A stretch of 64,000 nt of DNA from Desulfosarcina alkanivorans (GTDB taxonomy: Bacteria; Desulfobacterota; Desulfobacteria; Desulfobacterales; Desulfosarcinaceae), in the NCBI RefSeq assembly GCF_009688945.1, contig NZ_AP021874.1, positions 1,116,001 to 1,180,000 on the forward strand, in the 5' to 3' direction. Positions 1 through 64,000 of this stretch are shown here, piece after piece (the stretch's first letter is position 1; every line of letters starts with the position of its first letter). Under the pieces are notes generated by a model. The model made no database searches. It was not told the DNA's origin and saw only the letters and a list, made by a program, of their open reading frames with translations. A program made the translations under genes and the position numbers.

Positions 1-194
1 AATATGACCGTTTCAATCTCTTGGGGTTGAATTCCCCGAAGCTTTGCTTCGAATAGTCAAATGATACAGTTAGAGCTGTTTTGATACCCCGTCAACTCTG
101 CTGCGGGGTAGTTCATTTTCATCTTAGTGAGAAAATATTCGGGCTATCTTTTCAACAACTTCTTTTTTTAGTCCATGTGCATAAAAGGTCGAAC

Positions 195-347
195 TCAATC
201 CGTGCCGGTTTTCAAAATATCCAGCCGCGTTTCCAATTGTTGAAAAAGTGAAAAATAGTCGTCCTTAACGGCCTTGCAGATTTCTTCGGCAGATTCTTTG
301 TTAGAGGTATGCGTTGAATCCAGTGAATAATTTTTTGGTTCAACCAT
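195..347 (-). CDS. possible small hypothetical protein (50 aa)
   Basis: A short ATG-initiated frame of 50 codons ending in TGA on the minus strand, directly downstream of the decayed rfbA. The product would be acidic and hydrophilic with a plausible amphipathic helix in its second half (around ESAEEICKAVKDDYF). No convincing Shine-Dalgarno sequence precedes it and I recognise no family. It may be a fragment of a larger gene or a chance frame. Confidence 0.25.
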   Translation of the reverse strand: MVEPKNYSLDSTHTSNKESAEEICKAVKDDYFSLFQQLETRLDILKTGTD

Positions 348-406
348 ACCTGATACCCTAACGTTCAATTGATCATTGGCGCTAAAAGTGAAACGACCGC
401 CCTGCC

Positions 407-1355
407 CTACTCACCGGCGCTGCCCCCCAGCAAACTCTGATTTTCGAGGAAACCTTTTCCCATACTTTCATGAGGCCCTGATTTATTTTTCAAAATTTTC
501 AACAGGTATTGCCCATACCCGTTTTTGCCCATGGGCTTGCCGATCGTTTCGAGCTGCTCGTCGGCAATATAGCCAGACCGCCAAGCAATCTCCTCAGGAC
601 ACGCAATTTTCAGTCCCTGCCGGCGCTCAAGGATTTCCGCGAACCGGGAGGCTTCCAGCAGCGAGGCGTGGGTGCCCGTATCCAGCCAGGCGTAGCCCCT
701 TCCCATGAGTGAAACCTCGAGTTTTCCCATTTCGAGATAGCGCTGGTTGACATCGGTAATTTCCAGTTCGCCGCATGCCGATGGCTTGATGTCACGGGCG
801 ATCTCAACCACCTGATCGTCGTAAAAGTAGAGACCGGTGACGGCAAAATCCGATTTCGGGTGTTTCGGTTTTTCCTTGATACCGGTCACCGTCCCGTTTT
901 CGTCAAAGGAAACCACGCCGTATCGTTGGGAGTCGGCCACCTGGTAGGCAAAAACCGTCGACCGGTCGATTTTATGATTGGCTGCGGTCAGATCATTGGA
1001 AAGGTCATGTCCGTGAAAAATGCTGTCCCCCAGAACCAGTGCACTGGGTTTGGAGCCGATAAAATCACTGCCAATGATAAATGCCTGGGCCAATCCCTCG
1101 GGCCGGGGGTGCACCGCATAGGAAATGTTGAGCCCCCACTAGCTGCCATCTTTCAATAACTGCTCAAACCGGAGAGTATCCTGGGTAGTCGAGATGACGA
1201 GAATGTCCCGGATGCCGGCTATTATGAGTGTGGTCAAGGGGTAATATAGATCATTGGTTTATCAAAATCGGCAGCAACTGTTTGGAAATGGCAATGGTGA
1301 TGGGATACAGCCGGGTACCGCTGCCGCCAGCGAGAATGATGCCTTTGCGTTGCAT
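407..1355 (-). pseudogene. rfbA: broken glucose-1-phosphate thymidylyltransferase (RfbA/RmlA)
   Basis: RfbA makes dTDP-glucose from dTTP and glucose-1-phosphate, the first step of dTDP-rhamnose synthesis. The frame opens at ATG 1355 with the nucleotide-binding signature [16 protein letters not shown] and continues to QLLPI. There a one-base deletion (TAT codon of YDKP reduced to TT), followed about 15 bases later by a two-base insertion, shifts the frame. The restored frame reads [10 protein letters not shown] and then meets TAG in the family motif GSQWG (here GS-stop-WG). The remaining 235 codons (407-1114, from HPRPEGLAQAF to the natural C terminus) are intact. Family length is about 290 aa, so only the N-terminal third is damaged, but it holds the catalytic nucleotide-binding loop. 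The gene lies downstream of rfbB. A truncated protein from an internal GTG at 1114 would lack the active site. Confidence 0.88.
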
Positions 1356-1483
1356 GGTCTTCCTTTGTGTTCGTCCGAAAACGAGATTTCTGGAGCCAAA
1401 TCAGGGCTTGTGAAAAAAACTATCGTAGACGAAATGATCAAACTGGATATCGGGCAAAATTTCCATTTCTGATCGGGGCGCCC

Positions 1484-2563
1484 CTATGGTCGTTGCCCGT
1501 AGCTCGTTTCAATCCAGTTCTGATAGGCAACGCTGGTGACGTTTTTCACCCATTGTGCGTTGTCCAGGTACCACTGAACAGTTTTTCGGATCCCGGTTTC
1601 AAATGTTTCCTCGGGCGCCCATCCGATCTCGTCGGTAATCTTCGATGCGTCGATGGCGTATCGCTGATCGTGCCCGGGCCGGTCCTTGACAAAGGTGATC
1701 AGGGTGTCATGGCGCCGTAGATCAGCAAAGGGCAATATGTCGTCCAGAATGGCGCACACGGTAAGGATTACCTCCAGATTGGTTTTTTCGCTGTTTCCGC
1801 CGACGTTGTATACCGCACCGGGTCGCCCCTTATCCATGACGGCCATGATCGCCCGGCAATGATCGGTCACAAAAAGCCAGTCGCGGATGTTGAGGCCGTC
1901 GCCGTATACCGGAATCGGCTTTCCCTGCAATGCATGGTGAACGACCAGGGGGATGAGTTTTTCCGGAAATTGCCAGGGCCCATAGTTGTTGGAGCAATTG
2001 GTGGTCAGCGTCGGCAGTCCGTAGGTATGATGATACGACCGAACCAGATGGTTCGACGACGCTTTGGATGCCGAATAGGGGCTGTTGGGCGAATATGGCG
2101 TCGTCTCTGAAAATGCGGGGTCATCATTTCTCAGAGAACCATAGACCTCGTCGGTGGACACATGCAGGAATCGAAATGCGGATCGTTCTTCATCAGGCAA
2201 TCCCTCCCAATAGCTGCGCACCGCCTGCAATAAATTAAAAGTGCCGACCACATTGGTCTGGATAAAATCATCCGGTGTTGAAATGGATCGATCGACATGA
2301 CTTTCAGCGGCAAAGTTGACAACTGCCCACGGGCGATAATCGTCGAGAAGCGCGTCAACCCGCTGCCGATCGCCGATGTCGCCCTGTATAAAAACATGAC
2401 GGGGGTCTTTCGCCAATGCCTCCAGATTCTCAAGATTGCCGGCATAAGTCAATTTATCCAGGTTGACGACGATACCCTCGCCTGTCTCTAACCAGGTGTG
2501 AACGAAATTGGCACCGATGAAGCCGGCGCCACCGGTGACGAGGATGGTTGAATTGGGGTTCAT
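1484..2563 (-). CDS. rfbB: dTDP-glucose 4,6-dehydratase
   Basis: 359 aa, full family length. It converts dTDP-glucose to dTDP-4-keto-6-deoxyglucose in the cytoplasm, the second step toward dTDP-rhamnose and related deoxysugars. It is an extended short-chain dehydrogenase: the Rossmann NAD-binding motif [10 protein letters not shown] is near residue 11, the acidic [11 protein letters not shown] stretch follows, and the catalytic Y-x3-K is in PYSASKAS with a preceding STDEVYGSL segment. The family-typical [15 protein letters not shown] and [10 protein letters not shown] motifs are present. It would normally work with RfbA, but the adjacent rfbA is broken and no rfbC or rfbD is in the window, so the pathway here is either dead or completed elsewhere. 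No substitution in a key residue was seen. Confidence 0.95.
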
Positions 2564-2672
2564 GTTGGTTTAGGGTTATCCTCAATCAAAAAAAGCGGCT
2601 TGTTAAACAACCTCTGAGTTAACCGTTAATCTCCCATCGATGACCGCTTTTATTATTCAATGGTCGATCGGT

Positions 2673-3254
2673 TCAGTTCAGAAAACGAATTTTATCCATG
2701 GATACACCAGCGGACTGGATTGTTTTGATTGCCTCATCATAATTTCCGGAAACGGTGATGACAACGATATCATAATCCATTTGTTTGAGCCGGGTTGCTG
2801 TTTTTACAGCCAAATGAGAAAACCGTTCACCCGCCATGGACGGGTCGACAACATCAATCAGATCTAATTGGGTCCCTTCCATCGAATGGTGTGCAAGTTC
2901 ACATAGCTCACCCGTACCATAAAAAATAACCCGACGGGCCCCTTCCCCCTCAAGCATGGTGAAAAACTTTTGCAGCCTGTTTTTCGCCGTCTTGTAAATC
3001 TGAAAAGAACTCAGAATATACTCGTAAGTTAACCGTGTTTTTTCCATTGCTCCGGACGGCGTCAGAATATATTTAATCCGATTACCGGGAAGTGTGGTTA
3101 CCTTGCAATAGCCTTTTTTTACCAACCGCTTAATAAATGAATTCACCAACCCTAAAGAGATGTTAAGAGTGTCCGAGAAATAACGCTGGGAAGTTTCCTT
3201 TTCTTCAGCGATTATTTCTAGTAAAAGCAGTGTATTAGAACTTTTTAAATTCAT
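2673..3254 (-). CDS. winged-helix regulator of EPS/LPS locus (MarR-like) with C-terminal Rossmann-like domain
   Basis: 193 aa. The N-terminal 90 residues form a winged helix-turn-helix (SQRYFSDTLNISLGLVNSFIKRLVKKGY followed by a wing and ILTPSG), like the MarR-type regulators found at the head of exopolysaccharide loci. The C-terminal half (from about residue 100) reads as a Rossmann-type fold, with RVIFYGTGELCELAHHS resembling a nucleotide-binding loop and a later DIVVITVSGN strand. It sits upstream of rfbB in the same direction with a 109-base gap, so it probably controls the polysaccharide genes. The role is inferred from fold and location; the ligand is unknown. Confidence 0.72.
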   Translation of the reverse strand: MNLKSSNTLLLLEIIAEEKETSQRYFSDTLNISLGLVNSFIKRLVKKGYCKVTTLPGNRIKYILTPSGAMEKTRLTYEYILSSFQIYKTAKNRLQKFFTMLEGEGARRVIFYGTGELCELAHHSMEGTQLDLIDVVDPSMAGERFSHLAVKTATRLKQMDYDIVVITVSGNYDEAIKTIQSAGVSMDKIRFLN

Positions 3255-3427
3255 TTTCCGTGGTTTTGAACATAGCTCCGCCGGGTGAATTACGAGATGG
3301 TCCCGTAAATCCCGGAGAACTCTGATGGAATAATTTGTCGGGTAGGCTTTTTGAAGCGATAATGGTTGAAGCGTTCAAATATTGAACACAAAAAAGGGAG
3401 AAGGTCAACCGTTAATCGATTTGATGG

Positions 3428-3477
3428 CAGGGCGATCTCATGTAACATTGGCACCGGACATGCTGTCCTTTTGAAAG
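3428..3477. repeat. 50-bp direct repeat, copy A (partner 8429-8478)
   Basis: About 45 of 50 bases match 8429-8478, including an uninterrupted core GTAACATTGGCACCGGACAT. The partner copy lies just beyond the end of the fragmented IS4-family gene, so copy A is best read as a solo end left by loss of a related element. Confidence 0.7.
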
Positions 3478-3805
3478 TGGTGATAGATCGCCTTTCTTAT
3501 AATTTCAACTACCCGTAAATACGCATTATATGAATGGTAAAAATAACTTTCTGAAATGATAAGATAAATATAGACTTTTTTTTCCGCCTTTGTGACAACT
3601 ACCTAAATAAATGCCCCCCGCAGCAAGCAGCAGGGGATTACAGTGTGTGTGGATTTTTTTTGATAACAATTCCGTGGCGTTAAGCCCCGGTTTTCTTTCT
3701 ATTGTCATATTTTAAGCAGTTTTGCAAAAAACCTCATTTTTCCAGTATGTTACATTCAAAAAGGATTTTTTCTACCAGTTTTGATAGATAGTCAGGAATC
3801 TAATT

Positions 3806-3837
3806 CGGGTCGCACTTTAAGTGGCCCGTTTTTTTAT
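3806..3837 (+). terminator. possible intrinsic terminator
   Basis: CGGG...CCCG and CAC...GTG arms form a stem with two bulges around a TTTAA loop, followed immediately by seven T residues. The stem is imperfect and no gene is recognised upstream on this strand, so this is tentative. Confidence 0.3.
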
Positions 3838-4132
3838 TGTGTCTCTAATAATACCTCGGTAGCTTAGTGGTTTATGATAGCTATCCCATGCTTATAAGGA
3901 TTCAAAGCCGTATGGTTCGATTAGAGTGGCACATAGCCAATGGTTTTATCATTTGGCGAATGAATACATTGACCCGCAGTTTGCTAAAGGCTATACCAGA
4001 TCAGTAATTTCCGAATAGGCACTTGCACGTAACCATCCGAATATATTTTGCAAAGATTTCATTATTAACTTGACAACATAAGGCCAATATGCGGCGCGAC
4101 TTTGTATAACTCATCATTACAGGAGGTTATAC

Positions 4133-4231
4133 ATGCCGCGCTCGTTTCACCCATGTAATAAGCCCAGTTCCATTTCTTTTGGTTCTTCCGGTTTAAGCGT
4201 ATTTTCGAACAACTGGCAGAAATTCAGGTAG
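4133..4231 (+). CDS. short ORF with strong ribosome binding site (32 aa), unknown
   Basis: ATG preceded by ACAGGAGGTTATAC, an excellent Shine-Dalgarno with good spacing. The product (starting MPRSFHPCNKPSS) ends at TAG after 32 codons. It looks like the N terminus of a truncated gene, probably transposon-associated given the ISL3 remnant just downstream. I cannot assign a family. Confidence 0.25.
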   Translation: MPRSFHPCNKPSSISFGSSGLSVFSNNWQKFR

Positions 4232-4334
4232 AATAGGAATTCATCCAACTAAATCGTACTTTCAAGTTGAAAAAATGTGGACAATCAGGTTTCCAAAAGG
4301 TGTTCGCCAAAACATCCAGAAAAAGGAGACCTTC

Positions 4335-4446
4335 ATGTCCACAAGCCTTTTGTAGCATGGATTCGGCCTTCGTGGCTATCGTTACATTCGTACTGAATAC
4401 ATTAATGGTCATGTCTACTTCACCGTGGAAATGAAACCTGAATCTC
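4335..4446 (+). pseudogene. N-terminal remnant of an ISL3-family transposase
   Basis: AAAAAGGAGACCTTC precedes ATG, and the frame reads MSTSLL, a TAG, then HGFGLRGYRYIRTEY and NGHVYFTVEM. This matches the opening of ISL3-family transposases as I remember them, which begin MSTSLLYHGFGIRGY. The usual Tyr codon is TAG here. Similarity stops where the next transposase fragment begins, before the cysteine-rich zinc finger, so only the first 35 or so codons remain. Family assignment rests on recalled sequence, not a search. Confidence 0.55.
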
Positions 4447-5135
4447 CCCCGAAAACAAAGACCTAAAAGAAAAGGGAAACCGGGGCGGAGAACGACCCCG
4501 TATCCATTCGAATTTCGGCTCAAAGTCGTGAAGCTGTTTTTGGAAGACGGCTACCCCGTTGTATTGATTGCCCAGCAGTTCGGTATCAGCCATCACAGCA
4601 TTCGACGTTGGAGTAAACGTTATCGGGAGAACGGCGAGCAAGGGCTTATTGCCAAGAATCGGAAGCCCTGCGGGTTGTTACCCAAAGCATCGTTACGCTT
4701 AAAAAAGAAAATCCTGGCTATGGGGGCAGACGCATTGCCGATGTCCAGAAACGGTTTTTCCTGATCCGCACCACCCCCTCGACCGTTCAGCGGACGCTGG
4801 TTGATAAAGGGTTGAACACCCAGGTAAAAAAGAAGCCCGGAAAGAATCCCGCCAAACCGCGTTTTTTCGAACGGGCCAGACCCAACCAGATGTGGCAGAG
4901 CGACATCCTGACGTTTCGCCTGGCCGGAAAGAATGCTTACCTGATCGGTTATCTGGATGATTACAGCCGCTATGTCACCGGCCTGGGGTTTTACCGCAGC
5001 CAGACCGCCGAGAACGTGATCGAAACCTATCGTCGTGCTGTGGGCGAGTACGGTGTTCCCTAAAAGATGCTCACCGACAACGGCCGTCAGTATTCCAACT
5101 GGCGGTGCATCACCCGGTTCGAAAAAGAACTATCC
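4431..5135 (+). pseudogene. decayed IS3/IS481-type DDE transposase
   Basis: Three pieces of one gene are visible in different frames. From 4435 to about 4717 the frame encodes a basic N terminus and helix-turn-helix (VLIAQQFGISHHSIRRWSKRY). After a frameshift near 4718 it resumes as YGGRRIADVQKRFFLIRTT and runs through the integrase core, with the first catalytic Asp in NQMWQSDILTF and LIGYLDDYSRYVTG following. A TAA at 5061 then interrupts EYGVP/KMLTDNGRQYSNW, which contains the second catalytic Asp (TDNG). The C-terminal third with the catalytic Glu is missing beyond about 5135. At least one more lesion lies near 4464. It is non-functional. Confidence 0.82.
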
Positions 5136-5369
5136 ACATTGAAAGAAATATATAGGTGTTGTGAAATTATTTACTCATTCTATAGCATATTACATACCAC
5201 TTTGTAGCAACGCAACTTTGCAGTTTATTTAACAAATTAATATCATACAGAATATTAATACGACACCGCAACATGAAAGTGGCATTAAATTTGCTTTTTA
5301 ATCCTAAATCCTTCTATTGGATATTTATTTAAAACAAAATCTTTTTTACTTTTTTAAGAGGAGAAGTTA

Positions 5370-6473
5370 TGTAAAAAAAATTTACGCTTCTCTATATAGC
5401 TCAAGTGGCAACAAAGTAGTCAAAAATGGGGACCATATCCCATTTGATTGTGTTCCAAACGATCCTTGAAGATTGAACCACCTACTGGACGATACGCATG
5501 AATTTTTTACCGATGTTTCTTGATTTGCGGCGATTGAATCGAAAGACATACTCATCCAGATAATTCTGAAGGTGTTTCGGTTCAAAACATCCCTGAAAGG
5601 TTCCTCTGATCAGTCATTTGACCAAGGTTATCACCAAGTGAACACCGCACTAGTTTTCGTGATCGTTGCTCTTGCTCTGGTTTGTTGTTTCGCGGCGGTA
5701 CTGCTCTTTATCAATGATGTTATAGCTTGGCCATTTATCTGTGGCGATGGTTGCACCGGGCTCGATATTGTCGAGAATGAAGGTCTACAACGAATACCCT
5801 GAACAGTCCAAGGCGACATGTAAACGAATGCGACCCATTCGTTTTTCGATGCTTCACCGTTCAACGGCAATAGCGACAATGGTTTTGCCTTCAGCCCCGC
5901 GGCCCCGTTTACCGGATTGTTTACCGCCGAGGACAAATTCGTCAACTTCAACGCGCCCGGATAGCTTTTCACGCTCATGACGGATGTCACAACGACGGAG
6001 CTTTTGAAGCCAGGTCCAAGCGGATTGATAACTGCCAAAGCCTATCAGTTCCTTGAGGTTCACCGCGTTGATGCCGGATTTCCGGGTGGTGAACCACCAC
6101 ATGGCTTTGAACCAATAAATGATTGGTGTTTTGGAACTGTCCATCATGGTTCCGGCCGTTAACGAATGCTGGAGCTCGCATTGCGTGCAAATATACAGAG
6201 TGCTTGAACTCAGCCAGTACTGCTTATCGCCACATTTTTTACACACAAAGCCATCTGGCCATTTTTGCTTGAACAGATAACCGAAACAGGCTTCCGGTTT
6301 TGAAAAACGTTGATCGAATTCGATCTCAGATTTTGGGAAATCCCCGGTAATGGTAAAGTCTGTCATGGCGGCCTCTTTCTGTTGGTTATGAGGCCAGCAT
6401 AACACCGGCTTGTGACAGATACGGTCACAACTGGCTTACTGGAACTTCATAGAGAAGCTCAAATTTTTTTACA
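5370..6473 (-). mobile_element. IS1595-family element, decayed
   Basis: About 1.1 kb. The left end (TGTAAAAAAAATTT then CGCTTCTCTAT, from 5370) and the reverse complement of the right end (TGTAAAAAAATTT then AGCTTCTCTAT, ending 6473) form terminal inverted repeats with small differences. Identity fades about 30 bases in. No clear target duplication was found. The single transposase gene inside is broken. Confidence 0.72.
5482..6366 (-). pseudogene. IS1595-family transposase with in-frame stops
   Basis: Starts at ATG 6366 behind AGAAAGAGG. The N-terminal half is intact: a zinc ribbon (CKKCGDKQYW...CTQC), the linker MWWFTTRKSGINAVNL and the start of the DDE/DEDD core (GRVEVDEFVLGGKQSGKRGRG). 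At TGA 5854-5856 translation stops, but the same frame continues as recognisable family sequence (GRIRLHVALDCSGYS, TFILDNIEPGATIATDKW, then later LQNYLDEYVFRFNRRKSR). Further TAG codons interrupt it near 5785, 5650 and 5482. The frame is kept and only nonsense mutations accumulated, so the decay looks fairly recent. Confidence 0.82.
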
Positions 6474-6738
6474 TTATTAATAAACTTGGTTCAAGGCATT
6501 TTTAACGTTAAGACCAAAACATGAACAGAGAAGAAAAAAAATGAAGAGCTACAAGAAATTTCTGGTGTTTGCGCTAATCACAGATGAGCCTAAATTGCTG
6601 ATATCTGTTAAATCTCGCAGGTTTTAAGACCAAGGAAAACGTTGACTTTTTACAAAAAGTATGTGTAGGTTTAAAAATGAAGGATGTTGGAAATAAATAT
6701 TTTACTTTTGGGGGAAGTGTCTTTTCCGAGGCATAAAA

Positions 6739-7632
6739 ATGATTCACAAGACGATTTCCATATTGGTTTTTTTGACCTTGGTGATGATGCTCACGACTGC
6801 AATAAATACTTCTCAAAGCTGGGGAACTGCAGATAGTTCTGACGCACCTACTCTTACATTGAATATCAAAGATGAGCCATTAAAGACTGTCTTTGAGAAA
6901 TTTTCCAGGGCGACCGGTTACCAAATTTCTATTGACGAGGAATGGACGGACTTGATTGTTTCAGCATCTTTAAAAAATGCCTCACTTTATGAGAGCACAA
7001 GGAGGATTCTTACCAATCAAAATCATGCTATCATCATCAACGATATTGAAAAAAAACTTACTGTTACTATATACGACAAGCGTGTACTATCGAAAATTCA
7101 GAAGAAAGTAGGCTCAGATTTTCAACAGATTGTTGATTTTAGAGACTTGGAGGTTATACCGCCTGATAAGCCAGGAGGTCGAGGGATTACACAAAGAGAA
7201 TTGGATGTCATACTGGCCCGTGAGAACAATATCGACCCGCTGGATGTGGAGGTGATACCACCCAAAAATCCAGGAGAAATAGGGGTTACGCAAAGAGAAC
7301 TGGATGTCATACTGGCCCGTGAGAACAATATCGACCCGCTGGATGTGGAGGTGATACCACCCAAAAATCCAGGAGAGCGAGGTGTTACGCAGAGAGAATT
7401 GGATGCCATACTTGATAGTGGAAAGACAATCGACCCGTTGGATGTGGAGGTGATACCACCCAAAATTCCAGGAGAAAAAGGGATTACGCAAAGAGAATTA
7501 AATGCCATTTTGGCACGTGAAAACAAGATCAATCCGCTGGATCTGGAGGTAATACCACCCAAAAATCCAGGAGAGAGAGGTGTTACGCAGAGAGAATTGG
7601 ACGCCATGAGGGCAAATGATAATCAGAAATGA
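6739..7632 (+). CDS. exported STN-domain protein with five 33-residue repeats
   Basis: 297 aa. A signal peptide or membrane anchor occupies residues 1-30 (hydrophobic SILVFLTLVMMLTTA). Residues about 38-112 match the STN (secretin/TonB short N-terminal) fold: LTLNIKDEPLKTVFEKFSR, ISIDEEW and a final beta strand KKLTVTIYD. STN domains occur in the periplasm in secretins and TonB-dependent receptors and mediate protein-protein contacts. From residue 137 to the end are five tandem 33-aa units of the pattern LEVIPPKNPGERGVTQREL plus DAILARENNIDP; the last is incomplete. No beta-barrel or secretin domain follows. Base composition is lower in GC than the core genome, suggesting transfer. Function is unknown; a periplasmic adaptor or scaffold is my inference. 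Gene 7775 is 140 bases downstream in the same direction. Confidence 0.75.
   Translation: MIHKTISILVFLTLVMMLTTAINTSQSWGTADSSDAPTLTLNIKDEPLKTVFEKFSRATGYQISIDEEWTDLIVSASLKNASLYESTRRILTNQNHAIIINDIEKKLTVTIYDKRVLSKIQKKVGSDFQQIVDFRDLEVIPPDKPGGRGITQRELDVILARENNIDPLDVEVIPPKNPGEIGVTQRELDVILARENNIDPLDVEVIPPKNPGERGVTQRELDAILDSGKTIDPLDVEVIPPKIPGEKGITQRELNAILARENKINPLDLEVIPPKNPGERGVTQRELDAMRANDNQK
7147..7629 (+). repeat. 99-bp coding tandem repeat, about 4.9 units
   Basis: Five consecutive 99-bp units in frame within the STN protein. Units 2 and 3 share long identical runs (GATGTGGAGGTGATACCACC begins three of them), so recent unit duplication or conversion is likely. Variation is concentrated at the position after PPK and in the ILARENN helix. 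Confidence 0.9.
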
Positions 7633-7774
7633 CTTTGTTCAAAGCAGAAAGGAGGCTTTGCGGTAGCTGAAAAACAGTTATCAAGTTATATTATACCTAA
7701 CAATACTTATTTCGATATATCAATGTAGAAAGACCGGTGAAAAATTTAAATTTCTAACAATGGAGGACACTATC

Positions 7775-8110
7775 ATGAGTTCAAAGAAAGTTATTGTAAT
7801 TGGCCTTATCGTTTGTAGCGTAATTCTTTTTTCATCAATCAATGTCATGGCAGCAGCTAACTGGTTCTCTGCCACAGTAGATTCGTCAACTGCAGGAACA
7901 ACTTTTCAATGTGAACTAACAGGTACTGAGGAAGGCGGAGGTACTAGAACGTTTACAAAAAAAACCTTTTTATTATATTCGCCGTTAAAAAATTCTATGC
8001 TTGCTGTCCTCCTTTCGGCTCAATCCATTGGATCATCTGTTAGAGTTTATGTTGATCCTGAAGTTGGTACATTCCCTACGATTTATGGTATTGGATTGCA
8101 AAGCCAGTAA
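7775..8110 (+). CDS. small secreted protein, unknown
   Basis: 111 aa from ATG 7775, chosen over an upstream ATG because TGGAGGACACTATC places a perfect Shine-Dalgarno 8 bases before it. Residues 1-27 form a classical signal peptide (VIVIGLIVCSVILFSS, probable cleavage after VMA). The mature part is about 84 residues, rich in Ser, Thr and Gly with beta-strand character (WFSATVDSSTAGTTF, RVYVDPEVGTFPTIYGIGL) and a single Cys. No domain was recognised. Together with the preceding STN protein it forms a two-gene exported cargo stranded between insertion sequences. Confidence 0.68.
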   Translation: MSSKKVIVIGLIVCSVILFSSINVMAAANWFSATVDSSTAGTTFQCELTGTEEGGGTRTFTKKTFLLYSPLKNSMLAVLLSAQSIGSSVRVYVDPEVGTFPTIYGIGLQSQ

Positions 8111-8180
8111 TGAATGTTTTCATACATTTCGATGATCCGTTGTTGCGGATTGAATCAATAAAAAAATAGAAAGAAAAATG

Positions 8181-8299
8181 ATGGTACCGTAAAAAGTCGT
8201 TTCCATAAAAAAGAAGTGCAACACATAGCAATGGGAACATTCTTACTTCTATCACATAATGTGGTTACAAACTATTCTTCTGACTTTTTACGGTTCCAT
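8181..8299. repeat. MITE-like element with 18-bp terminal inverted repeats
   Basis: 119 bp bounded by ATGGTACCGTAAAAAGTC and its near-perfect inverse (17 of 18 bases). It has no coding capacity. The GTAAAAAGTC core recurs near 20368, and shorter GTAAAAA cores occur near 16220, 39034 and 53044. Confidence 0.6.
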
Positions 8300-8395
8300 G
8301 AAAGATTGAATAAATCATCGCTGGTTCTTAATAGGGCACTTTTTGTTCTTTTGTAATGCTGTTTTACGTGTATTCGGAAAAGGTTGCCATAATTC

Positions 8396-8426
8396 AAAGG
8401 CAGAGTCAAATTCTGACTCTGCCTTT
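8396..8426. terminator. perfect 13-bp palindromic hairpin
   Basis: AAAGGCAGAGTCA, a 5-base loop, then TGACTCTGCCTTT. It could act as a bidirectional terminator, though no T tract follows. It lies immediately outside the end of the old IS4-family element. Confidence 0.45.
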
Positions 8427-8428
8427 GA

Positions 8429-8478
8429 CAGGGCGATCGCACGTAACATTGGCACCGGACATGCTATCCATTTGCAAG
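8429..8478. repeat. 50-bp direct repeat, copy B (partner 3428-3477)
   Basis: About 90 percent identical to 3428-3477. It lies just downstream of the reconstructed stop (8493-8495) of the fragmented IS4-family transposase, so it is probably the terminal sequence of that element. Confidence 0.7.
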
Positions 8479-8596
8479 TCAATGTCATTAACTTAACCGA
8501 TCGGCTTGTATTGGAGAAAATATCTTCTTGGCTTGGCTTTATGATTTCGCGGATATTTTCTTCCCGGTCTGACCGGTTCTATGGTTCTTTGAAAAA

Positions 8597-10128
8597 CTCA
8601 ACTTTCGGGGTTACGCTGAGGCTGTCACCCTGTCGCTCTTTGACAAGCCGACATATTGCAGAGCGCTTTCAATGATGGCATCAAATATGTCTGATGCAGT
8701 TTTCTCACAATAACTGCCGATTTTTCTCAACCGCTCACCTGCAAGTGTTAATATCCGGTAGAGGGCTTCAATAAAGGAAATGTCTGCCATTTCATCGCAG
8801 CAGGCATAAAACAGATCGCCAAATGTGCGATGGTCTGTCTCCATGCGGCACTGATATGCCAGGAACATGTACCGCATGAACACGATGCTGGTATGGGCAA
8901 TCAATGCATCGAAGTCCCGACATTGGATCTCTTTGGCCAGTTTCAGATGCTGCTTGGCCATTTTGAAGAACACTTCGATGTCCCAGCGCTTCCCGTAAAT
9001 GCGGATGATCTCTTCGTTCGCCAGTTCAATGTCTGTAGACATCAAGGCCAGCCAGTCTTTCTTACGCCGGTCTTGAACGAAGACCAGTTTGACGTCGGGT
9101 CCATCTTTCAGCGTTACGATGGCGCTGGCCTTTATCCTGGCGCGACCCCGACGCTTTTTGAGCTTCCGGTAAATGGCCATCAGGTCCATTTGATGCCCGC
9201 CGTAGCTGTAATGAATTTTTGGCGTCTTTTTCACCATACCGATGACATCGATATGATCGCATAACGTAGCGACTGTGGCCGGCATGGTAAACCAACTGTC
9301 CATGAGCAGGTATTTCGCCTGGATGCCTGCAGCCAGGATACGTTTGACCATGGTTTCCAAGTGATCGGTTGCCTTAATCGTCGCTTCTTTTCGCCGCTGC
9401 CAGGCACAGCAGCGTTTGTCCATGGATTTATAGCTTTCACAAAGTCGGTTTTTAACATCACGTGACGAAAGCAAGGCAAAATCCATCGGCAGACAACTGA
9501 CACCATCGGACCAGCAGACCGTGAGCATGCGAAACCCTTTCAGGAAACGTCCGCTGCTATGGTCCCAAACCCGAGACAAGAGTTCGACCATCTTCGATCG
9601 GGAACGATCATATGGGCTGTCATCCACTATCAGCACGGACTCCCGAGATTCATTGGTCAGCCGATTGAAAAACCGTTGAAGTCGGGTACCCAAAAGCAAC
9701 AACAGCCGCCTCCAGTTGGACGTACGTCCTTTGAGAAGTTCGTAGGCAGCATCTTTACCAAAGGCGAGTTCATCGTTGATCACAATGCCTCGGAAAAAGT
9801 TCTTGCCCACAAAAGGCAATGTGAAAATGGCCATTATCAAAGAACGAACACTGTGCCCGCGACGTTTTCGGATACCGCACCGATGCAAAGTGGAAGTAAT
9901 CTTGAATCGGTTGAAAAAGTCGTCGATTTTACCAAGAATGCGGATGTCGGCTTGTGTTTGTGGATCAATGCTGCTATGAATCATTTGAGCCCTTTCCTTT
10001 TGATATTATTGTGTTTATTCGCAAATTCACTATAAATCAAAAGACTGGGCTCTTCAACTCTTTTCTTAAATTAATTCATAACTTTACCCTGTTTTAAATG
10101 CTTCTGCCAGCCAACCCCGAAAGTTGAG
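8597..10128 (-). mobile_element. apparently intact IS4-family element with 7-bp target duplication
   Basis: 1532 bp. Perfect 16-bp terminal inverted repeats CTCAACTTTCGGGGTT (8597-8612) and its inverse (10113-10128), flanked on both sides by TGAAAAA (8590-8596 and 10129-10135). The target is the 3' part of an older IS4-family transposase gene. The stop codon of its own transposase lies inside the left repeat. Intact ends and ORF suggest a recent, possibly active copy. Confidence 0.88.
8611..9984 (-). CDS. IS4-family transposase
   Basis: 457 aa, full length. DDE transposase for cut-and-paste movement of the enclosing element. First Asp in SVLIVDDSPYDRSRSK; second in AKYLLMDSWFTMPATV; the Glu in the Y-x2-R-W-x-I-E-x-F-F-K signature YGKRWDIEVFFKMAK followed by HLKLAKEIQCRDFDALIAH. 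ATG 9984 is preceded by AAAAGGAAAGGGCTCAA, a good ribosome site. No lesion was seen. It differs clearly from the older IS4-family gene it has invaded. Confidence 0.92.
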   Translation of the reverse strand: MIHSSIDPQTQADIRILGKIDDFFNRFKITSTLHRCGIRKRRGHSVRSLIMAIFTLPFVGKNFFRGIVINDELAFGKDAAYELLKGRTSNWRRLLLLLGTRLQRFFNRLTNESRESVLIVDDSPYDRSRSKMVELLSRVWDHSSGRFLKGFRMLTVCWSDGVSCLPMDFALLSSRDVKNRLCESYKSMDKRCCAWQRRKEATIKATDHLETMVKRILAAGIQAKYLLMDSWFTMPATVATLCDHIDVIGMVKKTPKIHYSYGGHQMDLMAIYRKLKKRRGRARIKASAIVTLKDGPDVKLVFVQDRRKKDWLALMSTDIELANEEIIRIYGKRWDIEVFFKMAKQHLKLAKEIQCRDFDALIAHTSIVFMRYMFLAYQCRMETDHRTFGDLFYACCDEMADISFIEALYRILTLAGERLRKIGSYCEKTASDIFDAIIESALQYVGLSKSDRVTASA

Positions 10129-10255
10129 TGAAAAATATGTTGCAGATCAGCGACCAAGCGACTGATTTGCTTGGCGGTATCATGGAACAACAATGCAATC
10201 ACCCCTTTGCTCTTTGAAAACGCCTGGGTGAAATTGATCTGGTATCGATACTTTG

Positions 10256-10943
10256 TAAAGATCCACACCCGGAGGGTGTGGCTTTGAAAAATCCCCCCAT
10301 AGGGGGGACAAAGCCCTGCCCCCCAATAGAGGGCGGGCTGTGGGAGTTGCGCCGCCGGTATGGTCCCTAATCAATCAGCTGCAACTGTTCCATTAACTGC
10401 TCTTTCTTTTCCTGGTAGCGGACATACTTGCGTATCATGTCCGCATCCAAGCCAACTGTGTCAACACAGTAGCCCTTGAACCAAAAATGATTGCCCCAGT
10501 AAATCTGCTTGCGTAGATGCCGGAACTGCCGGAAAATCCGCATCGAACACTGACCTTTCAATCGCCCCATTAATGTGGATATCGCAATTTTGGGCGGAAC
10601 CATCACAATCAGATGAACATGGTCCGGCTGCACGTTCAGTTCCACCACTTCGCAACTGGAAAACCCGCTTATTGCATGAATGCTGGCTTCACAGGATTCC
10701 TTTATTGCGCCGGTCAATACCCGGTAACGGTACTTCGGAACCCATACAATATGATACTGACAATGCCATATCGTGTGTGATAACTTACGGAATCTGCTCA
10801 CTGCTCCCTCCTTACGTGTCGATGTTGCGGCAACAACTCGATGTAAGGATAGCAGTGAGCGGCCTTTTCGGCCATTCCCATCCGGGACCGGCGTAGCCAG
10901 TCCCCTTTACCCCACCCAAAGGGCGGGGGTTTCTACAGCGATC
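10256..10943 (-). mobile_element. IS200/IS605-family element (tnpA only)
   Basis: 688 bp inserted in the older IS4-family transposase gene, with boundaries set by restoring the host reading frame. As expected for this family there is no target duplication and no terminal inverted repeat. Instead there are subterminal hairpins: CCACACC-CGGAG-GGTGTGG near 10263 and a CCCCCC/GGGGGG stem near 10293 at the right end, and CCCCACCC/GGGCGGGG-type pairing near 10910-10930 at the left end. The left end follows a TTTA tetranucleotide (10944-10947 on the complement), the likely target. No tnpB is present. Confidence 0.82.
10367..10801 (-). CDS. tnpA: IS200/IS605 transposase TnpA (Y1 HUH)
   Basis: 144 aa, family-typical length. 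Single-strand-specific transposase of the HUH/Y1 class. It begins SHTIWHCQYHIVWVPKYRY, has the metal-binding HUH motif in QPDHVHLIVMVPP, and the catalytic tyrosine in the C-terminal helix DADMIRKYVRYQEKKE. The frame is complete, so the element may be mobile. Shadow frames on the other strand are not genes. Confidence 0.95.
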   Translation of the reverse strand: MSRFRKLSHTIWHCQYHIVWVPKYRYRVLTGAIKESCEASIHAISGFSSCEVVELNVQPDHVHLIVMVPPKIAISTLMGRLKGQCSMRIFRQFRHLRKQIYWGNHFWFKGYCVDTVGLDADMIRKYVRYQEKKEQLMEQLQLID

Positions 10944-12198
10944 TAAAGCTGTTGTTTTTATCCAAACGGTCTTGGACCGGAAAGGCCATCATCCAGACCA
11001 GATTTTTGGCGAAAACTTTCGCATGAAAATCCTGATACACGGAAAGGGCTGATTTCCCGGAAAAGTTTTCCAGTTCCATCCGACACTTGATGGTCTTGTA
11101 GTCCTCTTCGATCGGCCATCTTTGATGATACAGACCATTGAATATGTCGATGGAATACTGATGCGTGTCCGTCAGCGAAGTGATCAGAACGGCGACGTTT
11201 CCATCGTTTTCAATGCGAATCAGGCGCAGCTTCAGTGGCGTCATGCCCAGTCCCATTTGTTTGCATCGAGCCACCGATGTGGCAGGAACGGCCAGGTCGA
11301 TGATTTTCTCGGACAAACCGGAACGGAAAAACTTTCGCACTGCTTTCCATTTGGTGCAGGATACGCGGGCACAGAAATTGGCGTTCATGGAAAGGATTGA
11401 ATTGAACAGCCACCAGGCTGGATAGCCCCTGTCGAGCAGAATCAGATCGTTTGGCATGACGTTGAGCAGATGCTGGGCTGCCAACTCGCGTTCACCGATG
11501 CTTTTGGGTTTGATGATGGCATCGACGGTGATCTTGTTAAGGACATCGAAAAGCTGTGAAACCCTGGCCATAGGAGAAGGCGCTCCCTGGCGACCGTTCC
11601 ATACGCCGAAGTGCTGAGTTATATCGTCTGTCATCGGCACACGGGAGGTCGAACCATCAATGGCCAACAATCGAAAGCCAAACCATGTCCGGGGATTGAA
11701 GTGTATTTCAAAATGGTTGACCAGATGCCGGTTGAGTTCGACAAAGGCACCGAACTTGAGCTTCATTCGCGCTTTGGCCAAAGCAACTTTTGACACGACC
11801 CGCTTGGCCACATCGAAACGCCAAATGGTCTTGAAGAACTTATCGAGTTCATCCTGGTATGAGCCACGGACAAAATTGATGAGAAACACGATCAGAATGT
11901 GGAAGGGTAGTTTTCTCTGTCGAGAAAAATCTTTAGGATGCTGTCGATGACGGGCCAAAAAATCAGGCGAAGTGATAATTTGGTTAATAAATTCAATTAC
12001 CTTGGCACATGTATTGGAAATCAGGTTCTGTGCCAACTTCACCAAAATTGTTGATAATTTTCGGCATGGTATGCTCCTTTCATAGAGATAACTGGCTGTT
12101 ATTATTGAAAGTGAGTATACCATGTCGAGTCACCGATATCAATTATTTTTGCAATATATTTAATAAGTTAAATGCTAATTAGACGTCTTAAGTTAATT

Positions 12199-13877
12199 AG
12201 TGTCCATCCATAAATGGTGATTCTCAGAGCCGAGTCGCAAAAAATATGGAGCAGTAGAATCCTCGGCAGGATATTTCTCACCATCGTTACATTGAGTTGT
12301 GACTAATCAATCAAAATCGGCTTAATCCAAGCGCACTTGTTCAACCAGTTTTTAAGATGCGGAAGCGGTTAAGCTCTCAAGTGGCTGGCTTGGCCCTGGC
12401 GATGGTCAGCAAGTTCGCGGCCACAATCGACGACCAGACATAGGATTTAAACGAGTCCCATCCTTTCCAGGTACATCGGGAAAGGCCAAGACAACGCTTC
12501 AGCCAGGAAATGCCAGCTTCAATTCCGGCTCGAAAACGGCGTAACCTGCGATAAACATACTGGCTGCGGCACATGTCGGTTTCTGATAGACCTCGCTTTT
12601 TGGCAAAACAGACGTCTTTGATCTTACGCGATTTGGCCTGTTTCAAGTTCTCCTTGGATGCAAAACCGCCATCGAAGCTGGCCTTGAGGGGATAACGGCC
12701 ATAGATCTGTTTTTGCCGGTCCAGCATGGGTATGGTCAGATCCGTGTCGGCTGGATTACCTTCGGTGACTACACAGTCCAGAATCAGGTTCGAAGCGCCG
12801 CCGGTCAGACAGATTTTGTGGCCAAACAGCGTATCGCGTCGATCCTTGACGATGATGTCGGTATGTGGCTCGAACACCGATACCACCTTGTCTTTGGCAT
12901 CGACAGTTTCTCCATGAAGAACCCGGCGTTCGGTCTGGTGGATCACCCTACGGGTCAAGTCAACAAAATGTTCGATCTGGAAGCCAAGTGCCATGGCCAG
13001 AGGGTCTATGGTCCCACCGGTGTTGATCGCAGCGACAGCCCTGTGGGCGTACCCGACCACTTTGCGACTGGTTTTGAGCAGATCCACATAGGCGGCCTTA
13101 CGCGTGATCTTGCGTTTGGCATTCATCACCGCCAGCATCCGACGTTTGGCAACACGGGTATGGTTATGGAAACCAGGAACGTTAACCCAAAAATCTTCCC
13201 GGCAGCGGTCGACCAGCCTTGTCAGCACCCGAACACCATCCCACAACAGGTTGGAGTCGGTGGGGTGATGGATGTGGGTTTCAACGCATGTGCAATCCAC
13301 ACGGACTTGACGACCCTTTTCAATGCTCTTTTGTTTCGCATATCCCAAAAGGTCCGTGTTGATCAGTTCCCAGGTGATGTCCGATATGGCTTTGATGTTC
13401 TTGTTCAGCGCAGATTTCTTGTATCCCTTGTCGGCGATGCCGATACGGCAAAACCAGCTCAATGCCTGCGAATCGACGATATGAAAGGCCAAGTCTTCAT
13501 ACGTAAAACCGAAAAGGACTTTCACAATGGCACAACGAAGCGCCTGGTCAGCACTCATGCCACCGGCACCTTTTCGATAGGCGACCAACTTGCCCTTGTT
13601 CAAATCTTGAAGAACGCGATCGCAGATGATAGGGTGCCCATCAATGATGTCACTGATGGCTGTGAGTTCTTTTGCTTGGGCGTGGTCTTTTATCTGAGGC
13701 ATCAGCGGCATCTGTTTTTGCCATTTTTCGCGCATTTTGTGTTTCGCCTTTTTCTTTCTTTTGTAATGATATTGGTTGTTTGGAGACTTTCAATATACTA
13801 CAACGAGAAAAATAAAGCTACAACAAAATGCGCGTTTCTTATTTATTACGGGTAGTTATTCCCGTGGATGGACACTA
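12199..13877 (-). mobile_element. ISNCY/IS5-like element with 13-bp inverted repeats
   Basis: About 1.68 kb. TAGTGTCCATCCA at 12198-12210 and TGGATGGACACTA at 13865-13877 are perfect inverted repeats flanking one transposase gene. Outside bases (TTAG/CTAG-like) give no clear target duplication. It abuts the 5' side of the older IS4-family element. Confidence 0.75.
12377..13735 (-). CDS. ISNCY/IS5-like transposase
   Basis: 452 aa, appears complete. DDE-type transposase. It starts with a short basic segment, then an N-terminal helical domain (GGMSADQALRCAIVKVLFGFTYEDLAFHIVDS) of the kind found in the IS5/ISNCY group. The catalytic core has VDCTCVETHIHHPTDS (first Asp), PLKASFDGGFASKENL (second Asp) and a C-terminal RFRAGIEAGISWLKRCLG helix with the Glu. 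No frameshift or stop was seen. The exact IS family name is from memory of similar annotations. Confidence 0.88.
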   Translation of the reverse strand: MREKWQKQMPLMPQIKDHAQAKELTAISDIIDGHPIICDRVLQDLNKGKLVAYRKGAGGMSADQALRCAIVKVLFGFTYEDLAFHIVDSQALSWFCRIGIADKGYKKSALNKNIKAISDITWELINTDLLGYAKQKSIEKGRQVRVDCTCVETHIHHPTDSNLLWDGVRVLTRLVDRCREDFWVNVPGFHNHTRVAKRRMLAVMNAKRKITRKAAYVDLLKTSRKVVGYAHRAVAAINTGGTIDPLAMALGFQIEHFVDLTRRVIHQTERRVLHGETVDAKDKVVSVFEPHTDIIVKDRRDTLFGHKICLTGGASNLILDCVVTEGNPADTDLTIPMLDRQKQIYGRYPLKASFDGGFASKENLKQAKSRKIKDVCFAKKRGLSETDMCRSQYVYRRLRRFRAGIEAGISWLKRCLGLSRCTWKGWDSFKSYVWSSIVAANLLTIARAKPAT

Positions 13878-13981
13878 GGCTAATGCCCAAAGATCAAAAG
13901 ATAAAAAACGGAACCAAAACAATTGCGGGTGTTGGGTGATTTTATGTGGATCATCTGGTGGTGCTGCAGGGGGTTCGGTGT

Positions 13982-14017
13982 TGCCCGGCGTTCCCTCTTT
14001 CAAAGCAACGCCGGGCA
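13982..14017 (-). terminator. GC-rich hairpin downstream of the HhH gene
   Basis: TGCCCGGCGTT and AACGCCGGGCA form a perfect 11-bp stem around a 14-base loop, starting 9 bases after the stop codon of the minus-strand gene. No T tract follows on the minus strand, so Rho-independent activity is uncertain. Confidence 0.55.
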
Positions 14018-14025
14018 GCACTCAG

Positions 14026-14304
14026 TTAAACAACAATCCGGTTTTTGTTCGCCTCCCAGGTTTTCTTGCCGATCCCTTTGACCTTCATGATATCTTCGGC
14101 TTTTTCAAATTTACCGTTGGCTTCCCGGTACTGGACGATCCGCTCGGCGAATTTGGCACCGACCCGGTCCAGCTGCATCAGCTGTTCAACCGGAGCGGTG
14201 TTGATATTGATCTTCTCCATAGCGGATACGCAACAGGTACCGGTGAAGATGATCGCGAGTGAAATCAGAACGGTGAGAAAAAACTTTTTCTTGAACCTGG
14301 TCAT
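14026..14304 (-). CDS. exported ComEA-like helix-hairpin-helix protein
   Basis: 92 aa. The start at ATG 14304 is chosen because AGGAGGG lies 5 bases upstream; longer versions of the frame lack a ribosome site. Residues 1-28 are a signal peptide (FFLTVLISLAIIFTGTCC). The mature part holds two helix-hairpin-helix motifs: ININTAPVEQLMQLDRVG and DIMKVKGIGKKTWEANK, the fold of ComEA and similar periplasmic DNA-binding proteins. Such short stand-alone HhH proteins are common in Desulfobacterota and may bind DNA in the periplasm, but the role is not established. Confidence 0.85.
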   Translation of the reverse strand: MTRFKKKFFLTVLISLAIIFTGTCCVSAMEKININTAPVEQLMQLDRVGAKFAERIVQYREANGKFEKAEDIMKVKGIGKKTWEANKNRIVV

Positions 14305-14686
14305 TAGACCCTCCTGTGAATAAAAGATTGATGATATTGCCATGCCAGTCATGGACAAACGTGTTTGGTGATAATCACAGAGGTGAAACGGGAACAGGAG
14401 GTCAGATCTGATCAGGAGCGAAAATCCAACGAAGGTGAACCGCAGGACCGGTTGAACGTATGTTGAACGTGACGGATGGTAAAGCAGGTTCGATACCAAA
14501 AAATTAGGAGGGAACCATGCGGCCGCCTTGACTTTTTTCCGCAGATCGTGACATATAGGCAACCATTAAATTTTCTTACTAAAAATAAGGTCCGGCATTC
14601 TTTTCTGGATGGTCCCGGGGCGTGATGCCCCGCCCTTGTGTCCGGGAGTGACTGTATACAATTTTGCCCTTTTCACGAAAACGTTT
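14305..14686. other. intergenic region between divergent HhH and NtrC-type genes
   Basis: 382 bases with no convincing gene. It should hold promoters for both neighbours. A small GGGGC-GTGAT-GCCCC hairpin lies near 14620. An AGGAGGGAACC-ATG at about 14506-14519 opens a frame of only four codons. I could not identify a clear sigma-54 or sigma-70 site by eye. Confidence 0.5.
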
Positions 14687-16039
14687 ATGGAAAAGTATAA
14701 AATTCTTTTTGTTGACGATGACCGGCAGATCCTTTCCATTGTTGAAGAGTATCTGGGGCGATGGGGATTCAATGTCGCCACTGAATCGAGCGGCCGGAGG
14801 GCCATCGAGATGGTTCAGAAGAACCATTTCAGTGTGGTTTTTACGGATCTGATCATGCCCGACATCAGCGGCCTGGACCTGCTGAAACAAATCAAAAGCA
14901 TCGCTCCCGAAACGGAAGTCATCGTTGTTTCCGGCTATGGTACCATCGAAGCCGCCATTGAGGCGGTGAAGCTGGGAAGTTACGACTTTCTCCAGAAACC
15001 GATCAACTTCGACCGCTTTAAAATCCTGATCGATCGCATCCTGGAAAAACAGAAGCTGAAAGAAGAGAACGAACGCATTCGCACCCGGCTGAAGGAAAGA
15101 TACAAATATGATGAACTGGTGGGCATGTCCCCCAAAATGCAGGACCTCTACCAGATCATCGATAAAATCAGTTTCAGCAGCCCGACCGTCCTGATCGAGG
15201 GAGAAAGCGGTACCGGAAAAGAGTTGACCGCCAACGTCATCCACAATAACAGTGATCGCAGGCAGGGCCCGTTCATCCCCTTGAATTGCGGCGCCATATC
15301 GGAAAGCCTGCTGGAAAGAGAACTTTTCGGCCATGTAAAAGGCGCTTTTACGGGTGCATCCAAAGATTCCATCGGTTTGTTCAAAGCCGCCGATGGCGGG
15401 ACGATCTTTCTGGACGAGATCGGTGAGGTCTCGCCGTCGGTCCAGGTCAGCCTGCTGCGTGTACTGCAGGAAAAAAAGGTCCGCCCGGTCGGAGATACGC
15501 GGGAAACCGAAGTCGATGTGCGCGTCATTGCCGCCACCAATAAAAAACTGGATGAGGCCATCAAGCGAAAAACCTTCAGAGAAGACCTGTATTACCGGCT
15601 CAACGTCATTTCCATCACGATGCCGCCCCTGCGGGACATTCGGGAAGACATTCCCCTGCTGGTCGGCCACCTGATCAAAAAACACAACCGTGAGGGGGCC
15701 GGAACCGCGCCTGAAGTCACCCCCGATGCCATGGCCATGCTGATGGGTTACCGATGGCCGGGAAACGTCAGGCAGCTTGAAAACGTGATTGAAAGGGCCT
15801 TTGCGCTAGGCATTACCGATGTCCTTGACGTGGCTGATTTACCGGCTGATATCACTCGTCAATCAGACAAGAAGGTGGCCTCGGGTGTCGAATACAATTT
15901 AAAAACCCTGGAGATGAAAACCATCCGGCTGGCCCTTGAAAAAGCAGGCGGGAACAAGGCAGAGGCGGCCAAACTGCTGGGCATAAACACCACAACGGTC
16001 TATCGTAAAATGGCCAAATACGATATGCTGGAAACTTAG
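14687..16039 (+). CDS. NtrC-family sigma-54-dependent response regulator
   Basis: 450 aa, normal length. Receiver domain 1-120 with phosphoacceptor Asp54 (VFTDLIMPD) and KP at about 103; linker helix; AAA+ domain with Walker A GESGTGKE, the sigma-54 contact loop GAFTGA, Walker B GTIFLDEIGE and the R-finger region ATNKKLDEA...FREDLYYRLNV; C-terminal Fis-type HTH (AAKLLGINTTTVYRKMAKY). It activates sigma-54 promoters on phosphorylation by a cognate kinase; no kinase is adjacent, so the partner is unknown. ATG 14687 was chosen because the receiver domain starts there. The TAG stop lies inside a repeat element that follows. Confidence 0.93.
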   Translation: MEKYKILFVDDDRQILSIVEEYLGRWGFNVATESSGRRAIEMVQKNHFSVVFTDLIMPDISGLDLLKQIKSIAPETEVIVVSGYGTIEAAIEAVKLGSYDFLQKPINFDRFKILIDRILEKQKLKEENERIRTRLKERYKYDELVGMSPKMQDLYQIIDKISFSSPTVLIEGESGTGKELTANVIHNNSDRRQGPFIPLNCGAISESLLERELFGHVKGAFTGASKDSIGLFKAADGGTIFLDEIGEVSPSVQVSLLRVLQEKKVRPVGDTRETEVDVRVIAATNKKLDEAIKRKTFREDLYYRLNVISITMPPLRDIREDIPLLVGHLIKKHNREGAGTAPEVTPDAMAMLMGYRWPGNVRQLENVIERAFALGITDVLDVADLPADITRQSDKKVASGVEYNLKTLEMKTIRLALEKAGGNKAEAAKLLGINTTTVYRKMAKYDMLET

Positions 16040-16199
16040 TACCCCTATTCATAAATACGATGGCATTCAATTGCCGCTGCATCCCGACTCGCTGTGTTGC
16101 TCGGCGCCCCAATAGCGCTGCTATTGTCGCTTCTCCCGCCTTGCGATCCGGGCGCCTCGGCAATCTCGGTGCGTCACCGTATTTACGAACATGGGTACT
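16038..16199. repeat. MITE-like 162-bp element with 25-bp imperfect inverted ends
   Basis: AGTACCC then TTC-TAAATACG-TG at 16038-16062 pairs with its inverse at 16175-16199 (21 of 25). The interior is GC-rich and non-coding. The left end overlaps the last two bases of the NtrC-type gene stop codon. Confidence 0.5.
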
Positions 16200-16215
16200 T
16201 GGACAGCCTTGACGG

Positions 16216-16343
16216 GTTCGTAAAAAACGTTTTCAGGCCATCCACGGCCACATAACCGGAAGAAACCGAAAGGCCGCAGGAGCGGCGTCAATCCGCGATT
16301 ATCCCGGTTCATCGCGGCTGGAAGCCGCTCCTGCGAAAAAAGA
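16216..16343. repeat. dispersed intergenic palindromic repeat, copy 1
   Basis: Matches 39030-39165: TTCGTAAAAA, then TTTTCAGGCCA, a short variable part, GGAGCGGC..., CATCGCGGCTGGAAGCCGCT and CGAAAAAAGA. The inner GGAGCGGC/GCCGCTCC segments form a long hairpin; in copy 1 the left arm has lost part of the palindrome. Confidence 0.75.
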
Positions 16344-16448
16344 CCCTGTTTGGATTCACAGGTCCTTGGACCCCGAAATCGGTTTTTTTGCGAACGCGTT
16401 AATTTTTGCTGTTTCTGGACGGACATCTAATGGAAAGGGATACCTGAA

Positions 16449-16898
16449 ATGTCTGACGGACTCGATGTAATCGTCGTTGATGACGACCCGGATGTGTGCG
16501 AGCTGGTTTCAGCGACAATCAAGCGTTTTTACACGTGGGGGAAGGTGCTTTCATTTACGGACGCCAAAGCGGCCACGTCCTATTGCCATGGCAGGGATAT
16601 CGGGGTGGCCATTTTCGTGGTCGATGTCTTTCTCGGCGGTGCCAGCGGTTTTTATTTTCTGGACGCCATCGAAAAAAAATTCCCCACCGCCCATTCGGAT
16701 GCCATTATTATCACCGGAAACGCCAGTGACGACATCGTCAATATGTGTGTGGCGTCGGATGTGAATCATCTCCTGGAAAAGCCGATCAGGCCCTACGCGC
16801 TGCAGCTTGCCGTTCGTGCCATTGCCGAAAAATACCTGAAGTTTGCCAAAAAGCTGTTCCAGGATCCGGACTTCGCCAAAAGCATTCCCCGGTTTTAA
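16449..16898 (+). CDS. stand-alone receiver-domain protein
   Basis: 149 aa, essentially one REC domain plus a 25-residue helical tail. The acidic pair is in VIVVDDDPDVCE, the phosphoacceptor Asp in IFVVDVFLGGASG, Thr/Ser in IITGNAS and Lys in LLEKPIRP. With no output domain it probably works through protein contact, as CheY/Spo0F-like proteins do. It is separated from the NtrC-type gene by 400 bases of repeats, so co-transcription is unlikely. Confidence 0.87.
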   Translation: MSDGLDVIVVDDDPDVCELVSATIKRFYTWGKVLSFTDAKAATSYCHGRDIGVAIFVVDVFLGGASGFYFLDAIEKKFPTAHSDAIIITGNASDDIVNMCVASDVNHLLEKPIRPYALQLAVRAIAEKYLKFAKKLFQDPDFAKSIPRF

Positions 16899-16943
16899 CC
16901 GTTTCGAAGCCATCGCGCCCGGTGAGTGCCGGACGGTCACGGG

Positions 16944-17408
16944 TCAACCATTGTTATAGTGACCACCATTGAATTTGGCGATCTCCATCGATGACAGCAT
17001 CAACGACTGGTTGACGATGGTTCGCAGGCTTTCCTGCCCCTCTAAAGAAGTGGAAATCCCACTGAGGGCGTCCTTTTCCGATGCCATCCGGTCGACCAGC
17101 GGCTGGATGTCTTTCAAGGTGGCCCCCTTTTCAATCAATTGTTGCTGATAGGCCTCCATCGTATCGATCAGGCGCTGGACCCGGTCAACGACCTGGCCCG
17201 CTGACGGCGGCGGCGCCGTTGTAAATCGCGCCGGACGAAGCTCTGAAACCGGTTGCGCTGACACCGCGCCGGCACCCCCGGTTGACGTGGAATCAACCGC
17301 CTTTCGGAAGATTGAATCAAATTCGCCTTTTTTTACGTTTGAGCGCCTGGCTGACGGGTTGCCTTCGGTGATGTTCAAAATCGTTTTGTCTGGGTCGATG
17401 CTTACCAT
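16944..17408 (-). CDS. hypothetical protein with coiled-coil C-terminal half
   Basis: 154 aa from ATG 17408, preceded by GGGAG; a longer frame reaching 17726 has no better start. The N-terminal third is polar and probably disordered (TEGNPSARRSNVKKGEF). A Pro/Ala-rich linker follows, then helices (AGQVVDRVQRLIDTMEAYQQ and SLEGQESLRTIVNQSLMLSS). No signal peptide or membrane segment. Its position opposite the FlgC-like gene hints at a flagellar or cytoskeletal role, but I do not recognise the family. Confidence 0.6.
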   Translation of the reverse strand: MVSIDPDKTILNITEGNPSARRSNVKKGEFDSIFRKAVDSTSTGGAGAVSAQPVSELRPARFTTAPPPSAGQVVDRVQRLIDTMEAYQQQLIEKGATLKDIQPLVDRMASEKDALSGISTSLEGQESLRTIVNQSLMLSSMEIAKFNGGHYNNG

Positions 17409-18189
17409 GGGAGTCTCCCGAAAATAGATCATGTTCATTGCGCTGAAAAAAAAATTGTCGCCTGCTGCGGTCCCGACCGAGCCGACCGCTTGCGGACGGC
17501 AACATCGTTGACAGCAATAATCATGCAAACAAGAAAAAATTTGTGTCCTGCCCCCGCTTTTTTTCCCTCCAGGGCGTATACAGATGGTCACAGCTGTGTT
17601 GGTTTTTTGCAATCCCCTGCCATGTCTAAATTCAACCGACTGTAATAACAGTGTATATTTTTTATCGTGCCCGTCCTTTTCACAAACCGGCCATTGGCCG
17701 ATGGGGCTTTGAGATAGGAAATTCAATCGGATCCGATTTCAACACCGCCGCGTGTCAACCCGCCATATGAGCCGCACCCTGTCCCGGCAGGGAAGGTTTT
17801 AACATCTGCATCGGCAGATTTTTCCTCCCGCGGCCAAATGCACGAAGACCATCCAATGGGAGGCGCCATCGTGCCAATCTTTGTCATCATGCAGTCAAAG
17901 GATTCGGATTAAATATTTCATCCTTTTGATTATATTATATATATAAACATCAATGAAACCGGCACAGCATTTGCTGATCAGTAGTGTCCGCCCTGAAACG
18001 AAAAAGGGTCGGAATCAGGACCCGCGACCACTTTTACCCCCCGTATGAATCACGGGAGGTCCCACAGGCATATCGTTGTATGCAGCGGATATGACGTTTG
18101 CCAAATCCGGATCAGGGCAACGGGTTCCCTTGGGGGCGGGCAGGAACAGACGCGATACCCATTACCAATCAAAGGATTGAAGGACGAAT
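17409..18189. other. 781-bp intergenic region between divergent genes
   Basis: No plausible gene. The segment from 17925 to 17950 is very AT-rich (TTATATTATATATATAAAC) and could hold a promoter for the FlgC-like gene. TAGTGTCCGCCC near 17982 begins like the ISNCY terminal repeat but diverges after eight bases. Nothing else was identified. Confidence 0.5.
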
Positions 18190-18543
18190 ATGATGTCACC
18201 ATTGAATTCGGCCATTTCGGCAATCTCGGCATTTTCGGTTAAAATGAAAGTGACCGCCAACAACGTCGCCAATGTGAATTCAGACGGCTTTAAAAAAAGC
18301 CGCACGACATTTACGGAAGGCCTGTCCGGTGGCGTCGAAGCGGAGGTCGATATCGTCGATACGCCCGGCACCGTCAAGCGGGTCGAAGAAAATGGCGGGA
18401 CCCGAGACGTTGAACCATCGAACGTCGATCTTGCACAGGAATTGACCGATTCGATAGCGACCCGTTCAGGATACAAAGCCAATCTCAAGACCATCCAGAC
18501 CGATGATGAAATGCGTGGCACCCTTTTGGACACGATTGGATAG
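18190..18543 (+). CDS. small FlgC-like flagellar rod family protein
   Basis: 117 aa. It has both hallmarks of the flagellar rod/hook family: the N-terminal helix with KVTANNVANVNSDGFKKSR and the C-terminal helix with NVDLAQELTDSIATRSGYKA then LKTIQTDDEM. The central domain is only about 50 residues, so it is shorter than typical FlgC (about 135-150 aa). No other flagellar structural gene is nearby; authentic rod operons carry flgB-flgC-fliE. It may be a genuine orphan paralog or a minimal rod-like protein of unknown use. The start is an ATG pair behind AAGGACGAAT. Confidence 0.75.
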   Translation: MMSPLNSAISAISAFSVKMKVTANNVANVNSDGFKKSRTTFTEGLSGGVEAEVDIVDTPGTVKRVEENGGTRDVEPSNVDLAQELTDSIATRSGYKANLKTIQTDDEMRGTLLDTIG

Positions 18544-18675
18544 CCCGGGGTCAAAAAATGTGCTTCCCGCCTTGATGAAATCCTGATCATGCCGATAACC
18601 GGTTTGAGCACAATCGACAACAGTGCGCCACACCGAAACGATTTCAGCCACCGATGAACCGCTGGCCGAGAAAGG

Positions 18676-20280
18676 ATGATCAGGAATTTGACTTCCGAAT
18701 CACGCCCCTCCTTCACAGGATTCTGGATTGCGCTGGTCCTCTTGACAAGTGCGGTGGTCTGGAACCATTCAGCCCTGGCCGCCGCCGAGCCGGATCGATT
18801 CAACGCGTTGTACGTCCCCCCCCATAAAATCACCCGGCGGACCTTCGATGAGATTGTCCATTACGCCGCCCTGACGCCGGTCAATGCCGTCGTATTGCAT
18901 GTCAAAACCCCCAGGGGCAAGCTGCTGTGGCCGTCCGGCAATGCCATGGCCGTCCAGATGGGTGTCGCCGCCGGGCATTCGGGCCTTTCAAGGCATGTGG
19001 CCCGGTTAAAAAAAGACAACATCCGCACCATTGCCAAACTGGATGTGTTTGCCGATCACCAACTGGCTGCAACGATGCCGTCGCTGAGCGTCATGGATGC
19101 GTCTACGGGTTCTCCGTGGACCGACGCCAATGGCCTTCACTGGTCCAATCCAAGCGACCGCCGGGTCTGGGCGTACAACATTGCCCTGTGCAGAGAACTG
19201 GCGCGCATGGGCGTTGATGAAATCCAGTTCGACTACGTCCGTTTTCCCAGTGACGGCGATCTCTCAAGGATCCACTACCCCGGCACCCTGCCCGGTTTTT
19301 CGAAATCGGAATGCATCGCGTCCTTTCTCGAAGAAGCCTACCGTGAATTGAAACCGCTGGGGGTGAGCGTCTCCGCAGACATCTTCGGATTGACCGCCTG
19401 GAAAACCGATGACTTCGGTGTCGGGCAGGTCCTGGAGAAAATGGCCCCCCACCTGGATGTCATCTGCCCCATGTTCTATCCGTCCCACTTCCCGGCCGGA
19501 TTCCTGGGCAAAAAAACACCGGGAGAATTCCCGGCAGTGATCATGGAAGCCAGCATGCGCAGCATGATGAACCGGACGGGCAAGCCGATCCGGCCCTGGA
19601 TCCAAGGCTTCTGGTACCCGCCCCGGCAAATCGGCGCCCAGATCGAGGGCATTGAAAAGGCATCGGGCCAAAGCTGGTCAATCTGGAACCCGAGCGGCCG
19701 CTACGGTTTGTCCTACCAGGCCATGGCGGAGCGGTCCGGCGTGTGTCTGTCACGGCCGACCTTTTATCCGTCGGTGGCGGATCTGTTGTCAAAAGACGAC
19801 CGGTCCATACGCGGGCAACGTACCGTGGTCAACTTTACCAGTTTTAAAATGGGCTACTCCATTCTCTCACTCGAAGCGTCCGAAAACGGGATCCGTTCGC
19901 GCTATTCCTCACCGGCGGCCATCGTGGCGACGATCGAAGAGAGCATCATGGATCACATTCTGAAAAAACGGGAAATCCCCTTCAGGCCCGATGCCGATCC
20001 GTATGTCAAACGCAGACTGGTCAGCGACCTGCTGTGCGCCGATCTGGGCAAAGATGCACGCCGGATGCGGCCGGAACCCATCTATATCGACTGGGCAAAC
20101 GATTGTCTGTTTTCCACCTCGGGCATCCCGCAGCCCCGCCTGGACGTGTATGCGCAGGTCGCCCGCCAGCCCGTTCTCGATGACACCGCCGGCATGACCC
20201 CCCAGGAGGCCCTCGAACTCGCATCGGCCGCCGACACTATTTTCGGCGCGGCGGAAAGCGCCTTTCCATTCCAACGCTGA
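18676..20280 (+). CDS. putative exported glycoside hydrolase (DUF4015-like)
   Basis: 534 aa. Signal peptide in residues 1-36 (FWIALVLLTSAVVWN, Ala-rich cleavage region). The body has the TIM-barrel pattern of the DUF4015/GH-like family: NALYVPPHKITRRTFDEIV, NAVVLHVKTPRGKLLWPS, IRTIAKLDVFADHQLA, WNPSDRRVWAYNIALCREL-type YNIALCRELARMGVDEIQ followed by FDYVRFPSDG, VSADIFGLTAW and HLDVICPMFYPSHFP. The EIQFDYVRFPSDG segment carries the probable catalytic acidic residues. It is likely to act on a cell-envelope or extracellular polysaccharide in the periplasm. The last 150 residues are less conserved, without a recognised binding module. Confidence 0.8.
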   Translation: MIRNLTSESRPSFTGFWIALVLLTSAVVWNHSALAAAEPDRFNALYVPPHKITRRTFDEIVHYAALTPVNAVVLHVKTPRGKLLWPSGNAMAVQMGVAAGHSGLSRHVARLKKDNIRTIAKLDVFADHQLAATMPSLSVMDASTGSPWTDANGLHWSNPSDRRVWAYNIALCRELARMGVDEIQFDYVRFPSDGDLSRIHYPGTLPGFSKSECIASFLEEAYRELKPLGVSVSADIFGLTAWKTDDFGVGQVLEKMAPHLDVICPMFYPSHFPAGFLGKKTPGEFPAVIMEASMRSMMNRTGKPIRPWIQGFWYPPRQIGAQIEGIEKASGQSWSIWNPSGRYGLSYQAMAERSGVCLSRPTFYPSVADLLSKDDRSIRGQRTVVNFTSFKMGYSILSLEASENGIRSRYSSPAAIVATIEESIMDHILKKREIPFRPDADPYVKRRLVSDLLCADLGKDARRMRPEPIYIDWANDCLFSTSGIPQPRLDVYAQVARQPVLDDTAGMTPQEALELASAADTIFGAAESAFPFQR

Positions 20281-20822
20281 TCCGTTGAGGGGGAGTGCCG
20301 GTGGGTTGACAAAGGGCCACGTTTCTCCTATTAAGTTAACCTTGACGTAAAGGTTAACTATTGGCGGACTCGTAAAAAGTCGAAATCACCGACCACCCGC
20401 AAAGCGGGTGGTTTGATGAAGCCCCCTCGAAGGGGGCTGAAAACCAGATCAGTAAACGTCGAGTACCGAACGTCATACATTGAGCAATGTTGTTTCTCTC
20501 GCCCGCTTCGCTCGAGGGCGCAGAGACGCAGAGGTGTAGGATTTTTGAAAAGAAACCAAATGAAGGGCAAATGTTTGGGTCCCGTTTTTTATCTTTTCTG
20601 CTGTTTCTCTCTGTGTGCTCTGCGACTCTGCGAGAGATTGTTTTTATCAAACGACCAAGCGAAGCGATCGCCGCATTCGACGTTCGATGTTCATAAAATT
20701 ACCGATTGAACGTCTCGCCGGACCGGTCCGAACCGCTTCGAGTCGCTCGGGCATAGCCCGAGGTTTAATTTACTGCAATCAGTTGGTGCCCATCCGGAAA
20801 TGGCCGACTTACCGGCCGACGG
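20281..20822. other. 542-bp intergenic region largely made of repeat
   Basis: The section 20391-20787 is the left arm of a long inverted repeat described separately. The first 110 bases include TCGTAAAAAGTC (20368), a core shared with the MITE at 8181. Open frames here are products of the repeat, not genes. Confidence 0.6.
20391..20787 (+). repeat. long inverted repeat, left arm (partner 23372-23861)
   Basis: In order: a CACCCGC/GCGGGTG hairpin, GAAGCCCCCTCGAAGGGGGC, AAAACCAGATCA, TTTCTCTCGCCC with CGCAGAGACGCAGAG, CTCTGCGAGAGATTGTTTTT, ATCAAACGACCAAG, GCATTCGACGTTC and a final GCTCGGGCA/GCCCGA hairpin ending in TACTGCAA. The same blocks occur in the same order on the opposite strand at 23372-23861, which is longer by extra copies of the CGCAGAGACGC unit. 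Confidence 0.85.
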
Positions 20823-21254
20823 ATGGACGCGACCTCACCCGTCAGGGTAGCCGTGAAAAAAACGACCTACGCCATATCCGACCTCTCCGCCGAACTTTCC
20901 ATAACCAGCCGGGCGATCCGATTTTACGAAGAAAAAGGGCTGATCCAGCCCCTTCGCACGACGGGCAACCAGCGCAGGTATACCCGGAAAGACCGGACCC
21001 GCCTGAAACTGATCCTGAGGGGAAAACGGTTCGGTTACACCCTCGACGAGATCGCCAGAATGATCGGCCTGGCGGACGTGGACATCAACGAGATCGACCA
21101 AATCAGAAACGCATTGGCCTACGGTGACAAAAAACTGGCCGAAATCAGGCATCGCAGGAAGGAGTTGGAAGACATGGAAGCGGATATGATCAGGGTGAGG
21201 CAACGCCTGACGACCCGGCTGAAAGAGCTTGAAAAGGAAAAGAACCATGTTTGA
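20823..21254 (+). CDS. MerR-family transcriptional regulator
   Basis: 143 aa. N-terminal winged helix of the MerR family: TYAISDLSAELSITSRAIRF, YEEKGLIQPLRT and NQRRYTRKDRTRLKLILRGK, followed by GYTLDEIARMI and a long coiled-coil dimerisation helix with charged repeats to the C terminus. There is no metal-binding Cys cluster, so it resembles LiuR-type regulators of acyl-CoA and branched-chain amino acid degradation rather than metal sensors. Its stop overlaps the start of the acyl-CoA dehydrogenase gene, which it very likely controls. The start could also be the internal ATG-less GTG at RVAV, but ATG 20823 fits. Confidence 0.88.
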   Translation: MDATSPVRVAVKKTTYAISDLSAELSITSRAIRFYEEKGLIQPLRTTGNQRRYTRKDRTRLKLILRGKRFGYTLDEIARMIGLADVDINEIDQIRNALAYGDKKLAEIRHRRKELEDMEADMIRVRQRLTTRLKELEKEKNHV

Positions 21255-22491
21255 GCATCTGCTGTCCGACCCGGCAAAGGCCTTCCGCGAGGAAGTCAGG
21301 GATCTGGTCAAATGGGTACCCCGCCAGATGATCCTGGACATGGACCAGGACCGCATCCAGTTCCCCCGGGCGTTTCTTGAGGAAGCCGGAAGGCGCAACC
21401 TCATGGGGTGCCGGTATCCGAAACAATGGGGCGGCCGGGACATGGACTGGGTAACGACGGCCATGGCCATGGAAGAGGTCGGAACCCTGGGGTATATCTT
21501 TGCCTGCGTATTCGGCGTCGGCGCCGAACTGGTCTGCGATGCCATCATCCGCCATGGCACGGACGATCAGAAGGAAAGGTACGTCAAACCCCTGCTCCGG
21601 GGGGAATTGTTTGCCGCCGAATGCCTCACCGAACCGCGGGGCGGGTCCGACTTTTTCGGCACGACCACGACGGCCGTGGAGGACGGCGACCATTTTCTGC
21701 TGAACGGACAGAAACGGTTTATCGTGGGGGCCCAGGGCGCTGATTTTTTCCTGGTGTATGCCAAAACGGCGTCCGACCGCAAACCCCATGAATCCCTCAC
21801 CTGCTTTATTGTCGATCGGGATACGGGGGTGCAGACCGAATACCTCTACGGACTCATGGGCTGCCGCGGCGGCGGGGCCGGCCGGATCGTGTTCAGGGAC
21901 GTTCGGGTGCCCCGGGCCAACGTGGTGGGAACCGTCAACGGCGCCTATGCGGTTTTCAATACGATGATGATCCCCGAACGACTGGGAACGGCCGCCATGA
22001 CCATCGGCGCGGCCAGACCGGCACTGGATGTGGCCACGCGCTATTCCAGCCGGCGAAAAGCGTTCGGCGCCACCATCAACACCTTCCAGGGGGTCAGTTT
22101 CCAGGTCGCCGAAGCCGCCATGCTGCTGGACGCGGCACGGGCGATGGTCTACGCCACCTGCACGGCGGTGGACCGTGGCGAGCCGCCCGGGACGACCCGC
22201 CGACTGATTTCCGAGACCAAAAAGTTCGTCACCGAATCGTGCCAGCAGGTGGCCCACAATGCCATGCAGGTCATGGGCGGCATTGGCTACACCAACGTCT
22301 TTCCGGTGGAACGCATCGTGCGCGACCTCCGGCTGGCGTCCATCTGGACCGGCACCAATGAAGTGATGTCCATGATTATCGCCAACGAATGGTACCGCAC
22401 CCATGCCGGGCAGGCATCGGATACCGGCGCCAGGAATTGGGAAATGGATGCGGACCAGGCGGAGGCGGTGGATGAAAAGATTTACGAATAA
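21247..22491 (+). CDS. acyl-CoA dehydrogenase
   Basis: 414 aa from ATG 21247, which overlaps the MerR stop by 8 bases; GAAAAGGAAAAG serves as ribosome site. FAD-dependent oxidation of an acyl-CoA to enoyl-CoA in the cytoplasm. N-terminal helical domain; middle beta domain with ECLTEPRGGSDFFGT and the FAD contact region; C-terminal helical domain with IMQVMGGIGYTN-like AMQVMGGIGYTNVFPVERIV and the catalytic-Glu segment IWTGTNEVMSM. All landmarks of the family are intact. Substrate cannot be read from sequence; a MerR partner suggests branched-chain or aromatic acyl-CoA. Confidence 0.93.
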   Translation: MFEHLLSDPAKAFREEVRDLVKWVPRQMILDMDQDRIQFPRAFLEEAGRRNLMGCRYPKQWGGRDMDWVTTAMAMEEVGTLGYIFACVFGVGAELVCDAIIRHGTDDQKERYVKPLLRGELFAAECLTEPRGGSDFFGTTTTAVEDGDHFLLNGQKRFIVGAQGADFFLVYAKTASDRKPHESLTCFIVDRDTGVQTEYLYGLMGCRGGGAGRIVFRDVRVPRANVVGTVNGAYAVFNTMMIPERLGTAAMTIGAARPALDVATRYSSRRKAFGATINTFQGVSFQVAEAAMLLDAARAMVYATCTAVDRGEPPGTTRRLISETKKFVTESCQQVAHNAMQVMGGIGYTNVFPVERIVRDLRLASIWTGTNEVMSMIIANEWYRTHAGQASDTGARNWEMDADQAEAVDEKIYE

Positions 22492-22547
22492 CCCGGTGCC
22501 CATCCACAACCGGTCGGGCCGGCCATGCAGGGAGACGCGCACCTGAG

Positions 22548-23357
22548 ATGAATATCGTCAAACTTCATCGTTTCAATGCCGGGGTGACGGCATTGGAAAT
22601 GGGTTACGGCATGGTGGGGCGGCCGCTGATGAACGTGCACTGCTATCTGGTGGGCGACACGCTCATCGACAGCGGCCAGACCCGGATGGCCCGGACCGTG
22701 AAGACATTCATACGGGGCCATCGAATCCGTCGGCTTCTGCTGACCCACCATCACGAAGACCACAGCGGCAACGCGGCCCTGGTGGCCGGGGCATGCGGTG
22801 CGACCGTCCTGGGACACCCCCTGACCGCCCGCAAGATGGTCCATATCCATCCCATTTTGCCCTACCAGCACTTCATATGGGGACGGGCCCGGCGGGTGGA
22901 CGTGTCCCCCCTGCCCGCGGTTGTGGAATCCGACGGGTACCGCTTTATCCCCATTCACACGCCGGGCCACAGCAGGGATCACACGGTTTACCTGGAGCCA
23001 GGCAACGGGTGGCTTTTCTGCGGCGATCTGTATCTGGGAGACCGGATCAAATTTTTCCGATCCGATGAAAAAATCGATCTGCAGATCCGCTCGCTCCGGG
23101 CTGTCCTGCGATACGATTTCGAAGCGCTCTTTTGCGGCCACAACCCGGTGCTGAACAACGGCAGGCGCCGGCTGCGCGCCAAACTGGCCTACCTCGAGGA
23201 CATTGCCGGCACGGTGCGCTCGCTGATGGCGCGGGGTCTGCCGGAAAGGGAAATCATCCGGCGGCTGGATCGAAAGCAGGACCGGCTGGTGAAAACCATC
23301 ACCATGGGCAACGTCAGCTTTGCCAACATGGTTCGATCCGCCATCCATGCCGCTTGA
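22548..23357 (+). CDS. metallo-beta-lactamase-fold hydrolase
   Basis: 269 aa. The HxHxDH zinc signature is THHHEDHSGN (about residues 65-74), with the third His in HTPGHSRDHTVY and the bridging Asp in WLFCGDLYLGD and final His in LFCGHNPVL. It is the general glyoxalase II/hydrolase fold; the C-terminal helical tail (RRLRAKLAYLEDIAGTV) resembles that of thioesterase-like members. Being the last gene of the MerR-acyl-CoA dehydrogenase operon (57-base gap), it may hydrolyse a pathway thioester; that is inference. Confidence 0.88.
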   Translation: MNIVKLHRFNAGVTALEMGYGMVGRPLMNVHCYLVGDTLIDSGQTRMARTVKTFIRGHRIRRLLLTHHHEDHSGNAALVAGACGATVLGHPLTARKMVHIHPILPYQHFIWGRARRVDVSPLPAVVESDGYRFIPIHTPGHSRDHTVYLEPGNGWLFCGDLYLGDRIKFFRSDEKIDLQIRSLRAVLRYDFEALFCGHNPVLNNGRRRLRAKLAYLEDIAGTVRSLMARGLPEREIIRRLDRKQDRLVKTITMGNVSFANMVRSAIHAA

Positions 23358-23929
23358 CCGGGACGAAGAGGCTCTATTTGCAGTAAAAAAAATTCGGGCT
23401 CTGCCCGAGCGACCCGAAGCGCGTCGGACCGTGCCGGCGAGATATTCAACCAGCAGAAGCTTTTGTTGAACATTGAACGTCGAATGCGGAGAACACTCCA
23501 CTTGGTCGTTTGATAAAAAAAACAATCTCTCGCAGAGCCGCAGAGACCACAGAGAGAGCGTTTTATATGGGCTGCGCCCAAAAAACCAAAACAGGGTTTC
23601 AATCCATTCCTCTTGATTTCGTTCCTCAAAAATCAACCCCTCTGCGTCTCTGCGTCCTCTAACGAAGTGGGCGAGAGAAAAAAACTAAAATTTGCGTTTC
23701 CGCGTCTCTGCACCCTCGAGCGAAGCCCCGCAATGCACGACAGGCTGGGCGAGAGAAAAAACATCGGTCAATGTCGGAGGGCCGGTGTTCGACGCTTATT
23801 GATCTGGTTTTCAGCCCCCTTCGAGGGGGCTTCATCCAATCACCCGTTTGCGGGTGATTGGGTGATTGACAACCGTTGTGACAAGGGGTGATGCCCAGGT
23901 CAGAAGGCGGGCGGGCGGAACAGCGGCGG
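23358..23929. other. 572-bp intergenic region largely made of repeat
   Basis: The section 23372-23861 is the right arm of the long inverted repeat. No gene was recognised. Both flanking genes converge on it, so hairpins here could also end transcription. Confidence 0.6.
23372..23861 (-). repeat. long inverted repeat, right arm (partner 20391-20787)
   Basis: Reverse complement of the left arm with about 80-90 percent identity in the shared blocks, plus one extra CTCTCGCCC...CGCAGAGACGC unit. Together with the left arm it brackets exactly the three-gene MerR/acyl-CoA dehydrogenase/MBL operon. Confidence 0.85.
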
Positions 23930-24688
23930 CTACTTGATCCCCCGGCTGTCCTTGATCTGCTCCCACGCGTCCTGGATTTCACGAAATTTATCATGGGCGA
24001 AACGGGTGAATTCATCGGGCAGCCCCTTGGCGGCGATCTTGTCCGGGTGGTACTCCTGAACGCGCCGGCGATAGCAGCGTTTCACCTGGTCATCGGAATC
24101 ATTCGGGCTGCATCCCAGCACGGCGTAGGCCTTGTCCGCTGTCGGCACATATTGCGATTTCAGCTGCTCGTAGCGCAGGGTATTGAAATTGAAAGTTTTC
24201 ACGGCGGAAAGGATCAGCATTTCCTCCCCACGGGTCATCCGCCCGTCCGACACCGCCACCCGCAGCAGGATGTCGATCATGAGTTCCAGCATCTGGGGCT
24301 GATGGTGAAACTGGCCATAAAACTGACCGGCAAAATCGTCAAACGTCCCCGGGGCGTTCAGGGCCGTCCGGAAAATATTCACGGCCGCATTCCGGCTTTC
24401 CCCATCCAGCCGCAAATCGTTTTCCATGAACGCCTGAATGGAATCAACCTCCTCTTTTTTCACCCGGCCATCCGCCTGGGCCAGTTTGGCCAGCATGGAG
24501 AACGCCGCCACGAAAAAGGTCAGCTGATGATGCTCGACGGTTGACAGCCGCTGGCGGCTGCCGGCGGCGGCATCGAGTTCGGCTCCCGTATCGAAAGCGT
24601 GTCCGAATGCGGCCCCGAATATGGCCCCCAAAGGCCCGCCAAAGGCAAATCCGATGGTTCCGCCGACCAGTTTTCCCATCCATCCCAT
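23930..24688 (-). CDS. TerB-DnaJ co-chaperone (DjlA-like)
   Basis: 252 aa from ATG 24688, behind AGGAGAAACAGCCC. The N terminus is Gly-rich and hydrophobic (KLVGGTIGFAFGGPLGAIFG), probably a membrane-associating segment as in DjlA. Then comes a TerB-like helical domain (FFVAAFSMLAKLAQADGRVKK and VAVSDGRMTRGEEMLI, the paired acidic DGRV/DGRM motifs) and a C-terminal J domain (AYAVLGCSPNDSDDQVKRCY, with the HPD signature in EYHPDKI). DjlA-type proteins stimulate DnaK at the membrane. The gene is monocistronic and divergent from the coiled-coil gene at 24938. Confidence 0.88.
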   Translation of the reverse strand: MGWMGKLVGGTIGFAFGGPLGAIFGAAFGHAFDTGAELDAAAGSRQRLSTVEHHQLTFFVAAFSMLAKLAQADGRVKKEEVDSIQAFMENDLRLDGESRNAAVNIFRTALNAPGTFDDFAGQFYGQFHHQPQMLELMIDILLRVAVSDGRMTRGEEMLILSAVKTFNFNTLRYEQLKSQYVPTADKAYAVLGCSPNDSDDQVKRCYRRRVQEYHPDKIAAKGLPDEFTRFAHDKFREIQDAWEQIKDSRGIK

Positions 24689-24937
24689 GGGCTGTTTCTC
24701 CTGTTTCGTTTCGCTGAAAGGCATCCATCCGGCGGAGGTCGATCCGCCTGGCGGCTGCGTTCTGCTCGAGGGCCTCAAATACCACAAAAGGCAAGGGTTG
24801 CCAACCACGGGATCATTTGATCCGCATGCCCGCAGGCGCCAGAAAGAGCTTGAATTGCATCCAATTAGTTTGTATTGTCAACAGTTGCTGCGTTCCAGCC
24901 AACATCTCCAATACTGTTCCACGAAAGGTTATCGCCT

Positions 24938-25714
24938 ATGTTGACATGGTGGACCAATATGGAATCCGTCGCCGCCCTGAGCAACTGGATGCTGATGTCA
25001 ACGGTTGTTTTTGCGGTGCTGACGGGAATCCTGGCGTTTCTGACCATCGGAAAATCCAAACGTCTCGTCAACCGCCTCTCAGAAGACATTCTATCCTCCC
25101 GGAAACAAATCAAATCCCTGGAAAAGACGGCTGAAGAAATCCGCAGGGAACTGCTGAAAACCCAGCAGCATCAGGACATCAATCAACTCAAACTGAAAAC
25201 CAGCAACTCATCCGCCCAGGAATTGCGCCAGGAATTGCTGGATGCCAGAAAGCGCCTGGAGATCGCCGAAGCGGCCATCAAAGAGCACCAGGCCCGGGAA
25301 TCAGAGGATGGTGACGGAAGCGAAACCATGCTGACCCTCGACCTGGAGCTGGAGCCCGAGGGCAGCCTTTCGGACAACCAGCGCGAACAGCTGATCGCGC
25401 TGCTCGACCCGGGGCCCAAGGGGAATGTCGACATCTTTTGCGTCATGGATGACGACGGCTCGGAACTGACGGCCAAACAGCTGGATGAAGTCCTGACGGC
25501 TGACGGCTGGAAAACCAATGGCGTTGCCCGGAGTGCCTTTTCCAATCCGCCGAAAGGCCTCCTTCTGGCGGTAAACAGCAAGGAGACGGCGCCCTCGTAT
25601 GCCTCGTTCCTGCAGCGGGTGTTTTCCACCATCGGCATGGATGTTTCCGCCAGGATTGATAAAAAATACCGTGAATGGTCCCTGACCGTGATCGTGGGCT
25701 CCACTGACGGCTGA
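24938..25714 (+). CDS. membrane-anchored coiled-coil protein, unknown
   Basis: 258 aa from ATG 24938 (CGAAAGGTT upstream). One transmembrane segment at residues 16-38 (LMSTVVFAVLTGILAFLTIG), then about 90 residues of coiled coil (SEDILSSRKQIKSLEKTAEE onward), an acidic linker, and a C-terminal alpha/beta domain (NVDIFCVMDDDGSELTAKQL ... SLTVIVGSTD). No enzyme motif. It is the first of two similarly organised proteins at the head of the envelope operon that continues to 31873, though the 78-base gap leaves co-transcription unproven. Confidence 0.68.
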   Translation: MLTWWTNMESVAALSNWMLMSTVVFAVLTGILAFLTIGKSKRLVNRLSEDILSSRKQIKSLEKTAEEIRRELLKTQQHQDINQLKLKTSNSSAQELRQELLDARKRLEIAEAAIKEHQARESEDGDGSETMLTLDLELEPEGSLSDNQREQLIALLDPGPKGNVDIFCVMDDDGSELTAKQLDEVLTADGWKTNGVARSAFSNPPKGLLLAVNSKETAPSYASFLQRVFSTIGMDVSARIDKKYREWSLTVIVGSTDG

Positions 25715-25792
25715 TCCCCGCGCGGCAATCATCGACCGGACTGTTGACCCATCGTCGACACGACCATTAACTCCATTTTCGGGAAAGCGCCC

Positions 25793-26512
25793 ATGACGGC
25801 TGATATCGCAACCGAGAAAAAACCCGCCGGCACGAATGCCCTCTTGTCGACCCTGACCCTGGCGTGTGCCGCGTTCACACTTTGTTTTGCCCTGCTTTCA
25901 ATGATCGTCGGCAACCGGTTCGCCGCCCTCCATGAGGATTGGATGGAGACGGAAAAAGCCGCCGTCACATCAGAAGCCGCATCGATGGGGGAGATGACGC
26001 TTGCGCTGAAAACCGCCGCGAGCGAACTTGAAACCGCACGCCTGGCGCTGGACAAAGAGAAGGCAGCCGGCGGCCGACTCCGAAAGCAGCTCGCCGTTGC
26101 CATGAAGGATCTCGAATCGGCCAGGGCCAATCTGGCCAAGGCCAACCAGACCATCGACAACCTCCAGTCCGTGAAACCGGTAGAATCGACACCGCCCGCG
26201 GAAAGCGACGCGGCCGCCCCCCTGCCCGCCGCCGCCGCTTCCCCGGAAAACGCACCACCGCAAGCCCCCCCGGCTCAGCCGGCATCGCCGCCTGCCGGCG
26301 ATCCCGCCGGGCTGCCGGACTCGCCCCAATCACCTGAAAACGCACCCGCTGCCACCGAACCGGAAGGCGTGGCGGCACCGCAGCCCCAGGCCGGCCTTGC
26401 CGCACCTGCTGCGGATGCACCCGTCGCTTCCGATGTCTCCAGCCCCATCACCGAAGAGGCCCTTCCGGACGTGTCCCGGGAATCGCCGGCGGCTTCACCG
26501 GCCGCGGATTGA
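25793..26512 (+). CDS. membrane-anchored protein with coiled coil and Pro/Ala-rich tail
   Basis: 239 aa. N-terminal transmembrane segment at about 20-42 (LACAAFTLCFALLSMIVGN), a coiled coil (ALKTAASELETARLALDKEK, then LESARANLAKANQTIDNLQ) and a 95-residue low-complexity tail dominated by Pro, Ala and Glu. Architecture echoes the preceding gene, but without its C-terminal domain. The tail is strongly GC-biased, so exact residues may vary freely. Function unknown; a periplasm-spanning or scaffold role is a guess. Confidence 0.65.
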   Translation: MTADIATEKKPAGTNALLSTLTLACAAFTLCFALLSMIVGNRFAALHEDWMETEKAAVTSEAASMGEMTLALKTAASELETARLALDKEKAAGGRLRKQLAVAMKDLESARANLAKANQTIDNLQSVKPVESTPPAESDAAAPLPAAAASPENAPPQAPPAQPASPPAGDPAGLPDSPQSPENAPAATEPEGVAAPQPQAGLAAPAADAPVASDVSSPITEEALPDVSRESPAASPAAD

Positions 26513-26557
26513 TCACCCCGGGAGGACGATCGGACAGGCAGCGGGAAGGATGGGTTC

Positions 26558-27316
26558 ATGCACCGAAAGTGGATAACGGCAATACTGTTCATCTGCCTGC
26601 CGGCGATGCAGCCACCATCGATCGGGGCCATGACCGCGGCACAGATTGTGGCCGCCAGTTTCAATTACATGCGCGGCGATGCATCCGTCTCCACGGTGGC
26701 CATGACCATCGTTCGTCCCGGCTGGCAGCGAGAGATGGTCATGGATGCATGGACGCAGGGCCAGTCGGACAGCCTCATCCGCATTCAGCGCCCGGCCAAA
26801 GACAGGGGGAACGGCACGCTGAAAAAAGGTGCCGGGATGTGGACGTACAATCCCAAGGTGAACCGCACCATCAAACTGCCGCCGTCCATGATGTCCCAGT
26901 CCTGGATGGGATCGGATTTTTCCAACAATGATCTGGCCAAATCCGACAGCCTCCTTCACGATTACACCCACACGCTGAAAGAGACGATCGAGAAGGACGG
27001 GCACCGCGTCCACCTGATCGAATCGACACCCAAACCCGAGGCGCCTGTGGTGTGGGGCCTCCAGCGGCTGGCCATCCGCGGCGATTTCATCCTCCTGTCG
27101 CAAACCTTCTTCGACGAAGACCGCCTGCCGGTAAAAACCATGACCTGCCATGACATCCGTGAAATGAGCGACCGGCTTTTCCCCTCCCGCTGGCGGATGC
27201 AGAAAACCGGGGCCAAAGATGAATACACAGAACTGGTGTATCGTCGCCTGACCTTCAAAGCGCGCCTGTCGCCGACCATCTTCACCCTTTCATCACTGAA
27301 AACCGGGCGGAAGTAG
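26558..27316 (+). CDS. LolA-like outer-membrane lipoprotein-sorting family protein
   Basis: 252 aa. Signal peptide 1-24 (ITAILFICLPAMQPPSIGA). The body matches the family annotated as outer membrane lipoprotein-sorting protein: MRGDASVSTVAMTIVRPGWQ, then WTQGQSDSLIRIQRPAKDRG, KKGAGMWTYNPKVNRTIKLP and SWMGSDFSNNDLAKSD, which form one half of the LolA-like beta-sheet. It would carry a lipid or lipid-anchored cargo in the periplasm. It lies 7 bases before the first permease gene and is almost certainly co-transcribed with the ABC transporter. Confidence 0.85.
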   Translation: MHRKWITAILFICLPAMQPPSIGAMTAAQIVAASFNYMRGDASVSTVAMTIVRPGWQREMVMDAWTQGQSDSLIRIQRPAKDRGNGTLKKGAGMWTYNPKVNRTIKLPPSMMSQSWMGSDFSNNDLAKSDSLLHDYTHTLKETIEKDGHRVHLIESTPKPEAPVVWGLQRLAIRGDFILLSQTFFDEDRLPVKTMTCHDIREMSDRLFPSRWRMQKTGAKDEYTELVYRRLTFKARLSPTIFTLSSLKTGRK

Positions 27317-27323
27317 ACCGGCC

Positions 27324-28562
27324 ATGGGAATGATGCAACACATGGCCTGGCGCAATGTGTGGCGCAACCCCCGGCGTTCCCTTTTGACCATGGGTGCCAT
27401 CGCCTTTGCCTGTGTGCTCCTGATTTTCATGCTTTCCCTGCAGTTCGGCGCCTACGAAACGATGATCAACGCGTCCCTTCGCATCCGCACCGGACACCTG
27501 CAGATCCAGGCCGCCGGTTATCACGAAAAGCGGCAGATGCGCGACACGGTTGACCGCCCGGGCGAAATCAACGCCCTTTTAAACGATATCTCCGGCATCC
27601 GCGCCACCACCATGCGGGGCAACGGCTTTGCCCTGGTCTCTTCCAACGACCGCAGCGTCGGCATTTTTATTTCGGGGGTAGACCCCCTCAACGAACCCCG
27701 GGTGACGGCGATGGCCGACTGGATCCGTTCGGGCGACTGGTTCTCCGCCGCAGCCGGCCTGGAAGCCGTCCTGGGCCATCTTCTGGCCAGGCGCCTGAAC
27801 GTAACCGTCGGCGATGAACTGACATTACTGGGTCAGGGCCGGGACGGATCCATCGCCGCCGGGATGGTCACGGTCCGGGGAATCTTTTCCTCGGGCATCG
27901 ACGCGGTGGATCGCGACACCATGGTCATGCCGCTGACCGCGTTTCAGGACCTGTTCGCAATGGGGGAAAGCGTTCACGAAATCGTGGTCGTCGCCGCGCT
28001 TCTGGAAGACGCGGCGCCCATCCAGCAAAAGGTCCGGGCGCGACTGCCGTCCCGCGCATCCGGAGGACCGCTGCGGGTGCTGGACTGGAAGACACTCAAT
28101 CCGGGCCTGATGGACAGCATCGCCATGGACCTGTCCATGGGCGTCATCATGTATGGGGTGCTGATCATCGTGGTGGCCTTCAGCATCTTCAACACCTTCC
28201 TGATGGTCATTTTTGAACGCACCCGCGAGTTCGGGGTACTCATGGCCCTGGGAACCACACCGGGCCGCCTGGTCCGGCTGGTGCTGGGTGAATCCCTGTG
28301 GATCGCACTGGTGGGGGTCGCCGCCGGGGTGGCCGCCGGAACCCTGCTCACCGGCTATTTCCAGGCGCACGGCATTGACCTGACCGGCGGGAGCGACCTG
28401 CTCGCCCAATATGGCATGTCCGGCATGATGTATCCGCGGCTCTCCATGATATCGGTATCGGCAGGCCCCCTGACGGTACTCCTGATCACCTTCCTGGCGG
28501 CCCTTTTCCCGGCCTTCAGGGTCAGCCGCCTCAAACCGGTGGCTGCAATCGCCCACGGTTGA
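27324..28562 (+). CDS. ABC transporter permease (FtsX/LolCE type), first subunit
   Basis: 412 aa. Family opening MAWRNVWRNPRRSLLTMG, TM1 at about 22-42, a large periplasmic MacB-type domain (residues 45-265) and three C-terminal TM helices (IMYGVLIIVVAFSIFNTFLM; SLWIALVGVAAGVAAGTL; GPLTVLLITFLAALFPAF). The cytoplasmic loop ERTREFGVLMALGTTPGRL is the coupling helix region. With the second permease and ATPase it should form a heterodimeric LolCDE/MacB-like extractor. No key feature missing. Confidence 0.92.
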   Translation: MGMMQHMAWRNVWRNPRRSLLTMGAIAFACVLLIFMLSLQFGAYETMINASLRIRTGHLQIQAAGYHEKRQMRDTVDRPGEINALLNDISGIRATTMRGNGFALVSSNDRSVGIFISGVDPLNEPRVTAMADWIRSGDWFSAAAGLEAVLGHLLARRLNVTVGDELTLLGQGRDGSIAAGMVTVRGIFSSGIDAVDRDTMVMPLTAFQDLFAMGESVHEIVVVAALLEDAAPIQQKVRARLPSRASGGPLRVLDWKTLNPGLMDSIAMDLSMGVIMYGVLIIVVAFSIFNTFLMVIFERTREFGVLMALGTTPGRLVRLVLGESLWIALVGVAAGVAAGTLLTGYFQAHGIDLTGGSDLLAQYGMSGMMYPRLSMISVSAGPLTVLLITFLAALFPAFRVSRLKPVAAIAHG

Positions 28563-28579
28563 GGGCGGAAGGAAAAACC

Positions 28580-29812
28580 ATGCTGGCTCAGATGGCCTGG
28601 AGGAATATCTGGCGCAACCCCCGACGGACGCTGGTGGTGCTGGCGGCCATCGTCGTCGGCATCTGGAGCATGGTCGTTCTCGGTGCCCTGATGCGGGGCA
28701 TGGAAACCGGCATGCTGGAAAACGGCATCCGCACCTTGACCGGCAACATTAAAATCCAGCACCGGGCCTACCGCCAGGACCCGTCGATTGCCAACAGCAT
28801 CACCGCCCTGCCCCCCATCGAGGCGGTACTCTCCCGAACCCTGCCCGACGGCACGGCCTGGAGCCCGCGCATCCGCCTCGCCGCCATGGCAGCCAACGCC
28901 CGGCATGCCAAGGGGGTGACCCTGGTCGGCGTGGACCCGCAGAGGGAAAAGCGGGTGTCGTTCATCGGCACGGCGGTCGCCCGGGGACACTATCTTTCAT
29001 CGACGGACACCAATCGGATTCTGATCGGTCAGGCGCTGGCCGATGACATGCAGACCCGGGTCGGCAAACGGTTGATCATCACCACGCGGGACGCAGCGGG
29101 GCAGCTGGCATCCAAGGCCTTCACCATCAAGGGAATTTTTCAGTCGGAAATGCAGGCCACGGAAAAAGCATTCGTATTTGCCCCCCTGGCGGTTATCGAC
29201 CCCTTTCTGGCCATGCAGGGGCGCATCAGTGAAATATCCATCAGCCTGCCCGGCCGCCTGACCGGCAGCCGCGCCGAATCGGACCTGGCCGGGTCAATTG
29301 CCGACCGGCTGTCTGACCGGCCGCTTTCCGTCGACACCTGGGACCGTCTGCTGCCCATGCTCAAGGCATACCTCGAACTGTCGGACCAGTTCATCTGGAT
29401 CTGGTTTCTGGTGACCTTCGTGGCCATGGGGTTCGGCATTGTCAACACCACCCTCATGGCCGTTTTCGAACGGATCAGGGAATTCGGGCTGCTCAAGGCC
29501 CTGGGCGTCAGGCCGGCCGGCATTCTCGCGGGGATCCTCTGCGAAACGGCCATCCTGATCGCCGCCGGCCTGATCGCCGGGAACCTGCTGGGGGCCGCCA
29601 CCGTCCTGTTTCTGCAGGACGGCATCGATTTGTCGCGGTTTGCATCGGGAACTGAAATGTGGGGCATCTCCCGCATGATATTCCCGGACGTGCGGGCCCT
29701 CGACGTGGCCGTCGCCAACCTGGTGGTGTTCGTGTTGGGATTGGCGGTGAGCCTTTACCCGGCCGCCAAGGCATGCCGCATTACCCCGGTTCAGGCCCTG
29801 GCTCACCATTGA
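28580..29812 (+). CDS. ABC transporter permease (FtsX/LolCE type), second subunit
   Basis: 410 aa from ATG 28580, with GGAAGGAAAAACC as ribosome site; an upstream in-frame ATG/GTG overlapping the previous gene is less likely. Same layout as the first permease: MAWRNIWRNPRRTLVVLAA, TM1, periplasmic domain, then three TM helices (WIWFLVTFVAMGFGIVNTTL; TAILIAAGLIAGNLLGAATV; ANLVVFVLGLAVSLYPAA) and the coupling segment ERIREFGLLKALGVRPAGI. The two permeases are clear paralogs but diverged in the periplasmic domain. Confidence 0.92.
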   Translation: MLAQMAWRNIWRNPRRTLVVLAAIVVGIWSMVVLGALMRGMETGMLENGIRTLTGNIKIQHRAYRQDPSIANSITALPPIEAVLSRTLPDGTAWSPRIRLAAMAANARHAKGVTLVGVDPQREKRVSFIGTAVARGHYLSSTDTNRILIGQALADDMQTRVGKRLIITTRDAAGQLASKAFTIKGIFQSEMQATEKAFVFAPLAVIDPFLAMQGRISEISISLPGRLTGSRAESDLAGSIADRLSDRPLSVDTWDRLLPMLKAYLELSDQFIWIWFLVTFVAMGFGIVNTTLMAVFERIREFGLLKALGVRPAGILAGILCETAILIAAGLIAGNLLGAATVLFLQDGIDLSRFASGTEMWGISRMIFPDVRALDVAVANLVVFVLGLAVSLYPAAKACRITPVQALAHH

Positions 29813-29866
29813 GCGACGGTGGCAGGCCCGGAAAACCACCCCATGACGGGGTGAAGGGAAAAAAGT

Positions 29867-30550
29867 ATGGTCCGCTGCAGCAACATACGCAAATCCTACG
29901 TCCAGGGCAAAGTGACGGTGAGCGCCCTGAAAGCGGTGAACCTGACGGTCGAGGCCGGTGAATTTCTCGCCCTGGCCGGGCCCAGCGGATCGGGCAAGAC
30001 CACCCTGCTCAATCTCATCGGAGGGCTGGACCTGCCCGACGCCGGAACCATCCGGGTGGACGGGACCGCCCTGAACCGCCTGACACCCGCCGGGCTGGCC
30101 CGACTGCGCCTGACGCGCATCGGTTTCATCTTTCAGGCATTCAATCTCATACCGGTGCTGACCGCGGCGGAAAATGTGGCCTATGTCATGCACCTTCAAG
30201 GAGTTGACGCCGGAACACGCCGCCGGCGGGCACTGGCCATTCTGGATGAAGTCGGACTGGGCGATATGGGAGACCGGCGACCGGCCGAACTTTCCGGCGG
30301 CCAGCAGCAGCGGGTGGCCGTGGCGCGGGCCATTGTTTCCGGTCCGGCCATTGTGCTGGCTGACGAACCCACGGCCAACCTCGATTCGGCGACCGGCGAG
30401 GCCCTGTTGACCCTGATGGAAAGGATGAACCGGGAAAAAGGGGCGACCTTTATTTTTTCCACCCATGATCAAATGGTGATGGATCACGCCCATCGGCTCG
30501 TCCATATCCGCGATGGACGGATTGAAGATGACACCAGACGACAGACCTGA
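29867..30550 (+). CDS. ABC transporter ATP-binding protein (LolD/MacB type)
   Basis: 227 aa, complete. Walker A GPSGSGKTT (about 41-49), Q loop IFQAFNLIPVLTAAEN, signature LSGGQQQRVAVARA, Walker B IVLADEPTANLD and H loop FIFSTHD. It powers the two preceding permeases. The FQAFNLIP and AENV sequence after the Q loop is typical of the LolD/MacB/FtsE subfamily. Confidence 0.95.
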   Translation: MVRCSNIRKSYVQGKVTVSALKAVNLTVEAGEFLALAGPSGSGKTTLLNLIGGLDLPDAGTIRVDGTALNRLTPAGLARLRLTRIGFIFQAFNLIPVLTAAENVAYVMHLQGVDAGTRRRRALAILDEVGLGDMGDRRPAELSGGQQQRVAVARAIVSGPAIVLADEPTANLDSATGEALLTLMERMNREKGATFIFSTHDQMVMDHAHRLVHIRDGRIEDDTRRQT

Positions 30551-30565
30551 CGATCCGGAAACCCA

Positions 30566-31873
30566 ATGACCCCCTTCCGGACCTTACGCAATTTTCTGCT
30601 GTCCGCCATGCTGGCGGTTGTCCTGACCCCCTGCCCGCTGGCGGCATTCGATGCCGGCATGCAGTGGGGCGGGCATCTCAAGGCCCTTGGCGACCTGCGC
30701 TGGCCTGAAGCGCATGCCTTTCCGGACGTGGATCCCCCGGCGCCCCTGACCGACGGGACCCTGGAGTTCCGGCTCACCCAATTGACATCGCTGCCGTGGG
30801 CGATCGACCTGGAAACGCACTACGAAGCCATCTGTCACGGCGGCGATGGGGTCCGCAACGCGCGTATGGTTGACCTGGCAATGCCCGGCACCCCCCTGCC
30901 CCTCCCGCTGCCGGACCCCGACCGCCTTGACCGCCGGCGGCTGATGGATCTGACCGCGACCCTGGACACGGGCAGCAGCCATATCTGTTACCACCGCCTG
31001 GACCGGCTCAACCTGACCGTGCTGCCCGATTGGGGAATGGTTCGCGTCGGCCGGCAGGCCGTTACCTGGGGCGATGGGTTTGTGTTCAATCCAATGGACC
31101 TGTTCAATCCGTTTGCGCCCACCGACATCGAACGGGACTACAAAACCGGCGACGACATGGCCCTCACCCAGGTTCTGTTCGAAAACGGCGACGACCTTCA
31201 GGCGCTGGTGGCTCCACGGCGGGATCCGGAGACCGGCGATGTCAGCAGCGACCACCAGTCCCTGGCCGTCAAGGCCCATATCCGCATCGGCGGACGCGAC
31301 CTCGACCTGATGGCATCCCGGCACTACCGGGATGTTGTCGGCGGGTGGGGGCTTTCCGGTTATGCCGGCGACGCCGCCTGGCGCATCAATGCCACCTGGA
31401 CCGATCTCGACCACCCTGCCGCCCGCAGGGATGACTACCTCTCGCTGGTGGCCAATGTGGATTTCTCATGGGTCTGGTGGCAGCACAACTTCTACGGCTT
31501 TGTGGAATATTATTTCAACGGCCTGGGAGACACGGACTACCCCGCCGCGCTGGCGGATCCTGCCGTCGTCGAACGGATCGATCGCGGAGAACTGTTCGTT
31601 TTAGGAAAAAACTACCTCACCGGCCAGCTCCAGGCGGAAGTGCACCCCCTGTTCAACCTGTTTTTCAATGTGATCCTCAATGCCGCCGATCCGTCGGCGG
31701 TGATGCAGGCTTGGGGCCAGTGGGACGCCGCCGAGAACCTGAGGGTTGTGGTGGGCGCCAAGCTCGCCGCGGGTGCAGACGGAACGGAATTCGGCGGGTT
31801 CGACCTGCCTGAAACCGGCATCCGCATCGGCGTCGCCGATACCGTGTATTCCAGAATTACCTTGTTCTTCTGA
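30566..31873 (+). CDS. outer-membrane beta-barrel protein of the envelope ABC operon
   Basis: 435 aa. Signal peptide 1-27 (NFLLSAMLAVVLTPCPLAA). The mature protein alternates polar and aromatic residues, with WGDGFVFNPMDLFNPFAPTD, as in DUF1302-like porins, repeated amphipathic strands (VDFSWVWWQHNFYGFVEYYF; LQAEVHPLFNLFFNVILNA) and a terminal Phe (SRITLFF), the classic outer-membrane barrel signature. Its location directly after the ATPase suggests it is the outer-membrane partner or the destination of the transported molecule. Confidence 0.78.
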   Translation: MTPFRTLRNFLLSAMLAVVLTPCPLAAFDAGMQWGGHLKALGDLRWPEAHAFPDVDPPAPLTDGTLEFRLTQLTSLPWAIDLETHYEAICHGGDGVRNARMVDLAMPGTPLPLPLPDPDRLDRRRLMDLTATLDTGSSHICYHRLDRLNLTVLPDWGMVRVGRQAVTWGDGFVFNPMDLFNPFAPTDIERDYKTGDDMALTQVLFENGDDLQALVAPRRDPETGDVSSDHQSLAVKAHIRIGGRDLDLMASRHYRDVVGGWGLSGYAGDAAWRINATWTDLDHPAARRDDYLSLVANVDFSWVWWQHNFYGFVEYYFNGLGDTDYPAALADPAVVERIDRGELFVLGKNYLTGQLQAEVHPLFNLFFNVILNAADPSAVMQAWGQWDAAENLRVVVGAKLAAGADGTEFGGFDLPETGIRIGVADTVYSRITLFF

Positions 31874-31998
31874 GCATTTACATCCATATTCGCCCATGCT
31901 ATAGAAAATCGGCGGCATGGTTTGGTTCATGTTTTTAAATTCACGGCCGATAATCGAGGCAACGCCACGTTTTCAACACGGAACAGGAGAATCTGCCC

Positions 31999-33135
31999 AT
32001 GAAAGCTGACAACCGGATATTTCTTGAAAATCTGGAATGGTTTGATGAAAGCGGCCGGGAACTGGTCCACCGCCTGCCCGAAAAAGGGTCCGGCGAAATC
32101 AAATGGGGGGCCCAGCTCACCGTAAGGGAAAGTCAGGCCGGCGTCTTTTACTACAAGGGAAAAGCCGTCGAAGCCTTTGGCCCCGGTCGCCACACCCTGA
32201 AAACCGGCAATATCCCCATCCTCACCAAGATCGCCAGCCTGCCCTGGGGAATGACCAGCCCGTTGAGGGCGGAGATGTATTTCGTCAACATGAAGGTCTT
32301 CACCAACCTGAAATGGGGAACCCGGGACCCGGTGGCCTTCAAGGATGACGAACTGGGACTGATCCGGCTGCGGGCCTTCGGGGTCTTCAACCTGCGGGTG
32401 GTCCAGCCGGTGCTGTTCATCAACACCATGGTGGGCACCCAGGGAATGTTTACGACGGAAGAGATAGAGGAATACCTCAATCGGGTAATCGTCTCCCGCT
32501 TCAACGACTACATGGGCGAAACCATCGACTCGATCCTCAACCTGCCGGCCAAATACGACGAGCTGTCCGAAGGCCTGGCCAAGCGCCTCGAAGGGGATTT
32601 CAGGCACTTCGGTCTGGGCCTGACCCACCTGTACATGAATGCCATCACGCCGCCACCGGATGTGCAGAAGGCCATCGACGACCGCAGCCGCATGGGCGTC
32701 TTCGAAGACATGAACAAGCTCATGCAGATGAAATCGGCCATGGCCATGGAAAAGGCGTCGGAAGCCGACGGCGATGGCAGTATGGGCATGGGGACCAGCC
32801 TGGGGCTGATGATGCCGGCCATGTTTGCCCAGTATTTCAATGGCGCCGGAAAAGGCCCGCAGGGCGGCGCCCCGCCCGCCCAGCAGCAGGCCACCTGCCA
32901 GGAGTGTCAATGCAGTATCCCGCTGGCAGCCAAGTTCTGCCCCATGTGCGGCCACCAGCAGCTGGTTTTCGTCCAGTGCGGCAACTGCGGCAAAAACCTG
33001 GCGCCCAATGCAAAATTCTGCTCGCGCTGCGGTCATCCCACGGAAGAAAAACCCAAACCCGTCTTTTGCGCGAAGTGCGGCGCCGAAAACCTGGCCGGGG
33101 CCAAATTCTGCACCCGGTGCGGAGAGAAATATTAA
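31999..33135 (+). CDS. SPFH-domain protein with three C-terminal zinc ribbons (YdjI-like)
   Basis: 378 aa, no membrane segment. Residues about 30-240 form an SPFH/Band 7 domain of the 'virion core protein' YdjI type (VRESQAGVFYYKGKAVEAFG, PGRHTLKTGNIPILTKI, LRAFGVFNLRVVQPVLFI). A Met/Gly-rich linker (240-295) leads to three CxxC...CxxC ribbons: C300/C303/C314/C317, C327/C330/C341/C344 and C357/C360/C371/C374. In Bacillus subtilis the related YdjI scaffolds a membrane-stress complex (established for that family). It heads the four-gene cluster with the Lon-like protease. AACAGGAGAATCTGCCC is the ribosome site. The next gene overlaps its stop. Confidence 0.88.
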   Translation: MKADNRIFLENLEWFDESGRELVHRLPEKGSGEIKWGAQLTVRESQAGVFYYKGKAVEAFGPGRHTLKTGNIPILTKIASLPWGMTSPLRAEMYFVNMKVFTNLKWGTRDPVAFKDDELGLIRLRAFGVFNLRVVQPVLFINTMVGTQGMFTTEEIEEYLNRVIVSRFNDYMGETIDSILNLPAKYDELSEGLAKRLEGDFRHFGLGLTHLYMNAITPPPDVQKAIDDRSRMGVFEDMNKLMQMKSAMAMEKASEADGDGSMGMGTSLGLMMPAMFAQYFNGAGKGPQGGAPPAQQQATCQECQCSIPLAAKFCPMCGHQQLVFVQCGNCGKNLAPNAKFCSRCGHPTEEKPKPVFCAKCGAENLAGAKFCTRCGEKY

Positions 33136-34360
33136 TTTTCTCATCGACCATCAGTGCCCCCAGTGCGGCGCGCCGGCAGAACTCGACGAGACGGACCGTC
33201 TTTTTCAATGTGCGTTCTGCAAGGTAAAATCCTACCTCGTGGAGCAGGGATATTTCCGCTACCTGCTGCCCCATCGGGCGCCCGAAGGCCGGGACCTGGT
33301 GTATTTCCCCTACTGGCGCTTCAAGGGCATGCTCTTTTCCTGTCTGCCCGCCGGCATCCAGAACCGGTTTCTGGATGTCAGCCAGCAGGCGGCGCCATCG
33401 CCCCTTTTTCCCGCATCGGTCGGACTTCGCAGCCAGGCCATGAAACTCCGTTTTGTCAGCCCGGAGACCAAAGGATGGTTCATCAGCCCCTCCCGGCCCT
33501 TTCGCGGCGTCATGGAGACCTTTCTTGGCCGCTTCAACCGCGACACACCCGGGCCGATCCTGCACCAGGCCCATATCGGCGAGTCCGTCAGCCTGATTTA
33601 CGCCCCTTTTTACGCGGACCACCGGATCATGGACGCGGTGCTGAATCAGCCGGTGTCCGGCCCCCTGGATGAGCCCTTCGAAGCCAGCCGGCTGCCCGGG
33701 GGACCGGCGGACTGGCGCATCCGTTTCATCCCGACCCTGTGCCCGAACTGCGGCTGGGACATGCAGGGGCGCCGGGATGCCCTGGTACTGCACTGCAGCA
33801 ACTGCGACGCCATGTGGCGGGCGTCCCGACAGGGCATGACCCGCGTCAACGCAGCCCATATGCCGGGGCCCGAAAACGAAAACATCATCTACCTGCCCTT
33901 CTGGCGCATCAAGGCCGATATCTCCGGCATCGGCCTTGACCATTATGCGGATCTGGTCAAGGTAGCCAACCTTCCCAAAGTGATTCAGCCCGGCTGGGAC
34001 CGGGTTCCCTTCCACTTCTGGGGGCCGGCCTTCAAGGTGCGCCCCCAGAGCTTTCTGCGGTTGACCCACCATATCACCCTCGCCCAGCCCCGGGACCACC
34101 TGGCGGCCCACCTGCCCAAAGGGACGACCTACCCGGTCAACCTGCCGGTGTCCGAATCCGTCGAAACCCTCAAATTGAACCTGGCCGGCATCATCCGGCC
34201 CAAACGTGCGGTGCAGGACCGCATCGCCGACATCCAGGTCAAGCCGAACCGCTACCTGCTGGTCTACCTCCCCTTTGAAGTGCGCCACCACGACCTGGTC
34301 CAGACGACGTTCAACGTTGCCGTAAATCGGAACCAGCTGGCACTGGCGAGCAATCTGTAA
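33131..34360 (+). CDS. double zinc-ribbon protein, probably started at an ATT codon
   Basis: About 409 aa. The conserved region begins with a zinc ribbon (CPQCGAPAELDETD...CAFCKVKSY), so translation must start before 33155, yet no ATG, GTG or TTG lies in this frame between 33006 and there. ATT at 33131 overlaps the preceding TAA (ATTAA) and follows GGAGAGAAAT at ideal spacing. The frame could also start at an ATG near 33006 inside the upstream gene. A second ribbon (CPNCGWDMQGRRD...CSNC) sits mid-protein. Between and after are large mixed domains with repeated YFPYWRFKGM / YLPFWRIKAD patches, suggesting a duplicated module. No enzymatic motif; no membrane segment. It is likely to act with the SPFH partner. 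Confidence 0.78.
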   Translation: MNFLIDHQCPQCGAPAELDETDRLFQCAFCKVKSYLVEQGYFRYLLPHRAPEGRDLVYFPYWRFKGMLFSCLPAGIQNRFLDVSQQAAPSPLFPASVGLRSQAMKLRFVSPETKGWFISPSRPFRGVMETFLGRFNRDTPGPILHQAHIGESVSLIYAPFYADHRIMDAVLNQPVSGPLDEPFEASRLPGGPADWRIRFIPTLCPNCGWDMQGRRDALVLHCSNCDAMWRASRQGMTRVNAAHMPGPENENIIYLPFWRIKADISGIGLDHYADLVKVANLPKVIQPGWDRVPFHFWGPAFKVRPQSFLRLTHHITLAQPRDHLAAHLPKGTTYPVNLPVSESVETLKLNLAGIIRPKRAVQDRIADIQVKPNRYLLVYLPFEVRHHDLVQTTFNVAVNRNQLALASNL

Positions 34361-34680
34361 TACTCACCCGGATGACCGCACCCAGGTGTGCCGGATGGAT
34401 TTTCCCTTGAAACCGCACCCTTTTCATGTTTGAATAGTCCTGTTTTCAGACTGCCCGATGTCGACCGGTACAGGTATACAGATGACGGGGCATGTTCTCG
34501 TCCACGAATCATCTTTTCCTGATTGCTCCGTTCATCACAACCCATTGATTTCCCATTGTCAGGACGATCGCAGTGGCGTCGACCGCTTGCACGGCGCCTT
34601 CCCATAAAATGCCGGCAGTTCATGAGCCCAACCCGGACGGGGCGCCCCAAGGGGTGTTTCCTGAAACCAAAGGAGCAGAA
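34361..34680. other. 320-bp intergenic gap inside the SPFH/protease cluster
   Basis: No gene. It ends in AAAGGAG for the next gene. A GGGGCGCCCC palindrome occurs near 34640. It may hold a separate promoter for the membrane SPFH protein and protease, so the cluster may be two transcripts. Confidence 0.45.
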
Positions 34681-35643
34681 ATGGCCACACCGCTACCCAG
34701 TCAATTGCTGCGGCGATCCTTCGTAAAAACCGTCCTGCGCCGCCTCATTGCAGCCATCACCGTGGTCGGGTTGATCTACGGCCTGATTGCCGTTGTTTAT
34801 GCCACCAAGACCATCTTCAAGGTCAAGATGAACTATGCGGTTGTTCTGGAACGGTTCGGCGGGATCCGCCAGGCGGTCACGGATGTGGGCTGGCACGCCC
34901 GTCTGCCCTACTTCACGCGCATCGAGCAGGAAGTGCCGCTGATGAACCAGACCCTCCAGCTGGGCGGCACCCCGGCCCCCATGCGAATCATTTCCAAGGG
35001 CAACGTGGCCCTGTGGACGTCCGGAGTTCTCACCTATCGCATCCGCAATCTGAATACGTGGGCCATCGAGAACCTGAGCCCCCTGGATTTGCTCCAGGGA
35101 GACTACGACGGCATCGTCAAGGACATCCTCCAGGCCCAGCAGGTGGACCGGTTGATCAGCGACCGTGAATCCATCAAGGAGGCGATTTTCACGGCGTTGA
35201 AGTCACGCCCCATCAATATCGGCGGCCCCACGATTGAAAAAAAATATGGGGTCGAGGTCGTCAGTTTCGTGCTCAAGGAGACCCGTTTCGGAGACAAACT
35301 CGTGGAAGCCTCCGAAGAAAAAAAGCGCCGGGAGCTGATTGCCGAAGCCGATAATTATGCAGCGGACCAGGAGGCCAGCCGGATCCGCAAGCTCTACGCC
35401 GCCTATCTGGACGGCATCCAGAACCTGCAGCATTCGCTGGGCAGGGATGACGGATCCTCGGACACGGCACTGCTTCAGTTCCTCACGCAGCAGAAATGGG
35501 CCACCGCATATGAAAAACAACAGCTAGGCCAGAACACCGTGGTCATCCAGAATACCCGTGATGACACGCCGGCAGTCACCCTCCCCGCTTTCAATGCCCC
35601 CAACCGTTCCGAGGGAGAAGAAGATGACCAGACGGCTGACTAG
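34681..35643 (+). CDS. membrane-anchored SPFH/prohibitin-like protein
   Basis: 320 aa from ATG 34681, behind AAAGGAGCAGAA. A basic N terminus (LLRRSFVKTVLRRL) and one transmembrane helix at 17-38 (AAITVVGLIYGLIAVVYA) suggest an N-in topology. Then an SPFH/Band 7 domain (FKVKMNYAVVLERFGGIRQ, GWHARLPYFTRIEQEVPLM, LTYRIRNLNTWAIEN) and the family's C-terminal helix (EASEEKKRRELIAEADNYAA). HflC/HflK/prohibitin proteins with this layout assemble rings around AAA proteases. Its stop overlaps the protease gene by 20 bases, strong evidence of coupled translation. Confidence 0.9.
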   Translation: MATPLPSQLLRRSFVKTVLRRLIAAITVVGLIYGLIAVVYATKTIFKVKMNYAVVLERFGGIRQAVTDVGWHARLPYFTRIEQEVPLMNQTLQLGGTPAPMRIISKGNVALWTSGVLTYRIRNLNTWAIENLSPLDLLQGDYDGIVKDILQAQQVDRLISDRESIKEAIFTALKSRPINIGGPTIEKKYGVEVVSFVLKETRFGDKLVEASEEKKRRELIAEADNYAADQEASRIRKLYAAYLDGIQNLQHSLGRDDGSSDTALLQFLTQQKWATAYEKQQLGQNTVVIQNTRDDTPAVTLPAFNAPNRSEGEEDDQTAD

Positions 35644-38600
35644 AGAGATCACCTACGTCCAACTGACGGAAAGCCGGATCCGGGAGATCAAGGACCTCGT
35701 GGCCGCCTGGCCTCAGGAGACCAAAGCCTTCATGCGGGCCCGCCTCAATCAATACCGGCCGCCCATGGGATTGATCAACACGGTCCTGGAGACCTTTCTC
35801 TCCTTTTTTGTAGAAGCCCCTGAAAAAACCTTCAACGTCCTCAAAGACCCGGATATCCTCACCGACTGGCAGATGCGGTTCGAGATTTCGGGCCATACCA
35901 ACCCCCAGGAGGCCTGGAACAAAATCCTCGAAAAGGAGGTATCCGCCAAAGACTATCGTTACCTGATCTCTCTTCTGGACAAAGAACTGGTCGACGTCCA
36001 TATCCCCGTCGAACTCTACGACCTGTTCGAGAAAGTCTATCGCGCCCACCTCCGAAAAGAGTACATTTCGGATGCCAGCGTTCCCAAAGCGTCCCTGCTC
36101 CTGTTTGTCGGCCCGTCCGGGAGCGGAAAAACGTCCACCGTCAACCAGGCCATTGACCGGATCATTTTCGGAAACGACGTATTGCCGGAAGTGGATCTTC
36201 ATCAAAAAAAAGAAGAAGTGCTCGCCGGTGAACCCTTTTGGAAAACCATTGAAGAAATCGATCCGACGCTGGCCATTGAAATGTCCCGGCGAAAGAAACT
36301 GAAGTTTTACAAGCGTCTGTCCAGGATCCCCCTGTTGCGGCGAATCCTGAAAAAAAGGATCGGGCAGGGGCTGTCCAAACTCCAGGAACAGGGTATCTGG
36401 GTGGACTATGCCATGGTCACCCCCAATGATTTCCAGACCGCGCTGGCCGGTGAACCCGGCAACTATTTTAAAAAAGCCCTGGGCGACCCCCGGAAAACGT
36501 CGATCCGGCATGTCGAAGAGGCCCACAGCGCTTTCGGGAAAGCCACCGGCCGGGATTCCGGCGTTGCCCGCCAGCAACGGACCCTCGTGGACACCTCCAA
36601 TATCGTTCTGGACGAAATCATCAGCGGCAAAAGGGATTGCCTGCTCATCGCCACCACGGATCAGCCCGAACGCTTCGACGGCGCCATCTACCGCCGATTT
36701 GTGGAAAAAGGCAGCATCATCAACATTTCCGATTACTGGACCAATCCGGAGAACCTCAAGGAAGTGGTGCGGCTCGAACTGCTCAGGAACGACATCCTGG
36801 TGGCGTCCGACCAGAACGAAAACGCATGCCAGTCAGCCAAATGCCTGCTGCCGAAAGACGTATCGGAGACGGTGGACAAGCTCTACGCCATTTTCAGGGA
36901 ACGCACGTTGAAAGTGATCCCCTCCTACGTGCGAAAACTGGTCCATTCCATCATCCAGATCAAGGGGGATTTCAACGCCTCCTACCTGGACGATGCCATG
37001 CTGGTGAGAAAAGCCTTTGAACTGGTGGCCCAGAACTCCTACGGCGATCTTTACAAAAAAGTGGTCGGCCGCATGGATCGGGATGTCAAATGGGAAGCCT
37101 ACGTGGGAAGCATCAAGGACATCTTTTCGGAGATGACCAATAATTGCCTGTATTACAATGTCAGCGAAGAAAAAGGCGTGGTGCTCAACGGCCCGCCGGG
37201 AAGCGGCAAAACCTTTCTGGTGCGCACCTGGCTGAGCGAGAACACCGAGGTTCACGACATCGCCACCAGCGCCAGCGCCCTGCAGGACCCGGCCAACCCC
37301 GTCGACGGCGCGGTGGACAACCTGGAAAAAGTATACGACATCGCCAAAATGATCGCACCGACCGTGGTTTTCTTCGATGAAGGGGATGCCCTGGCACCCA
37401 AACGCAGCGGTACCGGCGGCAATCCGTCTGACAAACTGACCAATAAATTCCTGAATCTGATCGATGGGGAAACACCGCTGCACAAAGTGTTCACCGTGCT
37501 CACCACCAACCGCCTGGATATTCTGGATCCGGCCCTGATTCGTTCCAAGCGCCTGAAGGTACAGGAGATCAAGGGCCTGCTGAAGAAAAAGGATATCGCT
37601 CAAATCGTGGAAAACGCGTTGACGGAGATTCCCCTGGCACCGGATCTGGACACGGACCGTATCGTCGAGGCGGCCAAGGGCATCTGCAATACGCCGGCGG
37701 ATTACGCCGCCTTTGTCGAAAAAGCCAGGTCCCTGCGCAATACGGAGTTCGAGGTCATCCAGCGCCTCCGTCAGATTCGCCATGACCCCATAAAAGCCCG
37801 GGAAAATTTCGTCAAATTCAACTTCAAGACGCTCATGGGAATCCTGGAAGCGGCCGATCGGGAAAGCCGGCTGAAAAAAGCCGCCCGGGGTGCGCCTGAA
37901 CGGTTCCTGGACAACTATGAAGCGATTTTAAAATTGCTGAAACCGATCGAAGGGCCGCAGGACTATCCCATGGTCGCCAGCCATCTCAAGTCGGCCCGGC
38001 ACGAAATCTCGGAAAGTCCGACCAAAAAGGGCAAGGTGGTGCTCGATGACTTCCTGGAGGCGGAGTTGAGCCAGGAGCCTCAAGTGGGGTTCATCATCGG
38101 CGTGGGCGCCAACGACGTGACCGGCGTTCTTTTGCCCATCGCCACCAGCCTCACCTACAGCCTGTCTTCGGAAAAGGTCATGGTCACCGGCGCGGTGTCA
38201 TCATCGTCTTCGGCCGGCGCCCAGATGGAAATGGCCGTCCAGATGACCCAGCAGAGCGCCCATGAAGCCCTGACCATGGTCAAAAACTACCTGCAGGACA
38301 TGGACCCCAAGGTCAGCGCCGCCCGGCTGCTCGGCGAGTTCCTGGACAAGTATACCATCCACCACCAGCTGCTTTCCGCGTCCTACAGCGTGGGCGGACC
38401 GTCTGCGGGATACGCCCTGGCCATCAACACCCTGTCGGCGCTGATGCACCTCCCCGTGTACCATGACTTCGGCATCACGGGGGCGCCCTGGACCAAAGGC
38501 GTCAAACGCGGCGAGGTGGGCGGTTCGGTCATCATCGGCGGCCAGCGTAAAAAAACGGAAAAGGTGCTCATGTACCTCCGGCGCATGTACATGCCGTTAA

Positions 38601-39037
38601 AAAATTACATGGATCTCGAACAGGAGTTCCTGGTCAACTATTGGGACCAGGACAAGGATATTCTCGGGGTCACCCATTTCGGCGATCTGGTGCCCGAAGT
38701 GATCTGGCTGGACCCTGAGTACGAACAGGTCATTCAGGACCTGATTGCCCTCAGGATCCGATACAAAAGGGAGAAATACCAGGGGCAGCGGCCCGATGAA
38801 GCGATCAAAGCGGAGATCCTGAAAAAGAAAGAAATTCTGAAAATCCGTGCCGAAAAAGAGATTAAAAACCGCCTGATTGCCCTGCGCCGCTACCTGAGAA
38901 GCCCGGCAAAGGATCCTCACCTGTCACTGGAAGAAATATACCGCCGGCGGGAATCGCCCCTGAACCGTATGGCCGATCCGGTCAAGCGGTTGCTCCAGAA
39001 AGTGCGTTCACGAAAGAAAAAATTGACCGCTTCGTAA
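35624..39037 (+). CDS. dual-AAA+ Lon-like ATP-dependent protease
   Basis: 1137 aa from ATG 35624 (GAGGGAGAAGAAG upstream). N domain 1-150; AAA module 1 with Walker A GPSGSGKT (163-170), a Walker-B-like SIRHVEEAH (about 293-301) and sensor LIATTDQPERFD; AAA module 2 with Walker A GPPGSGKT (523-530), Walker B VVFFDEGD (581-588), sensor VLTTNRLD and an arginine-finger region DPALIRSKRL; a Lon (S16) protease domain from about 815, with catalytic Ser927 in SVGGPSAGYA and Lys977 in IGGQRKKTEK, 50 residues apart (43 in E. coli Lon). A basic helical tail (1040-1137) follows. No Lon N-terminal substrate domain. Likely an ATP-dependent membrane-linked protease with the SPFH proteins. Its TAA lies in a dispersed repeat. 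Confidence 0.88.
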   Translation: MTRRLTREITYVQLTESRIREIKDLVAAWPQETKAFMRARLNQYRPPMGLINTVLETFLSFFVEAPEKTFNVLKDPDILTDWQMRFEISGHTNPQEAWNKILEKEVSAKDYRYLISLLDKELVDVHIPVELYDLFEKVYRAHLRKEYISDASVPKASLLLFVGPSGSGKTSTVNQAIDRIIFGNDVLPEVDLHQKKEEVLAGEPFWKTIEEIDPTLAIEMSRRKKLKFYKRLSRIPLLRRILKKRIGQGLSKLQEQGIWVDYAMVTPNDFQTALAGEPGNYFKKALGDPRKTSIRHVEEAHSAFGKATGRDSGVARQQRTLVDTSNIVLDEIISGKRDCLLIATTDQPERFDGAIYRRFVEKGSIINISDYWTNPENLKEVVRLELLRNDILVASDQNENACQSAKCLLPKDVSETVDKLYAIFRERTLKVIPSYVRKLVHSIIQIKGDFNASYLDDAMLVRKAFELVAQNSYGDLYKKVVGRMDRDVKWEAYVGSIKDIFSEMTNNCLYYNVSEEKGVVLNGPPGSGKTFLVRTWLSENTEVHDIATSASALQDPANPVDGAVDNLEKVYDIAKMIAPTVVFFDEGDALAPKRSGTGGNPSDKLTNKFLNLIDGETPLHKVFTVLTTNRLDILDPALIRSKRLKVQEIKGLLKKKDIAQIVENALTEIPLAPDLDTDRIVEAAKGICNTPADYAAFVEKARSLRNTEFEVIQRLRQIRHDPIKARENFVKFNFKTLMGILEAADRESRLKKAARGAPERFLDNYEAILKLLKPIEGPQDYPMVASHLKSARHEISESPTKKGKVVLDDFLEAELSQEPQVGFIIGVGANDVTGVLLPIATSLTYSLSSEKVMVTGAVSSSSSAGAQMEMAVQMTQQSAHEALTMVKNYLQDMDPKVSAARLLGEFLDKYTIHHQLLSASYSVGGPSAGYALAINTLSALMHLPVYHDFGITGAPWTKGVKRGEVGGSVIIGGQRKKTEKVLMYLRRMYMPLKNYMDLEQEFLVNYWDQDKDILGVTHFGDLVPEVIWLDPEYEQVIQDLIALRIRYKREKYQGQRPDEAIKAEILKKKEILKIRAEKEIKNRLIALRRYLRSPAKDPHLSLEEIYRRRESPLNRMADPVKRLLQKVRSRKKKLTAS

Positions 39038-39165
39038 AAAGCTTTTTCAGGCCACCCATGGCCATATATCCCAATATCCGAAAGGAACCGAAAAGGCGTG
39101 GGAGCGGCTTCCAGCCGCGATCATCCCATTGCATCGCGGCTGGAAGCCGCTCCCACGAAAAAAGA
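39030..39165. repeat. dispersed intergenic palindromic repeat, copy 2
   Basis: Partner of 16216-16343. It keeps a nearly complete long hairpin: GGAGCGGCTTCCAGCCGCGA and its inverse ending GAAGCCGCTCC around a short loop. The stop codon of the protease gene (TTCGTAA) is part of the repeat. Confidence 0.78.
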
Positions 39166-39319
39166 CGCGATTCTGATTGGTTCCTCACAAATCCGGTGAC
39201 TGCGTTAGGCCTCATTCCTCGACACGAAAGATCCTGGCCCAAAGAACCAGGCGTTGCTTGTCCTTTGAAAAGGGGCGGTAGCCGCCTGACGGTTAATCGG
39301 GCAACCAGAATTCAGTGCC

Positions 39320-39403
39320 GCCGCCCCGTTGAACGAGGTCTGAACACGGATGAAACTTGTGCGTTTTCATACACGTTGAAGAGCAGTTAAAATTCCCGAA
39401 TAA
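39320..39403 (+). repeat. 84-bp dispersed repeat (inverted partner 57510-57593)
   Basis: GCCGCCCCGTTGAACGAGGT, CTGAACAC, GATGAAAC, TGTGCGTTTTCATACA and TTAAAATTCCCGAATAA are shared with 57510-57593 on the opposite strand, about 90 percent identical overall. Non-coding. Confidence 0.8.
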
Positions 39404-39411
39404 AAGGCCCG

Positions 39412-40632
39412 TCATTGGCCAGCGGGGTCCAGGCCGATCTCTCGCCCTTCGACCACCCGGCAGACGATCTGATGGAGCGCATCCGGCACGTGCGCCACCG
39501 GCCCCTTGACCGCCATGAAATCCGCCCGCATTCCCGGGGCAAGCTTGCCTCTTTCGGGCAGGCCCATGAGCAGCGCGCCGTTCCGGCTGGCGCATCGAAT
39601 GGCCCCTTCCACGCTGTATCCCGCTGAGATGAAGAGCCTGAGTTCCTCCTGTACCGACGATCCGTGATGCACGCCCGGACTGCCGGCATCGGTTCCCAGG
39701 GCAAGGGTCACCCCCATTTCCCTGGCGGCATGGATCTGCGCCAGCTGGTGCTCCAGGTTCTTTCTGGACACGTCGGCAAAAGAGGGATCGCTTCGGTGTC
39801 CCTGATTTTTCAGGTAATCGCCATAGGCCTTCATGGTCACGGCCGTCGGCACCCAGACCACGCCGGTATCGGCCAGCCGGCGCATGTTTTCCTTCCCCAT
39901 GAAAAACCCGTGCTCGATGCTGCTGCACCCGGCAAGAACAGCCAGCTTGACCGGTTGGTGGCCATTGGCGTGGACCATGGTGGACAGCCCCCGTTTTCTG
40001 GCTTCCGCAACCACCGCCGCCAATTCGCTCTCATCGAACTGCGGCGCAGATTCCACACCGAACTGGGTCAGACTGTTCAGGCCCGAATTGACCAATTTCA
40101 GATGGTCCCGCCGCGTATTTTCACCGAAGGCACTCTGGACCAGGGTCTTTCCGGCTTCCACCGGAATGCCGATCAGTTTGCCATATCGGCCCGGTGCGTG
40201 GCGGGCCCGGCCCGGGGATGCGACGGTAACCGTCGTCGGAGAACGCGGGTCCGCGTCCCCCTTGTACCTCAGGGTATCGCCATTGTGGTCTCCGCCGTCG
40301 CGAACGGCCAGCACGCCGCACCTCAGGTGCTGGCGAAGGTGCTTGGCAATCGTGTCACGGCGGTCCGCGTAGGTGCTGGTCAGCTGCTTGCGGCGTAAAG
40401 CCGGCGTGGTGGTGCCGGACATCACCAGATGAACATGGCTGTCGACCAACGCCGGAAACACCGTGCACGCCGAGAGATCGACAATGGTCATTCCTTGTGG
40501 CTGCGGCGTTTCGGCGTTCGAGATTCGCTGGATCCGCCCCGCGTTGACAGTAATGATCCGATTTTCGACGGCCGGCGTTCCGGTCCCGTCAACGAGCCAT
40601 CCAACCCGGTAACCGATAGTCGTTGAAGTCAT
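39412..40632 (-). CDS. amidohydrolase (imidazolonepropionase-like)
   Basis: 406 aa from ATG 40632. Metal-dependent amidohydrolase TIM barrel: HxH in ALVDSHVHLVM, the next metal ligand region MVHANGHQPVK and CSSIEHGFFMG, and the catalytic Asp in LALGTDAGSPGVHHGSS; the small beta domain is built from both termini (VGWLVDGTG and ADFMAVKGPVAHVPDAL). It is close to the imidazolonepropionase-like/prolidase group, whose substrates range widely, so none is assigned. Ends with a short C-terminal tail. Nudix gene lies 155 bases upstream in the same direction. Confidence 0.87.
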   Translation of the reverse strand: MTSTTIGYRVGWLVDGTGTPAVENRIITVNAGRIQRISNAETPQPQGMTIVDLSACTVFPALVDSHVHLVMSGTTTPALRRKQLTSTYADRRDTIAKHLRQHLRCGVLAVRDGGDHNGDTLRYKGDADPRSPTTVTVASPGRARHAPGRYGKLIGIPVEAGKTLVQSAFGENTRRDHLKLVNSGLNSLTQFGVESAPQFDESELAAVVAEARKRGLSTMVHANGHQPVKLAVLAGCSSIEHGFFMGKENMRRLADTGVVWVPTAVTMKAYGDYLKNQGHRSDPSFADVSRKNLEHQLAQIHAAREMGVTLALGTDAGSPGVHHGSSVQEELRLFISAGYSVEGAIRCASRNGALLMGLPERGKLAPGMRADFMAVKGPVAHVPDALHQIVCRVVEGREIGLDPAGQ

Positions 40633-40786
40633 AGTGAACACAGGTGCCAGGATTGATGCCGATGGGTTATGGGCGATTGGATCCCGCTCCGAATACGATC
40701 TGACCGGCCTTTCGCCCCGAAATTATCAATTCTTTCCCTATAGCCGACCCGCCTTCGGACTTCAACCCCTGCCGCAGGCCAAAAGG

Positions 40787-41191
40787 TCAATCAAGGGGAA
40801 TGTCCCCGTTTTCCAGACGGCGGACAAAGGGCAGGTCCGCCGGGGTAAACGGATAATCGGCCAGCTGGCCGGGAAATACCCACCGGACGGCCTGATGGGA
40901 GATCAGCCTGAGCGGCCTGCCATTCCACGATACCCGATAGGCCATCAGGTCGATGGAGATATGATCGTAATGATAAACGCAGGATCCGAGGAACCGGCCG
41001 ACAGCGGCATCCATGGCCAGTTCCTCACGAAGTTCCCGCTTCAGGCACTGCTCCGGGGTCTCGCCGGCTTCCATTTTACCGCCGGGGAATTCCCACATGC
41101 CTGCCAGCCGGTCGTTCGGGCGTCGCTGGGCGATCAATATGGTGCCGTCGTGAATAATGATGGCGGCGGTAACCCTCAGGATGGATGTCAT
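40787..41191 (-). CDS. Nudix hydrolase (MutT-like)
   Basis: 134 aa. The Nudix box GX5EX7REUXEEXGU is complete: GGKMEAGETPEQCLKRELRE-EL. The strand before it (AIIIHDGTILIAQRRPNDRLAGMWEFPGG) matches MutT-type 8-oxo-dGTP pyrophosphatases. A TTG 24 bases upstream would add 8 residues; ATG 41191 starts right at the first beta strand. Likely sanitises oxidised nucleotides or prepares a nucleotide substrate. Confidence 0.9.
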   Translation of the reverse strand: MTSILRVTAAIIIHDGTILIAQRRPNDRLAGMWEFPGGKMEAGETPEQCLKRELREELAMDAAVGRFLGSCVYHYDHISIDLMAYRVSWNGRPLRLISHQAVRWVFPGQLADYPFTPADLPFVRRLENGDIPLD

Positions 41192-41316
41192 GGCGTTAAC
41201 GGGTCGTTGGTCCAATGCGGGCTCAAGACGGCCCGCAAATCATAACCGGCCTGCAGGTCACCGGCAACCGACGCAATCATAATGCCCCGGTGCCATTGAA
41301 CACACAGGCCGGCAGA

Positions 41317-41823
41317 CTATTCATCCAGAAAAATATAACCGTCTTTATCGCGTTCCACGCGCGTGATTCCGGGATGCCTGCTCTCCAGCGCTTTCAAAAT
41401 GGCATCCCGGTTCCTGACTTTACGAATCAGCCGATCCCTTTCGGTGGCCAGATCAATGGATTCCAGCGCACGCAGGATGGTGAGCTTGAGATCCTGATCG
41501 TCCCAGGGTTTTTGAATAAATTTATAAACGCCGGCGTCGTTGATCGCCTCCATCACGATTTCCACCTTGGCCTGTCCGGTGAGCATGATGCCCAGGATAT
41601 GAGGGTGATCTGCTTTCACGGCCTTGAGAAATTCGAGACCGTTCATGCCGGGCATGTTATAGTCGCTGATGATCAGGCTGACTTCCCTGGCCTCCAGAAT
41701 GTTGAGCGCGTCGGCGCCGCTCTCGGCTGTAAACAGGGTATACGGCTCTTTTCTCAGCGCTCGCTGGAAAGCCTTGAGCACACTGGGTTCATCGTCAACC
41801 ATGAGAATCGCGTGTTGTGACAT
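41317..41823 (-). CDS. response regulator, REC plus short helical tail
   Basis: 168 aa from ATG 41823 (AAAGGAACAGAC upstream). Receiver domain: ILMVDDEPSVLKAF, phosphoacceptor in LIISDYNMPGMNG, GIMLTG and KFIQKPWDD. The KFIxKPW motif is the same as in the next genes, showing common ancestry with the RpfG/HD-GYP group. The tail carries no recognised output domain. Last gene of the signalling operon. Confidence 0.88.
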   Translation of the reverse strand: MSQHAILMVDDEPSVLKAFQRALRKEPYTLFTAESGADALNILEAREVSLIISDYNMPGMNGLEFLKAVKADHPHILGIMLTGQAKVEIVMEAINDAGVYKFIQKPWDDQDLKLTILRALESIDLATERDRLIRKVRNRDAILKALESRHPGITRVERDKDGYIFLDE

Positions 41824-41933
41824 GTCTGTTCCTTTCAATGGACCGGCCGCCGGTCGGTGCGTTCAGGTATATGTATTCGGATAGCCTCTTTTTACGCCAT
41901 TCGCCCCGGCGTGACAACCTGTCCGCCGGCGAA

Positions 41934-42767
41934 TCATGGGGCGCCAGCCGCCGCTGACAGGGTCATGATAACCCCCTGCCCCTGATACCTGCCGGTCAGG
42001 GGAATCAATTCCATTTTAAATGACCGGCCATCGTTGCTGGCTCCTGAAATGGTGCATTTTTTCAATGTTGTCAAACAATTGCCCACCTGCAACCTCACAT
42101 CGGCATCGAAGAATTCGTTCACGTTGCCACCCAATTGGATGGCGTGTCCGCCCCCCAATCGCCGATGAAGGGCCTTGTTGGCCATGACCACCATCATTTC
42201 CGAACTGATGCCCATGATCGGAACCGGCAGGTCATCCAGGATGGCATGCGAAACCTGGAGGGCCCGGTTCTGAAATTCCAGGTTCCGGGTACGCTCCAGA
42301 ATGATGTTTTCCAGATTCTCGTTGACCCGTTTCAGTTCCTGATTCTGCTGCAACACCTGATCGTGGAGGCGCTTGTTGTCCTGTACCAGATCATACTGCT
42401 CCATCGCCTGCCGGATTTCCAGCTTGAGGTTCTGGTCATTCCACGGCTTGAGGAAAAACTTGTACAGATGGCCCTCGTTGATCGCCTCGCTGATACTGTC
42501 CACGTCTGTGTATCCGGTAAGAATGATCCGGATGGCTTCCGGGTAGGCGTCTTTGACCTTCTTTAAGAATTCGGTGCCGTTCATCTCCGGCATGCGCTGG
42601 TCCGATACCACCACATGGACTTCATTTTCGGAAAGGATTTTCAGGCCTTCTCTCCCGCTGTTACCCGTCAACACCCTGAACGTTTCTTTGCGCAGCAGTC
42701 GTTTGAGCGCGTTGAGGATATTCTGCTCATCATCGATGCATAACAATGTACGTTCTTTTTTTTCCAT
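41934..42767 (-). CDS. response regulator: REC, coiled coil, PAS-like domain
   Basis: 277 aa from ATG 42767, behind AAGGGATAGCAAG. REC domain (LLCIDDEQNILNALKRLLRK, phosphoacceptor in VVVSDQRMPEMNG, FFLKPWND), a coiled coil (DLVQDNKRLHDQVLQQNQEL onward), and a C-terminal segment (180-277) that looks like a PAS domain (ILDDLPVPIMGISSEMMVVM with NEFFDADVRLQV). No kinase or GGDEF follows, so output is probably through protein contact. Gap to HDOD gene only 4 bases. Confidence 0.85.
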   Translation of the reverse strand: MEKKERTLLCIDDEQNILNALKRLLRKETFRVLTGNSGREGLKILSENEVHVVVSDQRMPEMNGTEFLKKVKDAYPEAIRIILTGYTDVDSISEAINEGHLYKFFLKPWNDQNLKLEIRQAMEQYDLVQDNKRLHDQVLQQNQELKRVNENLENIILERTRNLEFQNRALQVSHAILDDLPVPIMGISSEMMVVMANKALHRRLGGGHAIQLGGNVNEFFDADVRLQVGNCLTTLKKCTISGASNDGRSFKMELIPLTGRYQGQGVIMTLSAAAGAP

Positions 42768-42771
42768 CTTG

Positions 42772-43626
42772 CTATCCCTTGTTGAAAAAGTCACAGGCCA
42801 GGGTCATTTCCTGCCTGGCCTGGGGAAACCAGGCGGCGCTCTCTTTAAGCGTCCCGGTCACGGGTCCGCGAATACCCTCAGGAATCACTCCGGGTTCGAT
42901 CCGGCAGCCCGGGATGCTGTCCATTACGTTGACCAGGGTATCGGCGACGGACACCAGGCCGGCCAGGTTGTCGTCAGCGCCCCTGGCACAGGCGCCGTGA
43001 TGGTTTTTAATGGACCGTCTCAAAGGTTCCGGTAACATCCACCTCCGGGCCAGGACGCTGCCGATAAGGTGATGGGGATAGGTGTCTCCGTTTTTTTCGG
43101 CTGCGGAAAATGTCATATCCCCGGATGCGGTTGCGCCAATCAGTTCGACGAACACGTCCGGGAAATGGTTGACCAGTATAATCTTGCCGATGTCATGGAC
43201 CAGTCCCGCCGTGAAGGCCTCTTCCGGAAGGGCCAGCCTGGTTCGGGACGCCAGATGCCGACTGATCACGGCCACGCTGATGGAATGGGTCCAGAAGCGG
43301 GAGATATCGAACCCGTCGAAGGTGGCGCTGGTTTTCAGGCAGTCGATGACCGAAACCGTCACAACGGCATGTTGAACCGTACTGTAGCCCATCAGCGTCA
43401 CGGCATGGCGCAGGCTGGCGATCCTGCTTTTAAATCCGTAAAAGGAAGAATTCACCAGGCGCAGCATCTTAAGGGCCAGGGACTGGTCTTTCTCCAGCAT
43501 GCCCACCAGGTTTTCGATTGGCGTGTTCACGTCCTGGAGCATGCGGTTGATCTCCATGGCAACCGACGGCAGGGTGGGCAGGTCAGTGATGGATTCGATT
43601 TTTTTAATCATCTGTTGTCTGTTCAT
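42772..43626 (-). CDS. HDOD-domain protein
   Basis: 284 aa. Full HDOD domain from residue 14: DLPTLPSVAMEINRMLQD, LALKMLRLVNSSFYGFKSRI, MGYSTVQHAVVTVSVID, FWTHSISVAVISRHLA and EAFTAGLVHDIGKIILVNHF, with the HD of LVHDIGK kept and HHLIGSVLARRW after it. HDOD proteins take part in signalling, often with c-di-GMP enzymes, and are believed to be non-catalytic scaffolds. Overlaps the next gene upstream (43623-43626, ATGA). Confidence 0.92.
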   Translation of the reverse strand: MNRQQMIKKIESITDLPTLPSVAMEINRMLQDVNTPIENLVGMLEKDQSLALKMLRLVNSSFYGFKSRIASLRHAVTLMGYSTVQHAVVTVSVIDCLKTSATFDGFDISRFWTHSISVAVISRHLASRTRLALPEEAFTAGLVHDIGKIILVNHFPDVFVELIGATASGDMTFSAAEKNGDTYPHHLIGSVLARRWMLPEPLRRSIKNHHGACARGADDNLAGLVSVADTLVNVMDSIPGCRIEPGVIPEGIRGPVTGTLKESAAWFPQARQEMTLACDFFNKG

Positions 43627-45029
43627 GGCCGATCCTCTTTTTCCGCATTCCCGGGGGACGGCATCGTGACCGCGATGGCACCGTCGATCATCCCGCGATG
43701 GCCGATGGATTGAATGCTCTGGACAGCGCCGTCACCGAGCGTCGTTCCCCGTGTGAGCAAAAGCCGGCCGTCCTGCAGCCGCAGGTCTTCCATCAGCACC
43801 ATGCCTTCTTTCAGCAGGTTAAACGCCAACTGGTAGATGTTGTTTTTTCCCGGGTCACTGCCGATGCTCGCTAAAAAGTGGCGAACGATCGTCCCGTCGT
43901 ACCGTTTCCCGGCACCGGCGATGATCATCCTTTCGGCAACCTCCCGCCGCATCTCCGGTCCGTCGGCAATCTCCACCGCAGACACAGCGTCATGGCTCAG
44001 GTAGCGACGGGCGGCGTAAAGCAGACGCTTCACCCCCTTTGGCCACAGATGCAGGACGGCGCAATAATCGGCGGCCACGGCCAGGATTCTGGCACCCGTC
44101 GGCAGGTCCCCGCCCATGATCCCATTGGGAAAACCCGATCCGTCGAGGTTCTCGTGGTGGGCGCCGACGATTTCACTGATGGCCTTGAGTCCTTCAACCG
44201 ACGACAGTGACAACGCGGCAATCTCCGGATGCTGTCGGTAGGCATCGAACTCCTCGGCAGACATGGACCGTTCATCTTTTTCCAGAAGCGTTTCGGGCAT
44301 GCCCAGCAGGCCGATATCATGAACCAGGCCGGCCATTTCCACGCGGTTCTGCGCATCCTCATCAAGTCCGGCTTCGACGGCGATCCCCCTGGCCACGTGG
44401 GCCGTCGCCTTCATATAACTGCCCAGCCCGGGGTTGCTTGACGCCACCAGCGACACCAGGAGGCGAATGGTTCCCATGAGACTCTTTTCGAGCCCGATGT
44501 TCATGTTCTGCAGCATCTTGTTCTGGTATTTCAACGCCCAGGTCCGCTCGTTGACCGTCTCTTCCAGCCGCCTGTTCAAATCGGCCAGTTTCCGGTTCTG
44601 CCGGCCGGTCAATTGTGTCAAGCGGCGGTTTTCCAGTTTCAGTTCCACCTGGTACAGGGCCTCACGGGCAAGCAAAAGGATCTCCGCATCGTTCCAGGGC
44701 TTGGACAGATATTTGTGAATGTTGCCCTGGTTGACCGCATCCACAACCGCATCCATATCGGAATAGCCTGTCAGCAAAAACCTTATGGCCCGGGGGCAGA
44801 TGTCCATGGACCGCTCCAGAAAAACGGCCCCGTTCATGGCGGGCATCCGCTGGTCAGAAATGATCAGGGATACCGCTTCCCGCTCCCGTTGAAGCAGATC
44901 CAGGGCCTGCTGGCCGCCTTCGGCCGTCAGGATCCGGTATCCTTCCCGCCGGAACAGCCGTTTCAGGGCTTTGAGGATTGAGGGTTCATCATCAACCAGC
45001 AAAAGCGTGTGATCGTATTTCAGGTCCAT
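43623..45029 (-). CDS. response regulator with HD-GYP-type domain
   Basis: 468 aa. REC domain with Asp59 (LIISDQRMPAMNG) and YLSKPWND, coiled-coil linker (135-180), then an HD domain with HD237-238 (GLVHDIGLLGMPETLLEKDE), EFDAYRQHPEIAALSLS and HHENLDGSGFPNG (291-303). In canonical HD-GYP phosphodiesterases the last motif is GYP; here GFP, so c-di-GMP hydrolysis is probable but not certain. The C-terminal 60 residues contain a small beta domain (LKEGMVLMEDLRLQDGRLLL) as in many relatives. ATG 45029 has CTGTCGGAGAGCTTCG upstream. Confidence 0.9.
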   Translation of the reverse strand: MDLKYDHTLLLVDDEPSILKALKRLFRREGYRILTAEGGQQALDLLQREREAVSLIISDQRMPAMNGAVFLERSMDICPRAIRFLLTGYSDMDAVVDAVNQGNIHKYLSKPWNDAEILLLAREALYQVELKLENRRLTQLTGRQNRKLADLNRRLEETVNERTWALKYQNKMLQNMNIGLEKSLMGTIRLLVSLVASSNPGLGSYMKATAHVARGIAVEAGLDEDAQNRVEMAGLVHDIGLLGMPETLLEKDERSMSAEEFDAYRQHPEIAALSLSSVEGLKAISEIVGAHHENLDGSGFPNGIMGGDLPTGARILAVAADYCAVLHLWPKGVKRLLYAARRYLSHDAVSAVEIADGPEMRREVAERMIIAGAGKRYDGTIVRHFLASIGSDPGKNNIYQLAFNLLKEGMVLMEDLRLQDGRLLLTRGTTLGDGAVQSIQSIGHRGMIDGAIAVTMPSPGNAEKEDRP

Positions 45030-45050
45030 CGAAGCTCTCCGACAGGATGA

Positions 45051-46802
45051 TTATCCCGAAACCGGCGACGGTTCGGATGCAATGGCTGCCGATTCCGGCG
45101 ATGAAAGGACCGGCAGTTGAACGATAAAGGTCGTCCCTTTGCCGACCTCGCTCTCCACGCGGATGTCCCCATGGTGTTTCATGATGATGTTGTACGCGAT
45201 ATTCATACCCAGCCCCGTGCCCTTACCCACATCCTTGGTGGTAAAAAAAGGATCGAAAATCTTGTTCAGTACCGCTTTGGAGATGCCGCAGCCCGTGTCA
45301 CTGATGCGGATTTCCACCCGGTCGTCCACCGGCGCCGTAGCGATTTTGATTTCCCCCGATTTCTCGATGGCCTGGGCCGCGTTGACCAGGATGTTCATGA
45401 AAACCTGGTTGAGTTGCTGGGGATAGGCATGCACGAACGGTAAATCACCGAGTTCCTTTACAATGGTGGCTTTGTATTTGAGCTCGTTGTTCACCACGTT
45501 CAAGGTGGATTCGATGCCGGCGTTAATGTCCGTCTCGGTCATCCTGTCTTCGCCCGGGTGGGCAAAATGCTTCAGGTCGTCGACAATTTTCTTGATCCTG
45601 TCCGTCCCCTCCTGGCAATCGCCGATCAGTTCCCCCACGTCCTCCTGGATGAAATCGATATCCACCTCTTCTTCAACGGTCTCTACCTGTCTGATCAGAT
45701 TGACGACAGGTTCGGGCAGCTGTCCGCAAGGCAATTCCTTAAGTGCCGATTTCAGCTGCTGGTAGTCCCCGATCAGTCGGTTCATGTCGCCCTGGTAGTC
45801 TCCCAGGGTCTTCAGGTTGCTGCTCACGAAACCGGTCGGGTTGTTGATTTCGTGGGCCACGCCGGCAGCCAGCTGGCCGATGGAGGCCATCTTTTCTGAT
45901 TGCAGCATCTGGGCCTGGGTATGTTCCAGCCGCTCAAGCGCATTTTCAAGGGAGTGATTCTTTTTCAGCATTTCCCGGGAAATTTTGGTCAGCTTCTGGT
46001 TCAACTTTTTAATTTCTTCATTGTGCTGGTGGGCCTCGGTGATATCTCTCGAAACGAAGGTGATCTGGCGGACCTGGCCGTCTTCCTCCTTCACCGGAAG
46101 GGCGATTCGCTCCTTGATGATCTCCTTTCCATCCTCGGTGCTGAATCGGTCCAGATAAAACTGCCGCGATCCGGTCTCGAGACACGAACCGACCAGTGAT
46201 GCCAACTGCCGGTTATAAAAGTCGGAATTGCCTTTTTCGCTGAGCTTGCAGCATGACAAGGCGACATGGTCGTCAAAATTGCCCTTAATGGCGTCCAGGG
46301 CCGATTTGTTCAGGGAAACCACATTCAATTCCCGGTCTACGGTAAGAATTTCTTCCGGGAGGGCGTCGAATACGATCCGAATCTTGTTGCGGCTGCTGAT
46401 TAATGTTTCCTGGAGGGTCTTGTGCGTGTCCTCCAGTTGAATCACCCGCTTTCCGGTATTGAGCCTGGCTTGAAACTCACGGATGTCGTAGGGTTTGGCC
46501 ACATAGTCGTCGGCGCCGGCGGCAAAGGTTTCCAGAATATCCGCTTTGCGATCTTTGGCCGTCATGATGATCACATAGGTGTAGGTATCGCCGGGGAATT
46601 CCCGAATCCGCCGGCACAACTCCAGGCCGGTCAGTTCCGGCATCATCCAGTCACTGACTACGATTCGCGGCCGTTCCTTTTCGAACAGGTCCCAGGCCTG
46701 GGCGCCTGTGGCGGCGGTCAGAACGGACTTCTCCATCTTGGTCAACACTTTCTTGAGAAGCGCCATGGAGACGGGATCATCTTCCACAATCATGATTTTC
46801 AT
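45051..46802 (-). CDS. REC-PAS histidine kinase
   Basis: 583 aa, with GGAGGATAACG before ATG 46802. Order: REC with Asp51 (IVVSDWMMPELTG) and Lys103 (YVAKPYD); PAS at about 140-255 (FDALPEEILTVDRELNVVSL); coiled coil; HisKA with His317 in VAHEINNPTGF; HATPase_c with N box QVFMNILVNAAQAIE, G1 SDTGCGI, F box FDPFFTTK and G2 GKGTGLGMNI. A cytosolic sensor: no membrane segment. First gene of the operon and the most plausible phosphodonor for its REC proteins. Confidence 0.95.
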   Translation of the reverse strand: MKIMIVEDDPVSMALLKKVLTKMEKSVLTAATGAQAWDLFEKERPRIVVSDWMMPELTGLELCRRIREFPGDTYTYVIIMTAKDRKADILETFAAGADDYVAKPYDIREFQARLNTGKRVIQLEDTHKTLQETLISSRNKIRIVFDALPEEILTVDRELNVVSLNKSALDAIKGNFDDHVALSCCKLSEKGNSDFYNRQLASLVGSCLETGSRQFYLDRFSTEDGKEIIKERIALPVKEEDGQVRQITFVSRDITEAHQHNEEIKKLNQKLTKISREMLKKNHSLENALERLEHTQAQMLQSEKMASIGQLAAGVAHEINNPTGFVSSNLKTLGDYQGDMNRLIGDYQQLKSALKELPCGQLPEPVVNLIRQVETVEEEVDIDFIQEDVGELIGDCQEGTDRIKKIVDDLKHFAHPGEDRMTETDINAGIESTLNVVNNELKYKATIVKELGDLPFVHAYPQQLNQVFMNILVNAAQAIEKSGEIKIATAPVDDRVEIRISDTGCGISKAVLNKIFDPFFTTKDVGKGTGLGMNIAYNIIMKHHGDIRVESEVGKGTTFIVQLPVLSSPESAAIASEPSPVSG

Positions 46803-46931
46803 CGTTATCCTCCAGGTACACGAATCGAAGCGGTCCAGGTTGTTAATCCGGCAGCGTGGCGAAACATACTGTCCCCTTTCACCCCGACTCAGACACCTTG
46901 TTCCAGTCCCGGATCCATCCGGGCATCCGGA

Positions 46932-47123
46932 TCAGTGGAGCAATCCGGCCATGACGGCTTCATCCACCTGATCGGTCTCCAGGCCATCACGGGTTGCGAT
47001 GGCTTTGGCCAGGGAACCGGTTTTCAGGCTGTGACGGTATATATCCTCAACCAATTTTTCCATCATCCGAAAGGCTTCAGACCCCTTGTCGATAAGTTGA
47101 ACATGATATCGGCGAGGGGACAA
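46932..47123 (-). pseudogene. remnant of an HD/HDOD-type signalling gene
   Basis: About 63 codons reading KLVEDIYRHSLKTGSLAKAI, then QVDEAVMAGLLH and a stop. This is the family sequence leading up to the HD motif (expected GLLHDIG), truncated exactly at the first metal-binding His. No matching upstream or downstream part was found, and no good start. It is best read as a decayed relative of the operon's HD genes. Confidence 0.55.
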
Positions 47124-47615
47124 TTAACTTTAGTCTATCAAAGTGTCTGCAGTTGCGTTCGGCTGCGTTGCGTTGTGCGACAGCCCGAATGCCTCCCCGG
47201 CAGGATGTTGCACATGGGGGTTCAAAAAAGTTTCCGGGATTGGTATGTATCTGCCGGGCGTGGGCCAGGCCGTCACCACCTGAACCCGCCCCGCGCCGAT
47301 GCATGCGGGAGGAATCGGTCCGAATCAGCGCCCCATGGGACCGTGCAGACCCTATCGGACACCGATGCTGGAACAGGAATGGTGCCCGTGGGGTGGCCCG
47401 AGAAAACCCCACGATCAACCCAAGGCATGGCCAAGGTACCCATATGAGGGAATTCGGATAGACCCAGAAGCGGCACTGCAGTCCGAAACCGTGACCATTG
47501 TCTGCCGGCAGACCCTGTTTACGGTGACGGTCTCGGCCCACCCTTATGGAGAATATGTGCTGACCATCACCAAACTGTGAACGCCCCGCCACCGGTCGAA
47601 TCGAGGAGGACCGTG
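47124..47615. other. 492-bp region without a convincing gene
   Basis: Between the HD remnant and the small gene at 47616. A plus-strand frame from 47299 to 47580 ends with a protein-like stretch (ETVTIVCRQTLFTVTVSAHP) and stops 36 bases before the next start, but its first half is poor, so I leave it unassigned. The rest shows nothing. Confidence 0.4.
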
Positions 47616-47783
47616 ATGCACAATAAACTCGACGAATTGAATCAAAAACTATATGAAACCCGACAGGTCCTCGAATCCATGGCAATGGAGCTGCGATTCC
47701 GCGGCTGTGACGACAACCATAAACTGATCAGGCAGGCACGTGAGCTGAGCCAATGGCTTCAGCGGCGCAATGGCCAGGATTAA
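47616..47783 (+). CDS. small Spo0E-like hypothetical protein
   Basis: 55 aa from ATG 47616, preceded by GAGGAGGACCGTG. Two helices joined by a short turn (LDELNQKLYETRQVLESMAM / NHKLIRQARELSQWLQRR). The LSQWLQRR element resembles the SQELD-type helix of small Spo0E-like proteins, which act as antagonists or adaptors in phosphorelays. This is only a resemblance; no sporulation genes are present and the organism is Gram-negative by other evidence. Next gene 12 bases downstream. Confidence 0.5.
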   Translation: MHNKLDELNQKLYETRQVLESMAMELRFRGCDDNHKLIRQARELSQWLQRRNGQD

Positions 47784-47795
47784 TCTGGAGGCCTT

Positions 47796-49025
47796 TTGAT
47801 TCGAATGATTAGACGTATACCCGGCCGGTGCTCCTGGACGGCAATGTTGCTGTCCCTGCTGATTGCCGCCGACTCCGCAACCGCCGCCGGCCTGTCCGGC
47901 ATACCGACGGCAGAGGCCGGTCCCACGAGCACCGATGTCATCCTGCTGGTGTCGTACATCCTGCTGGCACTGGTGTTTTCCTTTCTCTGCAGCGTGGCTG
48001 AAGCGGTGCTGTTGAGCATTACCCCCGCTTACATCGCCGGCCTTCGCGACGGAAAGCCCAAGCTGGCCGTGCTGTTGAAACGATTGAAACAGGACAACGT
48101 GGACCAATCCCTGGCTGCCATCCTGACTTTGAACACCATTGCCCACACGGTGGGCGCCATCGGCTCGGGATCCAAGGCGACCGTGGTGTTCGGCAGCGCA
48201 TGGTTCGGCCTGTTTTCCGCCTTGATGACCCTGATGATCCTGTTCCTGTCCGAAATCATACCTAAAACCATCGGTGCGGTCTATTGGCGGGCCCTGGCCA
48301 GGCCCATGGCCAGATTCGTCCGCATTCTGATCTGGACCCTGTATCCGTTAATCTGGATATCGGAAGCCCTGACCCGGCTGATTGCCCGCGGCAAAAGCGC
48401 CCACGTGTTCAATCGCGATGAGTTTCTCGCCATGGCCGGCATCGGGGAACGCGCCGGGAAAATCGATCCTCGCGAATCACGGATCATCCGCAACCTGTTC
48501 CGGTTCGGTTCCCTCTCGGCCAAAGACATCATGACGCCGCGTACCGTGATTTCAGCCCTGCCCCGGGACCTGTCGGTCAACGAGGCATTGGAAAGCGAAC
48601 CCGCCGTAACCTTCACGCGTCTGCCGCTTTATGATACGGACCTGGATCACATCGACGGTTTCATTCTCAGGGGCGACCTGCTGCTCTCCAAGGCACGGGA
48701 CCAGGGCGAGGTCAAACTCGACACGTTAAAACGGGCCATCGGGACCGTACCCGTCAAGATGACCCTGTCCAACCTGCTCGAATTTTTTCTCGACCAGCAC
48801 CAGCACATTGCCCTGGTTATCGATGAATATGGCGGGACCAGCGGCCTGGTGACCATCGAAGATGTGGTTGAAACCTTGCTGGGAATGGAAATTGTCGACG
48901 AACTGGACCCGGTCGCGGACATGCAGGCCCTGGCGCGCCGGCAATGGGCCAGGCGGGCCAGGGCGCTGGGCCTGAGCGTCGATGCCGATGGACGCTGGCC
49001 GGATTCGGAAGGCGAGAAAAAATAA
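47796..49025 (+). CDS. CNNM/HlyC-CorC family membrane protein with CBS pair
   Basis: 409 aa. N-terminal signal-like helix, then a CNNM (DUF21) domain with four membrane segments (VILLVSYILLALVFSFLCS; NTIAHTVGAIGSGSKATVVF; LFSALMTLMILFLSEIIPKT; RILIWTLYPLIWISEALT) and a cytosolic CBS pair (IMTPRTVISALPRDLSVNEA; HIALVIDEYGGTSGLVTIED). The EYGGTSGLVTIEDVVE motif is highly conserved in this family of Mg2+/divalent transport-related proteins. The CorC_HlyC C-terminal domain is absent: the protein stops soon after the CBS pair. Confidence 0.9.
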   Translation: MIRMIRRIPGRCSWTAMLLSLLIAADSATAAGLSGIPTAEAGPTSTDVILLVSYILLALVFSFLCSVAEAVLLSITPAYIAGLRDGKPKLAVLLKRLKQDNVDQSLAAILTLNTIAHTVGAIGSGSKATVVFGSAWFGLFSALMTLMILFLSEIIPKTIGAVYWRALARPMARFVRILIWTLYPLIWISEALTRLIARGKSAHVFNRDEFLAMAGIGERAGKIDPRESRIIRNLFRFGSLSAKDIMTPRTVISALPRDLSVNEALESEPAVTFTRLPLYDTDLDHIDGFILRGDLLLSKARDQGEVKLDTLKRAIGTVPVKMTLSNLLEFFLDQHQHIALVIDEYGGTSGLVTIEDVVETLLGMEIVDELDPVADMQALARRQWARRARALGLSVDADGRWPDSEGEKK

Positions 49026-49151
49026 CCCGTACGCGGCGCTCATTGCGCCCGCGCCGGTTCCGGACATGGCCGGTGGCCCACCGCGATGCTGTCCGAAAGA
49101 ACACGATGGAAACGGCCTTGCCGGCAACCCTCAGCAAAGGATGAAACCCAT

Positions 49152-49823
49152 ATGCTCCCGGATGTTTCCGAAATGCTCCTCCCCACGGCGATCATCGACA
49201 GTGATCACGAAAAGGTAATGGCCTTCACCCGCTCTCATGCCGGTGCTGCGGCAAGCCCCAGGGATCAGGCCGTCCGGCTCTTTTACGCCGTTCGTGACGG
49301 CATCCGCTACGCCCCCTATTCCATCGATCTGACGGTGCAGGGGATGCGGGCCAGCACGGCACTGGCCACCGGCCGGGGATGGTGCGTGCCCAAGGCGGTG
49401 CTCCTGGCCGCCTGCTGCCGGGCCCTGAAGATTCCCGCCAGGCTGGGTTTTGCGGATGTCAGGAACCACCTGACCACCCAACGGCTGCGTAAACTGATGA
49501 AAACGGATATTTTTTTCTGGCATGGATACACGTCCCTGTTTATCGGGGGCAGATGGGTCAAGGCCACACCGGCATTCAACATCGAACTGTGCGAGCGGTT
49601 CCATTTGAAACCTCTCGATTTTGACGGCCGCGCCGATTCCATCTATCACCCCTTTGACCAGCTGGGCAATGCGCATATGGCGTATATCCGTCACCGGGGC
49701 GAATTTGCAGACGTCCCCCTCGATCGCATCATCGACACGCTGCAACGCAGCTATGGCCCGCTGCTGTCCCCGGCACCCGTTGACTTTTACGACGACGTCG
49801 ACAGGGAAAGGCCGGCCGGGTAA
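49152..49823 (+). CDS. transglutaminase-like protein
   Basis: 223 aa from ATG 49152. Cys-His-Asp core: the Cys in GRGWCVPKAVLLAACCRALK followed by IPARLGFADVRNH, His in FFWHGYTSLFIGGRWVKAT and Asp in PAFNIELC-DFDG region. Members of this family are cysteine proteases or amidases. Context offers no substrate. A frame extending upstream into the previous gene is a shadow. Confidence 0.85.
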   Translation: MLPDVSEMLLPTAIIDSDHEKVMAFTRSHAGAAASPRDQAVRLFYAVRDGIRYAPYSIDLTVQGMRASTALATGRGWCVPKAVLLAACCRALKIPARLGFADVRNHLTTQRLRKLMKTDIFFWHGYTSLFIGGRWVKATPAFNIELCERFHLKPLDFDGRADSIYHPFDQLGNAHMAYIRHRGEFADVPLDRIIDTLQRSYGPLLSPAPVDFYDDVDRERPAG

Positions 49824-49995
49824 CCGCCGCCGGCCGGTGCACGGCTTTTTCAGCGGTCAAGGGGGCATCCTGTTGTGTTCCTGCAATTTCAACATCAGCC
49901 GCTTTTTGTGGTTTTCATTTTCACCCCATTAATGGTATATGCTCTTTTTCGACACGATACCCCATCGGATTCACAAGAATGAGAAGGAGCGCCCC

Positions 49996-50412
49996 ATGGA
50001 AAAAGAAGCAGCCCAGGCCATGAAACTTTTTCTGGATGAATGGCAGGACACAGCGGAAAAAACCAAAGCCGTCTTTTCGCACTTAAAAGCCTATCTGGAA
50101 AAAAAGGAAGGCACCGCCTTTGACTTTATCCCCAGGCCCGGCGTAACGTATTCCCTGAGAGCGGTGCACACCAACCAGCGCAAGAAGTCGCTTTTTGTGA
50201 TGGTCGACGTGATCGAAGACGCTCCCCGCTGGCTGTCGGTCTGCTTTTACGGCGAGATGATCAGCGACCCGGAAGAAAATGGCGATTTCGTCCCCGAGGG
50301 CTTGCTGGGCGAGGATGCCGTCTGCTTCGATGTGGACGCATGGGATGACCGCCTGATCGCCTACGTGAAAGCCCGCATGGATGAAGCCTGGCAGTTTGCC
50401 CGCAACGGATAG
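49996..50412 (+). CDS. conserved hypothetical cytoplasmic protein
   Basis: 138 aa from ATG 49996 (AAGGAGCGCCCC upstream). Soluble alpha/beta protein: an N-terminal helix pair (AMKLFLDEWQDTAEKTKAVF), then beta strands (FIPRPGVTYSLRAVH; KSLFVMVDVIED; WLSVCFYGEMI) and a C-terminal helix (DDRLIAYVKARMDEAW). The compact fold with a conserved RPGVTYSLR patch suggests a real family, but I do not recognise it. Confidence 0.75.
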   Translation: MEKEAAQAMKLFLDEWQDTAEKTKAVFSHLKAYLEKKEGTAFDFIPRPGVTYSLRAVHTNQRKKSLFVMVDVIEDAPRWLSVCFYGEMISDPEENGDFVPEGLLGEDAVCFDVDAWDDRLIAYVKARMDEAWQFARNG

Positions 50413-50451
50413 GCCCGGAACCATCGTGGGGGCATCCCCCTGAGGAGCGAT

Positions 50452-51696
50452 ATGAACCGGCATCAGCATCGGCCGCTGAAAATCCTTCATGTACTGAGCC
50501 AGCGCCCTGACGCCACCGGAAGCGGCATCTACCTCCAGGCGATGCTGCGCGAAGCGTCAGACCGCGGCCACACCAACTTTCTGTTGGCCGGCGTCCCCTC
50601 GGGCTGGTCGCAGCGTTTGGACGGCATCGACGACGACCGCTGTCGTTTCGTCACCTTCAGCAGCGATGCCATCGCCTATCCCATCGCGGGCATGAGCGAC
50701 GTCATGCCCTATGAAAGCACCCGGTTCCGCGACCTTTCCCCGGACGACCTAAAAGCCTACGAGACCGCCTTTGCCCGCGGTATCCGGGCGGCGGCAGTCA
50801 CCTTTCGGCCGGATCTCATCCACAGCCATCACCTGTGGATCCTCACCGCACTGGGCCGACACCTGCTTCCGGACATCCCGATGGTGACCACTTGCCACGG
50901 CACCGACCTGCGCCAGTTCCAGACCTGTCCGCACCTTCAAGGGCAGGTACTGGCCGGGTGCCGCGGTCTGGATGCCGTCATGGCACTGAGTGCTGAACAG
51001 AAGGAAGAAATCGTGCAACGCTATGGCCTGCTTCCGGAAAAAGTACATGTGATCGGCGCGGGATACGACAGCAGACGGTTTGTGCAATCCACCAAACCGG
51101 ATCCGCAGCCGGTTCAGTTGATTTATGCGGGCAAGCTCTGCCGGGCCAAAGGGGTACCCTGGCTGCTGCGGGCACTGTCGACAATTGAAGCGCCGGACTG
51201 GCACCTCAACCTGGTGGGCGGGGGCAGTGGCGAGGAGCAAGCCCGATGTCTGCGGCTGGCCGAACGCCTGGGAGACCGGGTCACGGTTTATGGCGCCGTG
51301 AGCCAGCCCCGCCTGGCCGAAATCATGGCCAGGTCGCATCTTTTCGTGCTGTCATCCTTTTTCGAGGGGTTGCCGCTGGTGATGCTGGAAGCCCTGGCCA
51401 GCGGCTGCAGGGTTGTCGCCACCCGACTGCCCGGCGTAACGGCAGTCATGGACGGCCTGGACACAGACGCGATCGATCTGGTGCGCCCCCCCCGGCTGCG
51501 CAATGTCGATCAGCCCTTGCCCGAGGACGAGGGGCGGTTCCAGGCGGACCTGAAGCAGGCCCTTGTCCGTCAGATCATCGCCGCCGGCCGGCAGCCCCAA
51601 ATCGACCTGCGACCTGTGGCGGAGCGGATCGCCGCTTTTTCATGGGGCGGGATCTTTGACAGGGTTCAGGCGGTCTACGACGCGGTCGGCGGATGA
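50452..51696 (+). CDS. GT4-family glycosyltransferase
   Basis: 414 aa. GT-B fold: N-terminal Rossmann (ILHVLSQRPDATGSGIYLQ, with the G-rich acceptor loop, FRPDLIHSHHLWILTALGR) and C-terminal donor-binding domain (LIYAGKLCRAKGVPWLLRAL, LNLVGGGSGEEQARCLRLAE, and the ExFxEGLPLVMLEALASG motif as SSFFEGLPLVMLEALASGCR). A retaining enzyme using a nucleotide sugar. No polysaccharide cluster is nearby, so the acceptor is unknown. Confidence 0.92.
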   Translation: MNRHQHRPLKILHVLSQRPDATGSGIYLQAMLREASDRGHTNFLLAGVPSGWSQRLDGIDDDRCRFVTFSSDAIAYPIAGMSDVMPYESTRFRDLSPDDLKAYETAFARGIRAAAVTFRPDLIHSHHLWILTALGRHLLPDIPMVTTCHGTDLRQFQTCPHLQGQVLAGCRGLDAVMALSAEQKEEIVQRYGLLPEKVHVIGAGYDSRRFVQSTKPDPQPVQLIYAGKLCRAKGVPWLLRALSTIEAPDWHLNLVGGGSGEEQARCLRLAERLGDRVTVYGAVSQPRLAEIMARSHLFVLSSFFEGLPLVMLEALASGCRVVATRLPGVTAVMDGLDTDAIDLVRPPRLRNVDQPLPEDEGRFQADLKQALVRQIIAAGRQPQIDLRPVAERIAAFSWGGIFDRVQAVYDAVGG

Positions 51697-51712
51697 CCGG
51701 CCCCGGGCCCGC

Positions 51713-52222
51713 TCAGATGCTCTCCATATCGAATTCTTCAAAACCATACCAGAAACCGGTGTTGTTCAGATGATCCAGTTCAAACTGCACCGCTTCGACG
51801 TGGTTGTCCTCGATTTCCAGAAAACGCTCAAACATGGCACGAGAATTGTCGGGCACCCGATCGATCAGTTCCCGGTAGAACCGGCTGGTTTCGATTTCCA
51901 TTTCCAGTGCCCGTGAAAGCATCTGCTGCTTCAATCCCCGGGCATCCTCGCCCAGCTTCGCTTGCAGGGCGGCCGCCGCCCTGCGGATGGCCCGCTTGTC
52001 GGGAATCGTCGACGCCAGCGTCGCGGCCGTCAATTCGCCGCGCTGTTGCCATTCATCGAGCCGGCGCTCCAGGTAATCCACGTGACGCTGCTCGTCGTCG
52101 GCCAGCGCCTTAAAAATCTTTTTACCGGCGGGGTCATCGGTGCGGGCCACCGCCTCGATGTACAAATCCCTGATTCGGTTTTCGAATTCCAATGCGGACT
52201 TGATGGCTGTTTCCAGTTTCAT
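51713..52222 (-). CDS. ferritin-like diiron protein (rubrerythrin family)
   Basis: 169 aa from ATG 52222, preceded by AAAGGAGACGTC. Two ExxH half-sites: SALEFENRIRDLY with ADDEQRHVDYLE, and EMEIETSRFYRELI with EIEDNHVEAVQFEL, the four-helix-bundle metal ligands. No rubredoxin domain. Such proteins protect anaerobes from oxygen or peroxide. ATG overlaps the nadE stop by 4 bases, so the two are translated together. Confidence 0.88.
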   Translation of the reverse strand: MKLETAIKSALEFENRIRDLYIEAVARTDDPAGKKIFKALADDEQRHVDYLERRLDEWQQRGELTAATLASTIPDKRAIRRAAAALQAKLGEDARGLKQQMLSRALEMEIETSRFYRELIDRVPDNSRAMFERFLEIEDNHVEAVQFELDHLNNTGFWYGFEEFDMESI

Positions 52223-53007
52223 GACGTCTCCTTTAACGGACTGGGAATCTGGCAGATCGGAATCGGCAGCATCTTGTGCCGGTTCATCCGGTTGAACCGG
52301 TTGAAGATGGCCAGGACCTCCCGCTGCCGGGGTTCCAGGGCCTGCTCGTCGCCGTTGCCGTCCATGAATGCCATGGCCCACTCCAGTTCGTCATAGCTGG
52401 CACCGATCTGGTTTTCGTCCGACCGGTTGTCACTCCACAAACCGTCTGTGGGCGCGGCCTGAATGATTTCATCGATAATGCCCATCGCTTCTGCCAGCCG
52501 GTAAACCTCCGATTTCATCAGGTCGGCGATGGGCGACAGATCCACCCCGCCGTCACCGTACTTGGTAAAAAAACCCACGCCGAAATCCTCGACCCTGTTG
52601 CCCGTGCCCGCCACCAGCATGCGGTGGTGGGTGGAAAAACCATACAGCGTCAGCATGCGCAGCCGGCTCCGGGTGTTGGCCATGGTCAAATCGTCCTGAA
52701 TCGCATCGGGAAAAACGTCCTGCATGGATTTAAATGCGGGGGTCAGGTCAACCGTCACCCCTTCTGCGTTGGTGAAGCGGTCTCGAAGCCAGAGGATGTG
52801 ACGGTCCGATCGCCCCACCTGATCCGGCGCCTGGTGGATCGGCATATTCAACACCTTGACCGGATGGCCGGTCATGGCACACAAGGTGGACGTCACCGCC
52901 GAGTCGATGCCGCCGGAAACGCCGACCACAAAGCCTTTCATTCCCGACTGGTCGAGATAACGGGTGAGCCATTGGACAATATGATCGATGACAGCCTGGG
53001 TTTGCAT
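52219..53007 (-). CDS. nadE: NH3-dependent NAD+ synthetase
   Basis: 262 aa. Last step of NAD biosynthesis: nicotinate adenine dinucleotide plus ammonia and ATP to NAD+. The PP-loop is GVSGGIDSAVTSTL (about 27-40). VAGTGNRVEDFGVGFFTKYG and DLMKSEVYRLAEAMGI are family landmarks. No glutaminase (nitrilase) domain, so ammonia is the donor. ATGA overlap with the following ferritin-like gene. A TTCGTAAAAA repeat core lies just upstream. Confidence 0.94.
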   Translation of the reverse strand: MQTQAVIDHIVQWLTRYLDQSGMKGFVVGVSGGIDSAVTSTLCAMTGHPVKVLNMPIHQAPDQVGRSDRHILWLRDRFTNAEGVTVDLTPAFKSMQDVFPDAIQDDLTMANTRSRLRMLTLYGFSTHHRMLVAGTGNRVEDFGVGFFTKYGDGGVDLSPIADLMKSEVYRLAEAMGIIDEIIQAAPTDGLWSDNRSDENQIGASYDELEWAMAFMDGNGDEQALEPRQREVLAIFNRFNRMNRHKMLPIPICQIPSPLKETS

Positions 53008-53118
53008 GGACCGGTTCCTTCACTGTTAAGGTTGACGGATTCGTAAAAAAGCCGATATCTGCGATAGGCGCGATGCCCGGTCCCGGAAATATTCCGGCAG
53101 GCGTCCTCCCGCCGCCCG

Positions 53119-54426
53119 TCAGTCCGGCAGCAGATCGTAAAAATAAATCATGGCATCGGATCGGGTGATGATACCGATGAGTCGCCCCGCTTCGACCACG
53201 GGCAGCCGGCCGACGTCGTGCCGCACCATCGTCCGGGCCGCCTGAATGGGACTTTTTCCCGGTTCGATGGTGATGACCCGGGTGCTCATAAACGCCTTGA
53301 CCGGGGCCTGCAGCTGCCCCTCTTTGCGTATTTTCTTAAAATCCCGGCGGGATATGACGCCCACCAGCCGATCCCCATCCACCACCGGAAGTCCGGTGCA
53401 CCCCCGCCGACGAAGCATCCGGGCCACCTCGGCCATGGAGGTGTCCGATGGCACGGTAAAAACGGGGAAGGACATCAAATCGCTGATCTGAACCGAGGAC
53501 TGCTGGTTACCCTCCAGCAGATCGATGATCATCTGCCCGGCCACATCGGGGTTCACGTCGCGCAGCATGGCACTGCCGGCGCCGGGATGGCCGCCGCCGC
53601 CCATGCTTTTCATCAACTCGCCGACATCCACCGCGTCGGTGTCACTCCGGCCGATGACCATGCATCTGCACCTGCCTTTCTTTGCCTGGCTGACGAACAG
53701 GCCGAAAGCGGCATCCACATTGACGATGTCCCGGTACATCCGCACCACCAGGGCCAGATTGCCCACGTGGCCGTCGATATGGATCCGGCTGATGCTGACG
53801 GAATGGCCGTTTATTTTCATCCGGCTGGTGTTCTTCAGCATCTCGAACAGCACGTCCTTCTGCTTTTCACCGTATGCGGGCCGCAGGAATTTAGCGACCA
53901 GGGCCAGATCCGCCTTTCGGTCCAGCAGCCAGCCGGCGGCATAGGCATCTTCAGCCGTGCAGGAGGAGAATGTCAGGTTGCCGGTATCCTCGTACAGGCC
54001 GGCTAAAAACAGCGTGGCCTGAATGGGCGTGATCAGCTTGCGCATGGCTTTGAGCTGGCGCACCATCAGGGTCACCGTGGCACCGACAGCTTCCTGGCAT
54101 TTCCAGTCGGCATCGATATCGCCCCCCGTGTGGTGATCCCACACCAGCACTTCCAGGTCGGTCCGTTGCCTCAACTTGGCGATGGGGCCCAACCGCGACC
54201 AGTTGGGCGTGTCCACGACGATGAGCCGGCTGACCTTGCCGGTTTCGATGTTCCAGCGATCCACGTAGTCGAAAACCTCTTTGTGAATGGACATGAAGGC
54301 CCGCACATTGGGATTGATCGTCTTGGGAACGGCGGCGACGGCTTCGGGGTATATCAGCGTAGCGGCAACCAGGGATGCAAAGGCATCGAAGTCGCTGTTC
54401 TTATGGGTGGTGATGATTTGGGTCAT
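53119..54426 (-). CDS. DHH-family phosphoesterase with CBS pair
   Basis: 435 aa. DHH domain: THKNSDFDAFAS, LIVVDTPN and WDHHTGG; DHHA1 domain ending in MGGGGHPGAGSA; then two CBS domains (DLMSFPVFTVPSDTSMAEVA; AFMSTRVITIEPGKSPIQAA). The same DHH-CBS arrangement precedes the poly(A) polymerase/CCA domain in delta-proteobacterial A-adding enzymes, but here nothing follows. Probably a nanoRNase/pAp or cyclic-dinucleotide phosphodiesterase regulated by adenosine nucleotides. Confidence 0.9.
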   Translation of the reverse strand: MTQIITTHKNSDFDAFASLVAATLIYPEAVAAVPKTINPNVRAFMSIHKEVFDYVDRWNIETGKVSRLIVVDTPNWSRLGPIAKLRQRTDLEVLVWDHHTGGDIDADWKCQEAVGATVTLMVRQLKAMRKLITPIQATLFLAGLYEDTGNLTFSSCTAEDAYAAGWLLDRKADLALVAKFLRPAYGEKQKDVLFEMLKNTSRMKINGHSVSISRIHIDGHVGNLALVVRMYRDIVNVDAAFGLFVSQAKKGRCRCMVIGRSDTDAVDVGELMKSMGGGGHPGAGSAMLRDVNPDVAGQMIIDLLEGNQQSSVQISDLMSFPVFTVPSDTSMAEVARMLRRRGCTGLPVVDGDRLVGVISRRDFKKIRKEGQLQAPVKAFMSTRVITIEPGKSPIQAARTMVRHDVGRLPVVEAGRLIGIITRSDAMIYFYDLLPD

Positions 54427-54471
54427 GGATCAATCGTCGGTCACAAGCTGCGGTCTCTTGTTGAAAAGCGT

Positions 54472-55299
54472 TTATTCCGGAGGATCCCAGTCCAGGGAGG
54501 CCGGAGGGGCCGTTTCCGCGGAAGGTTCGTCCAGCTGCAGCGGCACCCCGTGGCGGGCCTTGTATTCCAGGGCCAGGCGATGCTTTTCGATTTCCATGCG
54601 GCTTTCAATGCTCTTTCGGGCCAGCAGATAGCGAAGGTAGACAATCCACAGGCCGATGCCCACCACCACCGTGCCGATACCGATGAACACCCATTTGAAA
54701 CGGATGACGACATCGATTCCGGTGCGCCCGAGGTAGGTGATCATGTTGGGAATGATCCAGTAGGAAATCACACCGATAAAAATCAAAAAACCGATGATAA
54801 AGATATTCATCCGGCTGATGCGGAACAGAATCGACTCCAGGCGGGATTCATAGCCCGGTTCACAGGCCGGCCTGGCGTCATCCCCCTGCAGTTCGCTGCC
54901 GTGAAAAATGGCCACATACGCCTTCACGACGAAGCCGAAGAGCAGCATGGCCCCGACGGGGATGCCGATGGCCGCCACGAACCAGGCCCTGAAGGGGAAC
55001 GGATGCTCCCGGGTTTCCAGGCGGACATCGTAGTTCTCGAAAGGCCCGAAGGTTTTCTCGAAATAGTACTTGTTGAATTCACTCAGGTTTTTGCCGCTGG
55101 TTTCGTGGATGACATGGCCATTGCCATCGATGACCTGCAGCCATGATTTCCGCCCCGATTTCATGGCCGCCAGGGCGAAGATCTCCAGTTCCAGCAGGAA
55201 CAGCCCGACGATAATGATGATGAAAAGGGTCTTGTGTTCCTGGATCAAATGGCTGACTTGCTTCGTCTTCACAATCGGCTTCCCTGCAAGCCCGCTCAC
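54472..55299 (-). CDS. hypothetical membrane protein
   Basis: 275 aa from a GTG start. Transmembrane segments at about 25-46 (LFIIIIVGLFLLELEIFAL), 106-130 (FVAAIGIPVGAMLLFGFVVK), 163-185 (MNIFIIGFLIFIGVISYWII) and 204-226 (FKWVFIGIGTVVVGIGLWIV). A roughly 55-residue loop lies between the first two. The C terminus is acidic and Pro-rich. Similar four-TM proteins of unknown role occur in Desulfobacterota; I cannot name one. Confidence 0.72.
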   Translation of the reverse strand: MSGLAGKPIVKTKQVSHLIQEHKTLFIIIIVGLFLLELEIFALAAMKSGRKSWLQVIDGNGHVIHETSGKNLSEFNKYYFEKTFGPFENYDVRLETREHPFPFRAWFVAAIGIPVGAMLLFGFVVKAYVAIFHGSELQGDDARPACEPGYESRLESILFRISRMNIFIIGFLIFIGVISYWIIPNMITYLGRTGIDVVIRFKWVFIGIGTVVVGIGLWIVYLRYLLARKSIESRMEIEKHRLALEYKARHGVPLQLDEPSAETAPPASLDWDPPE

Positions 55300-55536
55300 C
55301 GTCGCGGGCTTCCATACGGTGGTGAAATAGCTGTTTTACCCGTTGCCGCCGTAAAAATGAACCGACGGACCGTGCTCTCAGATTGGCCTGTAATCTACCA
55401 CAGCGGTGCTTTTGGGCACAATCTTTTTTCAAATCAAGCCAATGGGATTATTCGGTTCCCCTGTATTGACACCCACTCCCAATTGTTCGATAAGGATGCT
55501 TCATTGTCATCCGTCAACGTATGGGGAGCCTGTTAC

Positions 55537-56091
55537 ATGAAAAAAATGATCATTTCGGTCCTGGGCAAGGACCGCCCCGGCATCATCGCCGCCGTCACCC
55601 GCATTCTGTTCGAACAGGACTGCAACATTGAAAATGTCAGCCAGACGATCCTGCAAAACGAATTTTCCGGCATTTTCATCGTCAGCGTTCCCAAAGCCCT
55701 GTCCGAAAGCGACCTGCACGGCCACCTGGACGACGGGCTCTCGCCCATGGGTCTGCATGTCTTCGAGAAACCGCTCTCGGACACGGATGCGTCAACGATG
55801 GCTGCCGACAGCGAACCCTTTGTGGTGGTCACCAAAGGCCCCGACCGGAAGGGACTGGTGGCGGCCATTACCGCCATCCTGGCCGGCCATCGCGTCAATG
55901 TAACCAACCTGCAGGCCGTCTTCAAAGGCGGCGACGATCCCAATGCCAACATCATGATCTACGAGGTCGACATTCCCACCGATACCAGCCACCAGGCCCT
56001 TCGACGGGACCTGCGTGAAAAGGCATTGGAATTGTCGCTGGACCTGTCCATCCAGCACAAACTGATCTTTGAAGCCATCAATCGCGTATAA
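55537..56091 (+). CDS. ACT-domain protein (GcvR-like)
   Basis: 184 aa from ATG 55537; a longer upstream frame is not needed. Two ACT domains: IISVLGKDRPGIIAAVTRIL with NIENVSQTILQNEFSG, and VTKGPDRKGLVAAITAILAG with VNVTNLQAVFKGGDD. GcvR-like tandem ACT proteins bind small ligands such as amino acids. The gene is 12 bases before the UPF0210 gene; this pairing is common in bacteria. Confidence 0.9.
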   Translation: MKKMIISVLGKDRPGIIAAVTRILFEQDCNIENVSQTILQNEFSGIFIVSVPKALSESDLHGHLDDGLSPMGLHVFEKPLSDTDASTMAADSEPFVVVTKGPDRKGLVAAITAILAGHRVNVTNLQAVFKGGDDPNANIMIYEVDIPTDTSHQALRRDLREKALELSLDLSIQHKLIFEAINRV

Positions 56092-56103
56092 GGAACCTAT
56101 GCC

Positions 56104-57477
56104 ATGTTCAGTGAACGAGAAATTCTCTCCGTCGTGGAGATGCTCAAAAATGAAAATCTGGATGTCCGGACCGTCACACTGGGGCTCAGCCTGCTGGATT
56201 GCGCCAGCGACGACATCGGACGATTCACGGAAAATATCCATACCCGCATCACCACCGCAGCCCGGCATCTGGTGCAGACCTGCGACGAGGTGGGAGACAA
56301 GTACGGCATCCCGGTCGTCAACAAACGCATTTCAGTGAGCCCCATCGCTGTCGCCGCGGCACCCTTCGATGCCAGCCAGATGCTGGACGTGGCCACGGCC
56401 CTCAACGAAGCCGCCATCGATGCCCGTGTGGATTTTATCGGCGGATTTACCGCCCTGGTGGAAAAAGGCATGGCCAGAGGGGACCGGGCCCTGATCGAGG
56501 CCCTGCCCCAGGCACTGACCGACACCCAGCGGGTGTGTGCGTCGATCAACGTGGCTTCCACGCGGGCGGGAATCAATATGGATGCCGTCCTGCTTATGGG
56601 GCGTAAAATCAAGGAAGCGGCCGGACTGACTGCGGACCGCGATGGCCTGGCTTGTGCCAAGCTGTGCGTGTTCGCCAACATCCCCCAGGATATTCCCTTC
56701 ATGGCCGGCGCCTACCTGGGGGTCGGCGAAGCCGATGCGGTGATCAACGTGGGAGTCAGCGGGCCTGGGGTGGTCAAAAGGGCCATCGACCGTGCCGTAA
56801 CCGCGAATCCGGGACTTAATTTAGGGCAACTGAGCGATATCATAAAAAATACCGCCTATAAAGTAACTCGCGTCGGAGAGCTCATCGGCCGGGAGGTGGC
56901 CCAGCGGATGGGCATCGGTTTCGGTGTCGTTGACCTCTCCCTGGCCCCCACGCCCAATGTGGGGGACAGTGTGGGGGAAATTTTCCAGAGCATGGGGCTT
57001 ACGGCCATTGGCGTACCGGGGAGCACGGTAGCCCTGGCCATGTTAAACGATGCGGTCAAAAAAGGCGGTGCCTTTGCCAGTTCCCATGTAGGGGGGCTGA
57101 GCGGCGCCTTCATCCCGGTGAGCGAGGACCTGAACATCTCACAGGCAGCCTCCCAGGGACACCTCTCCATCGAAAAACTGGAGGCCATGACCTGTGTCTG
57201 TTCGGTAGGGCTTGACATGGTGGCCATTCCCGGCGACACCAGCGAAGAGACCCTGGCTGCCATCATCGCCGATGAAATGGCCATCGGCGTCATCAACAAA
57301 AAAACCACCGCCACGCGGTTGATCCCCGTACCCGGAAAAAAAGCGGGGGATCACGCCTTTTTCGGCGGCCTGCTGGGTGAATCCATCATCATGCCGGTTA
57401 ACAACGCCACCGGTGGCAATCCGTTCCTGATCCGCGGGGGATTGATTCCATCGCCCATACACAGTTTAGTTAATTAG
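56104..57477 (+). CDS. UPF0210/PFL family protein
   Basis: 457 aa, full length. Cytosolic protein of the UPF0210 (DUF711) family, a fold related to pyruvate formate-lyase. Recognisable stretches: LDVRTVTLGLSLLDCASDDI, KRISVSPIAVAAAPFDA, VDFIGGFTALVEKGM, AKLCVFANIPQDIPFMAGAY and GIGFGVVDLSLAPTPNVGDS. No glycyl-radical GGxxN/RVxG motif at the C terminus, so radical chemistry is not expected. Partner ACT gene upstream suggests ligand regulation. Confidence 0.94.
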   Translation: MFSEREILSVVEMLKNENLDVRTVTLGLSLLDCASDDIGRFTENIHTRITTAARHLVQTCDEVGDKYGIPVVNKRISVSPIAVAAAPFDASQMLDVATALNEAAIDARVDFIGGFTALVEKGMARGDRALIEALPQALTDTQRVCASINVASTRAGINMDAVLLMGRKIKEAAGLTADRDGLACAKLCVFANIPQDIPFMAGAYLGVGEADAVINVGVSGPGVVKRAIDRAVTANPGLNLGQLSDIIKNTAYKVTRVGELIGREVAQRMGIGFGVVDLSLAPTPNVGDSVGEIFQSMGLTAIGVPGSTVALAMLNDAVKKGGAFASSHVGGLSGAFIPVSEDLNISQAASQGHLSIEKLEAMTCVCSVGLDMVAIPGDTSEETLAAIIADEMAIGVINKKTTATRLIPVPGKKAGDHAFFGGLLGESIIMPVNNATGGNPFLIRGGLIPSPIHSLVN

Positions 57478-57509
57478 GGGATTGGGCTTGGTTTGTATTT
57501 TGGTGCTAG

Positions 57510-57593
57510 TTATTCGGGAATTTTAATTGTTCTTCAACCTGTATGAAAACGCACAGGTTTCATCAGTGTTCAGACCTCGTTCAACGGGGCGGC
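57510..57593 (-). repeat. 84-bp dispersed repeat (inverted partner 39320-39403)
   Basis: Inverted copy of 39320-39403, between two convergent genes. Not coding. Confidence 0.8.
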
Positions 57594-57616
57594 GCCCCCG
57601 ACCTCTGACCTCCGTT

Positions 57617-58669
57617 TTATTTGTACCAGGAAAACAACGCTGCGCCGACCAGTAAAAAAGCGAGGGTCATGGCGCACAGGATGGTCATTTCCGGGGTCAC
57701 CGCGAGCAGCCCGGCCCCCTCGTTCATCACTTTGCGTGCCGCAGTCAACACGTGGGTCAGGGGAAAAATCTTGGCCGCCGCCTTGAGCCACGCCGGCGCG
57801 CCTTCAATGGAAAACCAGACCTCGGACAGAAACATCATGGGCCAGCAGATAAAATTGAGGATGCCGTTGGCAAACTCTTCGCTGGTCCCGCGGGAGGCAA
57901 TCACCAGACCCAGGGCGGTCATGCAGACGCTGCCCGCCAGGAACACGAGGAACAGATCCAGCAAACGCCCATAGACCTTGAAATCGAGAATCAGATCGCA
58001 TCCCACCCAAACCATGACCAGGGTGAACATGAGCAGGAAAATACGGGACAGCAACTGGGCGCTGAGGTATTCGAAAGCGGTCAACGGCGTTGCTTTGAGG
58101 CGTTTGAGCACGCCGTTTTTACGATAGCGCACCACCACCCACCCCACCCCGTACAGGGCGCTGAACATCATGTTCATGCCCAGCACCCCGGGAAACAGCC
58201 AGTCGATGTAGCGGATCGGAACGCCCTGAACGTCCCTTTTTTCGAACCGGTCGCCGGCAGGCGGGACCGCCAGGGCCCCCTTGAGGAGCCGCTCCGCAAT
58301 CGCCCCGGAAGGCGACGCATCACTGACCCAGTAGCGCACGGGCCGGGTTCCCGCCTCGACGAGCAGGTCTATTTTATGGTGTTTGAGTTTGTCCATCCCC
58401 TGGGCGTAGGTGTCGAACCCCACCAGGGAAATGGCCTTGAAGGCAGCAAACGAATCGGGAAGGTTGTCGATCGACCCGTTGACGGCAGCCCCATGGGGGA
58501 CCGGAAACACACCCACCTTGAACGGGGAGGCGTAGTCTCCCTTGAAAATCACACCAAAACCGAGGATGATCAGGAAGGGAAAAAGGAAATTCCATCCGAA
58601 CGCCTCGCGATCCCTGAAAAATTCGCGGTTCCTGGCCCTGAAAACGGCCCACAATCGTTTAAAACGCAT
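57617..58669 (-). CDS. ABC-2 type transporter permease
   Basis: 350 aa. One N-terminal TM (FLFPFLIILGFGVIFKG), an extracytoplasmic loop of about 130 residues, then five membrane segments (VLGMNMMFSALYGVGWVVV; LLSRIFLLMFTLVMVWVGC; LDLFLVFLAGSVCMTALGLV; FICWPMMFLSEVWFSIEG; MTILCAMTLAFLLVGAALF). This is the ABC2_membrane_3 layout of YhgE/DrrB/NatB-like exporters. ATPase gene is 12 bases upstream. Substrate unknown. Confidence 0.9.
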   Translation of the reverse strand: MRFKRLWAVFRARNREFFRDREAFGWNFLFPFLIILGFGVIFKGDYASPFKVGVFPVPHGAAVNGSIDNLPDSFAAFKAISLVGFDTYAQGMDKLKHHKIDLLVEAGTRPVRYWVSDASPSGAIAERLLKGALAVPPAGDRFEKRDVQGVPIRYIDWLFPGVLGMNMMFSALYGVGWVVVRYRKNGVLKRLKATPLTAFEYLSAQLLSRIFLLMFTLVMVWVGCDLILDFKVYGRLLDLFLVFLAGSVCMTALGLVIASRGTSEEFANGILNFICWPMMFLSEVWFSIEGAPAWLKAAAKIFPLTHVLTAARKVMNEGAGLLAVTPEMTILCAMTLAFLLVGAALFSWYK

Positions 58670-58681
58670 ACCGGCTCCCGA

Positions 58682-59575
58682 TTATTCCCGCAGGCTTCGC
58701 CCGGTCAGCTTCAGGAAAACATCCTCCAGGGTCGGTGTCCTGACATTGACACCACGCATATCCACCCCGCTGGACAGCAACTGTCCGACAACCGCGTTGA
58801 CGTTTTCCGTACGAATCTGAACCCGCTCTCCCCGTTCCCTGACAAACCCCTGCAGGGCCGGGATCTTTTCCGGAAACCGGTCTTTGGGAACCGACACGGT
58901 GGCCCGCCTGCAATGGGTGTGGATCATATCGTGGGGGGCACCGCGGGCAATGATTCCGCCCTTGTCCATGATGGCGATGTCGTCACAGAGCTTTTCCGCC
59001 TCCTCCATATAATGCGTGGTCAGCACGATGGTGCGGCCCTGGGATTTTACCGCTTTGATGATATCCCACAGGTTGCGCCGGGCCTGGGGGTCCAGACCGG
59101 TGGAGGGTTCGTCCAGAAACACCAGTTCGGGCCGGTTCAAAAGGGCCAGCGCCAGCAGCAGGCGCTGTTTCTGTCCGCCGGAAATCTTGTCGTTGGGCTG
59201 GTCTTTGACCTCCTCCAGGTGGCACAGCCCGATCAAATGGCCGATGGTCTCGGTGTGGTCGTAAAGCCGGCTGAAGGTTTCCAGGGTTTCGGCGACCGTC
59301 AGGTACGACAGCAGGGCCGTCTGCTGGAACATGATGCCGACCTCCTGCCGGAACTGCGCCGCCCGGCGCTTGCCTTTGTAGAGAACGGTCCCGGAAGTGG
59401 GGGCAATGATGTCCTCGACAATCTCGATGAGTGTGGTCTTGCCGGCACCGTTGGGCCCCAGCAGCCCGAAACAGCTGCCTCGCCCGATGGTCTGGCTTAC
59501 GCCGTCCACAGCCACCACCTGCTTGTACTGCTTGCGGATGTCAACAATCTCCAGAAGCGGGTTCACTGATCGCAT
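58682..59575 (-). CDS. ABC-2 exporter ATP-binding protein
   Basis: 297 aa from ATG 59575 (a GTG three codons earlier is possible). Walker A GPNGAGKTT, Q loop MFQQTALLSYLTVAE, signature ISGGQKQRLLLALALL, Walker B LVFLDEPSTGLD and H loop IVLTTHYMEEAE. The C-terminal 80 residues (VSVPKDRFPEKIPALQGFVR onward) are the extra domain common in DrrA/CcmA-like ATPases. Works with the permease at 57617. Confidence 0.94.
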   Translation of the reverse strand: MRSVNPLLEIVDIRKQYKQVVAVDGVSQTIGRGSCFGLLGPNGAGKTTLIEIVEDIIAPTSGTVLYKGKRRAAQFRQEVGIMFQQTALLSYLTVAETLETFSRLYDHTETIGHLIGLCHLEEVKDQPNDKISGGQKQRLLLALALLNRPELVFLDEPSTGLDPQARRNLWDIIKAVKSQGRTIVLTTHYMEEAEKLCDDIAIMDKGGIIARGAPHDMIHTHCRRATVSVPKDRFPEKIPALQGFVRERGERVQIRTENVNAVVGQLLSSGVDMRGVNVRTPTLEDVFLKLTGRSLRE

Positions 59576-59787
59576 CGCTTTCACGAGTCGACTCCGAAGT
59601 CAACATCGATTTGAAAGAATCTTATTTAATAAAAAGGAGTTGCAGCCGTTTGGCAGTTGACAGGCCACAAAGGTTTTTTTATAGTCCCAAGCAGCATGCA
59701 AATCAAGACGGATTATGACATGGCCGCGGGTAAGCCTGGATTGCAGTGAAGATCAGATCACGCCGACGGACAGGAAAACAGGCGCAC

Positions 59788-60786
59788 ATGGAACGTAAAA
59801 CCCATTTCACCCTCAGCATCATCCTGACCGTCGGGCTCGTTATGGCCGGTACGTGCGGCTACATGTTCATCGAGGGATGGGCGTTCGATGACGCCTTTTA
59901 CATGACCATCATCACCCTGGCCACCGTCGGTTACGGGGAAGTGCACCAGATCAGCGACCTCGGCCGGATCTTCACCATCATCCTCATCGTATCGGGGGTC
60001 GGCTATTTCATGTATGTGGTCGGCCTGATCGTACAATTTCTGGTCGAAGACCGTATACGCGTCATTCTCGGGAGGCGTAAATTGGACAAGCGGATCGCCA
60101 AGCTGAAGAATCACTATATCATCTGCGGGTATGGCCGAATCGGCCGCGTTCTGTCACGTTATCTGACCGAGCGATACCTGAATGTGGTCATCATCGAAAA
60201 AAATAAGGGGCGCCAGGCGACCATGAACGAAGACGGCGTCCTCTACCTGCTCGGCGAAGCCACGGATGAAAGCCTCCTGATCCGGGCAGGCATCCGGTCG
60301 GCCAAAGGGATGATCACCGCCGTGGCCACCGATGCGGACAACGTTTTTCTGACCCTGATCGCCAGACAGCTCAACCCCGACCTGTTTATCGTCGCCCGGG
60401 CCATCCAGAACACCGCCAAGCGGACCCTACAGGCGGCAGGCGCCGCCAAGGTGATTTCACCCTACGACCTTGGGGCCCGGCGAATGGCCCATGCGATCCT
60501 GCGTCCAACGGTGATCAAATTCCTCGAACTGGCCTTTACCGATGAAAGCACTGACATTATGATGGAGGAAATCCGGGTACGGCCCACCTCGCGATTGCTG
60601 AACGTGGCACTCAAGGATTCGGGTATCCGCCAGCAGCTGGACCTGATCATTCTCACCATCAAAAAAGCCGACAACACATTGATCTTCAACCCCAAAGCCG
60701 ACACCCGCATAGAGACCGACGACACCCTGGTCGTGGTTGGCCAGGCCAAAAGTGTCAATCAGCTCGAACAGATGATGCACAATTAA
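59788..60786 (+). CDS. TrkA-type potassium channel with RCK domain
   Basis: 332 aa from ATG 59788; a GTG 42 bases upstream would add a basic 14-residue extension. Two TM helices (LSIILTVGLVMAGTCGYMFI; RIFTIILIVSGVGYFMYVVG) with the selectivity filter TLATVGYGE between; then an RCK (TrkA-N) domain, HYIICGYGRIGRVLSRYLTE with DESLLIRAGIRSA and RAIQNTAKRTLQ, and a TrkA-C domain (IRQQLDLIILTIKKADNTLI, DDTLVVVGQ). Likely a ligand-gated K+ channel of the MthK/GsuK type. Confidence 0.93.
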   Translation: MERKTHFTLSIILTVGLVMAGTCGYMFIEGWAFDDAFYMTIITLATVGYGEVHQISDLGRIFTIILIVSGVGYFMYVVGLIVQFLVEDRIRVILGRRKLDKRIAKLKNHYIICGYGRIGRVLSRYLTERYLNVVIIEKNKGRQATMNEDGVLYLLGEATDESLLIRAGIRSAKGMITAVATDADNVFLTLIARQLNPDLFIVARAIQNTAKRTLQAAGAAKVISPYDLGARRMAHAILRPTVIKFLELAFTDESTDIMMEEIRVRPTSRLLNVALKDSGIRQQLDLIILTIKKADNTLIFNPKADTRIETDDTLVVVGQAKSVNQLEQMMHN

Positions 60787-60809
60787 AAAAAACGGTTGGA
60801 GAGGTAACC

Positions 60810-61748
60810 ATGGCACCCTTTGCCCCCGCCTATCTTGAGGCCCTGAAAACCGGGATTCTGGAACGCAGGGTCAACCAGGCACGTAAGGCGCTGACCGGCT
60901 GCACCTTGTGTCCGCGCCGCTGCGGTGTGGACCGAACGGCCGGTGAAACCGGAATCTGCGATACCGGCCTGCGGGCCGTCGTGGCCTCCTATAATGCCCA
61001 TTTCGGTGAAGAGGCGCCCCTGGTGGGACGCAGCGGGTCGGGCGCCATTTTTTTCACCCATTGCAACCTGCGGTGCAACTTCTGCCAGAACTATGAGATC
61101 AGCCAGCTGGGAGCGGGCCGCAAAATGGACGACGACCAGCTGGCATCAATCATGCTCGACCTTCAGCAGGCCGGATGCCACAACATCAATCTGGTCACCC
61201 CGAGCCACGTGGTGCCACAGATTCTATCGGCCGTCCATCTGGCTGCCCAGCGGGGTCTGACGCTCCCCCTGGTCTATAATTCCAGCGGCTACGATTCCGT
61301 GGAAACCTTGAAGATGCTCGATGGTATCGTCGACATCTACATGCCGGATTTCAAATTCTGGGACCCCAAAGTGGCCCTGGACACCTGCAATGCCCCCGAT
61401 TACCCTGAGGTGGCCAGACTCGCATTGGTCGAAATGCAACGCCAGGTCGGGGACCTGCACATCGACCCGACCAGCGGTCTGGCCGTCAAAGGGGTTCTGG
61501 TGCGCCATCTGGTCCTGCCCGGCGGACTGGCGGGAACGGCCAACATCATGGAGTTCCTGGCCAATTCATTGTCCCGGAATACCTATGTGAACGTGATGGC
61601 GCAATATCGTCCCTGTGGCAAGGCCAGGGAAATGCCGGCACTGGCCGTGGCCCTGAGTCCCGCAGAATACGACCAGGCCGTCAGGGACACCCGGGCGTCA
61701 GGCATCTCCCGCCTGGACAAGCCCCGCCGGGTGTTCGAACTGTGGTAG
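60810..61748 (+). CDS. radical SAM enzyme, PflA-like
   Basis: 312 aa, with GGAGAGGTAACC upstream. Cx3Cx2C cluster motif THCNLRCNFCQNYEIS (three Cys bind the 4Fe-4S that cleaves SAM), preceded by a Cys-rich N-terminal CTLCPRRCGVDRTAGETGIC that may hold a second cluster. GLTLPLVYNSSGYDSVETL, DIYMPDFKFWD and VLVRHLVLPGGL are typical of the PflA-like family. Pfl-activating enzymes use SAM radical chemistry to activate glycyl-radical enzymes; no such partner lies nearby. Confidence 0.92.
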   Translation: MAPFAPAYLEALKTGILERRVNQARKALTGCTLCPRRCGVDRTAGETGICDTGLRAVVASYNAHFGEEAPLVGRSGSGAIFFTHCNLRCNFCQNYEISQLGAGRKMDDDQLASIMLDLQQAGCHNINLVTPSHVVPQILSAVHLAAQRGLTLPLVYNSSGYDSVETLKMLDGIVDIYMPDFKFWDPKVALDTCNAPDYPEVARLALVEMQRQVGDLHIDPTSGLAVKGVLVRHLVLPGGLAGTANIMEFLANSLSRNTYVNVMAQYRPCGKAREMPALAVALSPAEYDQAVRDTRASGISRLDKPRRVFELW

Positions 61749-61957
61749 AAATGGGTAAGCATTCACAGGGCACCGCATCTGCTTCGTTACCGGGCATTTG
61801 AAGGTCAGACAGGTCGTCTGCATGCCCGAGGCCTTGCATCTGCGGGCCCCTGTAAACGCTACTGTTGGGTGGTTTCAACATATTAGTCGTTCCAACGCCT
61901 TGAAAAGTTTCAAAATAATTATGTTCGACGTTTATCAAAATTATAGGAGACCCTGAT

Positions 61958-62557
61958 ATGAAACGATGTCTTGTGACCGTACTGTTGATCCTGCTGGTTG
62001 CCACAGGGTCGGTACATGCTTCCGATGCAATGCCCCGGGTGAAGCTGATCACCAGCCAGGGTGAAATAGTGCTGGAACTGGACCGGACGGCCGCTCCACG
62101 AACCGTGGACAATTTTCTGGATTACGTTGGCGCCGGTTTTTACGACGGCACCATCTTTCATCGGGTGATCTCCGGATTTATGATCCAGGGCGGTGGATTT
62201 GATGCCCAAATGAACCGCAGGCCGACCCGCCCCCCCATTCCCAACGAAGCCGATAACCGGCTGCCGAACCGGACCGGCACCATTGCCATGGCGCGGACAT
62301 CAGATCCCCATTCCGCCACGGCCCAGTTCTTCATCAACGTCAAGGACAACGGTTTTCTGGATCATCGTGGCAAAACGGCCAAGGGATGGGGGTATTGTGT
62401 ATTCGGCAAGGTGGTGTCAGGGATGAACGTGGTGCGAGCCATAGAAAAGGTGCCCACCACCTCCCATTCGGGCATGCGGGACGTGCCCCGGACACCCGTG
62501 CTCATCCAGCGGATGTCGGTGGTCCCTGCCACGGCGGTCAGGGGCGGCAGCGAGTAA
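61958..62557 (+). CDS. periplasmic cyclophilin-type peptidyl-prolyl isomerase
   Basis: 199 aa, with TAGGAGACCCTGAT before ATG. Signal peptide 1-21 (VTVLLILLVATGSVHA). Cyclophilin domain: the catalytic-region strands VDNFLDYVGAGFYDGTIFHR, VISGFMIQGGGFDAQ, GTIAMARTSDPHSATAQFFI and WGYCVFGKVVSGMNVV. The active-site Arg (FHRVI) and Phe/Gln contacts are kept. Speeds proline isomerisation during folding of exported proteins. Confidence 0.94.
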   Translation: MKRCLVTVLLILLVATGSVHASDAMPRVKLITSQGEIVLELDRTAAPRTVDNFLDYVGAGFYDGTIFHRVISGFMIQGGGFDAQMNRRPTRPPIPNEADNRLPNRTGTIAMARTSDPHSATAQFFINVKDNGFLDHRGKTAKGWGYCVFGKVVSGMNVVRAIEKVPTTSHSGMRDVPRTPVLIQRMSVVPATAVRGGSE

Positions 62558-63017
62558 TCCTTTCACACGGCGGCGCAAAATCACCCGCCACTCGCACAGA
62601 GGAATGGGCGTACTGACGGCGCGCCGCAGTGACGAGGGATAAAGCCTAACGCAACCGTCGGCTTTCTTCCGACCCCGTCATACTTGACAACGGCCGGGGA
62701 CTATTTTAGCCTGAAGATACGCCTCGATCCTTTCTGCCGGACCGCACTTACCGGCCCGTTCGGCCGGACGCAGGCCCATCACCCCGGCACCATTGCCCGG
62801 TTATCGATTGAACGTGGTGATCGGCATCTTCCACCGGCAAACAGGCGTGGGATCGCAGAATGTTAGACCAAGCACCGGAGGCCCCTTTTCCTTTCCGGCC
62901 GCTGGCGCCGAACCGTGGCCGGAATGGGGAATCTTTCCTCCTTTTTCGGGATTGGCGGAGGAAACGCTTTGCCATCATCGCTGTGGAATCCGACGGTTTC
63001 TGTATCCCACGCTTGTT
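62558..63017. other. 460-bp intergenic region
   Basis: Between convergent cyclophilin and helicase genes. GC-rich, with several open frames on both strands but none with a ribosome site or recognisable content. I saw no strong terminator. Confidence 0.45.
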
Positions 63018-64000
63018 TCATCTGGCCCCTGCCCCCCCATACACCCGCTGCCGGGCCTTTGCCGCCGCTGCCAGCGGGGCCACCCGCTCGTCTATGTAGT
63101 CATAGACCCGGGCCCGGGCCTTGCCTCGGGCAGGCCGCAAAATCCGCCCGAGATACTGCATCACCCGCCCACTGAACCGGATGGGGGTGGCCATGAACAG
63201 GGTGGACAGATCCGGACAGTCGAAGCCTTCTCCGATCAGTTGGCCGGTGGCAATAAGGACCTTGACCCGCCCCTGGTTGAGACGGTCCAGCACCGTTTTC
63301 CGCGCCTCGTTGTTCAGGTCCCCGGTGAGCAGTTCCGAATGGACATCAAATTTATACCGCAGGATCCCCTGAAGGGTCTCGCAGTGTTTTTTCCGATCGG
63401 AAAGCACCAGGCAGATTCCTTTGCCGGAGCGCACCTCTTTTTCCACATCCGATGCGATCAGCCGGTTGCGATCGTCATCGGCGGTCAACTCGGAAAGCAT
63501 GCGCGAGTAATCATTGACCGGGTCGAAGTAGGGTTCAAAGTCAGTCGTCCGGACAACGATGTCAGCCTTTAGAATATGGCCCTTTTCTTCCAGCCCGGCC
63601 TTGTCCACTTCGTGGTGGACATCCCCGAGATGCCAGAAAATGAGTTTGGAGAGCTTGTCCCGCCGCCATGGGGTGGCCGACAGGCCCAGCATATAGTGAC
63701 AGTCAAAGGCCGTCACCGCCTCGGTGAAGGTCCGACTGGGGGCCCGGTGGCATTCATCGACGACGATGTGGCCCGTGTGGGGTGCGACCTGGTCCGTGAC
63801 CCGGTAAAGGGATTGAACCAGCGCCACGGTAATCCGGTCGCCGATTTTTTTCTTTCCGGCACCGATCAGGCCCACCTGGTCAGACGGGATCCCCAGAAAC
63901 TGCTCGATACGCCGGATCCACTGAAAGGCCAGATCCTTGGTGTGAACCACCACAACGGCCGGTTGACGCCGCCGGGCAATCAGATGGAGTCCCATAACGG
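63018..64000 (-). CDS. SF2 DEAD/DEAH helicase, partial (runs off window)
   Basis: The 5' end is outside the window; the visible 327 codons are the C-terminal part. Motifs: Ia (AVVVVHTKDLAFQW), II (HIVVDECHRAPS), III (MLGLSATPWRRDKL), IV-V (ICLVLSDRKKHCETL; VLIATGQLIGEGFDCPDLST) and VI (MQYLGRILRPARGKARARV). The Walker A lysine motif lies upstream, beyond base 64000. It is the restriction-helicase/UvrB-like SF2 branch; such proteins often belong to DNA repair or phage-defence modules, but context is cut off. Confidence 0.9.
   Translation of the reverse strand, partial: VMGLHLIARRRQPAVVVVHTKDLAFQWIRRIEQFLGIPSDQVGLIGAGKKKIGDRITVALVQSLYRVTDQVAPHTGHIVVDECHRAPSRTFTEAVTAFDCHYMLGLSATPWRRDKLSKLIFWHLGDVHHEVDKAGLEEKGHILKADIVVRTTDFEPYFDPVNDYSRMLSELTADDDRNRLIASDVEKEVRSGKGICLVLSDRKKHCETLQGILRYKFDVHSELLTGDLNNEARKTVLDRLNQGRVKVLIATGQLIGEGFDCPDLSTLFMATPIRFSGRVMQYLGRILRPARGKARARVYDYIDERVAPLAAAAKARQRVYGGAGAR

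Follow-up and report, generated by a model that had tools for sequence, protein, structure and literature searches.

Rings of SPFH proteins are thought to govern FtsH-type proteases. HflK and HflC each carry a single N-terminal membrane segment, and hflKC is not necessarily next to ftsH in genomes of the E. coli type. As described in the available part of PMC2636767, HflKC and the prohibitins, together with FtsH, are earlier examples of AAA proteases under the control of SPFH proteins, and a stomatin operon combines an SPFH protein with the serine peptidase NfeD1b (PH1510/PH1511). For S16 peptidases, the architectures in Table 3 of PMC2605481, a source available to us in part and covering two deltaproteobacterial genomes, include no AAA-AAA-Lon_C arrangement. 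Our analysis of a 64,000-nucleotide stretch of the Desulfosarcina alkanivorans genome (contig NZ_AP021874.1, positions 1,116,001 to 1,180,000; hereafter, the window) revealed a gene pair, C-D, that is best read as another kind of AAA protease coupled to an SPFH protein, whose function and physical contact we infer. In the literature consulted, we found no description of a membrane SPFH protein paired with a Cdc48-like double motor and a Lon-type peptidase.

Two overlapping gene pairs

The window holds four reading frames at the positions given in an earlier note, all of them, like every feature located below, on the plus strand: gene A (31999-33135; 378 aa, a YdjI-type SPFH protein), gene B (33131-34360; 409 codons, a duplicated zinc-ribbon protein), gene C (34681-35643; 320 aa, a membrane SPFH protein and the regular partner of D), and gene D (35624-39037; 1137 aa, a tandem classical-AAA ATPase fused to an S16 (Lon) peptidase). 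Reading frames and coordinates bear out that these genes are consecutive and that they overlap physically at two places, with B's ATT overlapping A's TAA stop in an ATTAA junction, and C and D sharing 20 bases. The earlier note overlooked the 320 bases between B and C (34361-34680), by which the layout itself becomes one of two overlapping pairs; no promoter- or terminator-like site was listed in this gap, and the site counts of that scan were at chance level.

Gene A matched Band_7_1 (PF13421; E 1.4e-65, 221.3 bits against a cut-off of 24) and PF13240 (61.1 bits against 25), the Band_7_1 domain being accompanied by three C-terminal zinc-ribbon stretches as in YdjI-type SPFH proteins, and a hydropathy scan detected no strong hydrophobic segment. 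Gene B reached no Pfam family over its cut-off; it carries two CxxC...CxxC motifs, one in each half of an internal duplication, and its predicted structure is confident, yet comparison with the PDB returned no clear match. As far as the available text on the B. subtilis PspA-YdjGHI system goes, gene A resembles YdjI in joining Band_7_1 to C-terminal zinc ribbons, and gene B resembles YdjG, which is described as having two zinc ribbons (PMC11237479, available in part). Gene B differs from YdjG in that its ribbons belong to the internal duplication and in that it has no strong hydrophobic segment (maximum 19-residue hydropathy, 0.81), and we therefore rejected an assignment to a YdjG type defined by two zinc ribbons plus a membrane segment.

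Homology of gene B begins at the ATT at 33131, its apparent start codon, and a Shine-Dalgarno GGAG (33121-33124) lies inside gene A, six bases before it. An apparent AUU or AUC start was seen in 14 of the 58 gene B rows examined (window included), 13 of which have a Shine-Dalgarno sequence. To our knowledge, AUU/AUC initiation has so far been described for few genes, and gene B offers a phylogenetically traceable case.

A-B is a second two-gene unit, commoner than C-D: of 95 phylum genomes having both genes, 87 have them no more than 1,500 bases apart. This pairing, like that of C with D, greatly exceeds chance. The earlier note had united all four genes in one membrane quality-control system. 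This unit was not borne out, as homologues regularly occur apart between the pairs (an outcome set beforehand as its refutation); conserved adjacency in Desulfobacterota, which the note had asked for, was found within A-B and within C-D but not between them. More specifically, among 76 order-level genomes, B occurred in 44 and D (full or in large pieces) in 18, 16 of which also carry B; A-B-C-D were contiguous only in the window's genome (G000) and in G029, and in the other 14 genomes with B and D they lay on separate contigs of draft assemblies. Of the 12 phylum genomes with C-D, 8 have A and B. Of the 51 named loci with at least 3,500 bases upstream of C, 46 had neither A nor B there, and 5 had B with or without A. 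A distance of ~500 kb separates the pairs in the closed genome G096, and C-D occurred with no detected A or B in G066, G047, G198, G293, G333, and G373.

A single system, in which A-B would sense or recruit and C-D would degrade, draws on the contiguity of the four genes in the window, G029, L069, L072, L073, and L103 (B only in L070), on a D fragment that follows A-B in G051, and on co-occurrence of the pairs above random (Fisher p 0.002 for the order and 0.006 for the phylum, uncorrected for ancestry). We consider it very improbable, because in the 345-genome phylum sample A-B touches C-D only in the window's genome among the 12 genomes with C-D, 4 of which have neither A nor B; because B is present in 99 of the 345 genomes, 91 of these being devoid of C-D; and because B and C are separated by 121-473 bases in five named relatives, as they are by 320 in the window. 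The best explanation is that A-B is a separate YdjI-like module adjoining C-D in a few relatives. L073 and G029 have an identical junction and may be one species.

Near-obligate pairing of genes C and D

We collected 80 named loci, in 74 of which the upstream contig reaches far enough for the neighbor of D to be assessed; the six uncounted D loci begin at, or within ~110 bases of, a contig end. C was directly upstream of D in all 74, with a median of 5.5 bases from the C stop to the D start (range, -71 to 202); the genes overlap in 28 loci and are no more than 30 bases apart in 61. In the phylum sample, C and D were found in the identical 12 of 345 genomes (Fisher 2e-22, uncorrected for ancestry) and were adjacent in 12 of 12, and in the order sample C adjoins D in all 17 genomes carrying C. 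C and D distances correlate across the 74 loci (r 0.89), as is expected for any two linked genes. Thus, C-D is a near-obligate two-gene operon, and for C-D there is strong support, at the gene level, for the earlier note's idea that an SPFH protein is coupled to an AAA protease. No third conserved gene family was detected around the pair by crude gene calling, and all relatives of C-D that we saw belong to Desulfobacterota. One C match (genome G198) and one D match (genome G002) each contain a TAA.

Domains of C and D and their proposed working

The first AAA module of D (35987-37033; residues 122-470) is weak by sequence, with a P-loop match at residues 143-178, and has a clear classical AAA fold by model; the 120 N-terminal residues belong to no identified family. 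Downstream of the P-loop match lies a classical AAA domain (PF00004, E 2.4e-29), and the second module (37136-37774; residues 505-717) is p97 D2-like by sequence. By both profile and model, the tandem AAA part matched p97/Cdc48 best (profile match to p97, whole-chain E 1.4e-47; 91.3 bits for the D2 stretch and 72.7 for the D1 stretch). In an alignment of 81 sequences, Walker residues are retained in both modules, and D585, E586, N629, R640, and R643 are kept in all 81. The S16 peptidase (38036-38728; residues 805-1035) matched Lon_C at 27.3 bits against a cut-off of 21.1 and the protease domain of archaeal LonB (1xhk) at E 2.5e-6, Ser927 and Lys977 falling opposite a Ser and a Lys of LonB. Ser927 (codon 38402-38404; GGPSAG) is present in 81 of 81 sequences and Lys977 (codon 38552-38554) in 80, the remaining one being an alignment gap. 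The AlphaFold model of D has pLDDT <50 over the AAA2 core (about 475-653, with short breaks) and over much of the peptidase (797-876, 910-927, and 949-978). By its predicted domains, D is not an ordinary Lon: it couples a pair of classical AAA modules, in a Cdc48/p97-like arrangement, to an S16 peptidase. In the earlier note's term, a dual-AAA Lon-like protease, the peptidase was named aptly, but the Cdc48/p97-like nature of the motor was missed.

The aromatic residues that p97 D2 has in its pore loop are missing from the second module of D, so threading may differ. Together with the p97/Cdc48 matches, this missing aromatic would suit a D that primarily extracts or remodels membrane complexes in the manner of Cdc48, its peptidase being auxiliary or silent. 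We find such a role quite improbable, as the near-invariant Ser927 and Lys977 and a Lon_C match over its cut-off would be hard to explain if there were no catalysis.

Gene C matched Band_7 (E 1.9e-16) and has one strong hydrophobic segment (34744-34800; residues 22-40; hydropathy 2.50), preceded by a 21-residue tail of net charge +5. The highest hydropathy of D, 1.66, falls inside the peptidase; we counted this difference in favor of the working proposed below. In some relatives the peptidase core of D reaches 2.07, leaving room for the idea that D itself may contact the membrane. The tail of C is positive in 16 of 16 sequences checked (net +2 to +6). By the positive-inside rule, a basic tail before the segment favors the tail inside; accordingly, charge makes it more likely that C is N-in, with its SPFH domain outside and across the membrane from D. 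The earlier note had cautioned about this very topology, and its caution stands, though the 15 residues after the segment are also positive (+3 to +4) and 2 of the 16 sequences do not have their higher positive charge on the tail side.

The segment might instead be a hairpin or a reversed helix, so that a cytosolic SPFH ring of the QmcA/stomatin kind would directly cap D. Such an arrangement would bring C and D to the same side, is compatible with the explanation that we favor below, and accords with the similar charge on either side of the segment in some sequences; among solved SPFH proteins, C comes closest by profile to QmcA (8z5g, E 0.0076) and to stomatin (E 0.03-0.052), and we take QmcA to be the same protein as YbbK. 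YbbK faces the cytoplasm, according to the available part of PMC2636767. Since these profile matches are weak and the basic tail favors an outside SPFH domain, we rate a cytosolic ring as somewhat unlikely.

We favor, with somewhat better than even confidence, the view that the two genes of the C-D operon encode a dedicated protease that is linked to the membrane and depends on ATP. The SPFH domain would let C assemble into a ring or dome, anchored by one N-terminal membrane helix per subunit. D, probably cytosolic, would also form a ring, in which two Cdc48/p97-like AAA tiers are stacked and a Lon-type chamber holds the Ser-Lys peptidase. C would hold D at the membrane, most simply via its conserved, positively charged N-tail, and D would extract, unfold, and cut a limited range of proteins that lie in the membrane or associate with it, working beside the cell's canonical HflKC-FtsH and Lon enzymes.

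Alternatively, D could mainly cleave C, thereby switching an SPFH scaffold rather than degrading other substrates. One protease gene is regularly paired with an SPFH gene, the C-terminal end of C is its most variable part after the N-tail, and, as reported in the accessible part of PMC13086221, the NfeD-type protease PH1510 cleaves its operon partner, the stomatin homologue PH1511. Such a role seems unlikely, given that two AAA modules with conserved ATPase residues suggest unfolding beyond the clipping of a tail and that, were C N-in, its C-terminal tail would lie across the membrane from D. A bolder extension of the dedicated-protease view, whose chances we place slightly short of even, is that C-D represents a further class of SPFH-governed membrane proteolysis, with a p97-like double motor and its built-in Lon peptidase tethered to the inner membrane by an SPFH ring, and that B joins the few known AUU/AUC-initiated genes as a conserved case, this start probably keeping B scarce relative to the ring protein A.

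Comparison with known systems

Like HflK-HflC/FtsH and the prohibitin/FtsH-type systems, C-D couples an SPFH gene to a classical-AAA protease, and C shares with HflK and HflC a single N-terminal membrane segment. C-D differs in having one SPFH partner rather than HflK plus HflC, and D departs from FtsH by its two AAA modules, by a Ser-Lys peptidase of the S16 family where FtsH has a zinc M41 one, and by the lack of a clear membrane segment. The canonical hflK-hflC-ftsH genes are elsewhere in the window's genome (hflK, E 1.7e-82; hflC, E 8.2e-83). C was ruled out as an HflK/HflC equivalog, matching neither TIGR01933 nor TIGR01932 at E 0.1, and D was rejected as FtsH, since FtsH models cover only residues 517-702 (65.2 and 72.6 bits against cut-offs of 600 and 1008) and the peptidase is Lon_C.

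With LonA/LonB, D shares a Lon_C domain with a Ser-Lys dyad, and its best solved peptidase match is archaeal LonB; the sequence around its Ser, GGPSAG, is closer to the LonA motif than to the LonB motif as given in the available part of PMC2605481. A Lon-type AAA+ motor was rejected, as TIGR00763 covers only residues 805-1000 (38.8 against 608.05 bits) and the motor matches p97/Cdc48. The stomatin/NfeD1b operon likewise pairs an SPFH protein with a serine peptidase in two genes; NfeD1b carries a ClpP-type domain, whereas the S16 enzyme D is linked to an ATPase, and no NfeD or ClpP-type family is among the best 25 of its 34 Pfam matches. A bacterial protein that co-occurs with PspA resembles D in its two AAA+ domains and its linkage to membrane-stress genes; by its description in the available part of PMC11237479, its N-terminal copy is called inactive and no peptidase is named, in contrast to D, which has Walker residues in both modules.

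A natural SPFH partner for a Cdc48-like double motor with a different peptidase would indicate that alliances of SPFH proteins with proteases arise even when the peptidases are unrelated, and C-D would offer a clean two-gene system for the effect of an SPFH protein on its protease. D shares with Cdc48/p97 two classical AAA modules, the second p97 D2-like by profile; it departs from Cdc48/p97 in its fused peptidase, its N-terminal region, and its second module's pore loop, and full-length CDC48 was rejected (TIGR01243, 83.6 bits against 802.65). D would be a bacterial machine fusing Cdc48-like unfolding with Lon-type proteolysis and, on the bolder reading given above, would amount to a bacterial equivalent, on one polypeptide, of Cdc48 together with the proteasome.

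Conservation of the pairs C-D and A-B

Four genes lie in series on the plus strand: gene A (31999-33135), whose SPFH product belongs to the Band_7_1 type and carries three zinc ribbons; gene B (33131-34360), whose product has a pair of zinc-ribbon motifs and reaches the cut-off of no Pfam family; gene C (34681-35643), for an SPFH protein with a single hydrophobic segment near its N-terminus; and gene D (35624-39037), for an AAA protein of 1137 residues that includes a Lon_C domain. A check of the reading frames confirmed this arrangement at the coordinates that the earlier note had given: the overlap of A with B is at ATTAA, that of C with D spans 20 bases, and the gap from B to C measures 320 bases. 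An inverted repeat with arms of ~25 bases (about 39097-39157), spotted by eye just downstream of D, could represent a terminator or an extragenic repeat.

Counting matches at E 0, 18 of the 76 genomes of the order carry D, whole or in large pieces; weaker AAA cross-matches appear in 76/76. C (E below 1e-130) was present in 17 genomes, all among these 18 and each time adjoining D; the eighteenth, G060, gave no C match, and its D begins at base 3 of the contig. In the phylum sample of 345 genomes (E thresholds 1e-60 for D and 1e-40 for C), C and D were common to the same 12 genomes and adjacent in 12/12. Among 128 relatives of D on named genome contigs, 80 were kept and examined; all are titled Desulfobacterota or unspecified Deltaproteobacteria/Proteobacteria, with identity down to 52% (Desulfuromonadales). 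C lies directly upstream of D in 74 of these 80 loci, and the remaining six all start no more than about 110 bases from a contig end. From C stop to D start, the median distance over the 74 loci is 5.5 bases (range -71 to 202), being within 30 bases in 61 and an overlap in 28. The SPFH-protease core proposed in the earlier note is thus borne out at gene level, more strongly than that note could see. No third conserved gene family was found around C-D at the named loci by crude gene calling. As no relative turned up in viral contigs and no plasmid record covered 80% of D, the data suggest a chromosomal system. Stop codons lie inside the aligned D stretch in L106, L128 and G002, and inside the C match in G198, one of the 12 phylum genomes; they may reflect decay, errors of assembly or a natural end of the gene.

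A and B likewise form a pair. B was found in 44/76 order genomes, with an A match beside it on the same contig in 42; as to the two exceptions, B lies near a contig end in G014, and A is on another contig in G032. In the phylum sample (E thresholds 1e-10 for B and 1e-60 for A), B was present in 99 genomes, A in 110 and both in 95, leaving 15 with A only and four with B only at these thresholds. The two genes lie within 1500 bases in 87 of the 95 (64 of these within 150); in the other eight, they are on different contigs (seven) or 1888 bases apart (one).

Linkage between the two pairs

The earlier note had joined all four genes into one candidate membrane quality-control system. The adjacency that this implies is regular within each pair and not between them. 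A-B-C-D is contiguous only in the window's genome (G000) and G029 among the 76 order genomes; in the other 14 carrying both B and D, these are on different contigs, so that their distance is not readable. Of the 12 genomes with C-D in the phylum sample, eight carry both A and B, four neither, and A-B adjoins C-D in the window's genome only; in G096, a closed genome, about 500 kb lie between the pairs. Of the 51 named loci that extend 3500 bases or more upstream of C, 5 show B, with or without A, in that stretch, at a B-C gap of 121-473 bases. A four-gene system is therefore not borne out. Co-occurrence of the pairs is nonetheless raised, in the order (B in 16/18 D genomes versus 28/58 others; Fisher 0.002) and in the phylum (8/12 versus 91/333; Fisher 0.006), shared ancestry being uncorrected in both tests. 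On one contig of G051 (C87; L027, L204), A-B is followed by a fragment of D that covers residues 450-557 at 69% identity, with no C, apparently the remnant of a lost C-D pair once next to A-B.

The start codon of gene B

Gene B appears to have a conserved non-canonical start codon, ATT or ATC. Of 63 loci tried, 58 gave rows and five lacked the motif; among the rows, L173 duplicates L060, L073 duplicates L064, and a contig end truncates L044. In 14/58 rows, the 16 codons that precede the first zinc-ribbon Cys include no ATG, GTG or TTG; eight codons ahead of this Cys stands ATT (8) or ATC (6) in all 14, and ATG in 12 other rows. The 14 rows are those of the window (at 33121-33135), L041, L042, L045, L046, L049, L050, L053, L057, L061, L069, L070, L175 and L184; upstream starts are possible in L175 (in-frame ATG 17 codons before the Cys) and L046 (26 codons before it). 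L052, L055 and L103 also have ATT at this position, but with an ATG or GTG further upstream, and were scored as standard starts. A Shine-Dalgarno tetramer lies 4-11 bases upstream in 13/14, versus 32/250 internal in-frame ATT/ATC codons (Fisher 2.5e-10). Where A and B overlap, the tetramer falls on conserved codons of A and does not count as independent evidence; the two genes are apart in the six ATC cases, and 6/6 of these have it. By eye, the 279, 109 and 188 bases inserted between A and B in L042, L046 and L050, respectively, are repeat- or inverted-repeat-like, and ATC is kept at the B start position there.

PMC13009471 describes conserved non-canonical starts for few genes, infC, cvfC1 and ccpN, and the title of one of its references adds pcnB; it states that such starts lower expression of those genes and are modulated by IF3. 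We infer that the weak start probably holds B scarce relative to A.

Comparison with known systems

Together, A and B are similar to the zinc-ribbon components of PspA-YdjGHI in B. subtilis. B is internally duplicated (hhalign probability 93.4, E 2.5e-7), each unit joining a zinc ribbon to a region with a Pro-[FY]-Trp motif; its structure model is confident (pLDDT 86.6, pTM 0.85), and comparison of the model with the PDB gave no clear match. YdjI is described as a probably soluble SPFH protein that reaches the membrane only with YdjG and YdjH (PMC8581546, PMC11237479). YdjG is reported to have a membrane segment, whereas B has none.

C was rejected as HflK or HflC, matching neither family model; its nearest solved relatives, by weak matches, are QmcA and stomatin. 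The window's genome is rich in SPFH and Lon genes (14 Band_7 stretches, nine Lon_C matches), and holds no other C relative at E 0.001. The hydrophobic segment of C was compared in 16 sequences from the order: a ~20-residue tail of net charge +2 to +6 precedes it and 15 residues of net +3 to +4 follow it, the tail not being the more positive side in 2/16. This charge comparison favours a predicted orientation in which the tail faces inward and the SPFH domain outward, like that of HflK/HflC. The hydropathy maximum of D, inside the peptidase, is 1.66 (up to 2.07 in its relatives) versus 2.50 for the C segment, and D is thus probably soluble. The short N-terminal tail of C would then dock D; alternatively, the segment would form a hairpin, with the SPFH ring cytosolic. 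Putative docking of D by the tail is the favoured geometry.

A canonical hflK-hflC-ftsH cluster is present in the same genome, as are five Lon_C matches at full strength (above 270 bits) among the nine; C-D is therefore an addition to the canonical enzymes and no replacement. Membership of C-D in HflKC-FtsH, Lon or Cdc48 was rejected by the tests made. The pair is best filed among the SPFH-coupled AAA proteases, as a new form that would work in a like manner.
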